Shown piece by piece: positions 1 to 64,000 of a stretch of DNA of 64,000 nt (the stretch's first letter is position 1; each line of letters opens with the position of its first letter). The stretch is from Streptomyces showdoensis (GTDB lineage Bacteria; Actinomycetota; Actinomycetes; Streptomycetales; Streptomycetaceae). The notes under the pieces were generated by a model that was not told where the DNA came from, did not search any database, and saw nothing but the letters and a program-made list of their open reading frames with translations. The stretch lies in assembly GCF_039535475.1 (NCBI RefSeq), contig NZ_BAAAXG010000004.1, positions 124,001 through 188,000 of the forward strand, given 5' to 3'. The position numbers were made by a program, and so were the translations under genes.

Positions 1-142
1 GCACCAGGGGACTGCCGTCCGCCGCTCCGTGGACGTGGACCCGGGTGGGCCCGTACGGCGTGGCGACGTCGCGTTCCTCGGTCGACGCGGGCCAGCGGGA
101 GCGGAGTTCGTCATAGGCGCGATCGAAGGAGGAGTGGGACAC
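1..142 (-). CDS. alpha/beta-fold hydrolase, N-terminal fragment (gene continues beyond window)
   Basis: Only the first 47 codons are inside the window. The frame starts at a GTG at 142 with an AGAGGAA ribosome-binding site six bases upstream. The peptide runs SHSSFDRAYDELRSRWP and then a short strand ending in VHVHGAADGSPLV, the usual start of Streptomyces alpha/beta hydrolases just before the oxyanion HG motif. The catalytic triad lies outside the window, so substrate and completeness cannot be judged. Identity rests on the N-terminal pattern only. Confidence 0.6.
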   Translation of the reverse strand, partial: MSHSSFDRAYDELRSRWPASTEERDVATPYGPTRVHVHGAADGSPLV

Positions 143-172
143 GGCCGTTCCTCTCGCTGAGCCATCATCTCG

Positions 173-415
173 GTGAACAGGATTATCTGCCGTCGGCGAG
201 CCGGCGGAGGACACCTGGACGAGCGGCACACGGCGGGGGAACCGGTGCCCCTGCTGCGCGCGTTCACCGTGGAGTCCGACCTCCTCGTCGCCGAGTCCGC
301 CGCACGCGACGGGCTGCACCCCACTGACGTGCGCGCTGATCCGCCTGCCGGACGCGGCACGGGACGGCACCCGGGCCCGCCCGGGCCGACGGGTCTCGGC
401 GCGGACGGTGCCCCG
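173..415 (+). pseudogene. decayed MarR-family regulator fragment
   Basis: The plus strand between two minus-strand hydrolase genes encodes a stretch reading LLRAFTVESDLLVAESAARD then GLHPTDV, which matches the first helices of actinobacterial MarR regulators. The expected continuation (ALIRLPDAARDGTRARPG) appears one frame away from about 327, so the frame is shifted there. The similarity ends near 400, before the winged helix, where the 3' end of the carboxylesterase gene begins. I read this as the remnant of a regulator that was shifted and then truncated. The start and exact ends are uncertain; family assignment is by eye. Confidence 0.45.
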
Positions 416-429
416 GGCCCGGCGGTGCG

Positions 430-1959
430 TCAGGGGCGCAGCAGGGGGAAGGAGACCGGCGCCCAGCGGGCGCGGGCGGCGGCGGACCGGGCCCCGGGGA
501 CACCGTGGTCCGCGCCCTCCCCGGCCCTGTCGTCGGTGGTCCACGTCATGACCTCGCCCGCGCCCCGGCCGGCGGCGGGCCGGCCGGGGTCGCCGGTGCG
601 GGCGAAGTCGGCCCAGGCGCGCACCATGCGAGCGGACAGGTCGTGGTCCTCGGCGGACGGGACGCCGCCGATGAGGAAGGCGACGGCCTCGTCATGGAGG
701 GTGCCGAAGGCGAAGGGGACGTCCGCGCAGTGCCAGGCCCGTACGGTTCCGCCGGGGCCGCCGCGCCGCCGGTCGAAGCGGCTGAGGCGGGCCCGGCCGC
801 CGCCCCGGGCGTGCTGCTCGGCGAGCCGGTGGGCGTACTCGCCGAAGAGCAGGTCGCCGAAGACCGCCAGGTAGACGTCGAGGACCGGGGCGTCGGGCGC
901 GTCGGCGCGGTAGCCGTCGACCAGGGCGTCGGGCAGGCCGAAGTCCGCGGCGAACGCGGCGAGTCGTTCCTCGGTGGTGACCTTCGCGCTGCTGCCGACG
1001 GCGTCGAGGAGCCAGTACTCCTCGGTCGTGTGGCAGACCAGCAGGTCGACGTCCCGGCTCCGCCCCTCGGACAGTCCGGTGAGCGGATCGACGGGCAGGA
1101 CGTCGCCGTCGAGCACGGGGGCGTAGAGCGACGGATCGTAGTGGCGGGACCCGGAGGCGGGATCGCGGCGGTAGGCCTCGACGACCGCGTCGCCCGCGCG
1201 GACGAGCGTCTGCGGATCGGCGGCGGCCAGCCCCTCGGGCGTGGCCGGGCAGCCCGCCGCGGCGGCGATCTCGCGCGTGGTCGCGGCGGCGATGGCCGGC
1301 GTGTAGCAGGGGCTGGCCGGGCTGTGCGCGATGGCGCGGTGGAACAGGCCGCGGGCGCGGTCCATCACCATGAGGCAGGCCACGGAGGCGGCTCCCGAGG
1401 ACTGCCCGGCGACGGTGACGTTGCCCGGATCGCCGCCGAACCCGTCGATGTTGTCGCGGATCCAGCGCAGTGCCGCGACCTGATCGAGCAGACCCCGGTT
1501 GTCCGGGTACGCGACTCCGCCCTCCGCGGGGACGTGGCCGAAGCCCTCGAAGCCGAGCCGGTAGTTGAGGGTGACCACGACCAGGCCGGCACGGGCGAGC
1601 GCGGTGCCGTCGAAGTCGGGCTGGGCGGAGGAGCCGAAGGTGTACGCGCCGCCGTGGATCCACACGAGTACGGGCAGGCGCCGCCCGCCGCCCGGGGCGG
1701 GCGTCCAGACGTTGAGGCTGAGGACGTCCTCGTCGCCCGGCGACCAGGCGGGTGCCCCGGGCAGCTCCGCCGACTGCGGAGCGATCACGCCGAACCGGGT
1801 GCAGTCCCGCACCCCGGTCCACGCGGCGGCCGGACGGGGCTCCTTGAACCGGTCGGCGCCGAACGGCGGTGCGGCGTACGGGATCCCGAGCGCGGCGACG
1901 ACCCCGTCGGCGGCCCGGAAGCCACGCACCCGGCCGTTGCCCGTCTCGAAGGTCTCCAC
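430..1959 (-). CDS. type-B carboxylesterase
   Basis: A 509-residue serine hydrolase of the carboxylesterase type-B family, expected to hydrolyse ester bonds of small or xenobiotic substrates. The family signature EDVLSLNVWTP lies at residues 78-88, the oxyanion-hole HGG at 102-104, and the nucleophile elbow is GQSSG with Ser187. The usual GESAG has Glu in the second place, so Gln is a mild variant. The catalytic-His region is AWHCADVPFAFG near residue 410. The length is normal for bacterial members. The start is GTG at 1959 with GAGAGG upstream. No signal peptide is evident, so it is probably cytoplasmic. Its neighbours give no substrate clue apart from a second hydrolase and a regulator remnant on its left. 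Confidence 0.9.
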   Translation of the reverse strand: METFETGNGRVRGFRAADGVVAALGIPYAAPPFGADRFKEPRPAAAWTGVRDCTRFGVIAPQSAELPGAPAWSPGDEDVLSLNVWTPAPGGGRRLPVLVWIHGGAYTFGSSAQPDFDGTALARAGLVVVTLNYRLGFEGFGHVPAEGGVAYPDNRGLLDQVAALRWIRDNIDGFGGDPGNVTVAGQSSGAASVACLMVMDRARGLFHRAIAHSPASPCYTPAIAAATTREIAAAAGCPATPEGLAAADPQTLVRAGDAVVEAYRRDPASGSRHYDPSLYAPVLDGDVLPVDPLTGLSEGRSRDVDLLVCHTTEEYWLLDAVGSSAKVTTEERLAAFAADFGLPDALVDGYRADAPDAPVLDVYLAVFGDLLFGEYAHRLAEQHARGGGRARLSRFDRRRGGPGGTVRAWHCADVPFAFGTLHDEAVAFLIGGVPSAEDHDLSARMVRAWADFARTGDPGRPAAGRGAGEVMTWTTDDRAGEGADHGVPGARSAAARARWAPVSFPLLRP

Positions 1960-2117
1960 GTGGACCGCCTCTCATCCGACTCGCTCGACGCCGTGCGCCC
2001 GGAAGGGGGCGCCGTCCCAGCGTGACCCGACCAGGCCCGCCGGCGCCAACACCAAGATCACGACGATTGACGCACACGCGATGTCAATCAACGCGATCCG
2101 CGTGAATCGCGCGACCC

Positions 2118-2240
2118 GTGCGACCTGCGCGATTCACGCGACGCGCGCGACCGTGCGATCCGTGCGACCTGCGCGATTCACGCGACGCGCGCGACCGTGC
2201 GATCCATGCGATCCGTGCGATCCGTGCGATCCGCGTGTCG
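2118..2240. repeat. 44-bp perfect tandem duplication followed by 9-bp repeats
   Basis: Positions 2118-2161 and 2162-2205 are identical 44-bp units in direct tandem. They run straight into at least three copies of a 9-bp unit close to TGCGATCCG (2206-2233). The array lies between the divergent carboxylesterase and metalloprotease genes and has no open reading frame with normal codon bias. It could bind a protein or simply be slippage-prone. There are no spacers, so it is not a CRISPR array. Confidence 0.85.
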
Positions 2241-2378
2241 TCGCCCCGACCGAGGGGCGGACGCCCCGCTGCCCTCGACGGCCCCCGGGTCTGCCCTCCC
2301 GTCCCTTCCCGCCAGGCCGCGCACCCGCCGAAGCTCGGAGGGGGGCGGACGGACGGACCATTCCGAGGCGGGAGAGAC

Positions 2379-3611
2379 ATGCACGCACGACGGGAGACGG
2401 AGACGGACGGGGCGAGCTCCGTCGCACGGCCGCGGACCCGGGCGCAACGGCCCGAGGAGCGGCCCCCGCAGGTCCTGGCGTTACAGCGGACGGCGGGAAA
2501 CGCCGCCGTGGTCCAGATGATGCGGAACAGGAACACCGGCGGGCACGGCATCGCCGGCCTGGTGGCGAACACCGGCGCAGCGGAACGCGAGGCACAGCTC
2601 AGCGCCACGTACGGCATCCGCATCGGCCCCCCGGCCGACCGGCCCAACGATCACTTCAGCCACTCCATGCTCAACAGGATCGACGGGGTCCTGGGCAGCC
2701 TGCCGCCCGCGGACGTCAGGGACAACCCGGAGTTGGTGGCCATCCAGCCGGCCGGAGCGGATACGACGAGCGCGGCCAGCCTGTACGACGGGGGCGACCG
2801 GAGCATCACCATGGTCAGCCCCTTCGGAATGCCGTCCTGGCTCTACACCGAACTGAACCGGGGCGTGCCGTGGCAGCGTTCCCTGATGGACAAGGGGGCC
2901 ATGGCGGACTACGAGGGCATCAGCGACACGGAGGACCAGGCCCTCGGCATCGCCGGGGAGAGGCGCCAGGTCATGGGAGGCGTCTCGGACGTCCTCGCCA
3001 ACGGCAACCTGGTCAAGTGGACGCTGCGCCACGAGATCGGCCACTCGGTCGACCAGCTGACGGGCTGGGAGGTGAACCTGAAGCACGAACCCCGCTTCGG
3101 CGGCTGGGAAGCCTATGACGACGCCCGTCCCGTGGCCGTGGCGATCCTCACCGAAGCGGGCCTCGGAGACCGGCTGGAGACCGAGGACCGCTACCACATG
3201 ACCCTCGTCGACTCCGTGGCGACGGCACTGGACCCGGAGGTGGCACGGGACAGCCCGCAGCGGCTGACGGAACTCGCCGACAACTTCCCCACCCAGGGAC
3301 AGGGTTTCAAGGAGCGGCTGGCCCGCGTCGTGCGGTTCGGCCGGCTCGCCCTCGCGCAGCCGTGGACGCTGACGGACGGCGGCGGCGACACCCTCGCGAT
3401 CGGGCCGCGGACCTACCACGTCGACCACTACGGGCACTGGGTCAGCTACCTGCGCGCCCAGCGGCAGCAGCACGCCGTCTCCAACTACCAGTTCTCCACG
3501 CCGGAGGAGTGGTTCGCGGAGGCGTACGCGGCCTACCACGACCCGAAGCCCGGACCGCGGGCCCGGCTCCACCCGGAGGCGCGGGACTGGTTCGCGGAGC
3601 GCGGCGCGTAG
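2379..3611 (+). CDS. putative contractile-injection-system cargo with HExxH metalloprotease domain
   Basis: A 410-residue protein. Near the N-terminus (residues 33-44) it has VLALQRTAGNAAV, a motif known from proteins linked to extracellular contractile injection systems (eCIS) in actinobacteria. The C-terminal half has HEIGH at 218-222, with a likely third zinc ligand in the glutamates of EEWFAEAYAAYH (376-387). This spacing fits gluzincin-type proteases such as the anthrax lethal-factor-like families. No signal peptide is present, which suits loading into a cytoplasmic injection particle. The ATG at 2379 has GGGAG seven bases upstream; longer frames run through the repeats and are not credible. 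Codon 35 is TTA (2481-2483), inside the motif itself, so translation should depend on the bldA tRNA. No eCIS structural genes are in the window. The protease assignment is good; the cargo role is inference. Confidence 0.7.
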   Translation: MHARRETETDGASSVARPRTRAQRPEERPPQVLALQRTAGNAAVVQMMRNRNTGGHGIAGLVANTGAAEREAQLSATYGIRIGPPADRPNDHFSHSMLNRIDGVLGSLPPADVRDNPELVAIQPAGADTTSAASLYDGGDRSITMVSPFGMPSWLYTELNRGVPWQRSLMDKGAMADYEGISDTEDQALGIAGERRQVMGGVSDVLANGNLVKWTLRHEIGHSVDQLTGWEVNLKHEPRFGGWEAYDDARPVAVAILTEAGLGDRLETEDRYHMTLVDSVATALDPEVARDSPQRLTELADNFPTQGQGFKERLARVVRFGRLALAQPWTLTDGGGDTLAIGPRTYHVDHYGHWVSYLRAQRQQHAVSNYQFSTPEEWFAEAYAAYHDPKPGPRARLHPEARDWFAERGA

Positions 3612-3818
3612 GCCCCGTACGACCGTCCTGCCCACCGGATGCGGCGCGGCCGGGCGCGGCGCAGGATGGACGTGGGCGTCCGTACGAGCGCGGAACGGGC
3701 TCGGAGCGGCGACGGCCCGGGATGCGGCCGGCCGCCCGCGCGGAAGACGACCCCCTCCCAGCTGCGCGGCGAAACGGCGAAACAGGTGTGCCCCGCGCGA
3801 GGAGAGAAGGGGAGCATC

Positions 3819-4727
3819 ATGAGGAAGTCCCTGGTGGCCGCCCTGGCCGCGGTCACATCCGCGACGGCCCTCCTGCTGGCCGGCCCGGTGACGCCGCCGG
3901 CCTCCGCTTCGTCGTACTGCGACGGGACGACGCCGAGCACGTCGATGCTGTTCTACCGGGCCGACAACGGCCAGGCAGGCACGGGCACGCTCTCCTCCGG
4001 ACACTGGCGGCAGAAGGCCACGCTCGGGCTCCCGACCGGCTACACGCACGCGGCGGCCAGCCGCGACTCGCTGCTCCTGTACAACGGGAACACCGGGGCC
4101 GGCGAGGTCGGCACCTTCACGAACGGGCAGTACACCCGCACGCGGACCTCCACCGACTTCTCCACGGGATGGACCTTCGTCGAGGCCTCCGGCGACTCGG
4201 TGATCTTCTACAACGCGAACACCGGCCACGGCGTCACGGGCACCCTGAAGGGCGGGGCGTACCGCCAGGTGCGCGTGTACGAGAACGTCAGCTCGGGCTG
4301 GGGCACGATGGCCGCCTCCTGCGACACGCTGCTCGCGGCGGCCCGGCACGGTTCGGTCGAGTTCCCCTGGAGCAACGTCGGCTACGGCACGCTCGAAGGC
4401 GGCGTCTACACGGACACGGGCCGCATCGCCCGCGACGACTACCTGGGCCGGCTGACCGCGACCAAGGACTCGGTCCTGGCCACCTCGAAGTCCGGCAGCC
4501 GGCTCGAGTACCGGGTGTCCGAGGCGGTCGGCGGCTCGGGCGTCTCCTTCGACAAGATCGGCGCCTCCGGCATCTGGAACACGGTCGGCCGCACCGGCGA
4601 CAGCCTGTTCTTCTACAAGACCGACGGCACGGCCTGGACCTCGACCCTGGTCGGCGGCACCTACACGAACGTGGGCCCGCTGGCCGCGGTGTCGTCGGGC
4701 TGGACGCTGATCGAGGGCGGCGTCTGA
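3819..4727 (+). CDS. secreted beta-repeat protein
   Basis: A 302-residue exported protein. A Sec signal peptide covers about residues 1-30 (MRKSLVAALAA, hydrophobic core, cleavage near ASA). The mature part is built from about six imperfect 45-50 residue repeats with a core like SLLFYN-x-TG-x-GxxGTL-x-GxY followed by FSxGWTxxxAS. The pattern suggests a small beta-propeller or tectonin-like fold. Two or three cysteines in the mature part may form disulphides. The start ATG at 3819 is preceded by a strong AAGGGGAG. No catalytic motif is visible, so a binding role outside the cell is the most that can be said. Confidence 0.7.
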   Translation: MRKSLVAALAAVTSATALLLAGPVTPPASASSYCDGTTPSTSMLFYRADNGQAGTGTLSSGHWRQKATLGLPTGYTHAAASRDSLLLYNGNTGAGEVGTFTNGQYTRTRTSTDFSTGWTFVEASGDSVIFYNANTGHGVTGTLKGGAYRQVRVYENVSSGWGTMAASCDTLLAAARHGSVEFPWSNVGYGTLEGGVYTDTGRIARDDYLGRLTATKDSVLATSKSGSRLEYRVSEAVGGSGVSFDKIGASGIWNTVGRTGDSLFFYKTDGTAWTSTLVGGTYTNVGPLAAVSSGWTLIEGGV

Positions 4728-5078
4728 AGGAAAGGACCGGGGGCGCCGAGCCCGTGGACCGCCCCGGGCGTGATCGCGTTCGCGACCCTCGGCGTCGGGG
4801 CCGACGGCGCCCCAACGCCCCTCCTGCCGAACCGAGTCGACCCGGGCCGCCCACGCAGACCCCCGCGCGGTGCGGGCCCGCGCACCCGCCCCCGGAGAGC
4901 GCTGGTCACCGGCCCCGGTGGTCCTTCCCGGCGCGACCTGACGCATTGGCCTAGACCTATTGTGCGGCTCTGCCCGTGACGGTACGTTCATCCCCGGCTG
5001 CGCAGCCGGACGTACCGCACCACATCGCATCGTCACGCACTCCGCCGGGGCATCCCGGCGTTTTCAGGAGGCAATGCC
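4728..5078. other. 351-bp intergenic region
   Basis: There is no credible gene here. It holds the upstream region of the small secreted protein, including the DasR-like palindrome listed separately and the ribosome-binding site AGGAGG (5067-5072) that fixes the start at 5079. Confidence 0.5.
4945..4960. promoter_or_regulatory. candidate DasR-responsive element (dre-like palindrome)
   Basis: The core TGGCCTAGACCT differs at two of twelve places from TGGTCTAGACCA, the centre of the Streptomyces dre consensus bound by the GntR regulator DasR, which responds to glucosamine-6-phosphate. It lies 119 bp upstream of the small secreted protein gene at 5079. Binding is inferred from sequence alone. 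Confidence 0.4.
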
Positions 5079-5321
5079 ATGTACCGCCGCACCGCAGCCG
5101 CTCTCGCCACCGCCGTCACCGCCGGAGCCCTCGCGCTCGGCACGGCCGGCACCGCCGCGGCCAACCCCGGCCCCGGCTTCTACCCGCGCAGCCACCACGC
5201 CTCGTACGCCGACTGCCAGGCCACCGGCAAGGCCGGCTACCAGATATGGGGCCCGATCTTCTTCTGCGAGCCCCTCAGCTCCACCCGCCCGGACGTCATC
5301 GTCCTCTGGGTCCGCTACTGA
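5079..5321 (+). CDS. small secreted two-cysteine protein
   Basis: An 80-residue protein with a clear Sec signal peptide (MYRRTAAALA, hydrophobic core, AAA-NP cleavage near residue 29). The mature part of about 50 residues contains a pair of cysteines, one in ADCQATGKAGY and one in FFCEPL, probably forming one disulphide. The start is ATG with AGGAGG seven bases upstream. Many Streptomyces encode small secreted proteins of this layout with unknown role. A dre-like site upstream hints at control by aminosugar availability. A strong hairpin follows the stop. Confidence 0.7.
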   Translation: MYRRTAAALATAVTAGALALGTAGTAAANPGPGFYPRSHHASYADCQATGKAGYQIWGPIFFCEPLSSTRPDVIVLWVRY

Positions 5322-5327
5322 CGGAGG

Positions 5328-5359
5328 CGGCCGGCCCCGGGAGCCCCCGGGGTCGGCCG
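5328..5359. terminator. bidirectional terminator hairpin
   Basis: A 14-bp stem (5328-5341 with 5346-5359, one G-U pair) and a four-base loop. It sits between the convergent small secreted protein gene and the P-loop kinase gene and can serve both. Confidence 0.75.
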
Positions 5360-5372
5360 TGCGGAAACCGGT

Positions 5373-6056
5373 TCAGCGCTCGGCGTGATGCCCGGCCTCG
5401 ACCAGGGCATGGCCGACGCGTTGCGGGAGGTCGCCCCACGGGCGCGGGGCGACCACCGGCACCCCGGCCGCGCGGGCCTGTTCCGCCAGCCACCGTCCGT
5501 ACAGGACGCTGACCCGCGCCCGATGGCGCTGCTCGCCCTCCTCGGGCTCGCGGGCGAGGTAGTTGGCCACCACCCGCGCCTCGCTGTCCTCGTGGACGAC
5601 GACACCACGCACCGGGCCCTGCGCGGTCGCCAGTCCCGGGAGGACGTAGTCCCCTTCGAGGATGACCGGGGTGTCGGTGTCCACATGGTTGGCCACCACG
5701 GCCTCGACCGCCGGCACGAGGGCCCGCGCGACCTCTATCTGCCGCTCGACCACGGACTCCGGGGCCCAGCCCGCGGCCTCCGGATGCGTACGCCAGTAGT
5801 GGACTTCGGGAAGGTGCTCCGGCCGGGTCACGGCGAGAAGCGCCTCCACGACGTCGTCGAGCTCCACGACGGGGACCGCGTAACGCCGCGCGAGGTCACG
5901 GGAGACCCGCGTCTTCCCCATCCCCGAGGCGCCCGCGACGAGGAGCACCCGCCAGTCGGGCAGGTTTCGAACGTTCGCATCACTGGCCACGCCGGAACTG
6001 TAATCGTCCGCAGCCGGCCCCGCGGAGAGGATGGGTGGGTCACTCCTCCCAGCCAC
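5373..6056 (-). CDS. P-loop ATP/GTP-binding protein, small-molecule-kinase-like
   Basis: Up to 227 residues. A Walker A motif GASGMGKT follows a VLLVA strand. Later strands include VILEGDYVLPGL and VRGVVVHEDSEARVVANYL, which resemble 2-phosphoglycerate-kinase-like and AAA-type small kinases. The substrate is unknown. The frame can start at GTG 6056 or GTG 5990; neither has a good ribosome-binding site, so the first 22 residues are doubtful. The stop codon of the TetR gene lies 11 bases upstream, so the two are likely co-transcribed. Confidence 0.7.
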   Translation of the reverse strand: MAGRSDPPILSAGPAADDYSSGVASDANVRNLPDWRVLLVAGASGMGKTRVSRDLARRYAVPVVELDDVVEALLAVTRPEHLPEVHYWRTHPEAAGWAPESVVERQIEVARALVPAVEAVVANHVDTDTPVILEGDYVLPGLATAQGPVRGVVVHEDSEARVVANYLAREPEEGEQRHRARVSVLYGRWLAEQARAAGVPVVAPRPWGDLPQRVGHALVEAGHHAER

Positions 6057-6066
6057 GGGACCCGAA

Positions 6067-6663
6067 CTAGTCGGCAGCCCGTACGGACGCCCAGATGCGG
6101 TCCGACAGGACGCGGACCGCCTGGTCCAGGTCGAGTTCCTCCGGGGTGGCGAGCCAGCGGTGGGCCGCGACCGCTACGGGGCCGACGATCAGGACCTCCA
6201 GGAGGGGGGCGGGGAGCGGGGCGAGCTCGCCCGAGTCGATCCAGCGCTTCAGGTGGTCGGCGACCCGGGGGAAGTGGTCCGGCTCGACGCCGCGGGCCCG
6301 GTCGGCGTCGACGGCCAGGTAGCTGGAGTAGGCGGAGCCGTGCAGGTAGCGGGCCACGGCCGGGTTCTCCTGGATGAAGCGCAGGTACGTCGTCACGAAC
6401 GCCCGGATCCCGGTACGGGCGGTCCGCGCCCGGCCGACGGCGGTGAGGGCCGCCGTGTACGTCTGCTGGAGGCAGTGACCGTACAGCGCCGCGGCCAGCC
6501 CGTCGAAGCTCCCGAAGTGGTGGTACAGGCTGCCGAGGCTGACCCCGCTGGTCTTCGTCACCGCGTTGACGGTGAACCCCGCCTGTCCGGACGTGGCGAA
6601 CACTTCCAGTGCCGCGGTCAGGAGGCGTTCGACGGTGGCCTCGCCACGGGACTGCTTTGCCAT
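6067..6663 (-). CDS. TetR-family transcriptional regulator
   Basis: A 198-residue repressor-type protein. The N-terminal helix-turn-helix is typical: VERLLTAALEVFATSGQAGF, then VNAVTKTSGVSLGSLYHHFGS with the recognition helix ending in YHHF near residue 50. The C-terminal domain is helical and presumably binds a ligand. The start is ATG at 6663. There is no Shine-Dalgarno sequence, but TATACT lies exactly six bases upstream of the ATG, so the message may be leaderless. A divergent gene starts 87 bp away, and the gap holds an inverted repeat that is a good operator candidate for autoregulation. Confidence 0.9.
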   Translation of the reverse strand: MAKQSRGEATVERLLTAALEVFATSGQAGFTVNAVTKTSGVSLGSLYHHFGSFDGLAAALYGHCLQQTYTAALTAVGRARTARTGIRAFVTTYLRFIQENPAVARYLHGSAYSSYLAVDADRARGVEPDHFPRVADHLKRWIDSGELAPLPAPLLEVLIVGPVAVAAHRWLATPEELDLDQAVRVLSDRIWASVRAAD

Positions 6664-6750
6664 GGAGGGAGTATAGGCAGAGGTGAAGAACTCGAATATT
6701 TTTCTAGAAGTAAGTTCTAAAGCTGCGGTCCGCCGGTCCATACTGCGGGC
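6664..6750. promoter_or_regulatory. divergent promoters with TetR-type operator candidate
   Basis: On the TetR side the -10-like hexamer TATACT (complement of 6670-6675) is six bases before the start. On the other side CATACT (6739-6744) is six bases before ATG 6751. Both genes could therefore be transcribed without a leader. Between them is the inverted repeat TAGAA-GTAAG-TTCTA (6705-6719), in an AT-rich patch unlike the surroundings. The -35 boxes are weak. The operator is inferred from position and symmetry. Confidence 0.5.
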
Positions 6751-7101
6751 ATGAATGACGTGATGATGAAGCTCGTCTCCGCCGCGATCACCGCGGCCCT
6801 GGTCGCCCTCGTCGGCTACGCCGGCGTGGCCCGTCGCCGGAGGCAGGTGGCCCGCGCCGAGGCCGCCCGGACCTCGACCGAGGACCCCACCCAGGCGCTG
6901 CTGCGGGACGCCGAGGAGGCCGACCGCCAGCGGGACGCGCTGACCGCCCAGGGGCGGCTGGCCGAAGCGCTCCACCCCGCCCGCGACGCAGTCGACCACT
7001 GGACCGCCCTCACACAGGCCCGCGTCGGCCGGTTCCAGAACGAACGGCAGACCGCACTGCGCCGTCTGGAAGCGCTGCGCAGCCGCGCCGGTTCGGTCTG
7101 A
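6751..7101 (+). CDS. small single-pass membrane protein with helical tail
   Basis: A 116-residue protein. Residues 7-27 form one transmembrane helix (LVSAAITAALVALVGYAGVA) followed by a basic RRRR stop-transfer patch. The rest is charged and helical, with a TPR-like pattern (DALTAQGRLAEALHPARDAV). It probably faces the cytoplasm and may be a scaffold. It is divergent from the TetR gene and 17 bp ahead of the next gene, so the two are likely an operon under TetR control. I do not recognise the family. Confidence 0.6.
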   Translation: MNDVMMKLVSAAITAALVALVGYAGVARRRRQVARAEAARTSTEDPTQALLRDAEEADRQRDALTAQGRLAEALHPARDAVDHWTALTQARVGRFQNERQTALRRLEALRSRAGSV

Positions 7102-7118
7102 GCGCGGAGGGACCACCC

Positions 7119-7757
7119 ATGGCCATCGCCACCTGGACCGGCCGCAGCCGCGACCCCGCCGTCGTGTCCGCGGACATCGCCCGTGCCCTCACCGCCGAGC
7201 TCCGCCTCCCCGCACCGCCGCCCGCCCAGGTCCTCGCGGGCGACAGCGAAGGAGTCCCGGCCGGGAGCCTGCTCCCGCCCCGCGAACGCTTCAGCGGGAT
7301 GCCTGCCCTGACCGAGTGCTTCGTGTACGTGGACGCCCGGGCGCCCCGACCGTTCGAGCTGCGCGCGTCCGTCCTGACCGGCCGGGCGATCCGGCGCAGC
7401 TTCGGGCTCGGCCTGCTCCAGTACGCGGTGCCGCTCACCGTTCCGGTGCCGGGACCCGTCGCCCTCGGCGAACGGCGCCACGGTCGCCCCTCGGCCTTCG
7501 AGGGCGACCCGGAGACGGCGCGGCGGCTCGGCGCCGACTCCGAACTCCTCACCCTGGCCGACCACGTGTCCGCCACGGTCGCGGGCCCGGACTCCACCCA
7601 CCAGTGGAAAGTGGACCGGTTCCTGACCGTCCAGCCGCAGACGGCAGGCGGGCTGCTCCTGGCCCGCACGCTGCACCGTCAGACCGCCGGCGGCTGGACC
7701 CTCGGCGCGGAAGCGGTCCTCGCGCTGGCCGCCCGGATCGAGAACGCCCTGATCTAG
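7119..7757 (+). CDS. hypothetical protein, 212 residues
   Basis: I do not recognise a family. The protein has no signal peptide or membrane segment. It has alternating beta and alpha patterns, with strands such as ECFVYVDARAPRPFELRASV and a C-terminal amphipathic helix (AEAVLALAARIENALI). The start ATG at 7119 has GGAGG eight bases upstream. It follows the small membrane protein gene by 17 bp and the two are probably co-transcribed from the TetR-adjacent promoter. Confidence 0.55.
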   Translation: MAIATWTGRSRDPAVVSADIARALTAELRLPAPPPAQVLAGDSEGVPAGSLLPPRERFSGMPALTECFVYVDARAPRPFELRASVLTGRAIRRSFGLGLLQYAVPLTVPVPGPVALGERRHGRPSAFEGDPETARRLGADSELLTLADHVSATVAGPDSTHQWKVDRFLTVQPQTAGGLLLARTLHRQTAGGWTLGAEAVLALAARIENALI

Positions 7758-7830
7758 CGCCGAGCGCGGAGCGCGAGCACGGGGCACGGAGCGCCGAGCA
7801 CGGAGCGCGCGGCGCCGAGCGCCGTGACGG
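7758..7830. repeat. degenerate short repeats rich in GAGCGCGGAGCGC
   Basis: Directly after the stop codon the sequence is a run of imperfect 9-15 bp repeats built from GCGCCGAGC and CACGGAGCGC. No gene is present from 7758 to the sugar-operon start, apart from the promoter at 7998. Function unknown; it could fold as a transcript end. Confidence 0.5.
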
Positions 7831-7997
7831 TGATGTGTCGCGGCGCGCCGCGCTGAGCCGAGCCGCCTTGTCATGGAGTCGGCCGCGAGGGGGCGGGGCG
7901 TCGGGGCCGGGACTCCTGTTCCCGGCCCCGACCCGCCTCCGCGTCCACGCCCGTCCGCACCGGTCCCGGTGCTCCCGAATCGGCGCCGTCCGACCTC

Positions 7998-8026
7998 TTG
8001 TCGGGGCGCTTCCGGCTCTCTAATGT
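7998..8026 (+). promoter_or_regulatory. promoter of the sugar-uptake operon, with possible operator
   Basis: TTGTCG (7998-8003) and TAATGT (8021-8026) are separated by 17 bp, a good vegetative-type promoter. Downstream are TTCAAA (8032-8037) and a small inverted repeat TTTGA-ACGA-TCAAA (8078-8091) that covers the TTG start. These are plausible sites for the LacI-type regulator encoded at the end of the operon. Confidence 0.5.
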
Positions 8027-8078
8027 GAACCTTCAAATCCCAGGGGTGCCATGCACTGAGCTCTGTGAGGGACATTTT

Positions 8079-9383
8079 TTGAACGATCAAATTCGAGTGG
8101 GGCGAGGTCACGACAGTGATCCCGCCCCGGGTTACCTCGACTACGCCAGGGTCGGCCCGCTCGCACCCGGAGCCGTCGCCGCGCTCGACGACGCCGTCGC
8201 CCTGGCCCGCCGATCCGGCCCCGCCGAACTCGACAGGCTCTTCGCGCTCAGTGACGCGGCCCGCGCCTCGGCGGCCCGGCTCCTCGACGCCCGGCCCCAC
8301 GAGATCGCCCTCGTCCCCTCCACCAGCAACGGCCTCTTCACCGCGGCCGCGGCCCTGCGCGGACCCGGGACGGTGCTCGTGCCCCGGGACGAGTTCCCCG
8401 CCAACGTCTACCCGTGGATCCGCTTCGCCGGCCGCGGCGGTCCGGACGTGCGGCTCGTCGAACCGGACGGGCCGCTGCGCATCTCCCCCGACCTCCTGCG
8501 ACGGCACCTGACCCCCGAGGTGACCGCCCTCACCGTCAGCGCCGTCGACTCGCTCACGGGGCACGTGGCCCCACTCGCCGCGCTGAAGGAGGTGCTCGGG
8601 CCGGACCGGCTGCTGATCGTCGACGCGATCCAGGGACTCGGCGCCGTACCCCTCGAAACGGACGCCGCCGACGTCCTCGTCAGCGGAGGCCAGAAGTGGC
8701 TGCGGGCCGGCTGGGGAGCCGCGCTGCTGCTGATCCGCGACAGGTGCGCCGAGCGACTGGTTCCCGGGCTCGGCGGCTGGGCCGGGGTCACCGACCCCTT
8801 CGCGGCGCGGCACCCGGCGCCGCCCTTGCCCGGGGCCGCCGCGCACCTCGCCACCAACCCGGACTTCCCGGCCGCCGCGGCCCTCGGCGCCGCCATCGAC
8901 GACCTCCTCGACCGAGGCGGCCCCGCCGCCGTCGGCACCCGGATCCGGACCACCCTCGCCGAGTTGCTCGACCGGGCCCGCGGGGCGGGTGCCGAAGTCC
9001 TGCTGGACGGGCTGGGGGAGGGGGAGCGCGCCGGGATCGGCACGTTCCGTCTGCCCGGCCACGACCCCGCCGCGGTCCACCAGGCCCTCGAAGCGGCCGG
9101 CGTGATCACCACGCGCCGCGGCGCGTGGATCCGGCTCTCGCCCCACGTCGGTACGTCGTCCACGGCGACGGAACTGTTCGCCGACGCCCTGGACGCCCTG
9201 GGCGCCGCGGGTGCCCCGGCCGCACCGGGTGCCGTGGGCGGCCTGGACAGCCGGCACGCCCGGGACGGCACCAGCGCCAGCGCCAGTACCAGCGTCAGCA
9301 CCAGGTCCATCACCCGCGCCACCGCACACACCAGACCCACCGACAACCCCCGTAGCCAGGAGCCGACATGTCCCACCACCTGA
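8079..9383 (+). CDS. class V aminotransferase-fold PLP enzyme
   Basis: A protein of about 434 residues of the cysteine desulfurase / kynureninase / isopenicillin-epimerase superfamily (fold type I). The PLP lysine is in SGGQKWLRAGWG, the aspartate for the PLP nitrogen is in LLIVDAIQGLG, and the N-terminal glycine-rich site is LVPSTSNGLFTAAAAL. The natural substrate is unclear. I chose TTG 8079 because GAGGGA (8067-8072) lies six bases upstream; GTG 8097 is an alternative. The last 40 residues are serine- and threonine-rich and overlap the start of the binding-protein gene by 16 bp. It is the first gene of a sugar-uptake operon, an unusual place for a PLP enzyme. It may process an aminated sugar or a linked amino acid. 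Confidence 0.75.
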   Translation: MNDQIRVGRGHDSDPAPGYLDYARVGPLAPGAVAALDDAVALARRSGPAELDRLFALSDAARASAARLLDARPHEIALVPSTSNGLFTAAAALRGPGTVLVPRDEFPANVYPWIRFAGRGGPDVRLVEPDGPLRISPDLLRRHLTPEVTALTVSAVDSLTGHVAPLAALKEVLGPDRLLIVDAIQGLGAVPLETDAADVLVSGGQKWLRAGWGAALLLIRDRCAERLVPGLGGWAGVTDPFAARHPAPPLPGAAAHLATNPDFPAAAALGAAIDDLLDRGGPAAVGTRIRTTLAELLDRARGAGAEVLLDGLGEGERAGIGTFRLPGHDPAAVHQALEAAGVITTRRGAWIRLSPHVGTSSTATELFADALDALGAAGAPAAPGAVGGLDSRHARDGTSASASTSVSTRSITRATAHTRPTDNPRSQEPTCPTT

Positions 9384-10702
9384 GCCGCCGCCGGATACTC
9401 CACCTCGCCACCGCCTCCGCCGCCGGACTCGGTCTGACCGCCTGTGGCGGCGGCGGTTCGGGCGCCGGTGCCGGCGGCGCCGACGGCGACAGCGGTCCGA
9501 TCACGGTCTGGAGCTGGACCACCGCGGCCGAGGCCCTGCGCGGAGTCGTCCCCTCCTTCGAACGGGACAACCCCGGCATCAAGGTCGACGTCCAGGACCT
9601 CGGCAATCCCGCCATCTGGGACAAGATCACCGTCGGCCTCGCCTCGGGCGGCAAGGGACTCGCCGACGTGCTCCACATCGGCGTCGACTACCTGCCCGGC
9701 TACATGCAGAAGTTCCCCCGGGGGCTCGCCGACCTGTCCAAGCTCGGCGCCGACCGGCACAAGGACGCCTTCGCCGAAGGGCTGTGGCCGACCGTCGTGG
9801 GCAAGGACAAGGCCGTCCACGCCCTCCCCTGGGAGGTGAACCCCCTCGGACTGTTCTACCGGCACGACTACTTCGAGAAGGCCGGTGTGGACCCCGCCTC
9901 CCTGACCAGCTGGGACGACCTGATCGCCGCCGGGCCGAAGATCCGCGCCGCCACCGGCGCCCAGCTGCTCGGCCTCGACAAGCCCGGAACCACCCAGGAC
10001 ATGGACTTCTTCCAGAACCTGATGCAGCTCCAGGGCGCCTTCTACTTCGACCACGAGGGCAAGGTCACCCTCGCCTCCCCGGAGGCGATCCAGGCCCTCA
10101 CCGTCATCAAGCGCCTCAACGACACCGGTCTCCTCGCCGACACCGCCGGCCAGGGCACCTGGAAGCGCCTCGTCGGCCAGGGGAAGCTCGCCACCGCCCC
10201 GTACCCCGCCTGGGCCATCGAGTACCTGGCCACCAAGTTCCCCGCGCAGAGCGGCAAGTGGCGCGTCATGCAGCCGCCCGCCGCCGTTCCCGGCGGAGGG
10301 CGCAGCGCCATCGTCAACTCCACCTACCTGACCGTCTCCGCCACGAGCAAGCGCCGGAAGGCCGCCTGGCGGTTCGTCGAGTACGCGCTCACCAAGCCGG
10401 CCGAGATCAACCGGATGTTCGCCTCCGGCGGCGTCTTCCCCGCCCTGAAGTCCGCCTACGACGACCCGAAGTTCAGCGCACCGCACCCCTTCTACGGCGG
10501 CCAGCAGGTGCTGCGCTCCTTCGTCGACTCGCTCCACGCGGGCGCGGACGCGACCAACTTCACCGGCGACTACAGCCGGGCCCTGAAGCTCGCCAGCGAC
10601 GCCCAGAGCCAGGTCCTGGTGAAGGGCGCCGATCCGGCCGAGGCGCTGAAGGCGGCCGCGAAGCAGCTCGCCCAGCAGACCGGTCGGCAGCAGGCGGCCT
10701 GA
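9368..10702 (+). CDS. sugar ABC-transporter substrate-binding lipoprotein
   Basis: A 444-residue extracellular solute-binding protein of family 1. The N-terminus has a twin-arginine-like SRRRILHLA followed by the lipobox LTAC, so it is probably Tat-exported and lipid-anchored at Cys24. A glycine-rich linker leads to ITVWSWTTAAEALRGVVPSF, the usual first strand of oligosaccharide binders. The mature length is normal. Two permeases follow directly but no ATPase gene is present. In Streptomyces such carbohydrate systems often share the ATPase MsiK, encoded elsewhere. The downstream GH36 enzyme suggests an alpha-galactoside ligand. Confidence 0.9.
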   Translation: MSHHLSRRRILHLATASAAGLGLTACGGGGSGAGAGGADGDSGPITVWSWTTAAEALRGVVPSFERDNPGIKVDVQDLGNPAIWDKITVGLASGGKGLADVLHIGVDYLPGYMQKFPRGLADLSKLGADRHKDAFAEGLWPTVVGKDKAVHALPWEVNPLGLFYRHDYFEKAGVDPASLTSWDDLIAAGPKIRAATGAQLLGLDKPGTTQDMDFFQNLMQLQGAFYFDHEGKVTLASPEAIQALTVIKRLNDTGLLADTAGQGTWKRLVGQGKLATAPYPAWAIEYLATKFPAQSGKWRVMQPPAAVPGGGRSAIVNSTYLTVSATSKRRKAAWRFVEYALTKPAEINRMFASGGVFPALKSAYDDPKFSAPHPFYGGQQVLRSFVDSLHAGADATNFTGDYSRALKLASDAQSQVLVKGADPAEALKAAAKQLAQQTGRQQAA

Positions 10703-10704
10703 CC

Positions 10705-11763
10705 ATGTCCCTCGCCCCGCCCGGACGCGTCCCCGAACGCGCCCCCGACTCCCGTCCCGCCTCCGGTCCCGGAAGCGGCGACCCCGCCGGTCCCGCGGCA
10801 GCCGCCGCTCCCCGCAAGACGCCCGGCCGCGGTGACCCCGGTGCCTCCACGGACCCCGGCTCCCACGCCGCCCACGGCCGCCCCGCCACCCCGGCCCGCC
10901 GCCGACTGCTGACCCGCGGCTCCTTCCCGTACCTCCTGATCATGCCCGCCGTCCTGGGCTTCGCCGTCTTCAAGGCGTACCCCATCGCCGCCTCGTTCTG
11001 GATCAGCCTCACCACCGGCAGCGGAGACGAGCAGCGGTTCGCCGGGCTCGCCAACTACGAGCGGCTGCTGACGGACCCGCTGTTCTGGACCGCCCTCAAG
11101 AACACCGGGCTCATCCTGGTCGTCCAGGTCCCGCTGATGCTCGGTCTCGCCCTGCTCGTCGCCCTCGGCCTCAACTCCACCAAGGTCTGGCTGCGGCCGC
11201 TCTGGCGGCTCGGCGTCTTCGTCCCGTCGCTGACCGGGCTGGTCGCCGCCGGCGTGATGTTCTCCGTCATCCTCAACCGGGACGCCGGACTGCTCAACTG
11301 GGTGCTCTCGCTCTTCGGCATCGACCCGGTGAACTGGCTCGGCAGCCCCTTCTGGGCCCGCGTCGCCGTCGTCCTCGTCATCACCTGGCACTACACGGGC
11401 TACAACGCGGTGATGTACCTCGCCGGACTCCAGGGCATCCCCAAGGAGCTGTACGAGGCCGCCATGGTCGACGGCGCGGGCCCGGTCCGACGCTTCTTCG
11501 CCATCACCCTTCCCCAGCTACGGCCGATCCTCCTCCTCACGGTGGTGCTCTCCACCATCGGCACCCTCCAGCTCTTCGACGAGCCGTACGTCCTGACCGG
11601 CGGCGGCCCGGACAACTCCACCCTCACCGTCACCATGTACCTCTACGACAACGGCTTCACGTACTTCGACTTCGGCTACGCCTCGGCCCTCGCCTACGCC
11701 CTGGCGCTGATCGTCTCCGTCCTCGGCATCATCCAGGTCCGTCTGATGGGAGAGCGCCGGTGA
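10705..11763 (+). CDS. sugar ABC-transporter permease (MalF type)
   Basis: A 352-residue inner-membrane permease. It has six transmembrane helices after an N-terminal proline- and alanine-rich cytoplasmic stretch of about 70 residues that is unusually long. The EAA loop that docks the ATPase is EAAMVDGAGPVRRFFAITLP near residue 252. The start ATG 10705 lies two bases after the binding-protein stop. The stop overlaps the next gene in a GTGA. It forms a heterodimeric channel with the following permease. Confidence 0.9.
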   Translation: MSLAPPGRVPERAPDSRPASGPGSGDPAGPAAAAAPRKTPGRGDPGASTDPGSHAAHGRPATPARRRLLTRGSFPYLLIMPAVLGFAVFKAYPIAASFWISLTTGSGDEQRFAGLANYERLLTDPLFWTALKNTGLILVVQVPLMLGLALLVALGLNSTKVWLRPLWRLGVFVPSLTGLVAAGVMFSVILNRDAGLLNWVLSLFGIDPVNWLGSPFWARVAVVLVITWHYTGYNAVMYLAGLQGIPKELYEAAMVDGAGPVRRFFAITLPQLRPILLLTVVLSTIGTLQLFDEPYVLTGGGPDNSTLTVTMYLYDNGFTYFDFGYASALAYALALIVSVLGIIQVRLMGERR

Positions 11764-12575
11764 CGTCGCGCGGCCCCCTGCTCACCGTGCTGCTCGCGGG
11801 CGCCTTCGGGCTCTGCGTCGGCCCGTTCTACTGGCTCGCCATGGCCGCCACCCAGGACGACAAGGACGTGTTCTCCTGGCCGCCGAAACTGCTGCCCGGC
11901 GGGCACCTCCTGGACAACCTCCAGGGGCTCCAGGAGTCCATCGGCCTCACCCGCGTCCTCCTCAACACCGTCGTGGTGGCGGGAGTCCAGACCGTCGGAG
12001 CCGTCGTCGTGTCCGTCCTGGCCGGCTACGCCTTCGCCAAGTTCGACTTCCGCGGACGCAACCTGTTCTTCGTCCTGCTGCTCAGCACCCTGGTCATCCC
12101 CGACACGGTGATGCTCATCCCGATCTTCCAGATGATGATGGAACTGGGTCTGATCGACACCTACCAGTCGGTCATCCTGCCCGGCCTCGTCACCCCGTTC
12201 GGCATCTTCCTGATGCGGCAGGCGCTCCGGTCCATGCCCGACGAACTCCTGGACGCGGCCCGCGTCGACGGCGCCGGCGAACTGCGGGTGCTGTGGCGGA
12301 TCGTCATCCCGGTCAACCGGCCGATCATCGCCGCCCTCGCGCTGTTCGTCTTCCTCGGCGCCTGGAACCAGTTCGTCTGGCCGCTGATCGCGCTGCGCAG
12401 CCCGGAGATGTACACGCTCCCCGTGGCCACGGCCACCCTCCAGGGCCTGTCGACCACCAACTACGCCCACGTGCTGCTGGCCAGTGCCCTCGCCGCCATC
12501 CCCGTGATGGCCCTCTTCCTGGTCCTGCAGCGCCAGTTCATCTCCGGCCTGCTGGCCGGGGCGACCAAGGAGTGA
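11760..12575 (+). CDS. sugar ABC-transporter permease (MalG type)
   Basis: A 271-residue inner-membrane permease with six transmembrane helices. The EAA-type motif is DAARVDGAGELRVLWRIVIP near residue 165. It starts at a GTG that overlaps the stop of its partner permease, so the two are translationally coupled. Its own stop lies next to the GH36 gene. The ATPase is not encoded here. Confidence 0.9.
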   Translation: MTSRGPLLTVLLAGAFGLCVGPFYWLAMAATQDDKDVFSWPPKLLPGGHLLDNLQGLQESIGLTRVLLNTVVVAGVQTVGAVVVSVLAGYAFAKFDFRGRNLFFVLLLSTLVIPDTVMLIPIFQMMMELGLIDTYQSVILPGLVTPFGIFLMRQALRSMPDELLDAARVDGAGELRVLWRIVIPVNRPIIAALALFVFLGAWNQFVWPLIALRSPEMYTLPVATATLQGLSTTNYAHVLLASALAAIPVMALFLVLQRQFISGLLAGATKE

Positions 12576-12580
12576 CCCCC

Positions 12581-14530
12581 GTGACCCCCGTGACCCCCGA
12601 ACCGGACCCCACCGCCCAGCAGCCCGTCCCGGCCTGGCGCCCGAACGACCGCACCGCAATCCCGTCCGACGGCGGCACGGGGACCCCGGGGAACGCCGGG
12701 CTTCCCGAGGTCCCCGAGGGCCCCGAGGACCTCGCCACCCCGCCCCCCGCCGCTGCCGCCGTCGTCCACCGGCGGCTTCCCACCGACCTCGTCCACGCCA
12801 CCGGAGACCCTCTCACCGTCCACCTCACCGGGTTCGGCGACGACGGCTGGCAGGCGGCCGTCACCCGGGTCGCCGACGGCGTGGTGCTCGTCGAGGTCAC
12901 TGCGACGGACGCGGTCACCGTCCGGGCCGAGTGGCGCGTCCCCTGTGCCGGAGCCGCCGCGTACTGGACCCCGGACACCAAGGCCGCCCGCTGGCTCCCG
13001 CCCTCCTGGATCGCTCCCCGCACCGTCTCGCTCGCCCTGGGCGCCCCCGTCGCCTGCCTGGTCGGGACCGACGACCGTGCCCTGTGCACCGCCGCGGCGG
13101 GGGAGACGAGCGCTCCGGTGCGCGTCGGGGCCGGAGTGGTGGAGGAGAGCGGCGAGTTCGCCTTCACGGTCGAGCAGGAACTCACCCCGGACGGGCCCCC
13201 GATGCGCGTGCGGATCGACCTCAGCGGCCGGCACTTCGCCGCCACCCTGCGGGCCGTCACCGACTGGTGGGCCGAGGGCACGGAGCACCCCGGCGTCGCC
13301 CCCGCCGCACGGCTGCCCGCCTACTCCACCTGGTACAGCCTCCACCAGAACGTCGACACCGCCACCGTCGAACGGCAGGCGGTCCTCGCGGCCGCCGTCG
13401 GCTGCGGCAGCGTCATCGTCGACGACGGCTGGCAGACCTCCGACCGTACGCGCGGCTACGGCCACTGCGGCGACTGGGAGCCCAACCCGGAGGCCTTCCC
13501 CGACCCCGCGGCCCACGTCACCGAGGTCAGGCGGCTCGGCCTCGCGTACCTCCTCTGGTACGCGCTGCCGTTCATCGGCCGCCACAACGACGCCTGGGAC
13601 CGCTTCAAGGGCTTGATCCTCCGCGAGGAGACCCACCTGGACGCGGCCGTGCTCGACCCGCGCCATCCCGAGGTCCGCGCGTACCTGATCGACCGCGTCT
13701 CCCGCGCCGTGGAGGACTGGGGCATGGACGGCGTGAAGCTGGACTTCATCGACCGCTTCGCCGTCGCCGAGCCCCCGCCCGCGCCGGCCGGCGCCGACCA
13801 CGCCACCGTCCACGAGGGCGTACGACGCCTGCTCGCCGACCTCGACGCCCGGCTGCGCCGCACGCGGCCCGACGTGATCGTCGAGCACCGGCAGCCGTAC
13901 GTGAGCCCCGGCCTCTGGCCGTACGCCACCATGGTCCGCGCCACCGACTGCCCGCTCAGCCCCGCCGAGAACCGGCAGCGCACCGTCGACTGCCGGCTCA
14001 CCGCGGGCCCGCTCGCCGTCCACGCCGACATGATCATGTGGCATGCCGCCGAGACGCCCGAAGGGGTCGCCGTCCACCTGGTCAACGCCCTGTTCTCGGT
14101 GCCGCAGATCTCCGTGGACCTCGCCGCCCAGACCCCGGACCAACTCGCCACCGTGCGCTTCTGGCTCGGCGTCTTCCGCCGCTACGCCGACGTGCTCCAG
14201 CTCGCGGCCCTGGAACCCGCCCGCCCGGACCTCGGCTACCCCCTGGTCCGCGCCCACGACGACCGCACCACCGTCGTCGCGCGCTACGCGCCGCTGCCCG
14301 TCGCCCTCCCGGACCGGGACGACACGGACACCCCGTGGACCCTGCTCGTCGCCAACGCGGACGGCGACCCCACCGTGCTCCTCACCGCCACCCGGCCGGG
14401 ACGGGCCCTGGCCCTCGTCCAGGACTGCCGTGGTGAGATCCTGTCCGAGACCGTGCTCGAACTCGTCGCCGGGGCGAACCCGGTGACCGTGCCGACCGGC
14501 GGCCTGCTCACCCTGACCCGCGAGGACTGA
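12581..14530 (+). CDS. alpha-galactosidase-like glycoside hydrolase (GH36 / clan GH-D)
   Basis: A protein of about 649 residues with no signal peptide, so it acts on imported sugar. The central (beta/alpha)8 barrel contains VIVDDGWQTSD near 284, the probable nucleophile region GMDGVKLDFID near 385, and a likely acid/base aspartate in VRATDCPLSPAENRQR near 450. KLDF is a variant of the more usual KWD-type motif, so the exact specificity may differ from melibiose or raffinose. The first 60 residues are low complexity. GTG codons in frame occur at 12572, 12581 and 12590. I chose 12581 because AAGGAG ends eight bases before it. It is the last structural gene of the uptake operon. Confidence 0.8.
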   Translation: MTPVTPEPDPTAQQPVPAWRPNDRTAIPSDGGTGTPGNAGLPEVPEGPEDLATPPPAAAAVVHRRLPTDLVHATGDPLTVHLTGFGDDGWQAAVTRVADGVVLVEVTATDAVTVRAEWRVPCAGAAAYWTPDTKAARWLPPSWIAPRTVSLALGAPVACLVGTDDRALCTAAAGETSAPVRVGAGVVEESGEFAFTVEQELTPDGPPMRVRIDLSGRHFAATLRAVTDWWAEGTEHPGVAPAARLPAYSTWYSLHQNVDTATVERQAVLAAAVGCGSVIVDDGWQTSDRTRGYGHCGDWEPNPEAFPDPAAHVTEVRRLGLAYLLWYALPFIGRHNDAWDRFKGLILREETHLDAAVLDPRHPEVRAYLIDRVSRAVEDWGMDGVKLDFIDRFAVAEPPPAPAGADHATVHEGVRRLLADLDARLRRTRPDVIVEHRQPYVSPGLWPYATMVRATDCPLSPAENRQRTVDCRLTAGPLAVHADMIMWHAAETPEGVAVHLVNALFSVPQISVDLAAQTPDQLATVRFWLGVFRRYADVLQLAALEPARPDLGYPLVRAHDDRTTVVARYAPLPVALPDRDDTDTPWTLLVANADGDPTVLLTATRPGRALALVQDCRGEILSETVLELVAGANPVTVPTGGLLTLTRED

Positions 14531-14609
14531 ACGACGGGGGGCCGGGGCCCGGCCGAACGCCGCCGCCCCACCCCCCCGTCCGCTCCCTCCCCGCCCCCAC
14601 AGAGGAACG

Positions 14610-15636
14610 ATGACCGCTCACCAAGTGACCATCGAGGACGTCGCGCGTACGGCGGGAGTCTCCCGCCAGACCGTCTCGAACGCCCTCAACGCCCCCCACC
14701 GGCTGCGTGCGACCACGCTCGCCCGGGTCACCGCGGCCATCGAGGAGCTCGGCTACCAGCCCGACCAGTCCGCGCGCAGCCTGCGCACCGGCACCCGCAA
14801 GGTCATCGGCTATCCGGCACCCGCCGACAACCCCGCCGACCCCAACCCCCTCATGGGAGGCTTCCTCCAGGCACTGGTCAGCGCCGCCGACGCCGTGGGC
14901 CACCGGGTGCTGCTGTTCCGCTGCGACCCCCAGCAGGGCGCCGGGGCGGTCGCCAAGTCCTTCAACGGGCTGATCGCGGCCCGCCAGGTCGACGGCTTCG
15001 TCCTCTCCGACGTCGTCCACGACGACCCCCCGGGTCGACGTGCTCGCCGAGGCGGGATTCCCGTTCGTCGCCTTCGGCCGTACGGCTCCCGGGCGCCCGC
15101 AGAACTGGGTGGACATCGACTCCGCCGAGGCCACCGCCGGGCTCGTCCACCTCCTGCTCGGCCAGGGCCACCGCCGGATCTGTTACGTGAACTCCGCGGC
15201 GAACCTGCCGTGGCTCGCCGACCGCAGGGCCGGCTTCCTCCAGGCCGCGGCCGCCGCCCCGGACGGCGCCTTCGAGGTCGGCGTCCCCGACGACGACCCC
15301 GCCGCCCTCTCGCACGCGCTCCAGCGCCTGCTGGTCGGCCCGGACCGCCCGACCGCCCTGGTCTGCGCGAGCGACTGGCTCGCCCTGACCGCCTACCAGG
15401 CCGTCCGCGCGGCCGGCCTCACGGTCGGCACGGACGTCGCCGTCACCGGCTTCAACGACATGCCCCTCTGCACCCTCCTCCAGCCCGCCCTCACCAGCAT
15501 CCGCCTCCCCCTCGCGGGCATCGCCCACGCGCTCGTCGACCGCCTGATCAGCACGGTCGAGGGCACCGCCCCACCGACCACGGGCCTCCTGCTCCCGGCG
15601 GACCCGGTGGTACGCGCCAGCACACCGGACCGGTAG
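14610..15636 (+). pseudogene. LacI-family regulator, frameshifted at a C6 run (probably intact in life)
   Basis: The N-terminal part is a clear LacI DNA-binding domain: VTIEDVARTAGVSRQTVSNA with the hinge helix RATTLARVTAAIEELGY. The frame then goes out of register at 15026-15031, a run of six C. Removing one C restores HDDPRVDVLAEAGFPFVAFG and a complete periplasmic-binding-like effector domain through TGFNDMPLCTLLQPALTSIR to the stop at 15636, about 341 residues in all. The regulator most likely controls the adjacent sugar operon in response to its substrate. Because two other genes here show the same fault, an assembly error is more likely than a true null. Confidence 0.85.
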
Positions 15637-15702
15637 GGGCCGGCCGTCGGCACGCGATCCCGCGGCAGCCCGACAGCCGCCCCCTGAGACGCGTCACCCG
15701 GA

Positions 15703-16053
15703 GTGCAGAATGGCCGCGTGCTTCCTCCTCGGCTTCTGTGGTGCGATCCTCGGCCCGTTCCCCGGTTCAACCGTCGGGAACCGGTGACACTGATCCTCCG
15801 GGACCCCGGCCTCCACGAGCCGACCGACGGGGACGACTGCACGGTGTTCTCGTACTTCTGCCGGTCGCACGACCGCTTCTACCGGCACGAGGCGTGCGGG
15901 GAGGGGCAGCATCTCGTCGTTCTGCACTGTGAGGACCACGGCCCCGAAAGCATGTGGCCGCAGCCGCACATGCTCGCCCTCCCCGAAGGCTTCGATCCTC
16001 CGCTCAGCGAGGCGCAGCTCGACCGGGTGCGAGCGGAGTGGGACACACCCTGA
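15703..16053 (+). CDS. hypothetical protein, cysteine- and histidine-rich
   Basis: Up to 116 residues from GTG 15703. A shorter start at GTG 15784 gives about 90 residues and begins at the better-conserved-looking VTLILRDPGLHEPTDGDD. Cysteines and histidines recur in FCRSHDRFYRHEACGEG and LVVLHCEDHG, which might bind a metal. No signal peptide or membrane segment. I do not recognise the family. It faces the next gene across a hairpin. Confidence 0.45.
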   Translation: MQNGRVLPPRLLWCDPRPVPRFNRREPVTLILRDPGLHEPTDGDDCTVFSYFCRSHDRFYRHEACGEGQHLVVLHCEDHGPESMWPQPHMLALPEGFDPPLSEAQLDRVRAEWDTP

Positions 16054-16079
16054 GCCAGGGCCCGCCCCGGAGTCGCACA

Positions 16080-16097
16080 CGGGCGGGCTGCCGCCCG
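16080..16097. terminator. short bidirectional terminator hairpin
   Basis: CGGGCGG and CCGCCCG arms with a four-base loop lie between two convergent genes (ending at 16053 and 16111). Confidence 0.5.
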
Positions 16098-16110
16098 CGG
16101 GAGCAGGGCG

Positions 16111-16581
16111 TCAACGCGGTCCGGCGGCCGGGACGAGGTAGGCGGCCCCGGCTGGTGCGTAGCGCATGCGGGACCAGTCGATGCGCCACCCGAGCGGTGC
16201 GGCGACTGCGTCGAGGCCGGCCGGGCCGATGCCGCGATAGGTTGCCGCGTACAGAGTGATCGGTTCGCCGGGGTGCGCAGGGTGTGCGGCGATGGCGTTC
16301 TGCAGGGCGTAGCCGGCCCGTTCGCGCCACTGCTCCGGTGTGCCGTTCCGTTCGAGCCGGTACTGGCGGCGCGTCAGCAGTATGCCGTCACCACCGTACG
16401 GATCCTTCGGCACGCCCTTGGGCCTGCCGCCGATCGGTCCCGAGCCGCCGCCGCCGAGGAGCATCGGGGCGAGGAGCACCGCGAAGCCGACCGGTGCGTA
16501 GAGCCACTGCAGGTAGAACTGGCAGCGCAGCCCCCAGGCCGAGCGCGGGGGCAGGGGCCCCCGTCCCGCTTCGCCGACCAT
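16111..16581 (-). CDS. hypothetical single-pass membrane protein
   Basis: A 156-residue protein. It has one hydrophobic segment at about residues 24-44 (YLQWLYAPVGFAVLLAPMLL), then a glycine-rich turn and a soluble domain of about 100 residues with several Tyr and Arg (LTRRQYRLERNGTPEQWRER, YAATYRGIGPAGLD). The start ATG at 16581 has GGGAGC upstream. It lies 47 bp after the Spo0M-like gene on the same strand. I do not recognise a family. Confidence 0.5.
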   Translation of the reverse strand: MVGEAGRGPLPPRSAWGLRCQFYLQWLYAPVGFAVLLAPMLLGGGGSGPIGGRPKGVPKDPYGGDGILLTRRQYRLERNGTPEQWRERAGYALQNAIAAHPAHPGEPITLYAATYRGIGPAGLDAVAAPLGWRIDWSRMRYAPAGAAYLVPAAGPR

Positions 16582-16628
16582 TGGTGCTCCCGTTCTCGTA
16601 TCAGGTCCTCGTCCCCAACCCGGCTCTC

Positions 16629-17465
16629 CTAGACCCGGTGCAGCCGGTCCAGCCGGACGAGGTCGGTCATGGCCTCGCGCAGGCGGGGGGCGAGGTCGGT
16701 CTCGCCCACCTCGTGGTGCGCGACGGGGAAGGAGAGCGCGGGCGGCCTCTGGTCCCAGCTGCCGAACCTGTCCCGGTCGTGGCGGCGTACGAGGACGAGG
16801 GCGCCGACCTGACTGTTGAGGACGGAGACCTCGATCTCCGCGAAGGCGTCCGCCGTCCGGCTCGGGTCCTCCAGGTAGTACGTCTGGAGGTAGTCCCGGC
16901 GCTGGGCGACGTTCGGGATCCTGTCGTCCGTCAGCCGGGCCTCGACTCGGCTGTACCCCTCGGCGAAGAAGGCGTCCATCACCGCCTCGTGCAGCGGGGG
17001 AGCGGCCACGTGCAGGAAGTCGATGTCCTTCACCACGTCGTCGCCGCGGGACCGCACCGTGGTGACCACGGAGAGGTCGACGCCCGTGGACCGGCCGCCG
17101 AGCTCGGTGACCGGACACTCCCAGGGGAGCCGTCCGCTGAAGCGGATCCGGTGCTCCCCGCCGGGCGCCACGTCGGCCGCGTTCTCGAAGCCGGCCGGCC
17201 GGAGACGGGCTACGTCGACCTCGCGGGAGATGCCTTGCCAGGTCAGGCACTTGGCCGTGACCCGCAGGTCGAAACGGTCGATGGCGAGCCCCGTACCGCC
17301 GCCCCGGAGGACGAGCTCGCCCTTCACCCACTCACCGGGCCGGGCGTCGACCGTCGTGATGACGGCGTCGATCTCGGGAGCCTCGGCGCCGTCGGTGACG
17401 GTGTTGTCGTGGGCGTCGCCCTTTCCCGCCCCACGACCGAACCCCAAGAGCTTGAGCAGCCCCAC
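16629..17465 (-). CDS. Spo0M-like sporulation-control protein (arrestin-like fold)
   Basis: A 278-residue cytoplasmic protein of the Spo0M family (SpoOM domain), linked in Bacillus to control of sporulation onset. Family features are an N-terminal strand-rich domain with VDARPGEWVKGELVLRGG, the central FSGRLPWECPVTELGG, VDLSVVTTVRSRGDDVVKD, and the C-terminal domain with the phrase SFPVAHHEVGE. A divergent paralogue starts 83 bp away and carries the same landmarks. The start is ATG 17465. The role in Streptomyces is not settled. Confidence 0.8.
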   Translation of the reverse strand: MGLLKLLGFGRGAGKGDAHDNTVTDGAEAPEIDAVITTVDARPGEWVKGELVLRGGGTGLAIDRFDLRVTAKCLTWQGISREVDVARLRPAGFENAADVAPGGEHRIRFSGRLPWECPVTELGGRSTGVDLSVVTTVRSRGDDVVKDIDFLHVAAPPLHEAVMDAFFAEGYSRVEARLTDDRIPNVAQRRDYLQTYYLEDPSRTADAFAEIEVSVLNSQVGALVLVRRHDRDRFGSWDQRPPALSFPVAHHEVGETDLAPRLREAMTDLVRLDRLHRV

Positions 17466-17502
17466 CCCGTCCTCCTCCTGCCGCCCGCGTACAGCTTGCC
17501 CA

Positions 17503-17515
17503 AGCCTATTAGGCT
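17503..17515. promoter_or_regulatory. 13-bp palindrome between the two Spo0M-like genes
   Basis: AGCCTA-T-TAGGCT is perfectly symmetric and sits midway in the 83-bp divergent gap. It could be a shared operator, or its halves could contribute -10 elements in both directions. Confidence 0.4.
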
Positions 17516-17548
17516 CGTGTCCAGGACGAAGGGGGAGGGGGCAGGGCG

Positions 17549-18436
17549 TTGGCGTTTCGCAAACTGTTCGGGGAGGGTGGCGGCGCGGACGTGCCGGCCG
17601 TGGTGGTCGACCCGCCCGAACTCGACACCCGCATCAGCACCCTCACCCTCCGCCCGGGCGCCGAGGTCAGCGGCCGGCTGGTGATCCGGGCGGGAGGCGC
17701 GGACCTGCGGGTCTGCGACGTCGTCCTCCAGCCGGTGGCCCGGATCCATCGGCCCGGCGGCGAGCTGATGACCGATCACCTGACGTTCTTCCACACGTCC
17801 GTCTTCCGCTTCGACGTCCCGGCCGGCACGGAACGGCAGGTGCCCTTCACCGGCCGGCTGCCCTGGTACGCGCCGTTCACCGACTTCGACGGCCGGGCCC
17901 TCGGCGTCGACTTCTCGCTCCGTACGAGAATCGCCCTGAACGACGGCGCCGGCACCGTCCTCACCGACACCGACTTCCTCCACGTCGACCCGCTTCCGGC
18001 CGTCGGGGCCGCGCTGGACGCCTTCGGCGAACTCGGTTACCTGGAGCGGTACTCCCACCTGGTGAAGGACCAGATCAAGGACTCGGAGTCGATCTCGGAG
18101 GAGTACCAGCCGGTCTTCCTCAGCGACCCCAGCGGCGGCCAGGCGGACTTCCCCGAGCTCGAACTCGCCTTCGACACCAACGCGGTGGGAGCGATCTGCC
18201 ACCTCCGCGCGTCCGCGCCGGACGTCTTCGCCTGGGACGACAAGCCCGGCACGGTGTGGTTCCCGGTCGCCCACCACGAGGCCGGCACGGCCGACGTGAC
18301 CGCCCGGGCGGCCCGGGCCCTGGAGGAGCTCGCGGCCTTCTACCGCCGTCACCCGAAGAAGGCCCGCAGGGGAGGAAGGGGCAGCGGCAGGGCGACGCGG
18401 AACCCGTGGCCGTACGACAGGAACGCCGCCACCTGA
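17549..18436 (+). CDS. Spo0M-like sporulation-control protein, divergent paralogue
   Basis: A 295-residue paralogue of the gene on the left. Shared landmarks are LRPGAEVSGRLVIRAGGADL, FTGRLPWYAPFTDFDGR, LGVDFSLRTRIALNDGAG, and WFPVAHHEAGTAD near residue 240. The C-terminus ends in a basic tail (KKARRGGRGSGRATR) absent from the other copy. The start is TTG 17549, chosen for the strong GGGGAGGGGG upstream. Paired, divergent copies suggest two related but separately tuned proteins. Confidence 0.8.
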   Translation: MAFRKLFGEGGGADVPAVVVDPPELDTRISTLTLRPGAEVSGRLVIRAGGADLRVCDVVLQPVARIHRPGGELMTDHLTFFHTSVFRFDVPAGTERQVPFTGRLPWYAPFTDFDGRALGVDFSLRTRIALNDGAGTVLTDTDFLHVDPLPAVGAALDAFGELGYLERYSHLVKDQIKDSESISEEYQPVFLSDPSGGQADFPELELAFDTNAVGAICHLRASAPDVFAWDDKPGTVWFPVAHHEAGTADVTARAARALEELAAFYRRHPKKARRGGRGSGRATRNPWPYDRNAAT

Positions 18437-18642
18437 GGCCTGCCCGGTCGGTCGACGCCGTCCCGCCCGCCCCGGTCGGCATGGAGGGGACGTCACCGCG
18501 GGCGGGTGCGTCACTCATTGATGTGATCACGCCACCTCTATGTAATTCCGTCAATTCACCGGAGGTCGCTGGACGGGCGTGGCGCGGGCCCGGTTGTCTC
18601 TGGTCGATCCGGCGGAGCACGCGGGGACGAGGAGGGGGCGCC
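18437..18642. promoter_or_regulatory. upstream region of the lectin gene
   Basis: A relatively AT-rich patch (18516-18560) contains GTGATCAC and TGTAAT and probably carries the promoter of the gene at 18643. I cannot fix a -35/-10 pair with confidence. The ribosome-binding site GAGGAGGGGG before 18643 is strong. Confidence 0.3.
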
Positions 18643-20361
18643 ATGGCGAGGACGGGACGGCGGCAGGGTCCGGTGCGGGGGGCCACTCCGGCAGCGGACG
18701 AACTGGCCGGGTTCTTGAGGGACATCACCGCGCACCTCACGGTGCGGGAACTGGCGGATCGTTTCGGCGGAGGGCGGACCTTGTGGAGCGAGTACCGCTC
18801 CGGCGCCCGCGTCACGCCGCTCGGGAAGCTCAACGCCGTCGTCCGCGACCGGTTCCGGGACGCGCGCGGGCGGGCGGCCATGCTGGAGCGGGCCCGGGTG
18901 CTGCACGACGCCGTGCTGACCGCCCAGGCCCTCGCCGAATCCGAGGTGACCCCCAGGGAGGCGTTACGGCGCGCCGAAGCCGCGGCGGCCGATGCCGCCG
19001 TACTCGTCGAGGTCCTGCTCGCCATCATCCGGCTGCTCCAGAGCCCCTACCTGGCCGCGGGAGGCGGCGAGGGCGGCGAGGGCGGCGAGGGGGGCGAGAT
19101 GGGCGGGGCCGGTGCGGAGTCCGGTGCGGGTGACGGAGGCGAGGAGGGCACCCGTCCGGATGCGCTTCCCGTGGTGGCCGGTGCCGTGCGGTCCCTGGCC
19201 CTCGTGCGGGTGGACGACGCGCTGGTCCGGCTCGCCGCCGTACGGGAGACGCAGGTCGCGGCCTTCCGTCTGGCCGCCGAGATCGAGCCGGCGGTGGTAC
19301 GCGGGGAGGCGGTCGCCCACCCCGATCACCTGCTGGCCCTCGCCCGGCTCTCGTGCCTCCTGCAGCATCACGGGGACGAGGTGATGGTGCTGCAGTGGCG
19401 GGTCAGCGGGCAGGCCCTCGGCCCGTACGCGGGTGAGGTGGTGTCCTGGGCCGCGGCGTCGGCCCGGGAGCTCGAACAGGGCGGGGCTGCCCCGGGTCTG
19501 CTCCCCTGGAGCGGCCGCGGCTCGAAGGGCGGCCGGCCGGGTGGGCTGTACGCGGCCGTCGCCGTGTCCCTGGCCCTGGCGTCCGCGGCGGCCGGCGTGG
19601 TGATGGCCGGCGGGTTCGTGCCCGTGGCGGACACGGTGGGCGAGACCCCGCCCCGGGTGAACGTCACCGTGCTGATGCCGTCGCCCGGTACGGCGACGCC
19701 CGGCGGTCCGGGCGCCGGTTCCTCGTCCCCCGTGACGCCGGGGCCCGGCTCCGCCTCGCCCGGACGACGGGCCGTCACGCCGGGCGTGATCCCGACGGCG
19801 ACTCCGACACCGACCGCGACCGGCGGCGGGGCCTCGGCGCGCCCGACGGGACCGGCCTCGCCCTCCGCCTCGGCCACCGGAGGGCAGGACGTCCCGGGCC
19901 GCACCGCCGCTCCTCCGCTGCCGAACGGTCTGTTCCGGCTGACGGGCATGGCCAGCCGGATGTGCCTGTCCGCGCCGCGGGGGAGCGACATCCCCGCGGC
20001 GGGCATGGTGCAGACGACCTGCTCCGCGGACACCGAACAGTTCTGGCGGCTGACGACGGAGCGCGTCGGCCCCCAGGGGACGGTGTACGCGGTACGGAAC
20101 CGGTTCAGCGGACTGTGCCTCTCGGTGGACGCGGCACGGACGACGGACGACGCGATCGTCACCCAGTACCTGTGCGGCGACGAGGCCGGGCTCTTCCCCG
20201 ACCAGCTCTGGTCCTTCCGCTACCGCCCGTCCCAACGGGCCTGGCAGCTGGTCAACCGCAACAGCGGCAAGTGCGTCGCGATCCGGCCCGGTGGCAGGGA
20301 TCTGGAGCAGGCGCTCCAGGCGTCCTGCAAGGACGATCCGTGGATGCTGTGGCGTCCGTGA
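18643..20361 (+). CDS. HTH-like / membrane-anchored ricin-B-lectin protein (TTA codon)
   Basis: A 572-residue protein in three parts. Residues 1-110 look like a helix-turn-helix or related helical domain (FLRDITAHLTVRELADRFGG, then LWSEYRSGARVTPLGKLNAV). A transmembrane helix lies near 307-325 (VAVSLALASAAAGVVMAGGF). After a Pro/Thr/Ser linker comes a C-terminal ricin-B-lectin-type domain with Q-x-W turns (EQFWRL, DQLWSF) and LVNRNSGKCVAIR. This layout places an intracellular domain opposite an extracellular sugar-binding one. Codon 108 is TTA (18964-18966), so expression should need bldA tRNA. A glycine/glutamate run (GGEGGEGGEGGE) at about residue 143 comes from a GGCGAGGGC repeat. The ligand is unknown. 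Confidence 0.75.
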   Translation: MARTGRRQGPVRGATPAADELAGFLRDITAHLTVRELADRFGGGRTLWSEYRSGARVTPLGKLNAVVRDRFRDARGRAAMLERARVLHDAVLTAQALAESEVTPREALRRAEAAAADAAVLVEVLLAIIRLLQSPYLAAGGGEGGEGGEGGEMGGAGAESGAGDGGEEGTRPDALPVVAGAVRSLALVRVDDALVRLAAVRETQVAAFRLAAEIEPAVVRGEAVAHPDHLLALARLSCLLQHHGDEVMVLQWRVSGQALGPYAGEVVSWAAASARELEQGGAAPGLLPWSGRGSKGGRPGGLYAAVAVSLALASAAAGVVMAGGFVPVADTVGETPPRVNVTVLMPSPGTATPGGPGAGSSSPVTPGPGSASPGRRAVTPGVIPTATPTPTATGGGASARPTGPASPSASATGGQDVPGRTAAPPLPNGLFRLTGMASRMCLSAPRGSDIPAAGMVQTTCSADTEQFWRLTTERVGPQGTVYAVRNRFSGLCLSVDAARTTDDAIVTQYLCGDEAGLFPDQLWSFRYRPSQRAWQLVNRNSGKCVAIRPGGRDLEQALQASCKDDPWMLWRP

Positions 20362-20627
20362 CGTCGGCCCGCGCGTGGGCCGCTTGTCCGCGGACAAGGC
20401 GTTGTCCACTCGGACCGGCCTTCCCACCTGCACCGATGGCGAGGGACAGGACAGGACAACCCGGGGTGCTCCCACTCTCGTAGCGCACGGGCCGCTGTCC
20501 GTGCCGGCTCGGGGGGCGGTGCGGACAGCGGCTCGGACGACCAGCGGCACGACGAGGGCGGATCCCCGCTGGGCGCTCCGGCGGCCGCGGGCGATCGCCT
20601 GAACCGACCGGAGACGAGGGGGTAAGC
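20362..20627. other. 266-bp intergenic region with 16-bp perfect palindrome
   Basis: CTTGTCCGCGGACAAG (20393-20408) is fully symmetric without a loop, more like a protein-binding site than a terminator. It lies 32 bp after the lectin stop and 220 bp before the RHS gene. No small gene is convincing here. The RHS start is set by GAGACGAGGGGG (20611-20622). Confidence 0.5.
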
Positions 20628-23600
20628 ATGTCCGCACGTTCCTTCCGCGCAGTCCCATGGCAGCGGCACCGCGACAGAGCACCACAGCCCGTGACACAGC
20701 CCGTGACACAGCCCGTGACGCGACCCGTCACCCGGCCCGTCGCGCGGCGCGTGACGTCCGCCGTGATGGCCGGCACGCTGGCGGTGACCTTGCTGGCGGG
20801 TTCCGAGACGGCCTTCGCGACACCCGCGAAGCCGCCGCCGCCCGTGGACACGCCCACGGCGGGCGCGCCCGTCCGCGACGTGGCGTCCGCGCGGCTCGCG
20901 GCGAAGCTCTGGGGCACCCGCGTGGAGGCCCTGGACGCGCGCACGGAGACGTCCACGACGTGGGCGAACCCCGACGGGACGCTCACCACGGAGACGGCCG
21001 CGGGACCGGTTCGGTTCCGCCGCGGCGCCGACTGGGTCGACGTCGACGTGGCGTTCGGCGAACGGGCCGACGGGACGGTCGCCTCCGAGGCGCACCCCCG
21101 CGGCCTGACCCTGTCCGGGGCGAAGGGGGCGGCGGCGTCCTCGTTCGCGGCGGCCTCCCGGGCACCGGCGCAGGAGCTGCTGTCGCTGTCCTCGGGCGGC
21201 AGGAAGATGTCGCTGAAGTGGAAGGGAGGGCTGCCCGCCCCGGCCGTCGACGGCGCCAAGGCGACGTACCGGAACGTCCTGCCGGACGCGGACCTGGTGG
21301 TCGACGCCACCCGCACCGGCTTCGAGCAGTTCCTGGTGCTCAAGAAGCGGCCGTCCGGCACCGCCGCGTTCACCCTCCCGATCAAGGCCCCGGGAGTGAC
21401 CGCCCGGCAACAGCGCGACAAGTCGGTGCTGTTCACCGACAAGGCGACCGGACGCAAGCTGTCCACCATGCCCGCGCCGCTGATGTGGGACGCCACCGTC
21501 GACGCCAAGTCGCTGGAGCACACCCGCAAGGTGCCGGTCGGCCTGAAGGTGGTGCAGTCCGGTGACGACATCGAGCTGCGGCTGACTCCGGACGCCGCGT
21601 TCCTGGCCGACCCCGCGACGAAGTACCCGGTCACCGTGGACCCGTCGGACACCGTCCTCTCGGACGTGTTCGACACCTTCGTCCAGCAGGGCGAGACCAC
21701 CGACGCGTCCGGCTCCACCGACCTGAAGATCGGCTGGCCGGGCGACTACGCCGACCCCGGTCCGAACACCAAGCCCCGGGTGGCGCGCTCCTTCATCACC
21801 TGGGACATGGCGCCGATCAAGGACGCGCTGGTCTCCAAGGCGACCCTGTCGCTCTTCAACTACCACTCCTGGGACTGCACCAAGCCCACCTCCTGGGACG
21901 TGTGGGACACCGGCACCTCGAACACCGGCAGCGTGTGGACCGCGCAGCCGACCTGGTACGGCAAGTACGGCACCTCGACCGAGACCAAGGGGCAGAACTG
22001 CTCCAACGGCGGGTACGTGAACGCCGACGTGACCCCCCTGCTCCAGTACTGGGCCGGGCAGACCACGGTGGCCAGGCAGGGTCTGGGCATCCGGGCCTCC
22101 GACGAGGCCGCCACCCTGGGGTGGAAGCGCTTCTACTCCGGCAACGCCGCCGCCACGCAGATCCCCCGGCTGTCCGTGACGTACAACTACCGGCCGAAGA
22201 CCGGCACCGACCTCCAGGCCGGACCGCCGTTCTTCGCCCAGGACGGCGGCTACCTCGTCAACACGCTGACGCCGAACCTGCGGGACACGTTCAGCGACGC
22301 GAACAACGACCAGGTCAACGGCACCTTCCAGATCTTCGACGGCACCGCGGACACACAGATCGGCAACCTGCTCGTCTCCCCGTACGCGCCGAGCGGCCAG
22401 CCGGTCTCCGTGACGGTGCCGACCGGGCTGCTGCAGAACGGCAGGACGTACCGGGTCCGCACCCACGCCTACGACGGCACCCACTTCAACCTGGCCTGGT
22501 CGGCCTGGAAGACCTTCACCGTCGACACCACGGCCCCGTCCGCGCCCGCGTCGGTGGGCTCGACCGACTATCCGACGAGCGGCTGGGTCAAGGGCATCGG
22601 GCAGACCGGCGCCTTCACCGTCACCCCGCCGGCCGCCGACCACCGGTGGATCGAGTGGTCCCTGGACGGCACGGCCTGGACCAAGGTCGCCACCGACGGC
22701 ACGGCCACCCCGGTCACCCTCCAGGTCACGCCGGACAGGGGCGGCACCAACACCCTCCAGGTCCGCAGCGTCGACAAGGCCGACAACCGGTCCGAACCGG
22801 TCCCGTACGTCTTCCACGTCGGCGCGGGCGGCATCAGCTCCGTCGGCGACGGCCAGCGCACCCCGGCCCGCCTCCCGCTCGCCGCGGAGGCCGACGCGTC
22901 CAAGTACGACAAGGTCAGCTTCTCCTGGCGCCGCTCCGACGCCGACCCCTGGGCACCGATCCCGCCCGGCCACGTCACCGACGCGGGCCGGCCGCTGACC
23001 GCGTGGCCGGTCGCGCTCGCCAACGGCGCGAGCCCGCAGCTGGTGTGGAACGCCACGAGTACCGCCAACCCCGACGGAGCCGTCCAGATCAAGGCCGACT
23101 TCACCGGCCCCGGCGGCACCGGCAGCGCGGACGCGCTCCGCGTCGTCGTCGACCGCACCGCCGACGGCGCCGCCGCGACCGGCGTCGGCCCCGGCAGCGT
23201 CAACCTGCTGACGGGCAGCTACACCCTCGGCAGCAACGACGCCTCGGCCTTCGACATGACGGTGACCCGCAGCGCGACCTCGCGCACCCCGGACGCCGGC
23301 GCGAAGCAGGACGGCCAGGTGCCGATCTTCGGCAAGGAGTGGGTCTCCGGAATCCAGGCGGCCAAGACCAACCCCGACCACACCGCCGTACGCCGCACCT
23401 CGGACACCTCCGTCGACCTGGTGAAGAACGACGGGACCACCATCGGATTCACCGCGAACACCGCGGGCACCGGGTGGATCCCCGAGCCCGGGGCGGAACA
23501 CCTCACCCTGACCGGCACCTTCACCGGCGCGTTCACGCTCACCGACACCTCCGGCTCCGTCACCACCTTCGCCAAGGCCTCCCCGGCCGCGACCGTCTGG

Positions 23601-26600
23601 ACCGTGACCACGTCGCTGGCGAACGGTCTCACCCACTCGACGACCGAGGTCGTCCCCGAGACCGTCACCACATCGGACGGCAAGACCCTCGCCCGGCCGA
23701 AGAGGATCATCGCGGCCAGCAGCGCCGTCACCCTCGCCGCCTGCGAGGCGAACCCGGCCACCCGGGGCTGCCGGATCCTGGAGTTCGGCTACGCCGACAC
23801 CACCACGGCGACCTCGTCGGCCCTCGGCGACTACGCGGGCCAGGTCCGCACGATCCGGCTCTGGGCCACCGCACCCGGAGCCTCCGCCTCGACCGCGACC
23901 GACGTGTCCCGCTACGCCTACGACGACGCCGGACGGCTCCGCGAGGTGTGGGACCCGCGCATCAGCCCCGCGCTGAAGACCGCCTACGCCTACGACGCGG
24001 CGGGCCGGGTCACCCGGCTCACCCCGGCCGGCCAGCTGCCGTGGACCTTCGCCTACGGGCAGGCCGGCGGGTCGGCGGCGGCCGGCGACGGCATGCTGCT
24101 GTCGGTGTCCCGCCCGACGCTCGCCGCGGGCAGCGCCGACCAGACCAACGGCACCGCGACCACCACGCTCGTCTACGGCGTCCCGGTCAGCGGCGCCTCC
24201 GCCCCGCAGAACCTCGGCGCCGCGGCAGCCGCCGCCTGGGGCCAGACCGACCTCGCCACCGACGCCACGGCGCTCTTCCCGGCCGACCAGACCCCCGCCT
24301 CGAACAACGGCACACAGCTCGGAGCCGGAGCGTACGGACGCGCGACGATCACCTACCTCGACGCCTCCGGCCGCCCGGTGAACACCGCCAGGCCCGGCGG
24401 CGGCATCACCACCACCGAGTACGACCGCACGGGCCACTCCGTACGGGAACTGACCGCCGGCAACCGCGAACTGGCCCTCGGCGGCACCCCCGCCGCCACG
24501 GCCACGCTCAACGGCCTCGGCATCAGCGCGCTGTCCACCGCGGAACGGGCGCTGCAGCTGTCGACACAGCGCCGGTACGGCCCGCAGGGCACCCGCGAAC
24601 TGGAGGTCCGCGGACCGCTGCACATGGTCACCCTGGCCGCCGACCTCGTCGACGGATCCGCCACCGTGGCGGCGGCGGGCACCGCGATCGCGGCCAGGAC
24701 CCGCACCGCCAACGAGTTCGACACCGGCCGCCCGACCGACGGCAGCGCGGTGTCCCGCGACGAGATCACCAGGACCACCGTCGGCGCCCAGCCGCGCGTG
24801 AACACCGCGCTCCTCGCGGACGCACGCGTGACCGCCACCGGCTACGACTGGACCAAGGGCCTGGCCACCAGCACCACCCAGGACCCCGGCGGCCTCAACC
24901 TCACCAAGACCACCGCCTACGACGCCCAGGGCCGCGTCACCAGGACCACCCTGCCCGCCTCCAACGGCACCGACGCCGGCGCCACCGTCACCACGTACTA
25001 CACCGGCGACGGCACCGGCCCCTGCGGCGGCAAGCCGGAATGGGCCGACCTGGTCTGCGCCGTCGGACCCGCCGGGAACATCACCGGCGGAGGCGCCAAC
25101 CCCGCCCAGACGGCCACCAAGACCAGCGAGTACGGGCTCTTCGGCCAGACCACCAAGGTGACGGAGACCGCCAACGGCGTCACCCGCACCACGACCACCG
25201 ACCACGACGCGGCCGCCCGGCCCACCGCCGTCACCGTCACCGGCGGCCTCGGCACCGCCACCCCGGCCACCACCACCGGCTACGACCCGGCGACCGGCCT
25301 GCCCACCACCACCGGCTCGCCGACCGCCGGCACGATCACCAAGGCCTACGACAAGCTCGGCCGCCCGATCTCCTACACGGACGCCGACGGCGGCGTGACC
25401 ACCACCCAGTACGACGCGCTCAACCGGCCCGCCAAGGTCACCGACACGGCGCCGTCCACCACCACCTACACCTACGACACCGCGATCGACCCGCGCGGCC
25501 TGGTCACCTCGACCGCCGACTCGGCGGCCGGCACCTTCACCGCCCGCTACGACACCGACGGCGCCCCCGTCAGCGGCGGCCTGCCCGGCGGTTACACCAT
25601 GCGGCAGACCAAGGACACCGCCGGAAACCTCACCGCGCGCACCTACACCCGGGACGCCGACGACGTCACCGTCATGAACGACACCGTCGCCGTCACCGCG
25701 CACGGCGAGTGGGCCGTCCACACCGGCACCCCCGGCCAGGCGTCCAACCAGGCCTACTCCTACGACGCGATCGGCCGCCTCACCCAGGTCGCCGACTCCG
25801 CGAACGGGGTGTGCACGACCCGCACGTACACCTTCGACAAGAACACCAACCGCACGGCCCAGGCGACCGCCAAGGCCGCCCCCGGCGCCGCCTGCTCGAC
25901 CGCTGGCGCGACCACCGCAGGCCACACCTACGACACCGCGGACCGGCTCACCGACGCCGGATACGTCTACGACGCCCTCGGCCGCACGACCGCGCAGCCC
26001 GGCGCCACCACCGCGTACTTCTCCAACGACCTCGTCCAGCAGCAGACCGCCGGGAACAGCCGGCAGACCTGGACCCTGGACGCGGCACTGCGCTTCCGCG
26101 GCTGGACCACCGAGACCGGCAACGCCGGCACCTGGTCCCAGACCGCGAGCAAGCTCAACCACTACGGAGCCGACGGCGACAACCCGCGCTGGATCGTCGA
26201 GAACACCGCCACCGGCGGCACCAGCCGCCAGGTGACGGCCCCCACCGGGAACCTCGCCGCGGTCACCACCAGCACCGGAGCCGTCGTCCTCGAACTCACC
26301 GGCCTGCACGGCGACGTCAACGTCACCCTGCCCCTCAACTCCTCCCAGGCCCCCCAGGCCCTGGACTACGACGAGTACGGCAACCCCAAGACCGCCGGCA
26401 CGGACCGCTACGGCTGGCTCGGCGGCCACCAGCGCTCCTCCGAGACCCCGACCCGCAGCATCCTCATGGGCGTCCGGGTCTACAACCCGGCCACCGGCCG
26501 CTTCCAGAGCACCGACCCGGTCCGCTACGGCAGCGCCAACGCCTACGACTACGCGGACCAGAACCCCGTCACCAACCAGGACCTGACGGGCCTGTGGCGG

Positions 26601-26855
26601 GTGCAGCTGTGCTGCGGCAACTGGTACAGCATCGGCATCCGCTGGGACCGCGACTTCACCTTCGCCATCATGCTGAGCACCCTCTCCACGTACTGGGTCA
26701 GGTTCCTGATCCCGCCGCCGTGGGGCTGGATCGTCGCGGGCGCCATCTACGCGGGAGCGTGGAACGCCCGCCAGGCGATCAACAAGCGCAAGTGCGCCTA
26801 CAGCAGGGTCTACGCGTCCGGCTGGGTCGCCTGGGGCAACACCCCCTGCTTCTGA
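20628..26855 (+). CDS. secreted RHS/YD-repeat protein with C-terminal polymorphic tip
   Basis: A 2075-residue exported protein. After a basic N-region with PVTQ/PVTR repeats (from a 12-bp DNA repeat near 20689) comes a signal helix (VMAGTLAVTLLAG) and cleavage near AFA. Residues about 280-520 contain the DNRLRE-type domain seen in secreted YD proteins. From about 1080 the YD repeats run on (YAYDDAGRLREVWDPR, YDKLGRPISYTDADGGVTTT). The RHS-core signature GVRVYNPATGRFQSTDPVRY is at about 1948-1967 and ends at NQDLTGLW. The remaining 85 or so residues form a variable tip with a hydrophobic stretch (FLIPPPWGWIVAGAIYAGAW) and four cysteines. In RHS polymorphic toxins this position carries the toxin. 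No same-strand immunity gene follows: a strong terminator and an opposite-strand kinase gene come next. Confidence 0.85.
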   Translation: MSARSFRAVPWQRHRDRAPQPVTQPVTQPVTRPVTRPVARRVTSAVMAGTLAVTLLAGSETAFATPAKPPPPVDTPTAGAPVRDVASARLAAKLWGTRVEALDARTETSTTWANPDGTLTTETAAGPVRFRRGADWVDVDVAFGERADGTVASEAHPRGLTLSGAKGAAASSFAAASRAPAQELLSLSSGGRKMSLKWKGGLPAPAVDGAKATYRNVLPDADLVVDATRTGFEQFLVLKKRPSGTAAFTLPIKAPGVTARQQRDKSVLFTDKATGRKLSTMPAPLMWDATVDAKSLEHTRKVPVGLKVVQSGDDIELRLTPDAAFLADPATKYPVTVDPSDTVLSDVFDTFVQQGETTDASGSTDLKIGWPGDYADPGPNTKPRVARSFITWDMAPIKDALVSKATLSLFNYHSWDCTKPTSWDVWDTGTSNTGSVWTAQPTWYGKYGTSTETKGQNCSNGGYVNADVTPLLQYWAGQTTVARQGLGIRASDEAATLGWKRFYSGNAAATQIPRLSVTYNYRPKTGTDLQAGPPFFAQDGGYLVNTLTPNLRDTFSDANNDQVNGTFQIFDGTADTQIGNLLVSPYAPSGQPVSVTVPTGLLQNGRTYRVRTHAYDGTHFNLAWSAWKTFTVDTTAPSAPASVGSTDYPTSGWVKGIGQTGAFTVTPPAADHRWIEWSLDGTAWTKVATDGTATPVTLQVTPDRGGTNTLQVRSVDKADNRSEPVPYVFHVGAGGISSVGDGQRTPARLPLAAEADASKYDKVSFSWRRSDADPWAPIPPGHVTDAGRPLTAWPVALANGASPQLVWNATSTANPDGAVQIKADFTGPGGTGSADALRVVVDRTADGAAATGVGPGSVNLLTGSYTLGSNDASAFDMTVTRSATSRTPDAGAKQDGQVPIFGKEWVSGIQAAKTNPDHTAVRRTSDTSVDLVKNDGTTIGFTANTAGTGWIPEPGAEHLTLTGTFTGAFTLTDTSGSVTTFAKASPAATVWTVTTSLANGLTHSTTEVVPETVTTSDGKTLARPKRIIAASSAVTLAACEANPATRGCRILEFGYADTTTATSSALGDYAGQVRTIRLWATAPGASASTATDVSRYAYDDAGRLREVWDPRISPALKTAYAYDAAGRVTRLTPAGQLPWTFAYGQAGGSAAAGDGMLLSVSRPTLAAGSADQTNGTATTTLVYGVPVSGASAPQNLGAAAAAAWGQTDLATDATALFPADQTPASNNGTQLGAGAYGRATITYLDASGRPVNTARPGGGITTTEYDRTGHSVRELTAGNRELALGGTPAATATLNGLGISALSTAERALQLSTQRRYGPQGTRELEVRGPLHMVTLAADLVDGSATVAAAGTAIAARTRTANEFDTGRPTDGSAVSRDEITRTTVGAQPRVNTALLADARVTATGYDWTKGLATSTTQDPGGLNLTKTTAYDAQGRVTRTTLPASNGTDAGATVTTYYTGDGTGPCGGKPEWADLVCAVGPAGNITGGGANPAQTATKTSEYGLFGQTTKVTETANGVTRTTTTDHDAAARPTAVTVTGGLGTATPATTTGYDPATGLPTTTGSPTAGTITKAYDKLGRPISYTDADGGVTTTQYDALNRPAKVTDTAPSTTTYTYDTAIDPRGLVTSTADSAAGTFTARYDTDGAPVSGGLPGGYTMRQTKDTAGNLTARTYTRDADDVTVMNDTVAVTAHGEWAVHTGTPGQASNQAYSYDAIGRLTQVADSANGVCTTRTYTFDKNTNRTAQATAKAAPGAACSTAGATTAGHTYDTADRLTDAGYVYDALGRTTAQPGATTAYFSNDLVQQQTAGNSRQTWTLDAALRFRGWTTETGNAGTWSQTASKLNHYGADGDNPRWIVENTATGGTSRQVTAPTGNLAAVTTSTGAVVLELTGLHGDVNVTLPLNSSQAPQALDYDEYGNPKTAGTDRYGWLGGHQRSSETPTRSILMGVRVYNPATGRFQSTDPVRYGSANAYDYADQNPVTNQDLTGLWRVQLCCGNWYSIGIRWDRDFTFAIMLSTLSTYWVRFLIPPPWGWIVAGAIYAGAWNARQAINKRKCAYSRVYASGWVAWGNTPCF

Positions 26856-26899
26856 CACCCGGCCGGCCCGACCCGGCACCACCGGACGGCTGAACCACC

Positions 26900-26931
26900 G
26901 TGCGGCCCGCTCGGCGACGAGCGGGCCGCAC
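26900..26931. terminator. strong bidirectional terminator
   Basis: A perfect 13-bp GC-rich stem (26900-26912 with 26919-26931) and a six-base loop between the convergent RHS and histidine-kinase genes. Confidence 0.85.
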
Positions 26932-26936
26932 CGCGT

Positions 26937-28253
26937 TCACGGGAGCACGAGGGTCGCCACGGCGCCCGGTGGTGTGGTGGCGTTCGTCAGGGTGAGGTGG
27001 GCGCCGAGGACGTCGGTCTGGCCGAGGGCGATGGTGAGGCCGAGGCCGTGGCCGCGACCGCGCTCCGTCGTCCCGGTGCGGAAGCGCTGCGGCCCGTGGG
27101 CCAGGAGTTCCGCCGGGAAGCCCGGTCCGTGGTCGCGCACCTCGATCGTCGTCCCGTGGACCGTCACCTCCACCGGCGCCGCCCCGTGGCGGTGCGCGTT
27201 GAGGACCAGGTTGGTGACGATCCGGTCGAGCCGCCGGGGGTCGGTCGCGGCGACCGGATGCCCCGCGACCGAGATCCGCGTCTCCAGGCCCGTACGCCGC
27301 ACCGACTCCGTCACCAGCTCGCCGAGCGGCACCGGCCGCAGGTCGGCCTCCTCGGTGCCCGCGTCCAGGCGGGAGATCTCCAGGAGGTCGTCCACCAGGC
27401 CGTGCAGCACCCGCACCCGGTCGCGCACCAGGTCGGTGGCCTCGCCCTCCGGGAGGAGGGACGCGGAGGTGACCAGCCCGGTGAGCGGCGTGCGCAGCTC
27501 GTGGGCCACGTCGGCGGTGAACCGCTGCTCGTCGCGCAGCCGGTCCCGCAGCGCGTCCGCCATGAGGTCGACCGCCGAGGCGATCTCGCCGATCTCGTCG
27601 TGTCGGCCGCTGCGGGTCCTGGCGTCCAGGTCGCCCTGTTTGATGCGTCGGGCGGTCCCGGCCACGCGGCGCAGTCGGCGCAGGACCAGTTCGGCGGCGA
27701 GCAGGGTGAGCGGGACGACGACCGCGAGCGTGGCCACGGCCGCGTACCGGATGTGCCGGTCGAGGGCCTCGATGCTGCGCTGCTCGGCCCCCATGTGCAG
27801 GTTGGTGGCCACCACCTCGCCGTCGACGCGCTGCGCCGCCCACATCCAGGGCCCCTGGCGCGACTCCGTGTCGTACCAGGTCACGGGCGTGCCCGCGGGC
27901 CCCTGGGAGACCAGCTCCCGCAGACGGTCCGGCAGGACGTCGCCCGTGAGGTAGCCGGGACCCGTCACCGGGTCGGAGGGGGGCCGCGTGCCCCTGAACT
28001 CGGACACGGCCGTGTCCAGCTCGCGCAGCACGTAGCCGGCGCTGATGTGCCGGGAGCGGTCCACCGTGGTGCGGTGGACCAGGACGCCGATGCCGACCGC
28101 CATCGCGCAGGCCGCGACCGCGACCACGGCCGCGATCCGCCACCGCAGGGAGCGCGGATCGGTCAGCCGGCGCAGCGCGCCGCGCCCACCGCCGTCCTCG
28201 GCGGCGGCACGGTCCGTACGGGTGCCCGGGGCCGGGCCGTTCGTCCCGGCCAC
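26937..28253 (-). CDS. two-component sensor histidine kinase
   Basis: A 438-residue membrane kinase. A first transmembrane helix near 40-60 (IAAVVAVAACAMAVGIGVLV) and a second near 170-190 flank an extracytoplasmic sensor of about 110 residues. HAMP follows (RRIKQGDLDARTRSGRHDEI), then the H box DVAHELRTPL near residue 255, the N box TNLVLNAHRHG, and the G boxes DHGPGFP and RGHGLGLTIA. It starts at GTG 28253, one base past the regulator's stop codon, so they are coupled. Together they form an OmpR-type pair. Upstream cell-wall genes suggest envelope sensing, but the signal is not visible. Confidence 0.9.
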   Translation of the reverse strand: MAGTNGPAPGTRTDRAAAEDGGGRGALRRLTDPRSLRWRIAAVVAVAACAMAVGIGVLVHRTTVDRSRHISAGYVLRELDTAVSEFRGTRPPSDPVTGPGYLTGDVLPDRLRELVSQGPAGTPVTWYDTESRQGPWMWAAQRVDGEVVATNLHMGAEQRSIEALDRHIRYAAVATLAVVVPLTLLAAELVLRRLRRVAGTARRIKQGDLDARTRSGRHDEIGEIASAVDLMADALRDRLRDEQRFTADVAHELRTPLTGLVTSASLLPEGEATDLVRDRVRVLHGLVDDLLEISRLDAGTEEADLRPVPLGELVTESVRRTGLETRISVAGHPVAATDPRRLDRIVTNLVLNAHRHGAAPVEVTVHGTTIEVRDHGPGFPAELLAHGPQRFRTGTTERGRGHGLGLTIALGQTDVLGAHLTLTNATTPPGAVATLVLP

Positions 28254-28254
28254 G

Positions 28255-28992
28255 TCAGCGCCGGAACCGGTAGCCGAAACCGCGCACGGTCTCGATGTGG
28301 TCGGCCCCGATCTTCTTGCGGAGCCGCTGCACCGCCAGGTCGACGACCCGGATGTCGCCGTCCCAGCCGTAGTCCCACACCTCGCGCAGCAGCGTCTGCC
28401 GCGGGAGCGCGATGCCCGGCGACGCCACGAACTCCAGGAGCAGCCGCAGTTCGGTGGGGGTGAGCGCGACCGGCCGGCCGTCGACCCGGACCTCCAGGCC
28501 ACGGGTGTCGACGGTGAGGTCCCGGAAGGAGAGCACCCCGGGGTCGGCCGCCGGCTCTCCGGAGCCGGAACCGTCGGGGGCCGAGAAGGCGGCCCGCCGC
28601 AGCAGGGTGCGGATCCGCGCCACCAGGACCCCGGTGTCCACGGGCTTCACGACGTAGTCGTCGGCGCCCGCCTCCAGGCCCGCCACCACGTTCAGGGCGT
28701 CACCGAGGGCCGACATCATCAGCACGGGCGCCTGGCTGGTCTCGCGGATCCGCCGGCACAGCCCGATCCCGTCCAGGTGCGGCAGCATCACGTCGAGCAG
28801 CAGCAGGTCGTAGCGCCCCTCCCGGAACATCTCCAGGCCTGTCAGCCCGTCGGGGGCCCCGGACACCCGGTAGCCGTACCGGCCGAGGGCCAGGGCGACG
28901 GACCTGCGGATCGTCTCGTCGTCCTCGACCAGCAGCACGTGCACCTCGGCGCCGTCGTCCTGCGCGGTCGCGCCGCTGTCGTGCTCTCGCAT
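28255..28992 (-). CDS. OmpR-family response regulator
   Basis: A 245-residue regulator. The receiver domain has the acidic pair VEDDE, the phospho-acceptor Asp in LLLLDVMLPHLDG near residue 67, and the conserved Lys in DDYVVKPVDTG. The C-terminal winged helix has LTPTELRLLLEFVASPG and VVDLAVQRLRKKIG. I chose ATG 28992; a longer frame reaches 29073 but is less like the family. It is followed directly by its kinase and preceded, 77 bp upstream, by the EEP-family gene on the same strand. Confidence 0.9.
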   Translation of the reverse strand: MREHDSGATAQDDGAEVHVLLVEDDETIRRSVALALGRYGYRVSGAPDGLTGLEMFREGRYDLLLLDVMLPHLDGIGLCRRIRETSQAPVLMMSALGDALNVVAGLEAGADDYVVKPVDTGVLVARIRTLLRRAAFSAPDGSGSGEPAADPGVLSFRDLTVDTRGLEVRVDGRPVALTPTELRLLLEFVASPGIALPRQTLLREVWDYGWDGDIRVVDLAVQRLRKKIGADHIETVRGFGYRFRR

Positions 28993-29069
28993 CACGTCAC
29001 CCGGGAGTCGTACGGAAGGGGAAAGGGCCATGACATCACAGCTCGGAGCGGTGCCCCCGGTCCGGCCGC

Positions 29070-30086
29070 TCACCAGCGGAGTGAGGCGGCGACGGGCAGG
29101 TGGTCGCTGCCGGTGCGGGGCAGCGTCCAGGCGGCGACCGGTGTGACGCCGCGCACCAGGACGTGGTCGATCCGGGCCACCGGGAAGGCGGCAGGCCAGC
29201 TGAAGCCGAAGCCGTCACCGGCCTCCGCCTGCGCCGAACGCAGCCGCAGCCCCTCGGTCACCGGCCGCAGCGCCCGGTCCTCGGCGGTTCCGTTGAGGTC
29301 GCCCACCAGGACGACCCGCGGCAGGCGTTCCGCCCGCACGGCCTCGGCCAGCCTGCCCGCCGCCTCGTTCCGCCGGGCCGTGGTGAAGCCCGCCGTCGGG
29401 TGCACCCGCACCGAGGCGAGGTGCGCCACGTACACGGCGACCGGCCCCTTCGGGGTGTCGGCGACGGCCCGCAGGGCTCGGGTCCACGGCATGATCGGGA
29501 GCGGCTCCACCTCCCGCAGCGGGTACCTGCTCCACAGCCCGACCGTCCCGATCGTCGCGTGGTGCGGATACGAGCCGGCCAGCGCGCGCTCGTACGCGGG
29601 CGCCGTGGCGGGCGACAGTTCCTCCAGGGCGAGCAGGGCCGCGCCCGAGGCCGCCAGGTCACGGGCGGTACCGGCGGGGTCGGGGTTCTCGGCCCCGACG
29701 TTCTGGGACACCACCGTGAGGTCCCCGCCCGGCGACCGCCCGTCCACGAGGGCGCCGCCGAACGAGGCGCCCCACACGGCGGCCGCGAGCAGGACGGCCA
29801 CCGCCGCGGCGGCGCTCCGCCGCACGGCCGCGAGGGCCGCGCCCACGGGGACGCTCAGGCCCAGCCAGGGCAGGAAGGTCTCCAGGAGGCTCCCGGGATT
29901 CCCGAACCCGTTCGGTACGCCGGCGTGCGCCACCATCAGCAGCGCCGTGACGCCCACCCCGGCGGCGACCAGCCGTCCCCGGCGCCACCGGCCGCGCCCT
30001 GACCGCGGCGCGCCCGTCCCCGGCGGTCCCGCTCCGTCCCCGACGGCGGCCGGTTCTTCCTCCGTGCGTGCGACGACGGTGCTCAC
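29070..30086 (-). CDS. membrane-anchored endonuclease/exonuclease/phosphatase-family enzyme
   Basis: A 338-residue protein. Residues 30-115 contain three hydrophobic helices (LVAAGVGVTALLMVAHAGV and two more), so the catalytic domain probably faces outside. The EEP landmarks are all present: VVSQNVGAENP (Asn), LLALEELSP (Glu), VVLVGDLNGTAEDRALRPV (Asp-x-Asn) and the terminal GSDHLPVAASL (Asp-His). Members cleave phosphodiesters in nucleic acids, lipids or inositol phosphates; the substrate here is unknown. The GTG start overlaps the stop of the carboxypeptidase gene in a GTGA, so the two are coupled. Confidence 0.85.
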   Translation of the reverse strand: MSTVVARTEEEPAAVGDGAGPPGTGAPRSGRGRWRRGRLVAAGVGVTALLMVAHAGVPNGFGNPGSLLETFLPWLGLSVPVGAALAAVRRSAAAAVAVLLAAAVWGASFGGALVDGRSPGGDLTVVSQNVGAENPDPAGTARDLAASGAALLALEELSPATAPAYERALAGSYPHHATIGTVGLWSRYPLREVEPLPIMPWTRALRAVADTPKGPVAVYVAHLASVRVHPTAGFTTARRNEAAGRLAEAVRAERLPRVVLVGDLNGTAEDRALRPVTEGLRLRSAQAEAGDGFGFSWPAAFPVARIDHVLVRGVTPVAAWTLPRTGSDHLPVAASLRW

Positions 30087-31096
30087 GACCGTACCTCCGC
30101 CAGGGCCGAGGGGAGGTCCCGCCGCAGCGCGTCGACGAGGCGGCCGCTGCGCTCCAGGGCCGCCCGCAGCCCCTCGGCGGGCGAGGTGTGGGCCCGCTGG
30201 CCGAGGACGACCCCGAGCACCAGGTGCCGGGCGGCACCCGAACCCACCTCCGCGGCCCACATGAGGTTGCCGCCCGCGGGCGTGCTCGACCCGGTCTTCA
30301 GGCCGATCACGCCGGGCTCGTCCAGGAGCCGGTTGGTGTTGGCGAGGGGGCCGGGATGGCCGGGCACCGTCGTCTCGCGCATCGCGACCACCTCCCGGAG
30401 GACCGGCTGCTCCATGGCGCGGCGGGCGAGGGTGAGCTGGTCCTCCGCGGTGCTGCGCGTGGTGGCCTCGAGCCCGCTGGCGCCGGTGTACCGGGTGCGG
30501 GTCATGCCGAGCGAGGCGGCGGTCCGGTTCATCCTCGCCACGAACGCCTCCTCGCTCCCCGCGTCCCAGCGGGCCAGCAGCCGGGCGACGTTGTTGCCGG
30601 AGGGCAGCAGGAGCAGTTCCAGCAGCTTGCGCTGGGTGAGGCGCTGGCCCTGCCGCACCGGGGCGGCGGACTCGGAGAGCGAGTGGGACTCCTGCGCGGC
30701 GGTCTCGTCGACCGTGATCTCCGGCCCGTCCTCGCCGGCCCGGAGCGGATGGTCGCGGAGGATCTGGTACGCGGTCATCACCTTGGCGACGCTCGCGATC
30801 GGCACCGGCTCCCGCCCGCCGCTGACGCCGAGGCTGCCGACTCCCTCGACCGCGACGCTCGCCTGGCCCTCCTCGGGCCACGGCAGGTCGAGCCGGGCCC
30901 GCAGCGCCGCCTGGGGCGAGGCCTGGGCGGTGGGGCGGCCGGCACCCGGACCGGATCCGTCCGAGAGCCCGATCCAGCCGCCGGCGCCCGCCACGAGGAC
31001 GGCGGCTGCCGAGGCCCACACGGCCCGCCTCCCGATGCCGCGAACCCTGTCCGCCTCGGCCGTCCGACCGCCGGAACGCGTCCCACGCGTGTCCAT
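30083..31096 (-). CDS. D-alanyl-D-alanine carboxypeptidase (serine type, penicillin-binding)
   Basis: A 337-residue peptidoglycan enzyme of the S11 / PBP5 type that trims the terminal D-Ala of stem peptides outside the membrane. The three active-site motifs are intact: Ser102-x-x-Lys105 in ASVAKVMTAY, SGN at 166-168, and KTG at 267-269. An N-terminal membrane anchor or uncleaved signal lies at 24-45. It is shorter than PBP5 and lacks the C-terminal beta domain. It is the first gene of a probable run of four (carboxypeptidase, EEP enzyme, regulator, kinase). A long inverted repeat lies just upstream. Confidence 0.9.
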   Translation of the reverse strand: MDTRGTRSGGRTAEADRVRGIGRRAVWASAAAVLVAGAGGWIGLSDGSGPGAGRPTAQASPQAALRARLDLPWPEEGQASVAVEGVGSLGVSGGREPVPIASVAKVMTAYQILRDHPLRAGEDGPEITVDETAAQESHSLSESAAPVRQGQRLTQRKLLELLLLPSGNNVARLLARWDAGSEEAFVARMNRTAASLGMTRTRYTGASGLEATTRSTAEDQLTLARRAMEQPVLREVVAMRETTVPGHPGPLANTNRLLDEPGVIGLKTGSSTPAGGNLMWAAEVGSGAARHLVLGVVLGQRAHTSPAEGLRAALERSGRLVDALRRDLPSALAEVRS

Positions 31097-31115
31097 CGCC
31101 GTTCCCTCCCGTTGC

Positions 31116-31148
31116 TCGGTGCGTACGCGATCACCGCGTACGCACCGA
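31116..31148. terminator. perfect 14-bp inverted repeat between thioredoxin-like and carboxypeptidase genes
   Basis: Arms 31116-31129 and 31135-31148 are exact complements around a five-base loop. It lies about 95 bases after the thioredoxin-like stop and 20 bases before the carboxypeptidase start. It may terminate the first gene or act as an operator or attenuator for the second. Confidence 0.6.
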
Positions 31149-31241
31149 AGCCTGGAAGGCGCGCGCGTCCGGAACGTCAGGGCCGTGCGTCCGCGAGCGC
31201 GCGGATGTGTGTCAGCCGTGTATCGACGGGGCGGCGTCGGG

Positions 31242-31580
31242 TCAGAGGTGGGCGTCCACGAATTCCCGCAGCTCGGTGCTGCTCATCGGCCCCGTGCCGT
31301 GGGCCACCGCCTCCGCGTCCTTCAGCAGGACGTAGGACGGTGCTCCGGTCACCCCGTACCGTCGGGTCGTCTCCGGACAGCGCGTGATGTCGGTGCGGAC
31401 GGCCGTCAGGCGGCCCGCGTACGCGTCCGCGAGGCCGCCCACGACCAGGTCCATCGCCCGGCAGGGCTCGATGGCCTTGGGCCAGGTCCCGATGAAGTAC
31501 GCGAGGACCGGCACGTCGCTCACCCTGAGGATGAACGCGAACTCCGCGTCCTCACGCGGCTGATGCACCCGCTGTGCCAT
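31242..31580 (-). CDS. thioredoxin-fold protein with altered active site
   Basis: A 112-residue cytoplasmic protein with a thioredoxin pattern: strand VPVLAYFIGTW, helix PCRAMDLVVGGLADAYAG, strand RLTAVRTDI, the cis-proline loop YGVTGAPSYVLLKD and a final helix. The usual WCGPC is replaced by W33-PKAIEP-C40, so the first catalytic cysteine is missing and the loop is longer. A normal dithiol exchange is unlikely; a monothiol or structural role fits better. The start ATG 31580 has AGGAG six bases upstream. Confidence 0.7.
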   Translation of the reverse strand: MAQRVHQPREDAEFAFILRVSDVPVLAYFIGTWPKAIEPCRAMDLVVGGLADAYAGRLTAVRTDITRCPETTRRYGVTGAPSYVLLKDAEAVAHGTGPMSSTELREFVDAHL

Positions 31581-31967
31581 ACGAGCTCCTGACCTCGCGT
31601 TCCGTCGTTGCGCCCCCATCTTCCCCCGCGCCCGTCGGCCGCCTCGCACCCCGCCCGACCCCGCCCGCCCGGACGTCAACTCGGCACCCTCCAATTCACC
31701 CCCTCGCGTGGCGCATGCTCGTCAAGCGGCGGTGGCATCCGGTCAGCACGGGCGGTGTCCGAGGGGACGGTGTGACCAGGGCGAGGTGAGGGGCGCGTTG
31801 GAGGGCAGGGGAGTGAGCGGCAGGGCCGTGGCGCCGGGTGGCGGCGGGCGCAAACCTCCAGGTAGGCGGTGGCCGGGACTCCCCGGCCGCGACTGTACGT
31901 GACCCCGCGGCGGGCGCTGAGCTACGGAGCGTTCCCGCTCCGCCCTCGACCGACAGGAGACGTCAGC
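31581..31967. other. 387-bp divergent intergenic region
   Basis: It holds the start regions of the thioredoxin-like gene and the DUF11 gene. The latter has a clear ACAGGAGA ribosome-binding site ten bases before ATG 31968. I see no conserved -35/-10 pair and no credible small gene. Confidence 0.4.
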
Positions 31968-33371
31968 ATGAGCACACCTCCCCCCGTCCCGTTGCGGGTC
32001 GCCCTCGTCAACGGCAGCTTCGAGGAACCGTCCGTCACCGACATGGCGTTCCTGCCGGACGCCTCCCAGACGCAGGCCCCGCGGCACGTCCCGGGCTGGC
32101 TCACCACCGCCACCGACCACATGATCGAGTTATGGCACTCCGGCTTCAACGGCGTGCCGTCGGCGGACGGCGAGCAGTTCGCCGAGCTCAACGCCAACCA
32201 GGTCTCGACCCTCTACCAGGACCTGCCGACCACCCCCGGCACCAAGCTGTACTGGCGGCTCTACCACCGCGGCCGGCAGGGGCAGGACACCATGGCCCTG
32301 GACATCGGGGCCCCGGGCGGCGTGATCGAGCAGCGCACGTTCACCGACGGCAACACGGCGTGGGGCTACTACACCGGGACCTACACCGTCCCGGCCGGGC
32401 AGACCACCACCCGCTTCGCCTTCCGCTCCGTCTCGGCGGCCGGCGGCAACCGGGGGATCGGCAACTTCCTCGACGGGATCTTCTTCGGCACCGCGCCGCA
32501 CGTGGTGCTCACCAAGACGGCGGTCCCGGTGGGCCCGTTGGACGTCGGTGACGTCGTCACGTACCGGATCACCGCGAAGAACGAGGGCGGCGGGGCCGCC
32601 GAGCGGCTCACCCTGACCGACGTGCTCCCCGCCGGGACCACGTACGTGCCCGGTTCCCTGCGCGTCATCTCCGGTCCGAACAGCGGGGCGAAGACCGACC
32701 GGGCAGGGGACGACCAGGCCTCCTACGACGCCGCCGCGAACGCGGTGGTCTTCCGGCTGGGCAGCGACGCCTCCGCGACCCAGGGCGGGAGCCTGGCCAA
32801 CACGGCGGCCCTGCCGGGCGGCACGACCGTCGAGTACCGGGTCGTGCTCGGCCTGGAGACCGCCGGGACGCACGTCAGCAACACGGCCACCGCGGCCTAC
32901 GAGAACCGGCTCGGCCCCACGCCCGAGTCGCTGACGGCCACGTCCGACGAGGCCGTCACCGAGGTCCGGCCGGCGGCCGACCTGGACGTGACGAAGGCGG
33001 CCGACTCCACCACCGTGACCGTGGGCCAGACGGTGTCCTACCGCGTGACCGTCCACAACGCCGGACCCAGCCCGGCGACCGGGGTCACCGTGACCGACCG
33101 GCTCCCGGACGGCCTCGTGTTCCTCTCCGCGGACGCGTCCCGCGGCGCCTACGACCCCGCGACCGGGCGGTGGGCCGTCGGCGATCTGGCCGTCGGGGCC
33201 CGCGCGACGCTCACCCTGCGCGCGAAGGCGACCACGACCGGCCTGATCACCAACACCGCCACCGTCACGGCCGTCGAGAAGGACCCCGACCCGACCGACA
33301 ACACCGACTCGGTGAGCGTCTGCGTCGAACCGGCACCGGCCTGCTGCGACCCCTGCACCCCCCGCGCCTAG
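31968..33371 (+). CDS. DUF11-repeat protein with N-terminal carbohydrate-binding-like domain (TTA codon)
   Basis: A 467-residue beta-rich protein. Residues 10-180 resemble a jelly-roll module (LVNGSFEEP, LYQDLPTTPGTKLYWRLYHR). Two DUF11 domains follow: the first begins at VVLTKTAVPVGPLDVGDVVTY, the second at LDVTKAADSTTVTVGQTVSY and ends in LITNTATVTAVEKDPDPTDN. The C-terminus has a cysteine cluster (PACCDPCTPRA). DUF11 proteins are usually surface proteins, yet no signal peptide, anchor or sorting motif is present. Codon 55 is TTA (32130-32132), implying bldA control and expression late in development. The export route is unexplained. Confidence 0.75.
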   Translation: MSTPPPVPLRVALVNGSFEEPSVTDMAFLPDASQTQAPRHVPGWLTTATDHMIELWHSGFNGVPSADGEQFAELNANQVSTLYQDLPTTPGTKLYWRLYHRGRQGQDTMALDIGAPGGVIEQRTFTDGNTAWGYYTGTYTVPAGQTTTRFAFRSVSAAGGNRGIGNFLDGIFFGTAPHVVLTKTAVPVGPLDVGDVVTYRITAKNEGGGAAERLTLTDVLPAGTTYVPGSLRVISGPNSGAKTDRAGDDQASYDAAANAVVFRLGSDASATQGGSLANTAALPGGTTVEYRVVLGLETAGTHVSNTATAAYENRLGPTPESLTATSDEAVTEVRPAADLDVTKAADSTTVTVGQTVSYRVTVHNAGPSPATGVTVTDRLPDGLVFLSADASRGAYDPATGRWAVGDLAVGARATLTLRAKATTTGLITNTATVTAVEKDPDPTDNTDSVSVCVEPAPACCDPCTPRA

Positions 33372-33700
33372 CGAGCCTGGAGACCTGACCGGACCGACCT
33401 GACGAACTCCGTCACACCACGAGTACGGGGGGCGACTGAGCGCTACGGTGTAGCCGTACCGCCGAACCGATCGGCAGTGCTGCTCCTGGACCCCCGGCTC
33501 CCCCGTGCCGGGGGGTCCACCCCTGTCCGGGGGCGGCCGGCGGCGCGCGAAGTCCGGTTGTCGACGCGCGCGAAGGCCCTCCCACGGCCCTCACCGTGGC
33601 CTGCGACGGCGGCTCCTTCTCGGTCGGCGTCGACGCCTCCTCGGAGGGTGTCCGCCGGGCCCTGACGGTGACCCAGCTCTGGTAGCCCCCGGGCCGCCGC
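33372..33700. other. 329-bp intergenic region with hairpin and possible gene remnant
   Basis: A hairpin with an 11-bp stem and one bulge (33488-33518, loop TCCCCCGT) probably ends the DUF11 transcript or the convergent ligase transcript. Just after it, a plus-strand frame with good codon bias ends at TAG 33683-33685 and reads VACDGGSFSVGVDASSEGVR; it has no start and may be the tail of a lost gene. Nothing else is supported. Confidence 0.4.
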
Positions 33701-35770
33701 TCAGGCGAGGTGGTCGGCGACGAGCTCGGCGAACTCCTCGGGCGTCAGCACCTCGACGCCGAGCTTCTGCGCGGCGGCCGCCTTCGAGCTCGGCTTGCCG
33801 GACGGGGAGGGGGCGGCGACGAGGTAGGAGGTCTTGGCGTTGACGCCGCTGCCGGCCCGGCCGCCGGCGCGTTCGATCAGCTCGTTCATCTGCGTCCGGC
33901 CGAGACCGTCGAGGCGCCCGGTCATCTTGCCGGTGACCACCACGGTCCGGCCCGCCAGCGGCCCTCCGCCGTCGGCCGCCGTGTCGGCGGCGGGCTGCCG
34001 GGGCTCGCTCATGTTCACCCCGGCGGCGATCAGCTTGTCGACGACCGGGGCGAGCGCGGCGAGTTCCGCGACGACGACGGGAGCCTTCTCCGAACCGATG
34101 CCCTCGACGGCCTGCAGGTCCTCCACGGACGCGGCGCGGACGGCGTCCATGGTCCCGAAGTGCGCGGCGATCCGCCGGGACATGCTGCGGCCCGTGCCCG
34201 GGATGCCGAGCGCGCAGAAGACGCGGCTGAGCGGGCGCGACCGGGCGAGTCCGAGCTGCTCGGCGAGCTTCGCGCCGCGCTTCTCGCTGCCGGAGGCTTC
34301 CGTCAGCTGCTCCTCGGTCAGGGTGAACAGGTCCGCCACGTCACCCACGAGACCGGAGTCGATGAGGGCCTTGACGTAGGTCTTGCCCAGGCCGTCGATG
34401 TCGAGGATGTCGCGCCCGGCGGCGTACTCGATCAGCGGGGCGAGCGCGCACGCGGTGCCCTTGGCGCAGCGCCACCGCTCCTGGCTCGTGTCGATCCCGC
34501 TGCCGCAGTTCGGGCACGCCCGGGGGAGCGGGACCGGGACGGCGCCCGCGGGGCGGAGTTCGACGACCGGGGCCTGGACGCGGGGGATGATGTCGCCGGC
34601 CTTGTAGACGGTGACGGTGTCGCCGAGGTGGAGGCCGCGGCGGGCGATGTCGGCCGGGTTGTGCAGCGTGGCCCGGGAGACGGTGGAGCCGTCGATCTCG
34701 ACCGGAGTGAGCACGGCGGTCGGGGCGAGGACGCCGGTGCGGCCGACCTCCCACACCACGTCCTCGAGCACCGTCTGCCGCTCGACGGCGGCCAGCTTGT
34801 ACGCGATGGCCCAGTGCGGGAAGCGGCTGCCGAAGCCCGCCGCCTCCTGTTCGGCGGCGCTGTTGGCCTTGATGACGACGCCGTCGATGCCGAACGGGAG
34901 CCCGGCGCGGATCGCGGCGATCGCGTCCACCTTCGTCTGCGCCTCGGCGATCGTGCCGACCACGTGCAGTCCGGCCGGGGTCGCGGCGGTGGTCCGCACA
35001 CCGGCGCCGGCGACCGCGGCCAGCACCTCGGCGTGCGTCCCCGATGCGGGCAGGAACGTTTCACCGTCCAGGTCGACCGCACCGTACGCCCAGAACGTCA
35101 TCTCCAGCCGGTACGGCCGGTCCTTCGCCCGCAGCGTGCCGGCCGCCCCGTTGCGCGGGTTGGCGAAGGGGGCGCCGCCGTGCGCGGTGCGCACCTCGTT
35201 CGCGGTCTCGAACTGCTCCTGGGTGAACAGGACCTCGCCGCGGGCCTCGAACGTGACCGGCGCGGCGAGCCGCTCGGGCAGCCCGACGATGGAGCCGATG
35301 ACGTGGCTGACGTCCTCGCCGTGGGTGCCGTCGCCGCGGGTGACGATCTGTACGAGACGCCCGTCCCGGTAGCGCGCGGCGACGGCGGCGCCGTCCAGTT
35401 TCGGCTCGACCGTGAACCCGCCCTCGGCCTCGCGCCCGAGCCGTCGCCGCAGCGACGCCTCCCACCCGGTCAGCTCCTCGGGGCTGAACACGTTGTCGAG
35501 ACTGAGCAGTCGGGAGGTGTGCGGGACGTCGCCCGCGGGCGCCGCGCCGTCCGCGACGAGCCCGGTCGGCGACCCGGCCGACTCGCTCGGGTGCGCGGCC
35601 TCCCACTCCAGTACGGCGCGGCGCAGGGCGTCGAACGAGGCGTCGTCCAGCGGGCTGTTCGCGCCGCCGTAGTAGGCGCGCGAGGCCTCGCGGAGCCGGT
35701 CGAGCGCGGCCTCGTAGTCGGCGCGGGTGGACAGGGCGGGGCACGCCTCAAGGGCGGGAGTCGCGGTCAT
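33701..35770 (-). CDS. ligA: NAD+-dependent DNA ligase
   Basis: A 689-residue enzyme that seals nicks in DNA using NAD+. Domains in order: Ia with the YY of ASRAYYGG at 33-34, the adenylation domain with the active-site Lys124 in EPKLDG, the OB fold, a zinc finger (CPNCGSGID...RCAKGTAC near 410-435), the helix-hairpin-helix domain ([14 protein letters not shown]), and a C-terminal BRCT domain ([20 protein letters not shown]). The zinc-finger end differs from the usual CPAQ. Streptomyces often carry a second LigA-like gene, and this may be that copy rather than the replicative one; no replication or gat genes are nearby. The start ATG lacks a clear ribosome-binding site. Confidence 0.95.
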
Positions 35771-35898
35771 GGAGGAATCATGGCGTGAGGGTCTGACAAC
35801 GGCCGGTCGCGAGGTGTGCCCCCATGCGGCACCGGGTAGCCGGGTGGTGGTCCGGTGCGGGCGATCCGCCCGGCCGGCGGGCGAGGGGGAGGGTTCCG

Positions 35899-36762
35899 TT
35901 GTCGGCTCGTGACAGGTCCTTCAGAAGTCTGCTGGAGGGCGGGGAGATCGTTCTGGCGCCGGGGGCCGCCGACGCCGTCACCGCGCGGCTCGTGGAGGCG
36001 GCGGGCTTTCCCGCGGTGTACATGACGGGGTTCGGTGCGACGGCCGGCCGGCTGGGGATGCCCGACATCGGTCTGCTCAGCCAGACGGAGATGACCGAGC
36101 ACGCCCGGAACATGACGCGTGCGGTGTCGATCCCGGTCATCGCGGACGCCGACACCGGGTACGGCGGCCCGAGCAACATCGACCGCACCGTGCGCGAATA
36201 CGTCCAGGCCGGGGTCGCGGCGATCCACCTGGAGGACCAGGCCATGCCCAAGCGCTGCGGACAGCGCGGCGGGGTGCGCCTGGTGGACGCGGACAGCGGG
36301 GTCAAGCGCGTCCGGTGCGCCGTGGAGGCGCGCGGATCGGCCGACCTGCTGGTGATCGGGCGCACCGACGCGCTGCCCGTGGAGGGCGTCGCGGAAGCGG
36401 TCCGGCGGGCCCGGCTGTACCAGGACGCGGGCGCGGACCTGGTGTTCGTCGACGGGATCAGGAGGATCAAGGACCTGGAGGCGGTGGCCGCGGCGGTCGA
36501 CGGACCCAAGGTGGTGTCCATCGTGGACGGGAACGAGACCACCGCCCTGACCGCCTCGGACCTCCAGGAGCTCGGCTTCTCCGTGGCCTTCTACGCGCTG
36601 ACCGCCCTGTTCACCGCCACCCGCGCCGTCGCCGACGCCCTGGCCCACCTCCGGGCGGCCGGCACCCCGGCGGGCGGGCCGCCGCAGCACAGCTACGAGG
36701 AGTTCTCGCGGATCGTCGGCATGGACGTGCACCAGGACCTCGACGAGCGCTTCGGCGACTGA
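35899..36762 (+). CDS. isocitrate lyase / phosphoenolpyruvate mutase superfamily enzyme
   Basis: A 287-residue (beta/alpha)8-barrel enzyme that forms or breaks C-C or C-P bonds next to a carboxylate, with Mg2+. Landmarks are [20 protein letters not shown], the metal-binding [26 protein letters not shown] (the KKCGH-type catalytic loop, here KRCGQ) and [13 protein letters not shown]. The length and motifs fit methylisocitrate- or dimethylmalate-lyase-like members better than true isocitrate lyase. The TTG start at 35899 is chosen for GGGGGAGGG upstream. It is divergent from the ligase gene; the substrate is unknown. Confidence 0.8.
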
Positions 36763-36801
36763 CGCCCACGGGGTGCCCGGGCGGCGTGGCGCCGCGGGGG
36801 T

Positions 36802-38457
36802 TCAGCGCCTGCGGCCGCCGCGCAGTTCCAGCCGGTCCCCTTCGAACCGGGTGCGGAAGTGGCGGTCGTGCGAGACCGCGACCACCGCTCCCGGGTACGT
36901 CGTGAGCGCGGCCCGGAGCTCCTCGGCCAGGTCGAGCGTGATGTGGTTGGTCGGCTCGTCGAGGACGAGGAGGTCGGCGGGCCGGGTGACCAGGCGGGCG
37001 ATCTGCAGCCGTCGTTGCTGGCCCGCGGACAGGGCGGCGACCGGGACGTGCAGGTCCTCCTCGCGGAACAGGCCCAGGGCCAGGAGCAGGTCGGTGTACG
37101 CGTCCGGCGGGCCGGGCCGTCCGGCGGCGAACGCGGCGAGCAGCGGCAGGTGCGTGGCGTGCGCGGGCAGTTCCTGCGCGAGGTGGCCGATCCGGGCGGG
37201 GCGGCGCACCGTACCCGCGTCCGGCTCCAGTTCGCCCGCCAGGACGCGCAGGAGCGTCGTCTTGCCCGCGCCGTTCCCGCCCGTGACCAGCAGCCGCTGC
37301 CCGGGCGCGATCGCGAGGAGCCCGTCCAGGTGCAGCCGTCCGCCGACCCGTACGCCGTCGAGTTCGGCGAGGGGGCCGTCCGCCTCCGGTTCGCCCGCCA
37401 CCCGCACCGCCGCGGTGAAGCGGAGCGGTGGCGCGGGCTCCGCCACCGGGTCGCGGCGCAGCTGGGCCAGACGCTCGCGGGCCGTGCGGACCTGCCCGCC
37501 CAGCTTCGCCTCGCTGGAGCGGCGGAACTTGCCGAAACCCTGCTTCGGATCGCGCCCGGTGGCGGCGTGCCGTCTTCCCGCGGCTTCGAGGAGCTCCTCC
37601 GTACGGGCGACCTCCTCGGTCCACTCCGCGTACCGCTGTTCGGCGCGGCGCCGGGCGGCGGCCTTCGCGGCGCGGTAGCCGGCCCAGCCGTCGCCGTGGC
37701 GGTGCACCGTGCGCGCGTCCCGGTCGACCTCGAGGATCGTGGTGGCGACGCGCTCCAGGAACGCGCGGTCGTGGGTGACCGCGACGACGGTGCCGCGGTG
37801 GGCGCGCAGGTGCTCCTCGAGCCAGCGCACGGCCGTCGCGTCGAGGTGGTTCGTGGGTTCGTCGAGGAGCAGCAGTTCGGGGGCGGCGGCCAGGACGCAG
37901 GCGAGCGCGAGGCGCGACTGCTCGCCGCCGGAGAGCGAGCCGAGCACCCGCTCGCGGGTGATCCCCGCGAGCCCGAGGCCGTGCAGAGCGGCGTCGACGC
38001 GGGCGTCCGCCTCGTATCCGCCGCGTTCCTCGTAGGCGAGCAGCAGCTCTCCGTAGGCGGCGAGTTCGGCTTCGGTCGCCTCGGCCAGACGCTCCTCGGC
38101 CGCACGCAGCCGGCGCTCCATGGCCCGCAGCTCGGCGAGCGCGAGGTCGACGGCGTCCCGCACGGTGCGGTCCGGGGCGAGGGTGAGGTTCTGGGGGAGG
38201 TGGCCGGTGCCTCCGGGGAAGTGGACGGTGATCTGTCCGGCATCGGGCGCCTCGGCCGCGGCGAGCAGCCGCAGCAGGGTGGACTTGCCGGAGCCGTTCT
38301 CGCCGATGACGGCGGCCCTCTCGCCCGGGCGGACGGTGAAGGAGACCTGGTCGAGGAGGGTCCGGGTGCCGTAGGACTTGGTGACGTCCTTGACCGACAG
38401 CTGTTGCACGGCGGGGCGGGCGGCGGCGGGCAGGGTGGGACGGGCGCGGTCGCGCAT
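36802..38457 (-). CDS. ABC-F family ATPase (ribosome-protection / antibiotic-resistance type)
   Basis: A 551-residue soluble protein with two ATPase domains and no membrane segments. Walker A motifs are GENGSGKST and GGNGAGKTT; signatures are LSGGEQSRL and LSAGQQRRL; Walker B runs are ELLLLDEPTNHLD and DLLVLDEPTNHIT. The linker of about 80 residues (RRRAEQRYAEWTEEVARTEE to GFGKFRRSSEAKLGGQ) is where such proteins reach the ribosome's peptidyl-transferase centre. Members give resistance to macrolides, lincosamides, streptogramins or pleuromutilins. The start is ATG 38457. A seven-codon leader peptide and a hairpin lie just upstream and indicate drug-induced attenuation. It may provide self-resistance if a cluster product acts on the ribosome, but it is 12 kb from the cluster. 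Confidence 0.9.
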   Translation of the reverse strand: MRDRARPTLPAAARPAVQQLSVKDVTKSYGTRTLLDQVSFTVRPGERAAVIGENGSGKSTLLRLLAAAEAPDAGQITVHFPGGTGHLPQNLTLAPDRTVRDAVDLALAELRAMERRLRAAEERLAEATEAELAAYGELLLAYEERGGYEADARVDAALHGLGLAGITRERVLGSLSGGEQSRLALACVLAAAPELLLLDEPTNHLDATAVRWLEEHLRAHRGTVVAVTHDRAFLERVATTILEVDRDARTVHRHGDGWAGYRAAKAAARRRAEQRYAEWTEEVARTEELLEAAGRRHAATGRDPKQGFGKFRRSSEAKLGGQVRTARERLAQLRRDPVAEPAPPLRFTAAVRVAGEPEADGPLAELDGVRVGGRLHLDGLLAIAPGQRLLVTGGNGAGKTTLLRVLAGELEPDAGTVRRPARIGHLAQELPAHATHLPLLAAFAAGRPGPPDAYTDLLLALGLFREEDLHVPVAALSAGQQRRLQIARLVTRPADLLVLDEPTNHITLDLAEELRAALTTYPGAVVAVSHDRHFRTRFEGDRLELRGGRRR

Positions 38458-38486
38458 ATGGAGTTCCTGGCGTACGAAGGGTCGAC

Positions 38487-38518
38487 GGGCAGCGCAGACG
38501 GCTGGAGCAGCCGTGCCC
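38487..38518 (-). promoter_or_regulatory. attenuator hairpin in the ABC-F leader
   Basis: The core stem ACGGCTG/CAGCCGT has a three-base loop (38498-38514) and an outer stem GGGCA/TGCCC (38487-38491 with 38514-38518). It starts five bases after the leader-peptide stop codon and ends about 30 bases before the ABC-F start. A ribosome stalled on the leader could disturb it. Confidence 0.55.
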
Positions 38519-38522
38519 GGAC

Positions 38523-38546
38523 TCAGACGAAGAAGAGGAAAGCCAT
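38523..38546 (-). CDS. ABC-F leader peptide MAFLFFV
   Basis: A seven-codon frame, ATG-GCT-TTC-CTC-TTC-TTC-GTC-TGA, lies 65 bases upstream of the ABC-F gene on the same strand. Short hydrophobic leader peptides of this kind precede many inducible ribosome-targeted resistance genes, where a drug-stalled ribosome opens a terminator or hides a hairpin. An extended -10 box ends six bases before this ATG, so transcription may begin at the leader start codon itself. The role is inferred from position and layout. Confidence 0.6.
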   Translation of the reverse strand: MAFLFFV

Positions 38547-38552
38547 GCCGCC

Positions 38553-38561
38553 ACCATAGCA
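38553..38561 (-). promoter_or_regulatory. extended -10 promoter for the leader/ABC-F transcript
   Basis: Read on the minus strand, TGCTATGGT is an extended -10 element (TGn-TATGGT) that ends six bases before the leader ATG. No convincing -35 box is present. Confidence 0.4.
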
Positions 38562-38604
38562 AGACGCGGCGTCTCGCGGGCGATGCTCGCGCGTGTTCAC
38601 GGCA

Positions 38605-38621
38605 TTCGGCCGATGGCCGAA
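38605..38621. promoter_or_regulatory. inverted repeat upstream of the ABC-F promoter
   Basis: TTCGGCC-GAT-GGCCGAA has perfect 7-bp arms about 45 bases upstream of the extended -10 box and next to an AT-rich run. It may be a regulator-binding site. Confidence 0.35.
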
Positions 38622-38785
38622 AACAAACTTTTGGAAAACTTGTGCGGCATCGAGGGCTGGTGGCCGGTCGTCGTGGCCCTGCCCCCATGGTGCGGTCGAA
38701 GAGTTCAAGGGTTACTCCGCGAAAGTCCAACTCCTCTTTGGTATGCGGGAGTTGTGGTCAATGGGTCAGGCCGTGCCGGTCTGGC

Positions 38786-38799
38786 GTGACGTGCGTCAC
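38786..38799. promoter_or_regulatory. candidate Crp-binding site
   Basis: GTGACGTGCGTCAC fits the Streptomyces Crp pattern GTG-N6-GNCAC and has symmetric GTGACG/CGTCAC arms. It lies 165 bp before the peptidoglycan-binding protein gene, in the long AT-rich stretch 38622-38963. That stretch also has a TTGACG box (38863-38868) that may be a -35 element. No other gene is credible there. Confidence 0.4.
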
Positions 38800-38963
38800 T
38801 TATTAAGGGTTGTTTAAGAATTAACGTCGCGAGCGCCCTATTTTGCGCCACATGTACACAGTTGACGCTTACTTTGAACGCCAGTCAGAGTCTCCTCGGC
38901 ATCCCGCGCATCTCCGCGTCTTCGCCACATCGTCCACAGCTTCACCACTTCTGGAGCACATGC

Positions 38964-39896
38964 ATGCGCAACAGGACTGCCCTGACCGAAGCAGTCACGT
39001 CCAGCGCCCCTGAGCCGCAGTCGTACCCCGGGGGTGACAGCCTCGTCTTCGGGATGGTCGCGGGGCCCGGCGTCGACGGTTCAGGCGCCCGAGAGCAGGA
39101 CGTCTCGCTCTTCGACGGCTCCCTGTCCGCGCCGCGCGGCTCCGGGGAGGGCGCGCCGCGCCGCGGACGCCACGTGGCGGAGAAGTCGCGGCGCGCGCGG
39201 AAGGCGCCGCGGCCGCGGAGGGCCGAGAGCAAGCCGGAGCGCGAAGGGGCCGGTCTGTCGCTCCCGCTGCTGATCGCGGGGGCGCTCGCCGCGGGCTTCG
39301 GGCTGACGGTCGGTCTCACGTCCGGGCTGGAGCAGCAGACCCCGGACAACCGGACCCTGACGATGCCGGACCTCCTGCAGCCCGGTCTGCCGCTGGACGC
39401 CGAGCAGCCGGCCGCCACCCAGGTGTCCGTCGCGCCGACGGCACGGACCACCCCGCCCGCGCCGCCCACGTCGCGGGCCACCCCGACGGCCACGCATGCG
39501 CCCACCGGCACCCACGCGCCGGCGCGGACGTCCACCCCGCCGCCCGCGACCCCGCCGCCCGCGCAGCCGCCGACCCGCACGCCCCCGCCGACCGAGCGCC
39601 CGGCCGCGAACGCCCTTCGGCTCGGCAGCTCCGGGCCCGAGGTCAAGGACCTGCAGCGCCGCCTCCAGCAGCTCCACCTCTACCTCGGCTCGGCGGACGG
39701 GATGTTCGGCGCGTACCTGGAGGCGGCCCTGACCCGCTTCCAGGTGTCCCGAGGCATCCTCGGGGAACGGGGCGTCTACGGCCCGTCGACCCGCGCGGCC
39801 CTGCAGGCCGAGTCCGACCGCGAGGCCGATTCGGACCGGAACCGCTGGGACCGCTGGGACGACTGGGACGACGACCGCGGCGGCCGGGACCGCTGA
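38964..39896 (+). CDS. membrane-anchored peptidoglycan-binding protein
   Basis: A 310-residue protein. The cytoplasmic N-terminal part of about 100 residues is charged (KSRRARKAPRPRRAESKPER). One transmembrane helix lies at about 107-127 (LSLPLLIAGALAAGFGLTVG). A long Pro/Thr linker then leads to a C-terminal PG_binding_1 domain (LRLGSSGPEVKDLQRRLQQL, then DGMFGAYLEAALTRFQVSRG). The tail is rich in Asp, Arg and Trp. It is expected to bind the cell wall from the membrane. The ATG at 38964 is set by GGAG seven bases upstream. It precedes a sortase-anchored protein gene on the same strand. Confidence 0.8.
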   Translation: MRNRTALTEAVTSSAPEPQSYPGGDSLVFGMVAGPGVDGSGAREQDVSLFDGSLSAPRGSGEGAPRRGRHVAEKSRRARKAPRPRRAESKPEREGAGLSLPLLIAGALAAGFGLTVGLTSGLEQQTPDNRTLTMPDLLQPGLPLDAEQPAATQVSVAPTARTTPPAPPTSRATPTATHAPTGTHAPARTSTPPPATPPPAQPPTRTPPPTERPAANALRLGSSGPEVKDLQRRLQQLHLYLGSADGMFGAYLEAALTRFQVSRGILGERGVYGPSTRAALQAESDREADSDRNRWDRWDDWDDDRGGRDR

Positions 39897-39949
39897 CGCC
39901 GGCGCCCCCTCAAGCCCCCGCCACTACCCCCCCCACGTTCCGCCCTCAC

Positions 39950-40040
39950 CCCCACTCGCTTCACCCTCACCCCCCCACTCGCGTCACCCCCACCCCCACT
40001 CGCGTCACCCCCACCTCCCCCCACTTGCTTCACCCACACC
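39950..40040. repeat. four imperfect 22-bp tandem repeats
   Basis: Copies of CCCCACTCGCGTCACCCCCA and close variants fill the gap between two cell-surface genes. The two central copies are identical. They are probably slippage-prone; function unknown. Confidence 0.7.
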
Positions 40041-40061
40041 CCTCAAGAGAACGGCACAACC

Positions 40062-41462
40062 ATGTCCCAGACAGTCACCGCCGGCATGCGCACCGGTATG
40101 CGCGGCGCCGTGGCGCTCGCCTTCGTCGTCGGCCTCTCGGCCCCGTGCGCGGCCTTCGCCGCTCCGCTCGCCCCGGCCGCCGGCCAGGCCCCCGCGTGCC
40201 CGGCCGCCGGAAAGGAGCCGGGCATCGGCCCCGTGCCCCTGTTCACCGACGAGAACGTCGCCCTCTACGCGGGCGGTGACTACACCGCGGACGGCGGGAC
40301 GGCCGAGGCCGAGGGGCTGCTGGTCGTCGCCGGCAACGCCACGTTCGCCAAGTCGTCCGGAGGCGTCTTCAACATCGGCCGCGTGGGTGCCGGTTCGGGC
40401 ATCCTGCCCGCCTCCGGTTCGGTCATGCTGGCGGTCGGCGGCAACCTGAACATCGCCAAGGGGACGACCGTAGACGTCGGCCACGGTCTGACCGCGGGGC
40501 CGCGCTACGGCGGCGCGGTCCAGGTGGGCAAGGAGATCGACGAGAAGGGCTCCCTGGAGACGAACGGCGGCTCCCGGTCCTCCGGCACGGGGGCGAGCGC
40601 CGCTCTGAGCCCGCACGCCTCCTTCGGCGACACGATCCGCCGCGAGTCGGCCTCGCTCGGCGCGCTGAAGACCACCGGCACCACCACCCGGTCGGGCGAC
40701 ACCGTCACCTTCAAGGGCGGGAGCGCGAGCGGCACGCAGGTCTTCGAGATCTCGGCGAAGGAGCTCGACGGCGCGTCGACCTTCGTGTTCGCGTCCCTCC
40801 CCGACGGGGCGGCCGCCGTCGTCAACGTGACCGGTGCCCAGGCCGTGGACATCTCCCCGATGGCCGTCGCGTTCAACGGGAACCGCGCGGACACCTACGA
40901 CTCCGCGCACTTCGGCGAGGCCGCCTCGCGGATCCTCTACAACTTCGAGGACTCCGCCAAGATCAGCCTCGGCGGCGGAGGCAACTTCATGGGATCGATC
41001 CTCGCGCCCAAGGCGAGTGCGGACATGACCGCAAGCACCAACGGCCGCGTCTACGTCGGCGGCGACATCCGCACCCACGGTTCGGGCAACGAGAGCCACA
41101 ACTACCCGTGGACCGGCACCTCGACCTTCGAGTGCAAGCCCACGAAGACCCCGGAGACCCCGGGCGGGAAGCCCTCCACCCCGCCGGAGACCTCGGTGCC
41201 GACGCCGAGCTCGACCCCGTCGCAGCCCGGCGAGGAGACCACGAGCCCCACGACACCGGGCACCTCCGCCCCGACGCCGGGCGCGTCCGAGTCGACGGCC
41301 CCGTCGGCCACCACGCCTCCCAAGGGCGGCGGCTCGGGCGGCGGCGGCTCGCTCGCCACGACCGGTGGTGAGGTCGCGCCCTACCTGGGCGCGGCCGCGG
41401 CCCTGGGCGTGGCCGGCGGCGCGGTGCTGCTGGTCACGCGCCGCCGCCGCGCGCAGCACTGA
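40062..41462 (+). CDS. LAxTG sortase-anchored choice-of-anchor-A surface protein
   Basis: A 466-residue wall protein. A signal peptide covers residues 1-35 (VALAFVVGLSAPCAAFA). Residues about 55-345 form a choice-of-anchor-A domain with beta-helix-like runs (GLLVVAGNATFAKSSGGVFN, FMGSILAPKASADM). A Thr/Pro/Ser spacer leads to the sorting signal LATTGG near residue 430, a hydrophobic helix and the tail TRRRRAQH. This is the LAxTG type used by class E sortases in Streptomyces, so the protein should be linked covalently to peptidoglycan. No sortase gene is in the window. Confidence 0.85.
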   Translation: MSQTVTAGMRTGMRGAVALAFVVGLSAPCAAFAAPLAPAAGQAPACPAAGKEPGIGPVPLFTDENVALYAGGDYTADGGTAEAEGLLVVAGNATFAKSSGGVFNIGRVGAGSGILPASGSVMLAVGGNLNIAKGTTVDVGHGLTAGPRYGGAVQVGKEIDEKGSLETNGGSRSSGTGASAALSPHASFGDTIRRESASLGALKTTGTTTRSGDTVTFKGGSASGTQVFEISAKELDGASTFVFASLPDGAAAVVNVTGAQAVDISPMAVAFNGNRADTYDSAHFGEAASRILYNFEDSAKISLGGGGNFMGSILAPKASADMTASTNGRVYVGGDIRTHGSGNESHNYPWTGTSTFECKPTKTPETPGGKPSTPPETSVPTPSSTPSQPGEETTSPTTPGTSAPTPGASESTAPSATTPPKGGGSGGGGSLATTGGEVAPYLGAAAALGVAGGAVLLVTRRRRAQH

Positions 41463-41494
41463 CACGCCCCGCACTGCCGAGGCCGGACGCACCC

Positions 41495-41549
41495 GGACGC
41501 CCGGGCGCAGCCTGTTCCCGCGCTGCGGGGCGGCCGCGCCCGGGCGTCC
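41495..41549 (+). terminator. long hairpin after the LAxTG gene
   Basis: Perfect 14-bp arms GGACGCCCGGGCGC (41495-41508) and complement (41536-41549) enclose 27 bases. It starts 33 bases after the stop codon. Confidence 0.7.
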
Positions 41550-41569
41550 CGCAGTGGACGCCTGATCGA

Positions 41570-41597
41570 TTGTCAGTGGTGGGTGGGACGGTAGGTG
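41570..41597 (+). promoter_or_regulatory. promoter of the VWA gene
   Basis: TTGTCA (41570-41575) and TAGGTG (41592-41597) are separated by 16 bp, immediately after the hairpin and 28 bp before ATG 41625. Confidence 0.45.
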
Positions 41598-41624
41598 CAT
41601 CGATCCGAACGAGGGGGACACACC

Positions 41625-42662
41625 ATGGCCGGAACCCAGAACTACATCAACCACGTCGCGCTGGTGCTGGACGCGAGCTCGTCGATGTCGCACCTGAGGA
41701 GCAAGGTCGTCGAGGTCGCCGACCAGCAGATCGAGTACCTCGCGCGGCGGTCGAGGGAGCTGGACCAGGAGACCCGGGTCACGGTGTACGTGTTCGCCGA
41801 CAAGGTGGAGTGCGTCATCTACGACAAGGACGTGCTGCGGATGCCGTCGCTGAAGCAGCTGTACCGGGTCGGCGGCATGACCGCCCTGCTGGCGGCGGCG
41901 CTCACGTCCCAGCGGGAGCTGGCGCAGACGGCCCAGCTGTACGGTGACCACAGCTTCCTCACCTTCGTCCTGACGGACGGCCAGGAGAACGCGAGCCACC
42001 GCGGCCCGGACGCCCCGGCGAAGGATCCCCGCGCGCTGGTCGCGGCGGTGGCCGGAATGATCGAGTCGCAGCAGGACAACTGGACGCTCGCGGTCCTCGT
42101 CCCGGACCAGACGGGCAAGCGCGAGGCCATGCAGTGCGGGTTCCCGAAGGACAACATCGCGATCTGGGACGCCACGAGCACGCAGGGCCTCCAGGAGGCC
42201 GGGCAGGTCATCCGGGAGGCCACCGAGAAGTTCATGGTGGGCCGGACCAAGGGCATCCGCGGTTCGCGGTCCGTGTTCTCCGCCGGCGCCGCGGTCAGCA
42301 AGCAGACCATCGAGGCGGCCGGTCTCACCCCGGTGGACCCCTCGGCCTTCGCGCTGATCCCGGTCTCCCGCGACGTGGCGATCCGCGAGTGGGTCGTGGA
42401 CAGCGGACACACCTACCGGACCGGCGGCGCCTACTACCAGCTGAGCAAGTCGGAGCGGATCCAGGCCCGCAAGCAGATCGCGGTGCTGGAGAAGAAGACG
42501 GACCGCGTGTACACGGGCCCGCAGGCGCGCGCCCTGCTCGGTCTGCCGGACGAGGAGGTCCGGGTGAAGCCGGACCACAACGACGAGTTCACGATCTTCG
42601 TGCAGAGCACCAGCGTCAACCGGAAGCTCGTCGCGCAGACGCGGCTGCTGCTGATGGTCTGA
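41625..42662 (+). CDS. von Willebrand factor A-domain protein
   Basis: A 345-residue cytoplasmic protein. The N-terminal 200 residues form a VWA fold with the metal-site motif DASSSM (DxSxS) at about residues 14-19 and the later FVLTDGQENASHRG. The rest has no known motif and ends in strands (DEFTIFVQSTSVNRKLVAQT). VWA domains bind partners through a Mg2+ site. The start is ATG 41625 after GAGGGGG. It stands alone between terminators and its role is unknown. Confidence 0.8.
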   Translation: MAGTQNYINHVALVLDASSSMSHLRSKVVEVADQQIEYLARRSRELDQETRVTVYVFADKVECVIYDKDVLRMPSLKQLYRVGGMTALLAAALTSQRELAQTAQLYGDHSFLTFVLTDGQENASHRGPDAPAKDPRALVAAVAGMIESQQDNWTLAVLVPDQTGKREAMQCGFPKDNIAIWDATSTQGLQEAGQVIREATEKFMVGRTKGIRGSRSVFSAGAAVSKQTIEAAGLTPVDPSAFALIPVSRDVAIREWVVDSGHTYRTGGAYYQLSKSERIQARKQIAVLEKKTDRVYTGPQARALLGLPDEEVRVKPDHNDEFTIFVQSTSVNRKLVAQTRLLLMV

Positions 42663-42683
42663 CCCCGCGGCAGCCGCGCCCGT

Positions 42684-42697
42684 CCCCCGGCCGGGGG
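42684..42697. terminator. GC palindrome between convergent genes
   Basis: CCCCCGGCCGGGGG is a 14-bp perfect palindrome in the 43-bp gap between the VWA and lyase-like genes. It probably aids termination in both directions. Confidence 0.45.
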
Positions 42698-42705
42698 GAG
42701 ACGGC

Positions 42706-43911
42706 CTACGCCGCCGCGGAGCCGTACACCTTGAACTCGTAGAGCGAGTAGCCGTACGGCGTGGCCCGCTTGGTGCCGTAGACGCGGACGTAGCGGGCCG
42801 TGCCGGAGACCGTCAGCTCGTCGGTCGCGCCGTCGCCGGCCGTGGTGGAGTAGAGGTCGGTCCACGTGGTGCCGTCCAGCGAGCCCTGGACGCGGTAGGC
42901 GCTCGCGTGGGCGGACTCCCAGTCGAGCCGGACGCGCGAGAGCGCGGCGGGGGAGCCGAGGTCCACGCGGAGCCACTGCGGGTCGGCGCCCTCGGCGGAG
43001 GCCCATCGGGTGGCGGCGGCCCCGTCGACGGCCTTGCCGGGTTCGAGGCCGGTGGCCTCGGTGGACGAGGCCGTCGCCGGGCGGCCCTGGGAGAGCAGGC
43101 TCTCGCCGCCGCTGCCGGTGAGCTGGTAGGCCCGCAGGTTCTTCAGGAGGAGGTACGTGTCGCGGAGGGAGCCCGAAGTGTCGTCGAGCGAGCGGTAGAT
43201 GCCCCACTTCGGCCGCACCCGGTCGGCCAGGAGGGTGTCGACGCCGGTCTTGGTCGCGTCCACGACGGTGGTGCCGCCGCTCTTGACCACCCAGCGCACC
43301 GAACCGGCCGTGCCGTCGCCGATCTTGATCTCGTACTCGATGTCGATCCACTTGTTCTGCAAGGGCTCCAGGTTGGTCCGCCCGACCAGGATGTCGCCGT
43401 CGAAGATCTTGTGCTCGATGGTCTGCACCCCGTTGACCCGGCGCAGCGAGGTCACCGTGATCGGCGAGGTGCCGCTGCCCGGCTGCTTGGTCTGCATGAT
43501 GTGGGTGAAGGTCGTCGTGGCCATCAGCGAGCTGGGGATGTACGTCGAGTAGGTCACCCGCCAGGTCTCGCCGGGCCGCCACTCCAGGAAGCTGGAAGGC
43601 GAGGTGCGGTTCCCGGTGACCTCCTGGCGCTGCCGGTCGCTGTACGAGTCACGGTCCACCAGGTGCATGTCGAAGCGGTACGCGTCTCCCGCGACCTTGA
43701 TGTGGGGCGCGCCCCCGGGGTGGGATTCCGCGCGGTCGTCCTCGACCGTCTCGAACGCGCCGAGGCCGGCCGTGGCGGGGTCCGGTGACCACCGGAGCGT
43801 CCAGGTGGCCGCCGCCTGGGCGGTGGAGGCTGGGGAGACAAGCCCCAGCAGGGTCAGGGCGATGGCCGCCAGGCTCGCGACCGCGGCCGGGATCGCGCGT
43901 GGGTGTGTCAT
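42706..43911 (-). CDS. secreted polysaccharide-lyase-like protein with discoidin (CBM32) domain
   Basis: A 401-residue exported protein. The signal peptide ends near AQAA at about residue 34. Residues 35-255 resemble the heparin-lyase-I / glucuronan-lyase jelly-roll families (RQEVTGNRTSPSSFLEWRPG, FTHIMQTKQPGSG, WIDIEYEIKIGDGTAGSVRW, RPKWGIYRSLDD). Residues 270-401 are an F5/8-type-C carbohydrate-binding domain (ATASSTEATGLEPGKAVDG, WLRVDLGSPAALSRVRLDWE). The sugar is unknown. The start ATG 43911 has GGAGGCGG upstream. A GTAAAGCTTCC element further upstream may tie it to carbohydrate control. Confidence 0.75.
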   Translation of the reverse strand: MTHPRAIPAAVASLAAIALTLLGLVSPASTAQAAATWTLRWSPDPATAGLGAFETVEDDRAESHPGGAPHIKVAGDAYRFDMHLVDRDSYSDRQRQEVTGNRTSPSSFLEWRPGETWRVTYSTYIPSSLMATTTFTHIMQTKQPGSGTSPITVTSLRRVNGVQTIEHKIFDGDILVGRTNLEPLQNKWIDIEYEIKIGDGTAGSVRWVVKSGGTTVVDATKTGVDTLLADRVRPKWGIYRSLDDTSGSLRDTYLLLKNLRAYQLTGSGGESLLSQGRPATASSTEATGLEPGKAVDGAAATRWASAEGADPQWLRVDLGSPAALSRVRLDWESAHASAYRVQGSLDGTTWTDLYSTTAGDGATDELTVSGTARYVRVYGTKRATPYGYSLYEFKVYGSAAA

Positions 43912-43981
43912 GTACCGCCTCCAGTGGGGGAGTTGGGGCTGATGTCGATGACGCGCGCCATACTGCCCGTACCACTGGTCG

Positions 43982-43998
43982 TTAGTAAAGCTTCCTGA
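43982..43998. promoter_or_regulatory. AAAGCTT-centred imperfect palindrome upstream of the lyase-like gene
   Basis: TTAGTAAAGCTTCCTGA approximates the palindrome TTAGGAAAGCTTTCCTAA. Operators centred on GAAAGCTTTC occur upstream of polysaccharide-degrading genes in Streptomyces and are bound by ROK-family repressors such as CsnR. It lies 71 bp upstream of the lyase-like start, in a short AT-rich patch. Confidence 0.35.
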
Positions 43999-44139
43999 TA
44001 ATTCTGCGGCGGTGACTGTTACAGCAACAGGACGTGCTGACCGGCGAGTTGTGGCCGGTTCCTGATGCACAATCGGTCTGCCGACGATGCGGTGCGCGAT
44101 GCGACGCCGGTACGGAGCGGCCGATCACAGGGGGACTCG

Positions 44140-44865
44140 ATGGACGTCACTGCCAGCAGAAACCGCAAGAACCCGAACCGTTGGAGGAGCTACGCCCTGG
44201 GTGCCGCGGCGGTCGCCGCGCTCCTGACGACCACGGCCTGCGGGCCCGGTTCGGACGAGGCCACCGGCGAAAGCAGGACATCGGACCGTCCGAGCGCGAC
44301 GGGCTCCACGGCCCCGACGAGCGCGACGCCTCCGGCGAAGCCGAGCGCGACGGCCTCCAAGCCCCCCGCCACGGGCAGCGGCGACGGCGCCTCCCGTGGT
44401 GACGCCGGCGGCGGAGACGGCTCCGAGATCCCGCTCTGCACCATGCGGGACCTGTCCTTCTCCGCGACGAACTACGACGCCAAGGGCGAGCCGGTCCGGC
44501 ACATCCTCCTCGTCGCCGTCAACACCGGCAGCAAGAAGTGCGACATCCAGGGCGCCCCCGAGGTCACCCTCGGCAACGCCAAGGGGCCGGCCCCGGTCAA
44601 GCGGGAGACCGACCCCGGCGAGGTGCTCACCCTCGCGCCGGGCCAGAAGGCGTATGCCGGGCTGCTCGCCACCGGCGGCAGGATGGACACCTACGACGTG
44701 CGGTCCCTGACCCTCGGCCTCGGCAGCCCCGGCGGCGAGAGCGAGCCCGAGAAGCCGGTCGCGGTGCGCATGCCCGTCGCCTCGTTCCCGGCCGACGACG
44801 GCCAGCGCGTCACGTACTGGGCGGGCACCGAGGGCCTCGCCATGCGGCCCGTCACCCAGTCCTGA
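44140..44865 (+). CDS. DUF4232-domain lipoprotein
   Basis: A 241-residue lipoprotein. The N-terminal helix ends in the lipobox TTAC with Cys at about residue 28. A Ser/Thr/Pro/Ala linker (30-95) leads to a DUF4232 beta-sandwich with two cysteines (PLCTMRDLSF, KKCDIQGAPEVTL). The family is common on actinobacterial surfaces, with unknown role. The ATG 44140 follows AGGGGG. A strong terminator follows. Confidence 0.8.
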   Translation: MDVTASRNRKNPNRWRSYALGAAAVAALLTTTACGPGSDEATGESRTSDRPSATGSTAPTSATPPAKPSATASKPPATGSGDGASRGDAGGGDGSEIPLCTMRDLSFSATNYDAKGEPVRHILLVAVNTGSKKCDIQGAPEVTLGNAKGPAPVKRETDPGEVLTLAPGQKAYAGLLATGGRMDTYDVRSLTLGLGSPGGESEPEKPVAVRMPVASFPADDGQRVTYWAGTEGLAMRPVTQS

Positions 44866-44879
44866 CGCATCCCGGCCCT

Positions 44880-44912
44880 CCCGGGCCCCTCGCCCGAGGC
44901 GAGGGGCCCGGG
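44880..44912 (+). terminator. strong terminator after the DUF4232 gene
   Basis: A perfect 14-bp stem (44880-44893 with 44899-44912) and a five-base loop begin 15 bases after the stop codon. Confidence 0.85.
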
Positions 44913-45047
44913 CGCCGGAACTCCCGCTGCGGCAGGGGCCGGAGGGGGGTCTGCCCCACCCCGCTCCAGGGGGCCCGTCGGAGTGCCCGGGCCCGACGCC
45001 GGATGATCAGCTGTCCGCACGGGACCTACCGAGCGGAGGGCGGACGG

Positions 45048-45713
45048 ATGAGAGTCCGGATCGGGTACGTGGCATGGATCGTCGGCGCGGTGCAGTTCTT
45101 CGTCGTGCACGTGGTGGCGCAGTCGGCCTGGGCCAGGCCGTACAGCTGGGCGCACAACAACATCAGCGACCTCGGGAACGCGCACTGCGCCCTGCAAGCG
45201 GAGCCCGAGCCGCGGTTCGTCTGCTCCCCTGAACACGGCCTGATGAACGTCTCGTTCGTCACCCTGGGCGTCCTGCTGGTCGCCGGCGCCGCCCTGACCG
45301 GTGGCGCCGCCCTGTGGCGCGGCGGACGGACGGCCGCGACGGCCCGTCTGCTGCTCGCCGCGGCCGGGGCGGGATTCGTGCTCGTCGGACTCGCCCCCGC
45401 GGACGTCGACGAGAACCTGCACGTCCTGGGCGCCCTCCTCGTCATGGCGATGGGCAACATCGGCCTGTTCCTCGCCGGGTTCGCCCTCGCGGAACGCACA
45501 CCGGCCGCGCTGCGGCGGGGCACGAGCCTGCTGGGGGCCCTGGCGATCACGGCCTTCGGGCTCTTCCTCTCCCGCCACTACCTCGGTCTCGGCATGGGAG
45601 GCATGGAGCGGGTCGCCGCGTTCCCGCTCCTGCTCTGGGCGGCGGCCGTCGGTGTCCTCGGGTTCAGCCGAGGAGACCGAGCCGCGGTCCGCCTCCGTCG
45701 TGCAGCCGCCTGA
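45048..45713 (+). CDS. DUF998-family membrane protein
   Basis: A 221-residue protein with six predicted transmembrane helices. The first loop has YSWAHNNISDLGNAHC, the DUF998 landmark (N-x-I-S-D-L). Later helices include FVTLGVLLVAGAALTGGAAL and VLGALLVMAMGNIGLFLAGF. Function unknown. The ATG 45048 has GGAGGG eight bases upstream. Its last 50 bases overlap the 3' end of the lanthipeptide synthetase gene on the other strand. Confidence 0.8.
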   Translation: MRVRIGYVAWIVGAVQFFVVHVVAQSAWARPYSWAHNNISDLGNAHCALQAEPEPRFVCSPEHGLMNVSFVTLGVLLVAGAALTGGAALWRGGRTAATARLLLAAAGAGFVLVGLAPADVDENLHVLGALLVMAMGNIGLFLAGFALAERTPAALRRGTSLLGALAITAFGLFLSRHYLGLGMGGMERVAAFPLLLWAAAVGVLGFSRGDRAAVRLRRAAA

Positions 45714-48316
45714 AGAAGGCCAGCACGCCCGCGGAACCGCCGGCCCAGGTGGCGCTCGACCGGGCGAGACCGGTGTCCGGGAACACGGGCCGTGACCAGC
45801 TGCCGCCGCTCCGGCTCAGGATGAGCACGGCGACGGTCTCGGCCGCCTCCCGGAACTCCTCGGACCCGGAGGCCTCGGCGAGGTCCACCATCAGTTCGCC
45901 CACCCCGGCCAGTCCGCAGCACTGCGTGACCAGCGGCATCCGCGGTGCCAGCGCGGCGCAGGCGTGGGCGGCCCGCTCGGCGAGTTCCAGGTACGCGGGT
46001 TCGCCGAGGACCTGGGAGGCCCGGACGAGGACGGTTCCGATGCCCGCGAGACCCCGGCACCACGAGCCGTAGCGGCGCGTCGCCCCCGGCGCGGCGGCCG
46101 CCGCGAAGAGGTCCGGCGTCACGGCGGCCAGGCGCGCGGCGGCCCGCTCGGCGCGGCGGATCGCGTCCGGATCACCCGTCTCGGCCGCGTACGCCAGCAG
46201 GAAGCAGACGATGCCCGCCTCGCCGTGCGCGAGGCCCTCGCGCAGCGCGGCGCTGCCCGCGGTGTCCGGACCGGCCGGGGCGAGCCGGGCGGTGCCCGAT
46301 GCCAGCATCCGGTCGCAGTCCGCCGCGACGGCGAGGTGCCGGTCCGCGGCGTCCGGGCGACCGGACCGGAGCGCGTGCCGGGCGAGCAGCAGCCGGCCGA
46401 GCCCGATCCCGGCGGCCCCCGCGATCAGGTCCGCCTCCGGGGGGCCGCCGTCCGGCGCGCGGTCGGGCAGGGCGGGGTACGGGGAGGTCGCCCCCCGGCC
46501 CGGCCTCGGGCCCCGTCCCCGGCCCCGCCTCCGCGAGGAAGAGTTCGACGCCGGTGTGTCCGGTGTAGAAGGCGGGCGGCAGCTTCCTGGACTGAGCCGC
46601 CGTCCAGCGCGCCAGGGCGGCGACGGCCGAGCGCACGTGGGGCCGGTGGACGTGATGGAGGAGTTCCAGCCCGAGTCCCGAACTGCCGCCGTAGACGTCG
46701 ATCGAGGTGGGTACGTTCAGCCGTGCGGCCCGTTCGGGGTCCACGATCGCCTGTGCCTCGTCGACGCAGTAGGCGGTCGTGTGCGCGATGATCTCGTCCA
46801 GCAGGTCGCCGTCGATCCGGGGGAGCGCGGGCCGGGGTGCGGTTCCGGTGGTGCCGGTGCGCAGGCGGTCGGCGGCGGCGGTCCGTACGGCCGGGTCGAA
46901 GTCGAGCAGACCGGTGATCGAGGACCGGATGTCCCGGTGGGCGCGTCCGGGCAGCGCCTGCGCCAGGCAGGCCAGGGTCCGGTCCCGGTTGACCTCGCGG
47001 TCGGTGTCGACGATCACCGGGTCCAGGCCGGTGGCGGCGAAGAAGAGGGTGGCGCCGAGGGCGTAGTGGTCGTCGGCGGGGGCGGCCGGTCCGGTCGCGC
47101 TCAGGACGGGCCCGCCGTATCCGGGGGTCGCCCCTCCCGGACCGGTGCCGTCCCGTTCGCTGATCCCGAAGTCGATCAGGTGGCAGCGTCCGGCGCCCGA
47201 GTCGTCGAGCACGACGTTGTCGGGCTTGAGGTCGCGGACGACCACGCCCCGCTCGTGGATCGCGTCCAGGACCCGCAGGAGCCGGGAGGCGAGGACGGAC
47301 AGGGCGCGCGCCGGACGGCCGCCGTCGTCGCGGTAGGGGCCGTCGCGCAGCACGTCCTTGCGCAGGTCCCGGTCGCCGCACGCGCTCATGACCAGGTACT
47401 CGTCCGTCCGGTGCGCGAAGTAGTCCAGGGCGCGGGGGACGCCGGTCACTCCGTCGAGCGCGGTGAGGACCATGCGCTCGTTGCGCAGCCGGTGGCGGGA
47501 GTCCGTACCGGATGCGTCCTCGCCCACGAAGGCCCTGGCCTGTTTGACCACCACCGGCAGCCCGAGGGTGCGGTCGACCGCGCGGTAGACGTTGCCGCCG
47601 GGCGAGCGCGCGATGCCGGAGGTGACCGTGTAGCGTCCGCCGCCGAAGCCCGGCGCGGACCGTCCGCCGGCGGGACCGCCGCCCGGCCTGTCGCCCGCCC
47701 CGTCGCCTGGTTCGCGGCCCGGCCTGTCGCCTGGTTCGCCGCCCGGCCCGTCGCCCGACTTGCCGCCCGACCCGCGGCCCGCCGTCGTGAAGGGGTCCTC
47801 GGCCCAGGGCGGGCACCGGTAGCGGCCGGCGGCCAGGCCGTCGAAGACCTCTCCGTCGGGCCCGGTCATGACGGATTCGAGCCGTCCGCTCCGCCCGGTC
47901 CGGTACTCGCCCGTGAACGGGCCGTAGCGGTAATAGACCGGAGCCCTCGGGTCGACCCGCCGGTCGCTGACGACCTGCGGGCCTTCCCGGTCGCGCAGTA
48001 CGGCGGCGAGTTCCCGTGCGACGTCGACCACGGTGCCGTCGAGCGGATAGACGGTGATCGCCTTGCCGACGGCTCCGGCGCTCACCGCACCGGAGTTGAG
48101 ACGGCGCAGCGTCTCCGGATCACGTGCGAACTTCGCGTGACAGACGTGCCGCGCCAGCACCGGCAGGACGAGCCGGACCACCGCGTCGAGGTCGCCGGGA
48201 CGCGCCGATACGTGCAGCTTCCAGCCGTGTTCCATCGCCGGCATGCGTGGATCGTTCAGATACGACCACGTGTCATCGGCCCCACCAATGCGGCCGGTGA
48301 TGGAAACGGCGGTCAC
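45664..48316 (-). pseudogene. class IV lanthipeptide synthetase (LanL), one frameshift at a homopolymer
   Basis: A protein of about 883 residues when read through. An N-terminal phospho-Ser/Thr lyase domain (about 1-210) includes MEHGWKLHVSARPGDLDAVV. A kinase domain has RYTVTSGIARSPGGNVYRAV, VVRDLKPDN near 360 and LIDFGISE near 380. A C-terminal LanC-like cyclase domain has SWCRG near 751 and TQCCG near 799. Class III enzymes lack these zinc ligands, so this is class IV. It should phosphorylate, eliminate and cyclise Ser/Thr and Cys of the precursor. CCG in place of the usual CHG suggests three Cys zinc ligands. The frame breaks at 46491-46496 (six C on the plus strand); dropping one base restores GATSPYPALPDRAPDGGPPE and ADLIAGAAGIGLGRLLLARH. 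The GTG start lies two bases after the precursor stop. Confidence 0.85.
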
Positions 48317-48318
48317 CG

Positions 48319-48501
48319 TTAGGAGTTCAGATCACAGGCGAAGCGGGTGGTGGCGGTGACCCACGGGTCGGCGAGACACGCCGAGTACTCACGGTCGCTG
48401 CGGTCGTCGTCCTCGAACGCGATCGCCTCGTCGTCGATCTCCAGCGGACCCGCGTCGCGGAATCCGTCGATCTCCAGAACATCCTGCACGGCTACGGGCA
48501 T
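48319..48501 (-). CDS. class IV lanthipeptide precursor peptide
   Basis: A 60-residue peptide directly upstream of the synthetase gene. The first 39 residues are an acidic leader (VLEIDGFRDAGPLEIDDEAI, then AFEDDDRSDREY), typical of LanA peptides. The C-terminal part, SACLADPWVTATTRFACDLN plus Ser60, carries Ser40, Thr49, Thr51, Thr52 and Ser60 with Cys42 and Cys57, enough for two thioether rings. The exact cleavage site is not visible. The ATG 48501 has GGAGG seven bases upstream, and a good promoter lies 90 bases further up. The TAA stop is two bases before the synthetase start, so the pair is coupled. No transporter or protease gene is adjacent. Confidence 0.8.
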   Translation of the reverse strand: MPVAVQDVLEIDGFRDAGPLEIDDEAIAFEDDDRSDREYSACLADPWVTATTRFACDLNS

Positions 48502-48590
48502 GTGAGGCCTCCATGAGTTGTCGTGCGCTGAAGAGCAGGAATCGGCCGTCACGGGCCGGTGGGCCCGCTTGGCCGGGGACTCGCTGGACA

Positions 48591-48619
48591 AAGGTAAGGA
48601 GGGGCGAACCCGGTGACAA
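48591..48619 (-). promoter_or_regulatory. promoter of the lanthipeptide operon
   Basis: On the minus strand TTGTCA (48614-48619) and TACCTT (48591-48596) are spaced by 17 bp. This predicts a start near 48584 and an untranslated leader of about 80 bases before the precursor ATG. Confidence 0.6.
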
Positions 48620-49016
48620 GAGGGACGTGGGGGAGGGCAACGCCTTCGCATCCCCTCGACTCGCCGTCGTTGCCTTCCGCTTCGTGACCTGGGCGCCGGC
48701 AGGCCCACGCTCCGGTCGGCGGCGCTCCGGTCCCGGCCGCGTTCTCGGTCCCGGCCGCGATCGCGGTGCCGGCCCCGCTCTCGATCCGGTAGCTCCCGCA
48801 CCCGGAGTCCGCCGTGGCCGCGCGACGCCCGCCGCGCGCGTACGCGCCGACCGCCGCCACCACGCCCTCCCGGAAGCCGACCACGTGGGGGCCGCCGTCG
48901 CGTGCGAAGCCGAAGACGTCGGGGTCGGGCCGGAACGCGATGACGGTTCCGCTTTCCGTCGCGATCCCCGGGCGAAGGCGGGCCGACACCGCCGCACCGC
49001 GGTCGAAGTGCTGCAC
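48620..49016 (-). other. unassigned stretch with coding-like frame
   Basis: Between the gene ending at 49049 and the lanthipeptide promoter one minus-strand frame from GTG 49016 keeps high G/C at third positions until about 48720. It reads ATESGTVIAFRPDPDVFGFA and FREGVVAAVGAYARGG. The frame runs on without bias to a stop at 48549, past the promoter, so the end looks wrong. It may be a truncated gene. No family is recognised. Confidence 0.3.
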
Positions 49017-49048
49017 CCGGCGGCCGCCCCCGCGCCGGACCTCTCCCG

Positions 49049-49846
49049 TCAGGGGGCCCAGGGCAGGCGCACCGCCTCGATCTCGGGGTCGGTCAGCAGC
49101 GCCTCGATCAGGGCGGGCGGGCCGGCGACCTTGGTGGCCCAGAGGTCGTAGTCGGTGCACAGGACCCATGAGCGGTCCCGGGCCCAGAGGTTGGAGGGGC
49201 TGAAGTCGGCCGCGGGATTGTCATAGAGCGGCCCGGCGTCGCCCAGTCGGCCGGCCTGTACGCGGAGCTCGTCGAAGTCGACGGTCGCGAGCATCAACGG
49301 GTTGTAGTAGGCCAGGCAGGAGGTGCCCGGGCCGGCGGGGCTCTGCTCGGTCAGGACCGCGATCAGCCTGTTCCAGGTGTCGCGGTCCAGGCTTCCCTCG
49401 GTGGGCGGGACGATGCCCAGGGGCCAGCTGCCGGCCCGCTTGGCGGAGGGGAAGCAGCGGTAGGAGGGCAGCAGGCCTTCGGGCACGAGGGGGTCGCCGG
49501 TGCGGCGGGCGAGTTCGGCCCAGCGCAGCCGCCGCCAGCCGGGGCCGGGGTGCTCCGCGCGGCCCAGGCCGCCTCCCGTGGCGACGCCCACGTCGAGGTC
49601 GATGCCCGCGAAGGAGGCGGGCCGGAGGGTCCCGTCCGCCAGGCGGGCCTGCCGGTGCTCGTGGTACGACAGGTCGGCCGGGCCCCGCTCGTGCTCGTAC
49701 ATGGCGTGGAGCACCCAGGCCGCGTCGGGCGTCGCGGGGGGCATGAAGCCGGTCGTGCCGTCGCCGCACAGGTCCCGGAGCCAGCCGGTCTCTTCGGACG
49801 GGGCGTGCGGCCACGTGGCCGACACCGGGTTCGTTTCTTGGGGCAT
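49049..49846 (-). CDS. hypothetical protein, 265 residues
   Basis: A soluble protein without signal peptide or membrane helices. It is rich in Trp and Pro. Phrases such as LPSYRCFPSAKRAGSWPLGI, PTEGSLDRDTWNRLIAVLTE and WARDRSWVLCTDYDLWATKV look like a conserved Streptomyces family, but I cannot name it. The ending (LIEALLTDPEIEAVRLPWAP) recalls small immunity-like or SMI1-type proteins only loosely. The ATG 49846 has a weak ribosome-binding site. It separates the lanthipeptide locus from the glycosylated-product cluster. Confidence 0.55.
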   Translation of the reverse strand: MPQETNPVSATWPHAPSEETGWLRDLCGDGTTGFMPPATPDAAWVLHAMYEHERGPADLSYHEHRQARLADGTLRPASFAGIDLDVGVATGGGLGRAEHPGPGWRRLRWAELARRTGDPLVPEGLLPSYRCFPSAKRAGSWPLGIVPPTEGSLDRDTWNRLIAVLTEQSPAGPGTSCLAYYNPLMLATVDFDELRVQAGRLGDAGPLYDNPAADFSPSNLWARDRSWVLCTDYDLWATKVAGPPALIEALLTDPEIEAVRLPWAP

Positions 49847-49971
49847 GTGTCCATGATCCCTGACCGGTCCGCTGGTCAGACCGTGGCCTCGCGTGCCCGG
49901 AAGGCCTGTTAGTCGCCGACCGCCGGGCCGTGCTCGCCGCGAACCGGGTGCTCCCCGCCGACCCCGCCCCC

Positions 49972-49996
49972 GACCGGCCGCCCCGCGCGGCCGGTC
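49972..49996 (-). terminator. hairpin at the end of the first Rieske gene
   Basis: GACCGGCCG (49972-49980) and CGGCCGGTC (49988-49996) form a 9-bp stem with a seven-base loop. The right arm overlaps the stop codon. Confidence 0.55.
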
Positions 49997-51134
49997 AGAG
50001 CTCCCCGGGATAGTCCGCGTCCTCGCGGCACAGGGCGCGGGCCAGGCTGCGGTAGAAGAGGAGGACGCCGGGTTCCTTGGGGGACAGGTGGCCCCGCTCG
50101 CCGAAGCGGGACGCGGCGCCCCGCTGGACGGCCTCCAGACCGCGCCGGTCCTCGGCGTTGATCATCGCCGCGTACGCCTCGGCCTCCTTCCTGACGGTGT
50201 CGCGGTCCTGGTGCTCCACCATGGCCGTGGGCATCAGCACCCCGCCCCTGACCAGCGTGCGGTCGAGGGACGACGGGATCAGGCTCAGCCAGACGACCAT
50301 GTCCCCGGAGGCGGCCAGACTGCCCGAGGGGAAGACGAAGAACCCGTACAGATGGGCCCGTTCCTCCTCGGTGAGGTCCAGGACCACCGGCTCCAGCGGG
50401 GCCGCGTACCTCACCCGCATGCTGTCGGCCCACGGCGAGTCCGCGCGGACCCGGGTCTCCGCCCCGCCCGGCGTCGTCGGCTGCAGGGTCTCCGGGTGGA
50501 AGCCCATGACGTGGTAGTTCTCGTGCGCGTTCTCGACGGCGACCTTCCAGTTGCAGTGCCACTCCTCGGTCCACCCGGCGACCTGGGTCAGCTCCGGCAG
50601 CCGGTAGTTCACCAGGTCCTCGCCGATCCGGCGCAGATGCGGTGCCAGGGGCTCGGCCGAGGCGTCGAGGTTGACGAAGACGAAGCCCTGCCACTCCTCC
50701 ACCGCGAACCCGGGCAGCCGGCAGGCCGACGGATCGAAAGCCGGATTCCGCTTCATGTGGGTGGCGCCGACCAGCCGCCCGTCGAGCCCGTACCGCCACA
50801 GGTGGTACGGGCAGGTGAACACGTCGGTACGGCCGGAGCCCTCCTCCACCACCGGCATCAACCGGTGCCGGCACACCGTCGACAGCCCGCGCAGCACACC
50901 GTCCTCGCCGCGCACGACGACCACCGGCTCGCCCGCCACGGACAGCGCCACGTACGCACCGGGCTCCGCCAGCTCGTCCACGTGCGCCACCAGCACCCAC
51001 GAACGGCCGAACACCCGCTCCCGCTCCCGCTCCCACAGCTCGGGCGAGGTGAACGCCGCGGGCGGCAGGCTCAACGCCGCCGCGTCCGGCCCCAGATACC
51101 GCTCCAGCTCCGCCACGATCTCCCGGACGTCCAC
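49995..51134 (-). CDS. Rieske non-haem iron oxygenase, complete
   Basis: A 379-residue alpha subunit of the ring-hydroxylating / carnitine-monooxygenase-like class. The [2Fe-2S] ligands are Cys88-x-His90 and Cys108-x2-His111 (VCRHRLMP and FTCPYHLWRY). The mononuclear iron motif is Glu205-x2-His208-x4-His213 in ENAHENYHVMGFH. It should use O2 and electrons from a separate reductase, not seen here, to hydroxylate, demethylate or oxidise a cluster intermediate, possibly a sugar. The start is GTG 51134 with GGGAGG upstream. It is divergent from the operon at 51273, whose last gene is its cluster-less paralogue: both begin with ELERYL and share SLPPAAFTSPELWE. Confidence 0.9.
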   Translation of the reverse strand: MDVREIVAELERYLGPDAAALSLPPAAFTSPELWERERERVFGRSWVLVAHVDELAEPGAYVALSVAGEPVVVVRGEDGVLRGLSTVCRHRLMPVVEEGSGRTDVFTCPYHLWRYGLDGRLVGATHMKRNPAFDPSACRLPGFAVEEWQGFVFVNLDASAEPLAPHLRRIGEDLVNYRLPELTQVAGWTEEWHCNWKVAVENAHENYHVMGFHPETLQPTTPGGAETRVRADSPWADSMRVRYAAPLEPVVLDLTEEERAHLYGFFVFPSGSLAASGDMVVWLSLIPSSLDRTLVRGGVLMPTAMVEHQDRDTVRKEAEAYAAMINAEDRRGLEAVQRGAASRFGERGHLSPKEPGVLLFYRSLARALCREDADYPGEL

Positions 51135-51272
51135 GTCGGCCTCCCTCGGTTCGGTCCGGCCGAGGGTGCTCGCGGACACTCGTGAACCCCTCGCCGCCCG
51201 GTCGACACCCCGGCCGCACCGCCTCCACCCGTCCTGGGCGTTTCCTCCAGCGGGCCCGCCGACGATCCGTCC

Positions 51273-51986
51273 ATGTACGGCGCTGACCTCACCGAGATCC
51301 ACGAACTGATCCACGAGAGCCGCGGCAAGGACTACGGGGCCGAGGCACGGGAGCTCACCCGGCACGTCCGCGGGCTGCGGCCAGGAGCCGGCTCCCTGCT
51401 CGACGTGGCCTGCGGCACCGGCGCGCACCTGCGCCACTTCGCCGGCCTGTACGAGCGGGTCGCCGGCCTGGAGCTGTCCGAGCCGATGGTCCGCGCCGCG
51501 CGCCGCGGACTGCCGGACGTGCCCGTCCACGTCGGCGACATGCGCGGCTTCGACCTCGACGCCCGCTTCGACGTCGTCACCTGCATGTTCGGATCCATCG
51601 GCTACGCCACCGACGAAGCCGAACTCCACGCCACCCTCGCCACGTTCGCCCGGCACCTGACACCCGGGGGAGTGGTGGCCGTCGACCCCTGGTGGTTCCC
51701 CGAGACCTACCTCGACGGCTACGTCTCCGGGGACGTCACGACCCTCGCGGGCCGGACCGTGGCCCGCGTCTCGCACTCCGCGCGGGACGGGGACGCCTGC
51801 CGGATGGACGTCCACTACGTCGTGGCCGACGCCGGAGCCGGGGCCCGGCACTTCAGCGAGACCCACCGCATCTCCCTCTTCCCCCGCGCGACCTACGAGG
51901 CCGCGTTCCGGGCGGCCGGCCTCACCGTCACCTACGTCCCGGGGCCGCACTCCGGCCGGGGCCTCTTCCTCGGGGCCGCCGCATGA
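51273..51986 (+). CDS. DesVI-like dTDP-aminosugar N,N-dimethyltransferase
   Basis: A 237-residue SAM-dependent methyltransferase. It closely follows the DesVI/TylM1 pattern: MYGADLTEIHELIHESRGKD at the start, the SAM motif LLDVACGTGAHLRHFA, GLELSEPMVRAARRGLPDVP, GDMRGFDL, and the family phrase VAVDPWWFPETYLDGYVSGD. Such enzymes methylate the amino group of 3-amino-3,6-dideoxyhexoses (desosamine, mycaminose, rhodosamine). This says the product carries a dimethylamino sugar, although the aminotransferase and dehydratase genes must lie outside the window. It is the first gene of a six-gene run to 57396. Confidence 0.85.
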   Translation: MYGADLTEIHELIHESRGKDYGAEARELTRHVRGLRPGAGSLLDVACGTGAHLRHFAGLYERVAGLELSEPMVRAARRGLPDVPVHVGDMRGFDLDARFDVVTCMFGSIGYATDEAELHATLATFARHLTPGGVVAVDPWWFPETYLDGYVSGDVTTLAGRTVARVSHSARDGDACRMDVHYVVADAGAGARHFSETHRISLFPRATYEAAFRAAGLTVTYVPGPHSGRGLFLGAAA

Positions 51987-52041
51987 CGTCCCCGCCGCGC
52001 ACCGACGACGACCCGACCCACGACTCCCGGCTGGAGGCCGC

Positions 52042-53193
52042 ATGCGCGTCCTGTTCGTGACCTCTCCCGGCCTCGGCCACCTCTTTCCGACCATCCCCCT
52101 CGCCCAGGCCTTCCGCGCCGCCGGACACCGGGTCCGGTACGCCACCGGCGGGCTCAGCCTGGCCGCCGCCGAGGCGGGGTTCGACGTCGTCGACGTCACG
52201 CCCGGCCTCGACTACCTGCCGGTCTACCTGCCCCAGGAGCCCGGGGCCGACGGCGCCCCGGTGGACCACCCGATGTTCGCCGAGGACCCCGACGACGCCG
52301 AACTCGCCACCCTCTTCGCCCGGGTCTCCGGGGTCATGGTGGACGGCGCCCTCGCCGCGGCCCGGCACTGGTCGCCCGACCTCGTCGTCGCCCCGCCCCT
52401 CCAGGGCGCCGGCCGGCTGGTCGCCGCCGCGCTCCGGGTGCCCCTGATCGAGCCCCGGCTCGGCTCGTACGACAGCGGCGCCCGCCTGCGCACCCTGCTC
52501 CGCGCCGGAATGGAGCCGCACTGGGACCGCCACGGCGTCACCGGCGAACCCGCGGAGACCGTGCCCCTGACCACCCTCCCCGACAGCCTCACCGCCCTGC
52601 TCCCCGAGGACCGCCGCACGCCCCTCGCCCGGCCGCTGCGCCACGTCCCCTACAACGGCGGGTCCGTGCTCCCCGCGTGGCTGGCCGAACCCCCGCGGCT
52701 GCCGCGCGTCGCCGTCACCCTCGGCACCATCGAGGCCCAGTGGGGCGGACTCGCGATCCTGGAACCCCTCATGGAGGCGGCCCGGGGCGTCGACGCCGAG
52801 TTCGTGGTCACCCTCGGCGGCGGCGACCCCGCGCTGCTAGGCGACGCCCCGCCCAACGTCCGCCTCGTCGACTGGGCCCCGCTCGACCTCCTCCTGCACA
52901 GCTGCGACGCGATCATCCACCACGGAGGCAGCGGCACCATGCTCACGGCCGCCGCCGCCGGACTCCCGCAGTGCGTCATCCCGCGCGGCTCCTACCAGCA
53001 GACCGGGGCGGACCTGCTGCCCGCCCGCGGCATCGGGATCGTGGCCGAGGCCGGGACCCTCGGCGCCGCCCAGTGCCGCAGCCTGCTCGGCGACGAGGCG
53101 CTCCGCGAGAACGCCCGGCAGGTCAGGGACGAACTGCGCGCGATGCCCACGCCCGCCGAGACGGCCGCCCGGCTCGTCGCAGCCGTCGGGTGA
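52042..53193 (+). CDS. glycosyltransferase 1 (GT1, DesVII/EryCIII-type GT-B)
   Basis: A 383-residue natural-product glycosyltransferase. N-terminal acceptor domain MRVLFVTSPGLGHLFPTIPL; the linker signature RHVPYNGGSVLPAWL; C-terminal nucleotide-sugar domain with VAVTLGTIEAQWG, PPNVRLVDWAPLDLLL and the glycine-rich IIHHGGSGTMLTAAAAGLPQ. It moves a deoxysugar from dTDP to an aglycone or to another sugar. Of the five copies here it is the most diverged and the shortest. The ATG has GGAGG eight bases upstream. It sits between the methyltransferase and the dioxygenase genes. Confidence 0.85.
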   Translation: MRVLFVTSPGLGHLFPTIPLAQAFRAAGHRVRYATGGLSLAAAEAGFDVVDVTPGLDYLPVYLPQEPGADGAPVDHPMFAEDPDDAELATLFARVSGVMVDGALAAARHWSPDLVVAPPLQGAGRLVAAALRVPLIEPRLGSYDSGARLRTLLRAGMEPHWDRHGVTGEPAETVPLTTLPDSLTALLPEDRRTPLARPLRHVPYNGGSVLPAWLAEPPRLPRVAVTLGTIEAQWGGLAILEPLMEAARGVDAEFVVTLGGGDPALLGDAPPNVRLVDWAPLDLLLHSCDAIIHHGGSGTMLTAAAAGLPQCVIPRGSYQQTGADLLPARGIGIVAEAGTLGAAQCRSLLGDEALRENARQVRDELRAMPTPAETAARLVAAVG

Positions 53194-53228
53194 AGCGCAC
53201 TCCCACACGAGCGAGGGAAGACGAACAG

Positions 53229-54038
53229 ATGCTGACGACCGCCTGTCTGACGGAGCAGGGCCACCCCGACGAGGAGGCCCTCCGCCACTACCGCGACCAG
53301 GGCTTCGTCCACTTCCGGGCGGTGCTCTCCGCCGAGGAGGTGGCCGACTACCGCGCCGCCGCCGAGGAACTCCTCGACAAGGAGGGCCCCGAGACCTGGG
53401 GCGCCTCCGAGGCGGAGACCCAGGTCCACTACGTGGAGGCCGCCTGGCGCAAGCACCCCGCGCTGCGCCGTCTGGCCCTCCACCCCGTGGTGACCCGGGC
53501 CGCCGAACTCCTGGCCGGCGGGCCGCTGCGCCTCTACGGCACCGACGTCCTCAAGAAGGAACCCCACGTCCACCTGCCCACCGTCGTCCACGACGACGAA
53601 CCGGGCCTGCCGCTCGCCGGGCTGACCCGCACCCTCACCGTGTGGATCCCCCTCGTGGACGTGCCCGCCGACCGGGGCTCCCTGATCTACGTCCCCGGCT
53701 CGCACCGCCGCCCGCCGGAGCACCGCCAGGTCCATCTGGCCGGCTTCCAGGACTACCGGCCGATGGAGGAGGTCTGGCCGGACTTCCCGTTCAGCCCCAG
53801 GACGGCCGTCCCCATGCGCGCCGGCGACATCGTCTTCCACGACTTCCGCACCGTCCACATGGCGGGGGTCAACACGGACGGCGAACGCCGACTCGCCTTC
53901 GCCGCCGTCTACATGGACTCCGACGCCACCTACCGCCCCGGCGTCCAGGACCATCCGGTCGCCCATCTGCGGCCGGGCGCCCCGGTCGACGGCGAACTGT
54001 TCCCCCTCATCGCCCCCGGACCCGGAGCCGAGGCGTGA
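53229..54038 (+). CDS. phytanoyl-CoA-dioxygenase-family Fe(II)/2-oxoglutarate enzyme
   Basis: A 269-residue oxygenase. N-terminal landmark ALRHYRDQGFVHFRAVLSAE. The iron triad is in VVHDDEPGLP (His-x-Asp) and the distal His of FRTVHMAGVNTDGERR, whose Arg should bind 2-oxoglutarate. RGSLIYVPGSHRRPPEHRQV is also typical. PhyH enzymes in polyketide pathways hydroxylate, epimerise or form rings; SnoK and SnoN of nogalamycin are examples. The reaction here is unknown. The ATG 53229 follows GAGGGAAG. Its TGA overlaps the start of the P450-like gene. Confidence 0.85.
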   Translation: MLTTACLTEQGHPDEEALRHYRDQGFVHFRAVLSAEEVADYRAAAEELLDKEGPETWGASEAETQVHYVEAAWRKHPALRRLALHPVVTRAAELLAGGPLRLYGTDVLKKEPHVHLPTVVHDDEPGLPLAGLTRTLTVWIPLVDVPADRGSLIYVPGSHRRPPEHRQVHLAGFQDYRPMEEVWPDFPFSPRTAVPMRAGDIVFHDFRTVHMAGVNTDGERRLAFAAVYMDSDATYRPGVQDHPVAHLRPGAPVDGELFPLIAPGPGAEA

Positions 54039-55111
54039 GCACGGACCCGGCAGCCCCGACGGCCCTTACGGCCCCGGAGGACGGGGTGGACGGGGCGGAC
54101 CGCGTCGACCCGGCGGAGCTCGCGGAGCTCGGGGAACGGCTCCAGCGCGCGTACGGGACGCTGTGGCTGCACCGGCTGAAGGGCGACCCGTACGCCGCCC
54201 TCCTCTGCGACGTCGACGAGGACCCGGGCCCGCTGAAGGAGCGCGTCCGCGCAGCCGGACCCCTGTGGCGCTCCGGCCCCGGCCCCTGGGTCACCGCCGA
54301 CCCGGCCGTAGGCGCCGCCCTGCTCGCCCACCCCGGGACCGGGCACGAGCCCCTCCTCCCCGGCGAGCCCGCCCGGCCGTCCACGGCCCCCCTGCCCGTC
54401 CCCGACCTCGGCCCGCTGTGCGCCCGCCTGCTCGACGCGGCCGGAGCCGAGTTCGACCTGGTCGCCGACGTCGCCGAACCCCTGGCGGCGGGCGCCCTCG
54501 CCCGGGCCTGCGCCGTCCCGGAGGACGAGCACGGACGCTTCGCCGAGGCCCTCGCCGACTGCGGGACCGCCCTGGACGCGGTCGTGTGCCCGCAACGGCT
54601 CGCGACCGCCCGGCGCACCGGCCCCGCCCTCGACGTGCTGCGCTCCCTCCTCGGCGCCGCCCCCGGCGCGCCGGACCCGGCCGCGGTCGTGGCCGGCGCG
54701 CGTACCGGCGCCGACCTCGTCGCCCGCACCGTCCTCGGCGCCCGGCTGCCCCTGCCCGCCGGCCGGGCGGCCGCCACGGTCGACCGGGCCCTCGACACCG
54801 GGCCGCCGGTGCGGATCGCCCCGCTCGTGGCCCACGCCGACATCGAGCTCGCGGGCGCCCGGATCGCGGCCGGCGAGCGGCTCGCGGTCCTGCTCGACGA
54901 CGGCCCCGAGCCTCCCGTGCTCCGGGCCACGGCCCCGCTCCGGCGCGCGATGGCGGAGAGCCTCCTCGCGGCCCTGGCGGACCGGTACACCGGACTGAGC
55001 CCCACCGCCCCGGCGGTACGCCGCCCCCGGGCACCGCTGACCCGGGGCCCCGCCCGGGTCCCCCTGCGGGCGACCGCCGCCCCGGGCGCGAGGAGGACGG
55101 GAGAACGATGA
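54035..55111 (+). CDS. cytochrome-P450-like glycosyltransferase activator (no haem ligand)
   Basis: A 358-residue protein with the helical layout of DesVIII, EryCII, AknT and DnrQ. It has the N-terminal GTLWLHRLKGDPYAALLCDV and ARTGADLVARTVLGARLPLP, but no FxxGxHxCxG haem loop and no Cys ligand, so it is not an oxygenase. Such proteins bind and activate a DesVII/EryCIII-type glycosyltransferase. It overlaps the dioxygenase stop (GTGA) and its own stop overlaps the next glycosyltransferase start (ATGA). This identifies GT2 as its partner. It is shorter than the usual 400-430 residues. Confidence 0.85.
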   Translation: MSTDPAAPTALTAPEDGVDGADRVDPAELAELGERLQRAYGTLWLHRLKGDPYAALLCDVDEDPGPLKERVRAAGPLWRSGPGPWVTADPAVGAALLAHPGTGHEPLLPGEPARPSTAPLPVPDLGPLCARLLDAAGAEFDLVADVAEPLAAGALARACAVPEDEHGRFAEALADCGTALDAVVCPQRLATARRTGPALDVLRSLLGAAPGAPDPAAVVAGARTGADLVARTVLGARLPLPAGRAAATVDRALDTGPPVRIAPLVAHADIELAGARIAAGERLAVLLDDGPEPPVLRATAPLRRAMAESLLAALADRYTGLSPTAPAVRRPRAPLTRGPARVPLRATAAPGARRTGER

Positions 55112-56422
55112 GGGTCCTGTTCAGCTCCCTGGAGGGCAGCCACTTCCAGCTGCTCGCCCCCCCTGGCCTGGGCCCTGCGCACCGCGGGGCACGAGGTGCG
55201 CGCCGCCTGCGTCCCGGGCGTGGTCGAGACGGTCACCCGGACGGGCATCACGGCCGTCCCGCTGGACAGCCCGCCCTGGTACGAAGGGCTGGAGGACTTC
55301 CACAAGGAGGCCATCGCCCACTTCGGCACGGCCGACCAGGACCCCGACCGGGCCCCCGACGCCGGAACGGACCCGGACCGGGAGGGCGGCTGGGCGGACC
55401 AGCTCGGCTACGAGAGCGTCATCGTCCCCGCCCTCAACTCCCGCCTCAACTCCGACCGGTTGATCGACGAACTGGTCGCCTTCGCCCGCCACTGGCGGCC
55501 CGACCTGGTCATCTGGGAGACGCTCTGCCTGGCCGGACCCGTCGCGGCGCTCACCGTCGGCGCCGCGCACGCCCGCCTGGTCTCCGGACCGGAACTCGCC
55601 ATGCAGCTCGGCACCCGACGGTCCTTCCTGCGGCTCGCCGCCGAACAGCCGCCCGAGCACCGCGAGGACCCCACCGCGGAATGGATCGACCGGACGCTGG
55701 AACGCCTCGGCGCCGGAGCCCGCTTCGACGAGTCGGTGCTCACCGGGCAGTGGACCGTCGACACCCGCCCCGCGAGCCTGCGCGAGGACCTGGGCCTGAC
55801 CGTCGTGCCCGCCCGCTACATCCCGTACAACGGGCGCTCGGCGGTGCCCCGCTGGCTCCGCGAACCGCCCGCGCGGCCCCGGGTCTGCGTCACCCTCGGC
55901 GTGAGCATCGACAGCGGCTACGGCCTCTGGGACCTCGACACCGTCCTCGTCGGCATGCTGGACGCCCTCGCCGGGCTGGACGTCGAGGTCGTCGCCGCCC
56001 TCTCCGAACGGCAGCGCGCCCACCTGCCGCCGCTCCCCGACACCGTCCGGGTCGTGGACCACGTGCCGATGCACGACCTGCTGCCGACCTGCGCGGCCGT
56101 CGTCCACCACGGCGGCTACCAGACCAAGGCCACCGCGGAGTTCCACGGCGTGCCCCAGGTCCTCCTCACCGGCTGGGAGTGGGTCACCGAATCCATGGGC
56201 GCCGCCTACGAGAAGCAGGGCAACCTCCTCTCCCTGCCGCTGCGGGAGTTCACCCCCGACCGCTTCCGCGAGAAGGTCGCGACGGTGCTGGGGGACCCGT
56301 CGTACGCCGCGCACGCCCGGCGGCTGCGGCGGGAGACCGAGGAGATGCCGACGCCCAACGAGGCCGTCGCCGCCATCGAGCGGCTCACGGCCCTGCACCG
56401 GAAGGAACGGCGAGGAACATGA
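55108..56422 (+). pseudogene. glycosyltransferase 2 (GT2), partner of the P450-like activator; one frameshift at a C7 run
   Basis: Starts at ATG 55108 in an ATGA overlap with MRVLFSSLEGSHFQLLAP. It leaves frame at 55157-55163, seven C. Dropping one C gives LLAPLAWALRTAGHEVRAAC and a full-length protein of about 437 residues. Later landmarks are ARHWRPDLVIWETLCLAGPV, RYIPYNGRSAVPRWLREPP, VCVTLGVSIDSGYGLWD and VVHHGGYQTKATAEFHGVPQ. Members that need a P450-like helper usually transfer an aminodeoxysugar, which agrees with the DesVI-like gene in the same operon. The fault lies 50 bases into the gene and matches two others in the window, so I think the protein is functional. Confidence 0.85.
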
Positions 56423-57396
56423 GGCTCACGGAGATCCTGGCGGAGCTGGAACGCTACCTGGACGACGACGCCCCCCAGGTGAGCCTCCCCCCGGCGGCCT
56501 TCACCTCACCGGAGCTGTGGGAGGCGGAACGGGAGCTGGTCCTCGCCCGGTCCTGGCTGCTCGCCGCCCACGCGGACCAACTGGCCGGGCCCGGCGCGAG
56601 CGTGACCCTCGCGCCGGCCGGCCGGCCCGTCACGGTGACCCGGGAGCCGGACGGCACCCTGCGCGCCCGGTCCGCCCTCGGCCCGCACCGGCCGACTCCG
56701 GCGGTGGAGGAGTGGCGGGGCCTCGTCTTCCTCAACCCCGACGGGACCGCCGAGCCGCTGGCACCGCACCTGCGGCGGACCGGCGAGGAACTCACGGCCT
56801 ACCGGCTGTCCGAGATGACACAGGTCGCCTCCTGGACCGAGGAGTGGCGGTGCAATTGGAAGATCGCCGTGCAGAACGCCCACGAGAACTACCACGCCAT
56901 GGGGCTCCATCCCACCACGGTGGCCCTGATCACCCCGCCCGGCGGCGCCATGGAGGTCCGGACCGAGACCCGCTGGGTCACCCGGCTGCTCAGCCCGTTC
57001 CGTGAACCCCTCGCCGCCACGGCGCTGCCGCTCGACGCGGACCAGCGGGCGACCATGTACAACTGCGCGGTCTTCCCCTGCGGCAGCCTCGCCGCCTTCG
57101 GCGACTCCGTCGTCTGGATCACGATGATCCCGCTGGCCGTCGACCGGGTCGAGGTCCGCGGCGGGGTGCTCATGCACCCCGCCGCCCTGGCCGGTCTGGA
57201 CCAGGATGCCCTCGACGAACAGTTCGCCGAGCTCGCGGCGGGTGCCGAGGTGGTCAACCGGGAGGACCGCGTCGGCATGGAGGCGGTCCAGCGGGTGGCC
57301 GGCTCCCGCTTCGCCGCACGCGGGCACCTCTCGCCGAAGGAACCCGGGGTGACGGCCTTCTACCGCGCCCTCGCCCGGTCCCTCACGGCCCCCTGA
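56419..57396 (+). CDS. Rieske-oxygenase paralogue lacking the [2Fe-2S] site
   Basis: A 325-residue protein clearly homologous to the Rieske enzyme at 49995-51134 along its whole length, but about 49 residues are missing. Gly88 stands where Cys88 should be (ALGPHRPTPA against TVCRHRLMPV). The segment with the second Cys-x2-His pair is deleted, joining directly to VEEWRGLVFLN. The mononuclear iron motif is kept: Glu156-x2-His159-x4-His164 in NAHENYHAMGLH. The C-terminal RGHLSPKEPGV is identical. So it cannot carry its own cluster but may still bind iron. It overlaps GT2 in an ATGA. It may take electrons from the complete paralogue or have a new, non-redox role. Confidence 0.85.
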   Translation: MRLTEILAELERYLDDDAPQVSLPPAAFTSPELWEAERELVLARSWLLAAHADQLAGPGASVTLAPAGRPVTVTREPDGTLRARSALGPHRPTPAVEEWRGLVFLNPDGTAEPLAPHLRRTGEELTAYRLSEMTQVASWTEEWRCNWKIAVQNAHENYHAMGLHPTTVALITPPGGAMEVRTETRWVTRLLSPFREPLAATALPLDADQRATMYNCAVFPCGSLAAFGDSVVWITMIPLAVDRVEVRGGVLMHPAALAGLDQDALDEQFAELAAGAEVVNREDRVGMEAVQRVAGSRFAARGHLSPKEPGVTAFYRALARSLTAP

Positions 57397-57404
57397 CCCC
57401 TCGC

Positions 57405-57707
57405 TCAGCCGGCTTCCCGCTCGAACGCCGTCGGGTCGAACCCGCCGACCTCCGCCAGGGGGATCACCTCGAAGCGGAGGTGCGGGCTGAGCGGGTTCCC
57501 GTACAGCAGCGTGTTCAACTCCTCGTGCGAGGCGACCTCGTAGATCAGCAGACCGCCCGAGGCGCCGACCCTGATCCAGTTGTGCCGGATGATCCCCTTG
57601 TCCACCAACCCCCGGATGTACCCGAAGCCTTCGGGCAGCCGCCGCCTGAACTCGTCGGCGGGGATACCGGTCGGGGACTGGGTCGCCAGCACGGCGAACA
57701 GCGCCAT
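57405..57707 (-). CDS. small dimeric alpha/beta-barrel protein, muconolactone-isomerase-like
   Basis: A 100-residue protein with the pattern of the MIase/YciI ferredoxin-like group: MALFAVLATQSPTGI, FRRRLPEGFGYIRGLVDKGI, GGLLIYEVASHEELNTLLYG and PLSPHLRFEVIPL. Related small proteins act as isomerases, cyclases or monooxygenases in aromatic pathways. No catalytic residue can be assigned with certainty. The ATG 57707 has GGAGG six bases upstream. It converges on the cluster-less Rieske gene with an eight-base gap and is divergent from the reductase gene. Confidence 0.65.
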   Translation of the reverse strand: MALFAVLATQSPTGIPADEFRRRLPEGFGYIRGLVDKGIIRHNWIRVGASGGLLIYEVASHEELNTLLYGNPLSPHLRFEVIPLAEVGGFDPTAFEREAG

Positions 57708-57844
57708 CGTGCCTCCAAGGTCGTGGATGTCCGAGGCCCCGAGTGTCGGACGCGGCGGTCACCGACGGCTCGACGGCCGCTGGACGGGCAGCCGTCGGAC
57801 AGGGGGCCGCACACCGATCACCGACCCCGGAGAAGGAGTTCCCG

Positions 57845-58786
57845 ATGAGATGGCTGGTCACCGGAGCCGGCGGGCTCCTCGGGCACGAGGTGACGGCCGC
57901 CCTGGCCGCCGAAGGAGCCGACGCGGTCGGCCTGGACCGGCGCGCCCTCGACGTCACCGACCCCGACGCCCTCGCCGCCGCCTTCACCCGGCACCGCCCC
58001 GGCCTCGTGGTCAACTGCGCGGCCTACACGGCCGTGGAGGCGGCCGAGGACGAGGAGGAGCGGGCGCTCCTCGTCAACGGGGACGGCCCCCGGCACCTGG
58101 CGGCCCTCTGCGCCCGGCACGGCACCCGGCTGCTGCACCTCTCCACCGACTACGTCTTCCCGGGCGACGCCGACACCCCGTACTCCGAGGACCACCCGAC
58201 GGACCCCCGCAACGCCTACGGGCGCAGCAAACGCGCGGGCGAACGGGCCGTCCTGGAGCTGCTGCCCGACCGGGGCGCCGTGGTGCGCACCGCGTGGCTG
58301 CACGGGCGGCACGGGCCGAACTTCGTCCGCACGATGACCGGGCGCGCGCGGGGCGAGGGGCCCGTGGACGTGGTCGCCGACCAGGTGGGGCAGCCGACCT
58401 GGGCGGCGGACGTGGCCCGGCTCCTGCTCGCCCTCGGGCGTACGCCGGGCGCGCGTGGGGTCTTCCACGCCACCAACGCGGGCCGGGCCACCTGGTACGA
58501 GCTGGCCCGCGAGGTGTTCCGGCTCGTCGGAGCCGACCCCGGCCGGGTGCGCCCGGTGTCCGGTGCGGCGTTCGGCGGACGCGCGCCCCGGCCCCCGTAC
58601 ACCGTGCTGGGCCACGCCCGCTGGCAGGAGGCCGGCATCCCGCCGCCCCGGCCGTGGCGCGAGGCACTGGGCGAGGCGCTGCGGGAGGCGACGGGGGAGC
58701 GGGGAGCGGGGGGCTCAGGCGTCCCAGGCGCTCCGCCGGTGCCGCCGGGTCAGCCCCTCCAGGACGGGGACCAGTTCGGCGGGTGA
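57845..58786 (+). CDS. RmlD-like NAD(P)H-dependent dTDP-4-keto-sugar reductase
   Basis: A 313-residue extended short-chain reductase. Rossmann motif VTGAGGLLGHEV at 5-16; VVNCAAYTAVEAAEDEEE; the catalytic Thr/Tyr/Lys set in LHLSTDYVFPGD and NAYGRSKRAGE (YxxxK); VADQVGQPTWAADVARLLLA. It should reduce the 4-keto group of a dTDP-deoxysugar late in sugar assembly. The ATG follows GAAGGAG. The last 24 residues after ATGERG are low complexity and lie antisense over the end of GT3, a 72-bp convergent overlap. Homologues normally stop near that point. Confidence 0.85.
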   Translation: MRWLVTGAGGLLGHEVTAALAAEGADAVGLDRRALDVTDPDALAAAFTRHRPGLVVNCAAYTAVEAAEDEEERALLVNGDGPRHLAALCARHGTRLLHLSTDYVFPGDADTPYSEDHPTDPRNAYGRSKRAGERAVLELLPDRGAVVRTAWLHGRHGPNFVRTMTGRARGEGPVDVVADQVGQPTWAADVARLLLALGRTPGARGVFHATNAGRATWYELAREVFRLVGADPGRVRPVSGAAFGGRAPRPPYTVLGHARWQEAGIPPPRPWREALGEALREATGERGAGGSGVPGAPPVPPGQPLQDGDQFGG

Positions 58787-60025
58787 CGGCATGCCCGCGA
58801 TCTCGTCCCTGAGCCGCGCCGCGTTCCGCGCGTACGAGGGTTCGCGCAGCACCCGGGTCACCAGTCCGCGCAGCTCCTCAGGGGTCAGCGGACCCGGGCC
58901 GGAGGGGCGCAGACCGGCGCCCGAGCGGACGACCAGGTCCGCCCTCGGGTGGAGGTCCCACAGGTCGTTGGGGACGACGATCTGCGGGACGCCGTGCACC
59001 AGCGCGTTCTGGGAGGTGCCGAACCCGCCCTGGTGCACGATCGCGGAGCAGGACGGCAACAGCGCGTCGAGCGGGACGAAGTCCACCGCCCGTACGTTGG
59101 CGGGCAGTCGGCCGGTCTCGGCCAGCTGGCCCGCGTCGAGGGTCGCGACGACCTCCGCGTCCAGTTCGGCGAGCGCCTCCAGCAGGACCGGGACGGAGGC
59201 CTGCTCGCCGCCCATCACCTCGCGGAACGAGAGCCCGAGGGTGAGACAGATCCGGGGCCGGGAGGGCGGCTCGCGCAGCCAGTCGGGCAGCGTGGCCCGC
59301 CCGTTGTACGGGACGTGCCGCACCGGGACCCAGGGCAGGTCCGTGGGGGTGCGCAGCGGGGCGGGGGCGGGGTCGAGGGTCCACTGGCCGGTGACCAGGT
59401 CCTCGGAGAAGCCGCCGCCGTGGCGGGCCGCGGTCCACTGCAGCCACTCGGCGAGCGGGTCCTCGCGCAGCGCCCGCGGCCGGGCGGCGAGCGAGGCGCG
59501 GTGGTGCCGGCGCATGGTGCCGACGAGGTCGAGGCCGTAGAGCAGGCGCGCGTGCGCCGCCCCGCAGGCCCGGGCAGCGATGGAGCCGCCCATCATGAGG
59601 GTGTCCCAGACCACCAGGTCGGGTCGCCAGCGACGGGTCAGCGCGACCAGGTCGTCGACGGTCTCCTCGGCGGAGAAGTTCTGGAAGATGGACGAGGTCA
59701 TGACGGTGAACAGGCCGTCGAGGAAGGCGGGGGTCAGCCGCTCCGGACGGTCCTCCGTCATCCGCATCAGCGCCTGGGCGTCGGGCGGGTCCGCGAGACG
59801 TTCGGCGGCCTTCTCCTGCCGCCGCCGCAGCTCCTCGACGGACTCGTCCTGGGCCAGCCGGGGCCCCACCGGGACGGCGGGGAGCCCCGCCGCGGTGATG
59901 GCCTCCACGAGGTCCGGCTGACTGGCGACACGCACCTCGTGGCCGGCGGCGCGCAGGGCCCAGGCCAACGGGACCTGGACGAAGAAGTGGGGTGTGGCGG
60001 CCAGGGTCACAAACAGCACTCGCAT
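58715..60025 (-). CDS. glycosyltransferase 3 (GT3)
   Basis: A 436-residue GT-B enzyme of the macrolide/anthracycline type. MRVLFVTLAATPHFFVQVPL begins the acceptor domain; RRWRPDLVVWDTLMMGGSIA; RHVPYNGRATLPDWLREPPS; ICLTLGLSFREVMGGEQA; the donor-site IVHQGGFGTSQNALVHGVPQ. The second His of the usual HHGG is Gln here (HQGG). It closely resembles GT4, so the two may come from a duplication. The start is ATG 60025 with a weak ribosome-binding site. It is the last gene of the minus-strand run that begins beyond the window edge. Confidence 0.85.
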   Translation of the reverse strand: MRVLFVTLAATPHFFVQVPLAWALRAAGHEVRVASQPDLVEAITAAGLPAVPVGPRLAQDESVEELRRRQEKAAERLADPPDAQALMRMTEDRPERLTPAFLDGLFTVMTSSIFQNFSAEETVDDLVALTRRWRPDLVVWDTLMMGGSIAARACGAAHARLLYGLDLVGTMRRHHRASLAARPRALREDPLAEWLQWTAARHGGGFSEDLVTGQWTLDPAPAPLRTPTDLPWVPVRHVPYNGRATLPDWLREPPSRPRICLTLGLSFREVMGGEQASVPVLLEALAELDAEVVATLDAGQLAETGRLPANVRAVDFVPLDALLPSCSAIVHQGGFGTSQNALVHGVPQIVVPNDLWDLHPRADLVVRSGAGLRPSGPGPLTPEELRGLVTRVLREPSYARNAARLRDEIAGMPSPAELVPVLEGLTRRHRRSAWDA

Positions 60026-60138
60026 GGCGGCGAGGCTAGGAAGCGGACCTCGAAGCCGCCTCGACGCGCGCGCGAGCGGATCCGCGACCGGCTCGCGAGG
60101 CGCGATCGAGCCCGTCTCGACCCGCCGTCGAGCCCTTC

Positions 60139-60576
60139 TCAGGGGCCGGGCAGCCAGGCCTCGTCGTCGGTCGCGTGGGCCAGGACGCGCTGCAGCAGCT
60201 CGCGCAGGGTCTCGACCTCGTCCGCGTCGAGGTCGCCGAGCAGCTCCGTCTCCACCCGCTCCAACGGCCCGTCGATCCGGGTGAGCAGATAGCGCGCGGT
60301 GTCGGTGATCTCCAGCCGGCGCGAGCGGTCGTCGGCGCCCGGCCGGCGGCGCACGTGGCCGGCCTCGGCGAGGTCGTTCACCAGCTGGTGCACGGACTGC
60401 CGGGCGACGCCGAGCTGCCGGGCGAGCTCCGCCATGGTCAGCTCGGGTTCGAGCGAGAGCTGGGTCAGCAGACCGTACTGACGGACCGTCAAGTCGTAGT
60501 CCTGCAGGCGCTCGTCGACCCGGCGCGTGGCCACCGTGCTCGCCACGGCCAAGAGATAGGGGATGTGTGTCCGCAA
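60139..60576 (-). CDS. MarR-family transcriptional regulator
   Basis: A 145-residue winged-helix regulator. DNA-binding part LTVRQYGLLTQLSLEPELTM, AELARQLGVARQSVHQLVND and the wing RRPGADDRSRRLEITDTARY. The flanking helices form the dimer and ligand site. The TTG start at 60576 is supported by GAGGTGAACC just upstream. It lies between two glycosyltransferase genes on the same strand and is a likely local regulator of the cluster that senses a product or intermediate. Confidence 0.9.
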   Translation of the reverse strand: MRTHIPYLLAVASTVATRRVDERLQDYDLTVRQYGLLTQLSLEPELTMAELARQLGVARQSVHQLVNDLAEAGHVRRRPGADDRSRRLEITDTARYLLTRIDGPLERVETELLGDLDADEVETLRELLQRVLAHATDDEAWLPGP

Positions 60577-60625
60577 GGTTCACCTCGACCGGGAGACGCG
60601 TGATCTTCTCTCCTCCGACGGTATG

Positions 60626-61942
60626 TCATGCACCGCCGTTACGCCGGTCGGAGTGGTGCGCGGCCACCAGCCGCTCCAGACCCGGGACGATCTCCGCGGG
60701 CGACGGGGTCCCGCGCAGCTCGTCGCGGACCTTGGCCGCGGCGCGTGCGAACGAGTCGTCGTCGAGCACCCGCTCCACCATCGCCCGCAGCCGGCCGGCG
60801 GTCAGCTCCTCCGGCGGGCAGGTCAGGGCCAACCCGGCCGCCCGGGCCCGCTCAGCCCGGGGGGTGTTGCACCACATCCGGGCCGGGACCACGACCTGGG
60901 GCACCCCGTGTGCCAGGGCCGTCAGGAAGGTCCCCGCCCCGCCGTGGTGGATGACCGCCGCGCAGCTCGGCAACAGCTCGTTGAGCGGGACGAAGTCGAC
61001 GGCACGCACGTTCGGGGGCAGCGGCCCCAGCTCCGCGAGCTGCGCGGAGTCGAGCGTCGCCACCACCTCCACGTCCAGGTCGGCCACGGCCGCGAGGAGT
61101 TCGCCGACGGAGGCCTGGTCCCGGCCGACCACCTCGCGGAAGGAGACGCCCAGGGTCAGACAGACCCGGCGCCGCGCGGGAGCCTCGTCCAGCCACCCGG
61201 GCACCACCGCCCGGCCGTTGTACGGGACGTAGCGCACCGGGACCCGGGGCAGCGGGAGCGGCAGGGCCAGGGAGGTGGGGACCGGGTCGATGGTCCACTG
61301 CCCGGTCACCAGCTGCTCGTCGAAGCCCCGGCCGGGCCCCGACAGCCCGTGCCGCTCCAGGACCGGGCCCAGCCACTCCTCCAGCGGGTCGTCCCGCAGC
61401 TCCGGCGGCAGCCGGTCCAGGACGGCCCGGTAGCGCTCGCGCAGCAGCCCCACCAGGTCGAGGCCGAACAGCAGCCGGGCGTGCGCGGCGCCCGAGGCGC
61501 GGGCGGCGACCGGCCCGGCGTACGTCATGGTGTCCCAGACCACCAGGTCGGGCCGCCAGTCCCGGGCGAAGTCGACCAGGTCGTCGATCATCCGGTCCGG
61601 CACCGTGTTCCGGTGCACCAGCGGCGTCCACGCGGCGAAGATCCCGTGCAGGTGCTCGGGAGTGAGCCGCGCGGGGTCGATCTCGCCCGGGTCGAGGGCG
61701 CGGAGCCAGGCGTCGTCGCGCAGCTCGGCCGGGAGCCCCGTGTCCTCGGGGTTCATCTTGGCCGCGACGTGCAGCGGCTCGCCGACCGGCACGGCCGTCA
61801 GGCCGGCCCGGGTGATGGACTCGGTCACGTCCGGCTGGGTCGCCACCCGCACCTCGTGCCCGGCGGCGCGCAGCGCCCACGCGAGCGGGACCTGGGCGGC
61901 CACGTGGGTGGCGGCGGCGAAGGGCTGGAACAGGACGCGCAT
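60626..61942 (-). CDS. glycosyltransferase 4 (GT4)
   Basis: A 438-residue GT-B enzyme. MRVLFQPFAAATHVAAQVPL, ARDWRPDLVVWDTMTYAGPV, RYVPYNGRAVVPGWLDEAPA, VCLTLGVSFREVVGRDQAS, LPPNVRAVDFVPLNELLPSC and IHHGGAGTFLTALAHGVPQV. It is very like GT3 in length and in the order of all landmarks. The ATG 61942 has GAGAGGGGAA upstream. The MarR gene starts 49 bases after its stop. It adds one sugar of a presumed oligosaccharide chain; the donor is unknown. Confidence 0.87.
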   Translation of the reverse strand: MRVLFQPFAAATHVAAQVPLAWALRAAGHEVRVATQPDVTESITRAGLTAVPVGEPLHVAAKMNPEDTGLPAELRDDAWLRALDPGEIDPARLTPEHLHGIFAAWTPLVHRNTVPDRMIDDLVDFARDWRPDLVVWDTMTYAGPVAARASGAAHARLLFGLDLVGLLRERYRAVLDRLPPELRDDPLEEWLGPVLERHGLSGPGRGFDEQLVTGQWTIDPVPTSLALPLPLPRVPVRYVPYNGRAVVPGWLDEAPARRRVCLTLGVSFREVVGRDQASVGELLAAVADLDVEVVATLDSAQLAELGPLPPNVRAVDFVPLNELLPSCAAVIHHGGAGTFLTALAHGVPQVVVPARMWCNTPRAERARAAGLALTCPPEELTAGRLRAMVERVLDDDSFARAAAKVRDELRGTPSPAEIVPGLERLVAAHHSDRRNGGA

Positions 61943-61959
61943 CGGCGTTCCCCTCTCGG

Positions 61960-62100
61960 ACGGTTCGATTCGGCAGGGCTGGGGCCGGCTCGGGCCGGGT
62001 CGGCTCGACCCGGGCCGGCCGGATGCGACTCGACTCGACTTGGCTCGAACCGGCGCGGCTGGGCGCGGTGCCAGGCGTCGCGGGCCCGGCACGATCCGAA
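61960..62100. repeat. low-complexity GGCTCG/ACTCG-rich stretch
   Basis: Short imperfect direct repeats (GGCTCGGGCC, GGCTCGACCC, GACTCGACTCG) fill the gap between GT4 and the SDR gene. No gene is seen here. It may hold the promoter of GT4 but no clear boxes are visible. Confidence 0.4.
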
Positions 62101-62115
62101 GGACAGGGCCTCGGG

Positions 62116-62913
62116 TCAGGTGAGGGACAGTCCGCCGTCGACCGGGACCACCAGGCCGTTGGCGTACGCGGCCTCCGGCCGGGTGAGCTGGACGACCCAC
62201 CAGGCGATCTCCTCGGGGCGGGCGACCCGGCCGCTCGGGGTCCGGGCGGCGATCTGCTTCAGGAAGGCCGCCTGCTCCGGGTCGGCGTCGGCCGGGTCCG
62301 GATCCGCCCGGGTGTCGGTCACCCCGGGAGCCAGCCCCACGACCCGGATGCCGCGCGGGGCCAGTTCCACGGCCCAGGTCCGGGTGAGGAAGTCGAGGCC
62401 GGCCTTGGCGGCCCCGTACAGGCCGTTGTCCGGCCAGGAGCGCAGGCCGAGCGCGCCGGCCGAGCCGATGTTCACCACCGTGCCGGACCGCTCCGCCAGG
62501 TGCGGCAACGCGGCCCGGGTGAGCAGCACGGGGGCCAGGAGGTTGGTGTGGAGCTGCCGTTCGGCCTCGGCCCGGTCCAGGGCGGCGAGCGGGCGGTACC
62601 CCATCGCGGCCGCGTTGTTCACCAGGACGTCGAGCCCGCCGAGGGCGCTCACCGCGGCGTCGGCGATCCGGTCCGGGGCGTCCGGCTCGGTGACGTCGGC
62701 GACCAGGACCCGGATGCCCGGGTGGAGTTCGGCGGTCCCGGCGAGCGTGGCAGCGGTGCGGCCGACGACGAGCACCCGGTCGCCGCGCTCGGCGAAGGCG
62801 CGGGCGGTGGCCCGGCCGATGCCGGTGCCGCCGCCGGTGACGACGATCCCGCGCGGGGCGTGGTCCGTGGGCGGGCGGCCCGGGCCTTCGGTTTCCTCGG
62901 TTCGTGTGGTCAT
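62116..62913 (-). CDS. short-chain dehydrogenase/reductase
   Basis: A 265-residue classical SDR. Cofactor motif VTGGGTGIGRA near 25-35, VADVTEPDAP, VLVNNAAAMGYRP, catalytic Ser in NIGSAGALGLRSWP, Tyr-x3-Lys in YGAAKAGLDFL, and a C-terminal PVDGGLSLT. It should reduce or oxidise a keto or hydroxyl group using NAD(P)H; a polyketide or sugar substrate is likely from context. The first 20 residues are a charged extension. The ATG 62913 has no strong ribosome-binding site. It lies between GT4 and GT5 on the same strand. Confidence 0.88.
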   Translation of the reverse strand: MTTRTEETEGPGRPPTDHAPRGIVVTGGGTGIGRATARAFAERGDRVLVVGRTAATLAGTAELHPGIRVLVADVTEPDAPDRIADAAVSALGGLDVLVNNAAAMGYRPLAALDRAEAERQLHTNLLAPVLLTRAALPHLAERSGTVVNIGSAGALGLRSWPDNGLYGAAKAGLDFLTRTWAVELAPRGIRVVGLAPGVTDTRADPDPADADPEQAAFLKQIAARTPSGRVARPEEIAWWVVQLTRPEAAYANGLVVPVDGGLSLT

Positions 62914-63083
62914 GCCGGGCAGGATCCGGAGGAGGCCTCGCAAGCGCCTCGACACTCGCGCACCGAGGTCACCGGGTTCGTCCCCCGGAGTCCGGACCTT
63001 CGGGGAGCAGGGTCCGCGGAACACGGCCCGCGGGCGCGGCCCCTGTCGGGGACCGCGTCCTGCGGGCCCTACGCTCCGGCCCC
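62914..63083. other. 170-bp spacer between SDR and GT5 genes
   Basis: It has several short GC-rich hairpins (for example near 63020-63045) but no clear promoter and no gene. It may contain the terminator of GT5 or the SDR promoter. Confidence 0.3.
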
Positions 63084-64000
63084 TCACCCGCCCGTCGCCA
63101 GCGCCTCCAGGCCGGTGGCGAGCGCGGCGGGGGTCGGGGCCTCGGCCATCTCCGCGCGGAGCCGTGCGGCCGCGTCCCGGTGCGCCCGGTCCTCGATCAG
63201 CCGCTCGACGCCGGACCGGATCGCGTCCTCGTCGGCGAGGTGCCCGGGGACGTGCAGCGCGGCTCCGCTTCCCGCCAGCCGCTCCCCGACGATCTGCTGC
63301 TCGGCGGCGAAGGTCGCGATGAACTGCGGGACCCCCGCCCACAGGGCGGTCAGGGCGCTGCCGCTGCCGCCGTGGTGGAGCACGGCCGAGCAGCCCGGCA
63401 ACAGGGCGGCCAGCGGGAGGTGTTCGGCGACCCTGACCGAGTCGGGCACGGTGCCGAGCGCGGCGACGTCCCGGGCGGTGGCGGTGAGCACCACCTCGCA
63501 GTCCAGCCCTTCGAGGGCGGCGACGATCCGGGGGAGCAGGAACGAGTCGGGCCCGCACAGCGTCGACAGGGCGGTGGACCAGGTGACGCAGACCCGGGTC
63601 CGCTCCGGCGGCCGGGCGGTCCAGGCCGGCGCGGCCCCGGAACCGTTGTACGGGACGTAGCGGACGGGCAGCCGCTCGGCCAGGACCGGCACCTTCAACG
63701 ACCCCGGGCTCGGGTCGACGACCCGCTCGATCATCCCGAGGTCGAACGTTCCCAGGCCGTACCGGGGGAACGAGCCGCTGTGGTCGGTGGGGACGATCCG
63801 CATGTGCTCGGGGTCGTGCGGACTCGCCGGGCCCCACAGGCACAGGGCCGACGGGACGCCGGACAGCTTGGCGACGAGCAGGCCCTCCAGGCTCCCCGGA
63901 TCGTGCAGGACCAGCTGCGGCCGCCAGTCCCCGGCGTAGGACACGGCCGCGTCGAAGCCCCGGGCGGCCGACTCCGCCAGGGCCGGCTCGGTCTCCGCCG
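63084..64000 (-). CDS. glycosyltransferase 5 (GT5), C-terminal three quarters (gene continues beyond window)
   Basis: The frame is open to the window edge and ends at 63084, giving at least 305 residues. Visible landmarks are GDWRPQLVLHDPGSLEGLLV, RYVPYNGSGAAPAWTARPPE, VCVTWSTALSTLCGPDSFLL, DSVRVAEHLPLAALLPGCSA and VLHHGGSGSALTALWAGVPQ. It is of the same GT-B family as the other four but clearly a different subgroup. The missing N-terminal 90 or so residues lie to the right of the window. It is the most upstream visible gene of the minus-strand run. Confidence 0.87.
   Translation of the reverse strand, partial: AETEPALAESAARGFDAAVSYAGDWRPQLVLHDPGSLEGLLVAKLSGVPSALCLWGPASPHDPEHMRIVPTDHSGSFPRYGLGTFDLGMIERVVDPSPGSLKVPVLAERLPVRYVPYNGSGAAPAWTARPPERTRVCVTWSTALSTLCGPDSFLLPRIVAALEGLDCEVVLTATARDVAALGTVPDSVRVAEHLPLAALLPGCSAVLHHGGSGSALTALWAGVPQFIATFAAEQQIVGERLAGSGAALHVPGHLADEDAIRSGVERLIEDRAHRDAAARLRAEMAEAPTPAALATGLEALATGG

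Follow-up and report, generated by a model that had tools for sequence, protein, structure and literature searches.

A Rieske oxygenase paralogue without a Rieske cluster accompanies its complete sister in a putative anthracycline gene cluster of Streptomyces showdoensis

The stretch of DNA analysed in this study, here called the window, comprises 64,000 nucleotides of the Streptomyces showdoensis contig NZ_BAAAXG010000004.1. It encodes two related proteins of the Rieske oxygenase (RO) family, named A and B below. Their genes are located on opposite strands and 5.3 kb apart, in separate operons (Table 1). In Pfam searches A matched the ring-hydroxylase catalytic domain PF00848 (1.7e-24) as well as the Rieske domain PF00355 (4.2e-19), and the Rieske motif and the mononuclear iron motif were both found in its single chain. 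B matched PF00848 (3.2e-23), and its score against PF00355 was 14.8 bits, under the cut-off of 20.3. By BLASTP the two proteins were identical in 187 of 372 columns (50%), over residues 1-369 of A.

Table 1. Genes and sequence features at the locus of A and B, in positions of the window.
Feature	Positions	Strand	Basis
A (379 aa): complete Rieske oxygenase paralogue and proposed donor of electrons	49995..51134	-	BLASTP, Pfam, AlphaFold2 model
SAM methyltransferase, divergent neighbour of A (window and L006-L011)	51273..51986	+	family search, synteny
Glycosyltransferase between A and B (window and L006-L011)	52042..53193	+	synteny, family search
SnoK homologue, PhyH-type Fe/2-oxoglutarate oxygenase	53229..54038	+	5epa, E 6e-98; PhyH match
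P450-derived glycosyltransferase activator	54035..55111	+	TIGR04515, 228 bits, under the curated cut-off of 343
Activator-dependent glycosyltransferase, start uncertain; stop overlaps start of B (ATGA)	55196..56422	+	sequence, family search
B: Rieske oxygenase alpha-type subunit without cluster, 325 aa	56419..57396	+	ORF, Pfam, family comparison, AlphaFold2 model
First C-x-H site in degenerate form (G88-P-H-R), with the deletion junction, between two V-E-E motifs	56680..56715	+	sequence, alignment
E156 and iron ligands H159, H164 (E-x2-H-x4-H)	56884..56910	+	sequence; CntA alignment; invariant in 14/14
D283, carboxylate iron ligand	57265..57267	+	sequence; invariant in 14/14 and in a 57-row alignment
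Muconolactone-isomerase-like protein adjoining B (window and L006-L011)	57405..57707	-	synteny, family search

Alignment of the two proteins located the loss in B. Cys88 of A is replaced by Gly88, His90 is still present in the B of the window, and the second C-x2-H stretch of A has no counterpart. The gap in B relative to A amounts to exactly 49 codons, and both flanking V-E-E motifs are in frame. The motif C-x-H ... C-x2-H that defines RO alpha subunits is absent from B. Its 2-His-1-carboxylate site for mononuclear iron is present, as judged from sequence (H159, H164 and D283). In the alignment with CntA, E156 of B is the equivalent of Glu205, the bridging residue that carries electrons from the Rieske cluster of the neighbouring subunit. 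The AlphaFold2 model of B (pLDDT 90.4, pTM 0.90) has the fold of an RO alpha subunit; the model of A reached a pLDDT of 92.7 and a pTM of 0.92. According to the original prediction, B is a Rieske oxygenase paralogue that lacks the cluster and has an intact E-x2-H-x4-H motif. The first part was borne out by the Pfam and BLASTP results, the 49-codon gap and the exchange of Cys88 for Gly, the second by the presence of E156, H159 and H164, to which D283 can be added. We concluded that B is a Rieske oxygenase alpha-type protein without a Rieske cluster.

The start codon of B in the window overlaps the stop codon of the preceding glycosyltransferase gene in an ATGA. This start was kept in the window and in five of six related loci; the in-frame stop was read in the window only. 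Between positions 55090 and 55260 the first ~20 codons of the glycosyltransferase (MRVLFSSLEGSHF...) lie in a different frame, with a run of C between, and in L006, L007 and L011 the corresponding gene reads through without a frame change. An indel in the assembly may account for the frame change upstream of B, or the frameshift may be genuine, in which case it could affect B if translation of the two genes is coupled. Two further observations were made in this part of the window, both on the minus strand. A 265 aa open reading frame adjoining A (49049-49846) gave no Pfam match at 1e-5. At 45664-48501 a short acidic peptide (48319-48501) lies beside a kinase-like open reading frame (46172-48316) whose cyclase-like end apparently resumes in a different frame at 45664-46308; this arrangement resembles a lanthipeptide locus of class III/IV.

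When genes were called on the extended contig, the gene cluster proved to continue beyond the end of the window. Family searches identified two ketosynthase-type proteins and an ACP, polyketide cyclases and a ketoreductase-type SDR. Five glycosyltransferases, the P450-derived activator, a second P450-like gene, NDP-sugar genes, a DrrA-like transporter and SnoaL-like proteins are also encoded, as are homologues of AknOx (2ipi, 1.9e-163) and of the nitrososynthase DnmZ (4zxv, 2.2e-135). A type II polyketide synthase was thus found together with a SnoK-type Fe/2-oxoglutarate oxygenase, the combination expected of a nogalamycin-type anthracycline cluster. Judged from the homologues of SnoK, AknOx and nitrososynthase, the putative product would be an anthracycline of the nogalamycin type whose sugars include an amino or nitro sugar and an oxidised one. 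The methyltransferase next to A is presumably a sugar N,N-dimethyltransferase. The glycosylated natural-product pathway that had been predicted looks like a nogalamycin-type anthracycline cluster, on account of the ketosynthase-type genes and the SnoK, AknOx and DnmZ homologues. In a search of open-licence PMC articles on nitro-sugar anthracyclines, the matches listed held no mention of this cluster. A mycothiol-dependent nitroreductase-like gene (PF22234; G000:C4:191472-192089) is situated in the same cluster as the nitrososynthase homologue and is possibly linked to nitro-sugar chemistry.

Among 78 database matches, 13 (P0001-P0012 and P0015) were of the cluster-less form, with a length of 322-325 aa, a match to PF00848 only and 59-95% identity to B. 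Those with a named source come from Streptomyces, Kitasatospora and Actinomadura. Two partial proteins (P0066 and P0067) and the distant P0078, with PF00848 only, were left out of this count. When the B of the window was aligned with the 13 relatives, the position of Cys88 was Gly in all 14 sequences, and position 90 was His in 9, Arg in 4 and a gap in 1. The residues N146, N153, E156, Y158, H159, H164, D283 and Q291 were invariant (14/14).

Selection was followed by dN/dS ratios according to Nei-Gojobori. For whole genes these were 0.21-0.38 in B and 0.10-0.19 in A over 15 Streptomyces/Kitasatospora pairs, and 0.41-0.49 in B and 0.30-0.35 in A over 6 pairs with Actinomadura; the whole gene of B evolved about twice as fast as that of A. 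Regional ratios, taken from the 15 pairs, are rough because the segments are short, the contrast of B versus A being large nonetheless: the remnant Rieske segment (residues 41-81) gave 0.67 in B versus 0.14 in A and residues 106-138 gave 0.64 versus 0.21, at similar values for residues 1-40 (0.30 in B and 0.33 in A) and 0.05 in both proteins for the iron/bridge segment (residues 139-170). The catalytic domain of B was under purifying selection (0.19). A sequencing error or a recent pseudogene was ruled out by the 13 database proteins of identical form together with the strong selection on the catalytic domain. The predicted loss of the Rieske cluster with retention of the iron site is thus conserved throughout the family, under strong selection on the iron site; the loophole that resequencing might restore the 49 codons has become very unlikely in the light of this conserved family.

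The elevated ratio in the N-terminal remnant could be read as decay of a gene that is being lost. This is hardly credible given the reading frame, intact in the window, the 13 relatives with 59-95% identity to B, the purifying selection on the catalytic domain and the ATGA start kept in the window and five of six relatives. The relaxed segments 41-81 and 106-138 could also be explained if B had no catalytic function and served A as a structural or regulatory partner, much as a beta subunit does, its iron site being a leftover or structural. Beta subunits are without catalytic centres and yet support the stability of the complex (review, PMC12445004, section 6). We consider such a role for B unlikely, as dN/dS is 0.05 in the iron-site segment and none of the 14 proteins deviates in the ligands.

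The original prediction had proposed a search for the same pair of genes in other clusters. In this search all seven distinct genomes with a cluster-less B, counted after merging duplicates recognised by matching contig positions, also carried a complete A (7/7). Among 392 Streptomyces genomes, nine had a match at E <= 1e-50: five with a cluster-less B, each with A nearby, and four with a single complete RO. The cluster-less B was further found in 2 genomes of a class sample (394), 4 of a family sample (394) and 1 of a second family sample (341); the genomes of these samples partly overlap, and each one with a cluster-less B also has A. Strains with the pair include S. pseudovenezuelae and Streptomyces sp. 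NRRL S-337.

At the level of loci, 6 of 23 distinct ones (L006-L011) contained the cluster-less B. In all six a complete A is encoded on the strand opposite B, 4.3-5.6 kb separates the genes, and the 51273-type methyltransferase, the 52042-type glycosyltransferase, the SnoK homologue (53229) and the 55196-type glycosyltransferase are found in between. Five of the six also had a match to the P450-type activator (54035) in this interval, L010 being without one, and the muconolactone-isomerase-like gene (57405) comes after B in every case. P0015 and P0028, whose contigs are of equal length, suggest one further pair on a single contig. Actinomadura sp. KC345 (L025, L065, G411/G1314) has A-type and B-type pieces that are both cut at contig ends; it stands outside the count of seven because the cluster status of its cut B cannot be told.

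Complete counterparts of B were found in Streptomyces nigrescens (L012) and Thermomonospora echinospora (L013). In both, a complete RO follows the 55196-type glycosyltransferase, which is the syntenic place of B, and is the sole match at E <= 1e-40 in the genome, with no second copy. The 57405 and 57743 genes come after the RO in L012; in L013 neither was matched. Streptomyces glomeratus (L014) has a complete A-lineage gene adjoining a 51273-type methyltransferase, and the single other match in its genome is remote (4.9e-47). In a tree calculated without the Rieske columns from 54 rows, picked for synteny and lineage, the A lineage was set apart from the rest (98/93) and the B lineage was united (98/93); L012 and L013 fell with B and L014 with A. 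Sister pathways therefore contain either oxygenase alone and in complete form, and B is without its cluster where A co-occurs, a contrast that rests on just two B-lineage genomes without A (L012 and L013).

A larger tree contained 72 of the 78 matches (without P0070, P0073 and P0075-P0078) and the A and B of the window. A complete protein, P0013, nested among the cluster-less ones in this tree (99/95) and in the 54-row tree (93/93), and repeated independent losses were considered for this reason. The contig of P0013 has 3,325 bases, too short to reveal the presence or absence of A. A single cluster-less clade was compatible with both trees (AU p 0.29 for the 72-match tree and 0.34 for the 54-row tree), and the junction residues were similar between the lineages by eye; with these two results, one loss event appears simpler than repeated independent losses. 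Both V-E-E motifs of the window's A share the nine-mer GTGGAGGAG, likewise in five of six relatives, L010 excepted. A deletion between direct repeats as the origin of the 49-codon loss stays a guess, because the complete genes of the B lineage in L012 and L013 hold only part of the repeat. The N-termini of A and B were 78% identical within Actinomadura craniellae versus 50-71% across genomes, with no such excess in the other six genomes; gene conversion may have acted in this species.

Several known systems bear some likeness to the pair. The two chains of the Micromonas chlorophyllide a oxygenase (CAO) reportedly keep one centre each (Kunugi 2013). A differs from the partner chain in such an enzyme, which by definition has a Rieske centre alone, in that A keeps both centres. 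In Micromonas pusilla, CAO is one RO over two chains, formerly proposed to form a heterodimer (PMC9615114). Carnitine monooxygenase (CntA) and stachydrine demethylase (Stc2), of the Group V alpha3 type, are among the closest solved structures to A and B. They share the bridging Glu with B, which unlike them is without a cluster. In CntA the aromatic residue Y203 binds the ammonium group of the substrate (PMC7948474). This position aligns with Ala in both A and B, in place of the residue expected in Group V for quaternary ammonium, and such a substrate is thus unlikely for either protein.

The parallel with NdmC that the original prediction had drawn was upheld for the missing cluster, and the donor is a different one. 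NdmC, of the NdmCDE N7-demethylase from Pseudomonas putida CBB5, is a non-heme iron oxygenase without a Rieske cluster of its own; its electrons are thought to come from an additional Rieske cluster carried by the reductase NdmD, and the GST-like NdmE is required (PMC4408171). B resembles NdmC in lacking the cluster and keeping the iron site. Unlike for NdmC, the one Rieske cluster found near B sits on a complete catalytic paralogue, A, and neither an extra-Rieske reductase nor a GST-like partner was found among the cluster proteins scanned. In these domain scans (partly overlapping sets of 2, 10 and 30, the genes at 80935 and 87330 of the extended contig excluded), A alone had a Rieske or ferredoxin domain above the cut-off, and a ferredoxin-reductase-type or GST-like gene was not detected. 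NdmA and NdmB form an alpha3-alpha-prime3 assembly (PMC12445004, Table 1 and section 6), and this joining of two different RO alpha chains is a precedent for mixed alpha chains; unlike B, each of them has a Rieske cluster (PMC4408171). A complete catalytic paralogue donating to a cluster-less one was absent from the excerpted descriptions of NdmC, the Micromonas CAO and NdmA/NdmB. Literature searches combining Rieske with anthracycline, nogalamycin, type II polyketide or NdmC likewise yielded no such pair in the titles and abstract openings listed from open-licence PMC articles.

We give slightly better than an even chance to B being an active oxygenase subunit that is fed by the Rieske cluster of A, most likely in a mixed head-to-tail trimer or a higher assembly. 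The acceptor Glu kept in 14/14 proteins favours feeding from the cluster of a neighbouring subunit, even if E156 could have been retained for structural reasons. Points that speak against A as the donor are the separate operons of the two genes, the faster evolution of B, the apparent frame change in the glycosyltransferase gene before it and the nested complete protein P0013. The absence of the cluster from all 14 proteins is also consistent with iron chemistry that uses no Rieske electrons, whether a different reductant supplies them or B uses its START-like fold for a redox-neutral isomerisation or cyclisation, and muconolactone-isomerase-like and SnoaL-like proteins are present in the gene cluster. 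The bridging Glu kept in 14/14 and the Rieske domains still found in the complete counterparts of L012 and L013 make this explanation very unlikely.

Another donor is possible, as the whole genome holds 11 Rieske-domain matches including A, of which three lie in open reading frames 146-167 aa long. B could then be catalytic and fed by another cellular Rieske protein, for example a small Rieske-type ferredoxin at the dock of the neighbour's cluster, with A as a separate pathway enzyme. In S. peucetius a ferredoxin of the Rieske type has been purified and investigated as a native partner that supplies electrons to DoxA (PMC12979805), and NdmC is itself thought to be fed by the Rieske cluster of a different chain (PMC4408171). 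We regard this explanation as rather unlikely, since it accounts neither for the presence of A in 7/7 genomes with a cluster-less B nor for the complete counterpart of B in L012 and L013, whose genomes yielded no A.

If A is the donor of B, the cluster of A would lie beside the iron of B in the mixed head-to-tail trimer and electrons would pass through Glu156 of B. In an A2B ring the first A would feed the second A and the second A would feed B, the outgoing contact of B being silent; this silent side would be the side on which B has relaxed. A retains its own iron and would probably carry out a second oxidation. We infer the physical complex of A and B, the electron route and the substrates, which may be the anthracycline ring or a sugar. 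In the proposed history two oxygenase lineages came together in a single nogalamycin-type cluster, after which B shed the 49-codon block because the cluster of A could serve it. Loss of a domain after this meeting would turn two separately evolved oxygenases into one two-reaction enzyme. The more specific arrangement, a one-way redox heterotrimer in which the sole cluster, on the complete subunit, serves its own active site and that of the cluster-less paralogue, is put forward tentatively, with a chance a little short of even.

Should this hold true, electron supply and catalysis have been separated by nature inside a Rieske oxygenase trimer. The pair would be a natural test system for electron transfer between subunits, in which unlike in the homotrimers the donor is a single defined subunit and so is the acceptor, and would represent a route to a second oxidation in a pathway without a second redox chain. 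A domain lost where the partner is present and kept where the partner was not found would also illustrate clearly how one paralogue comes to depend on another in evolution. For annotators it would be a warning that 'SRPBCC family proteins' of antibiotic clusters can be oxygenases.

Two observations concern other Rieske oxygenases encountered in the searches. The complete protein of Streptomyces nigrescens (P0017; L012, 9998-11134) is publicly named 'diguanylate cyclase' and is apparently misannotated. A third RO lineage, complete, was found in Nocardia, Micromonospora and Streptomyces (L016-L018, L021-L023, L026 and L028), and in 8/8 of these loci the RO gene lies directly after a MycE-like methyltransferase of the 64353 type.
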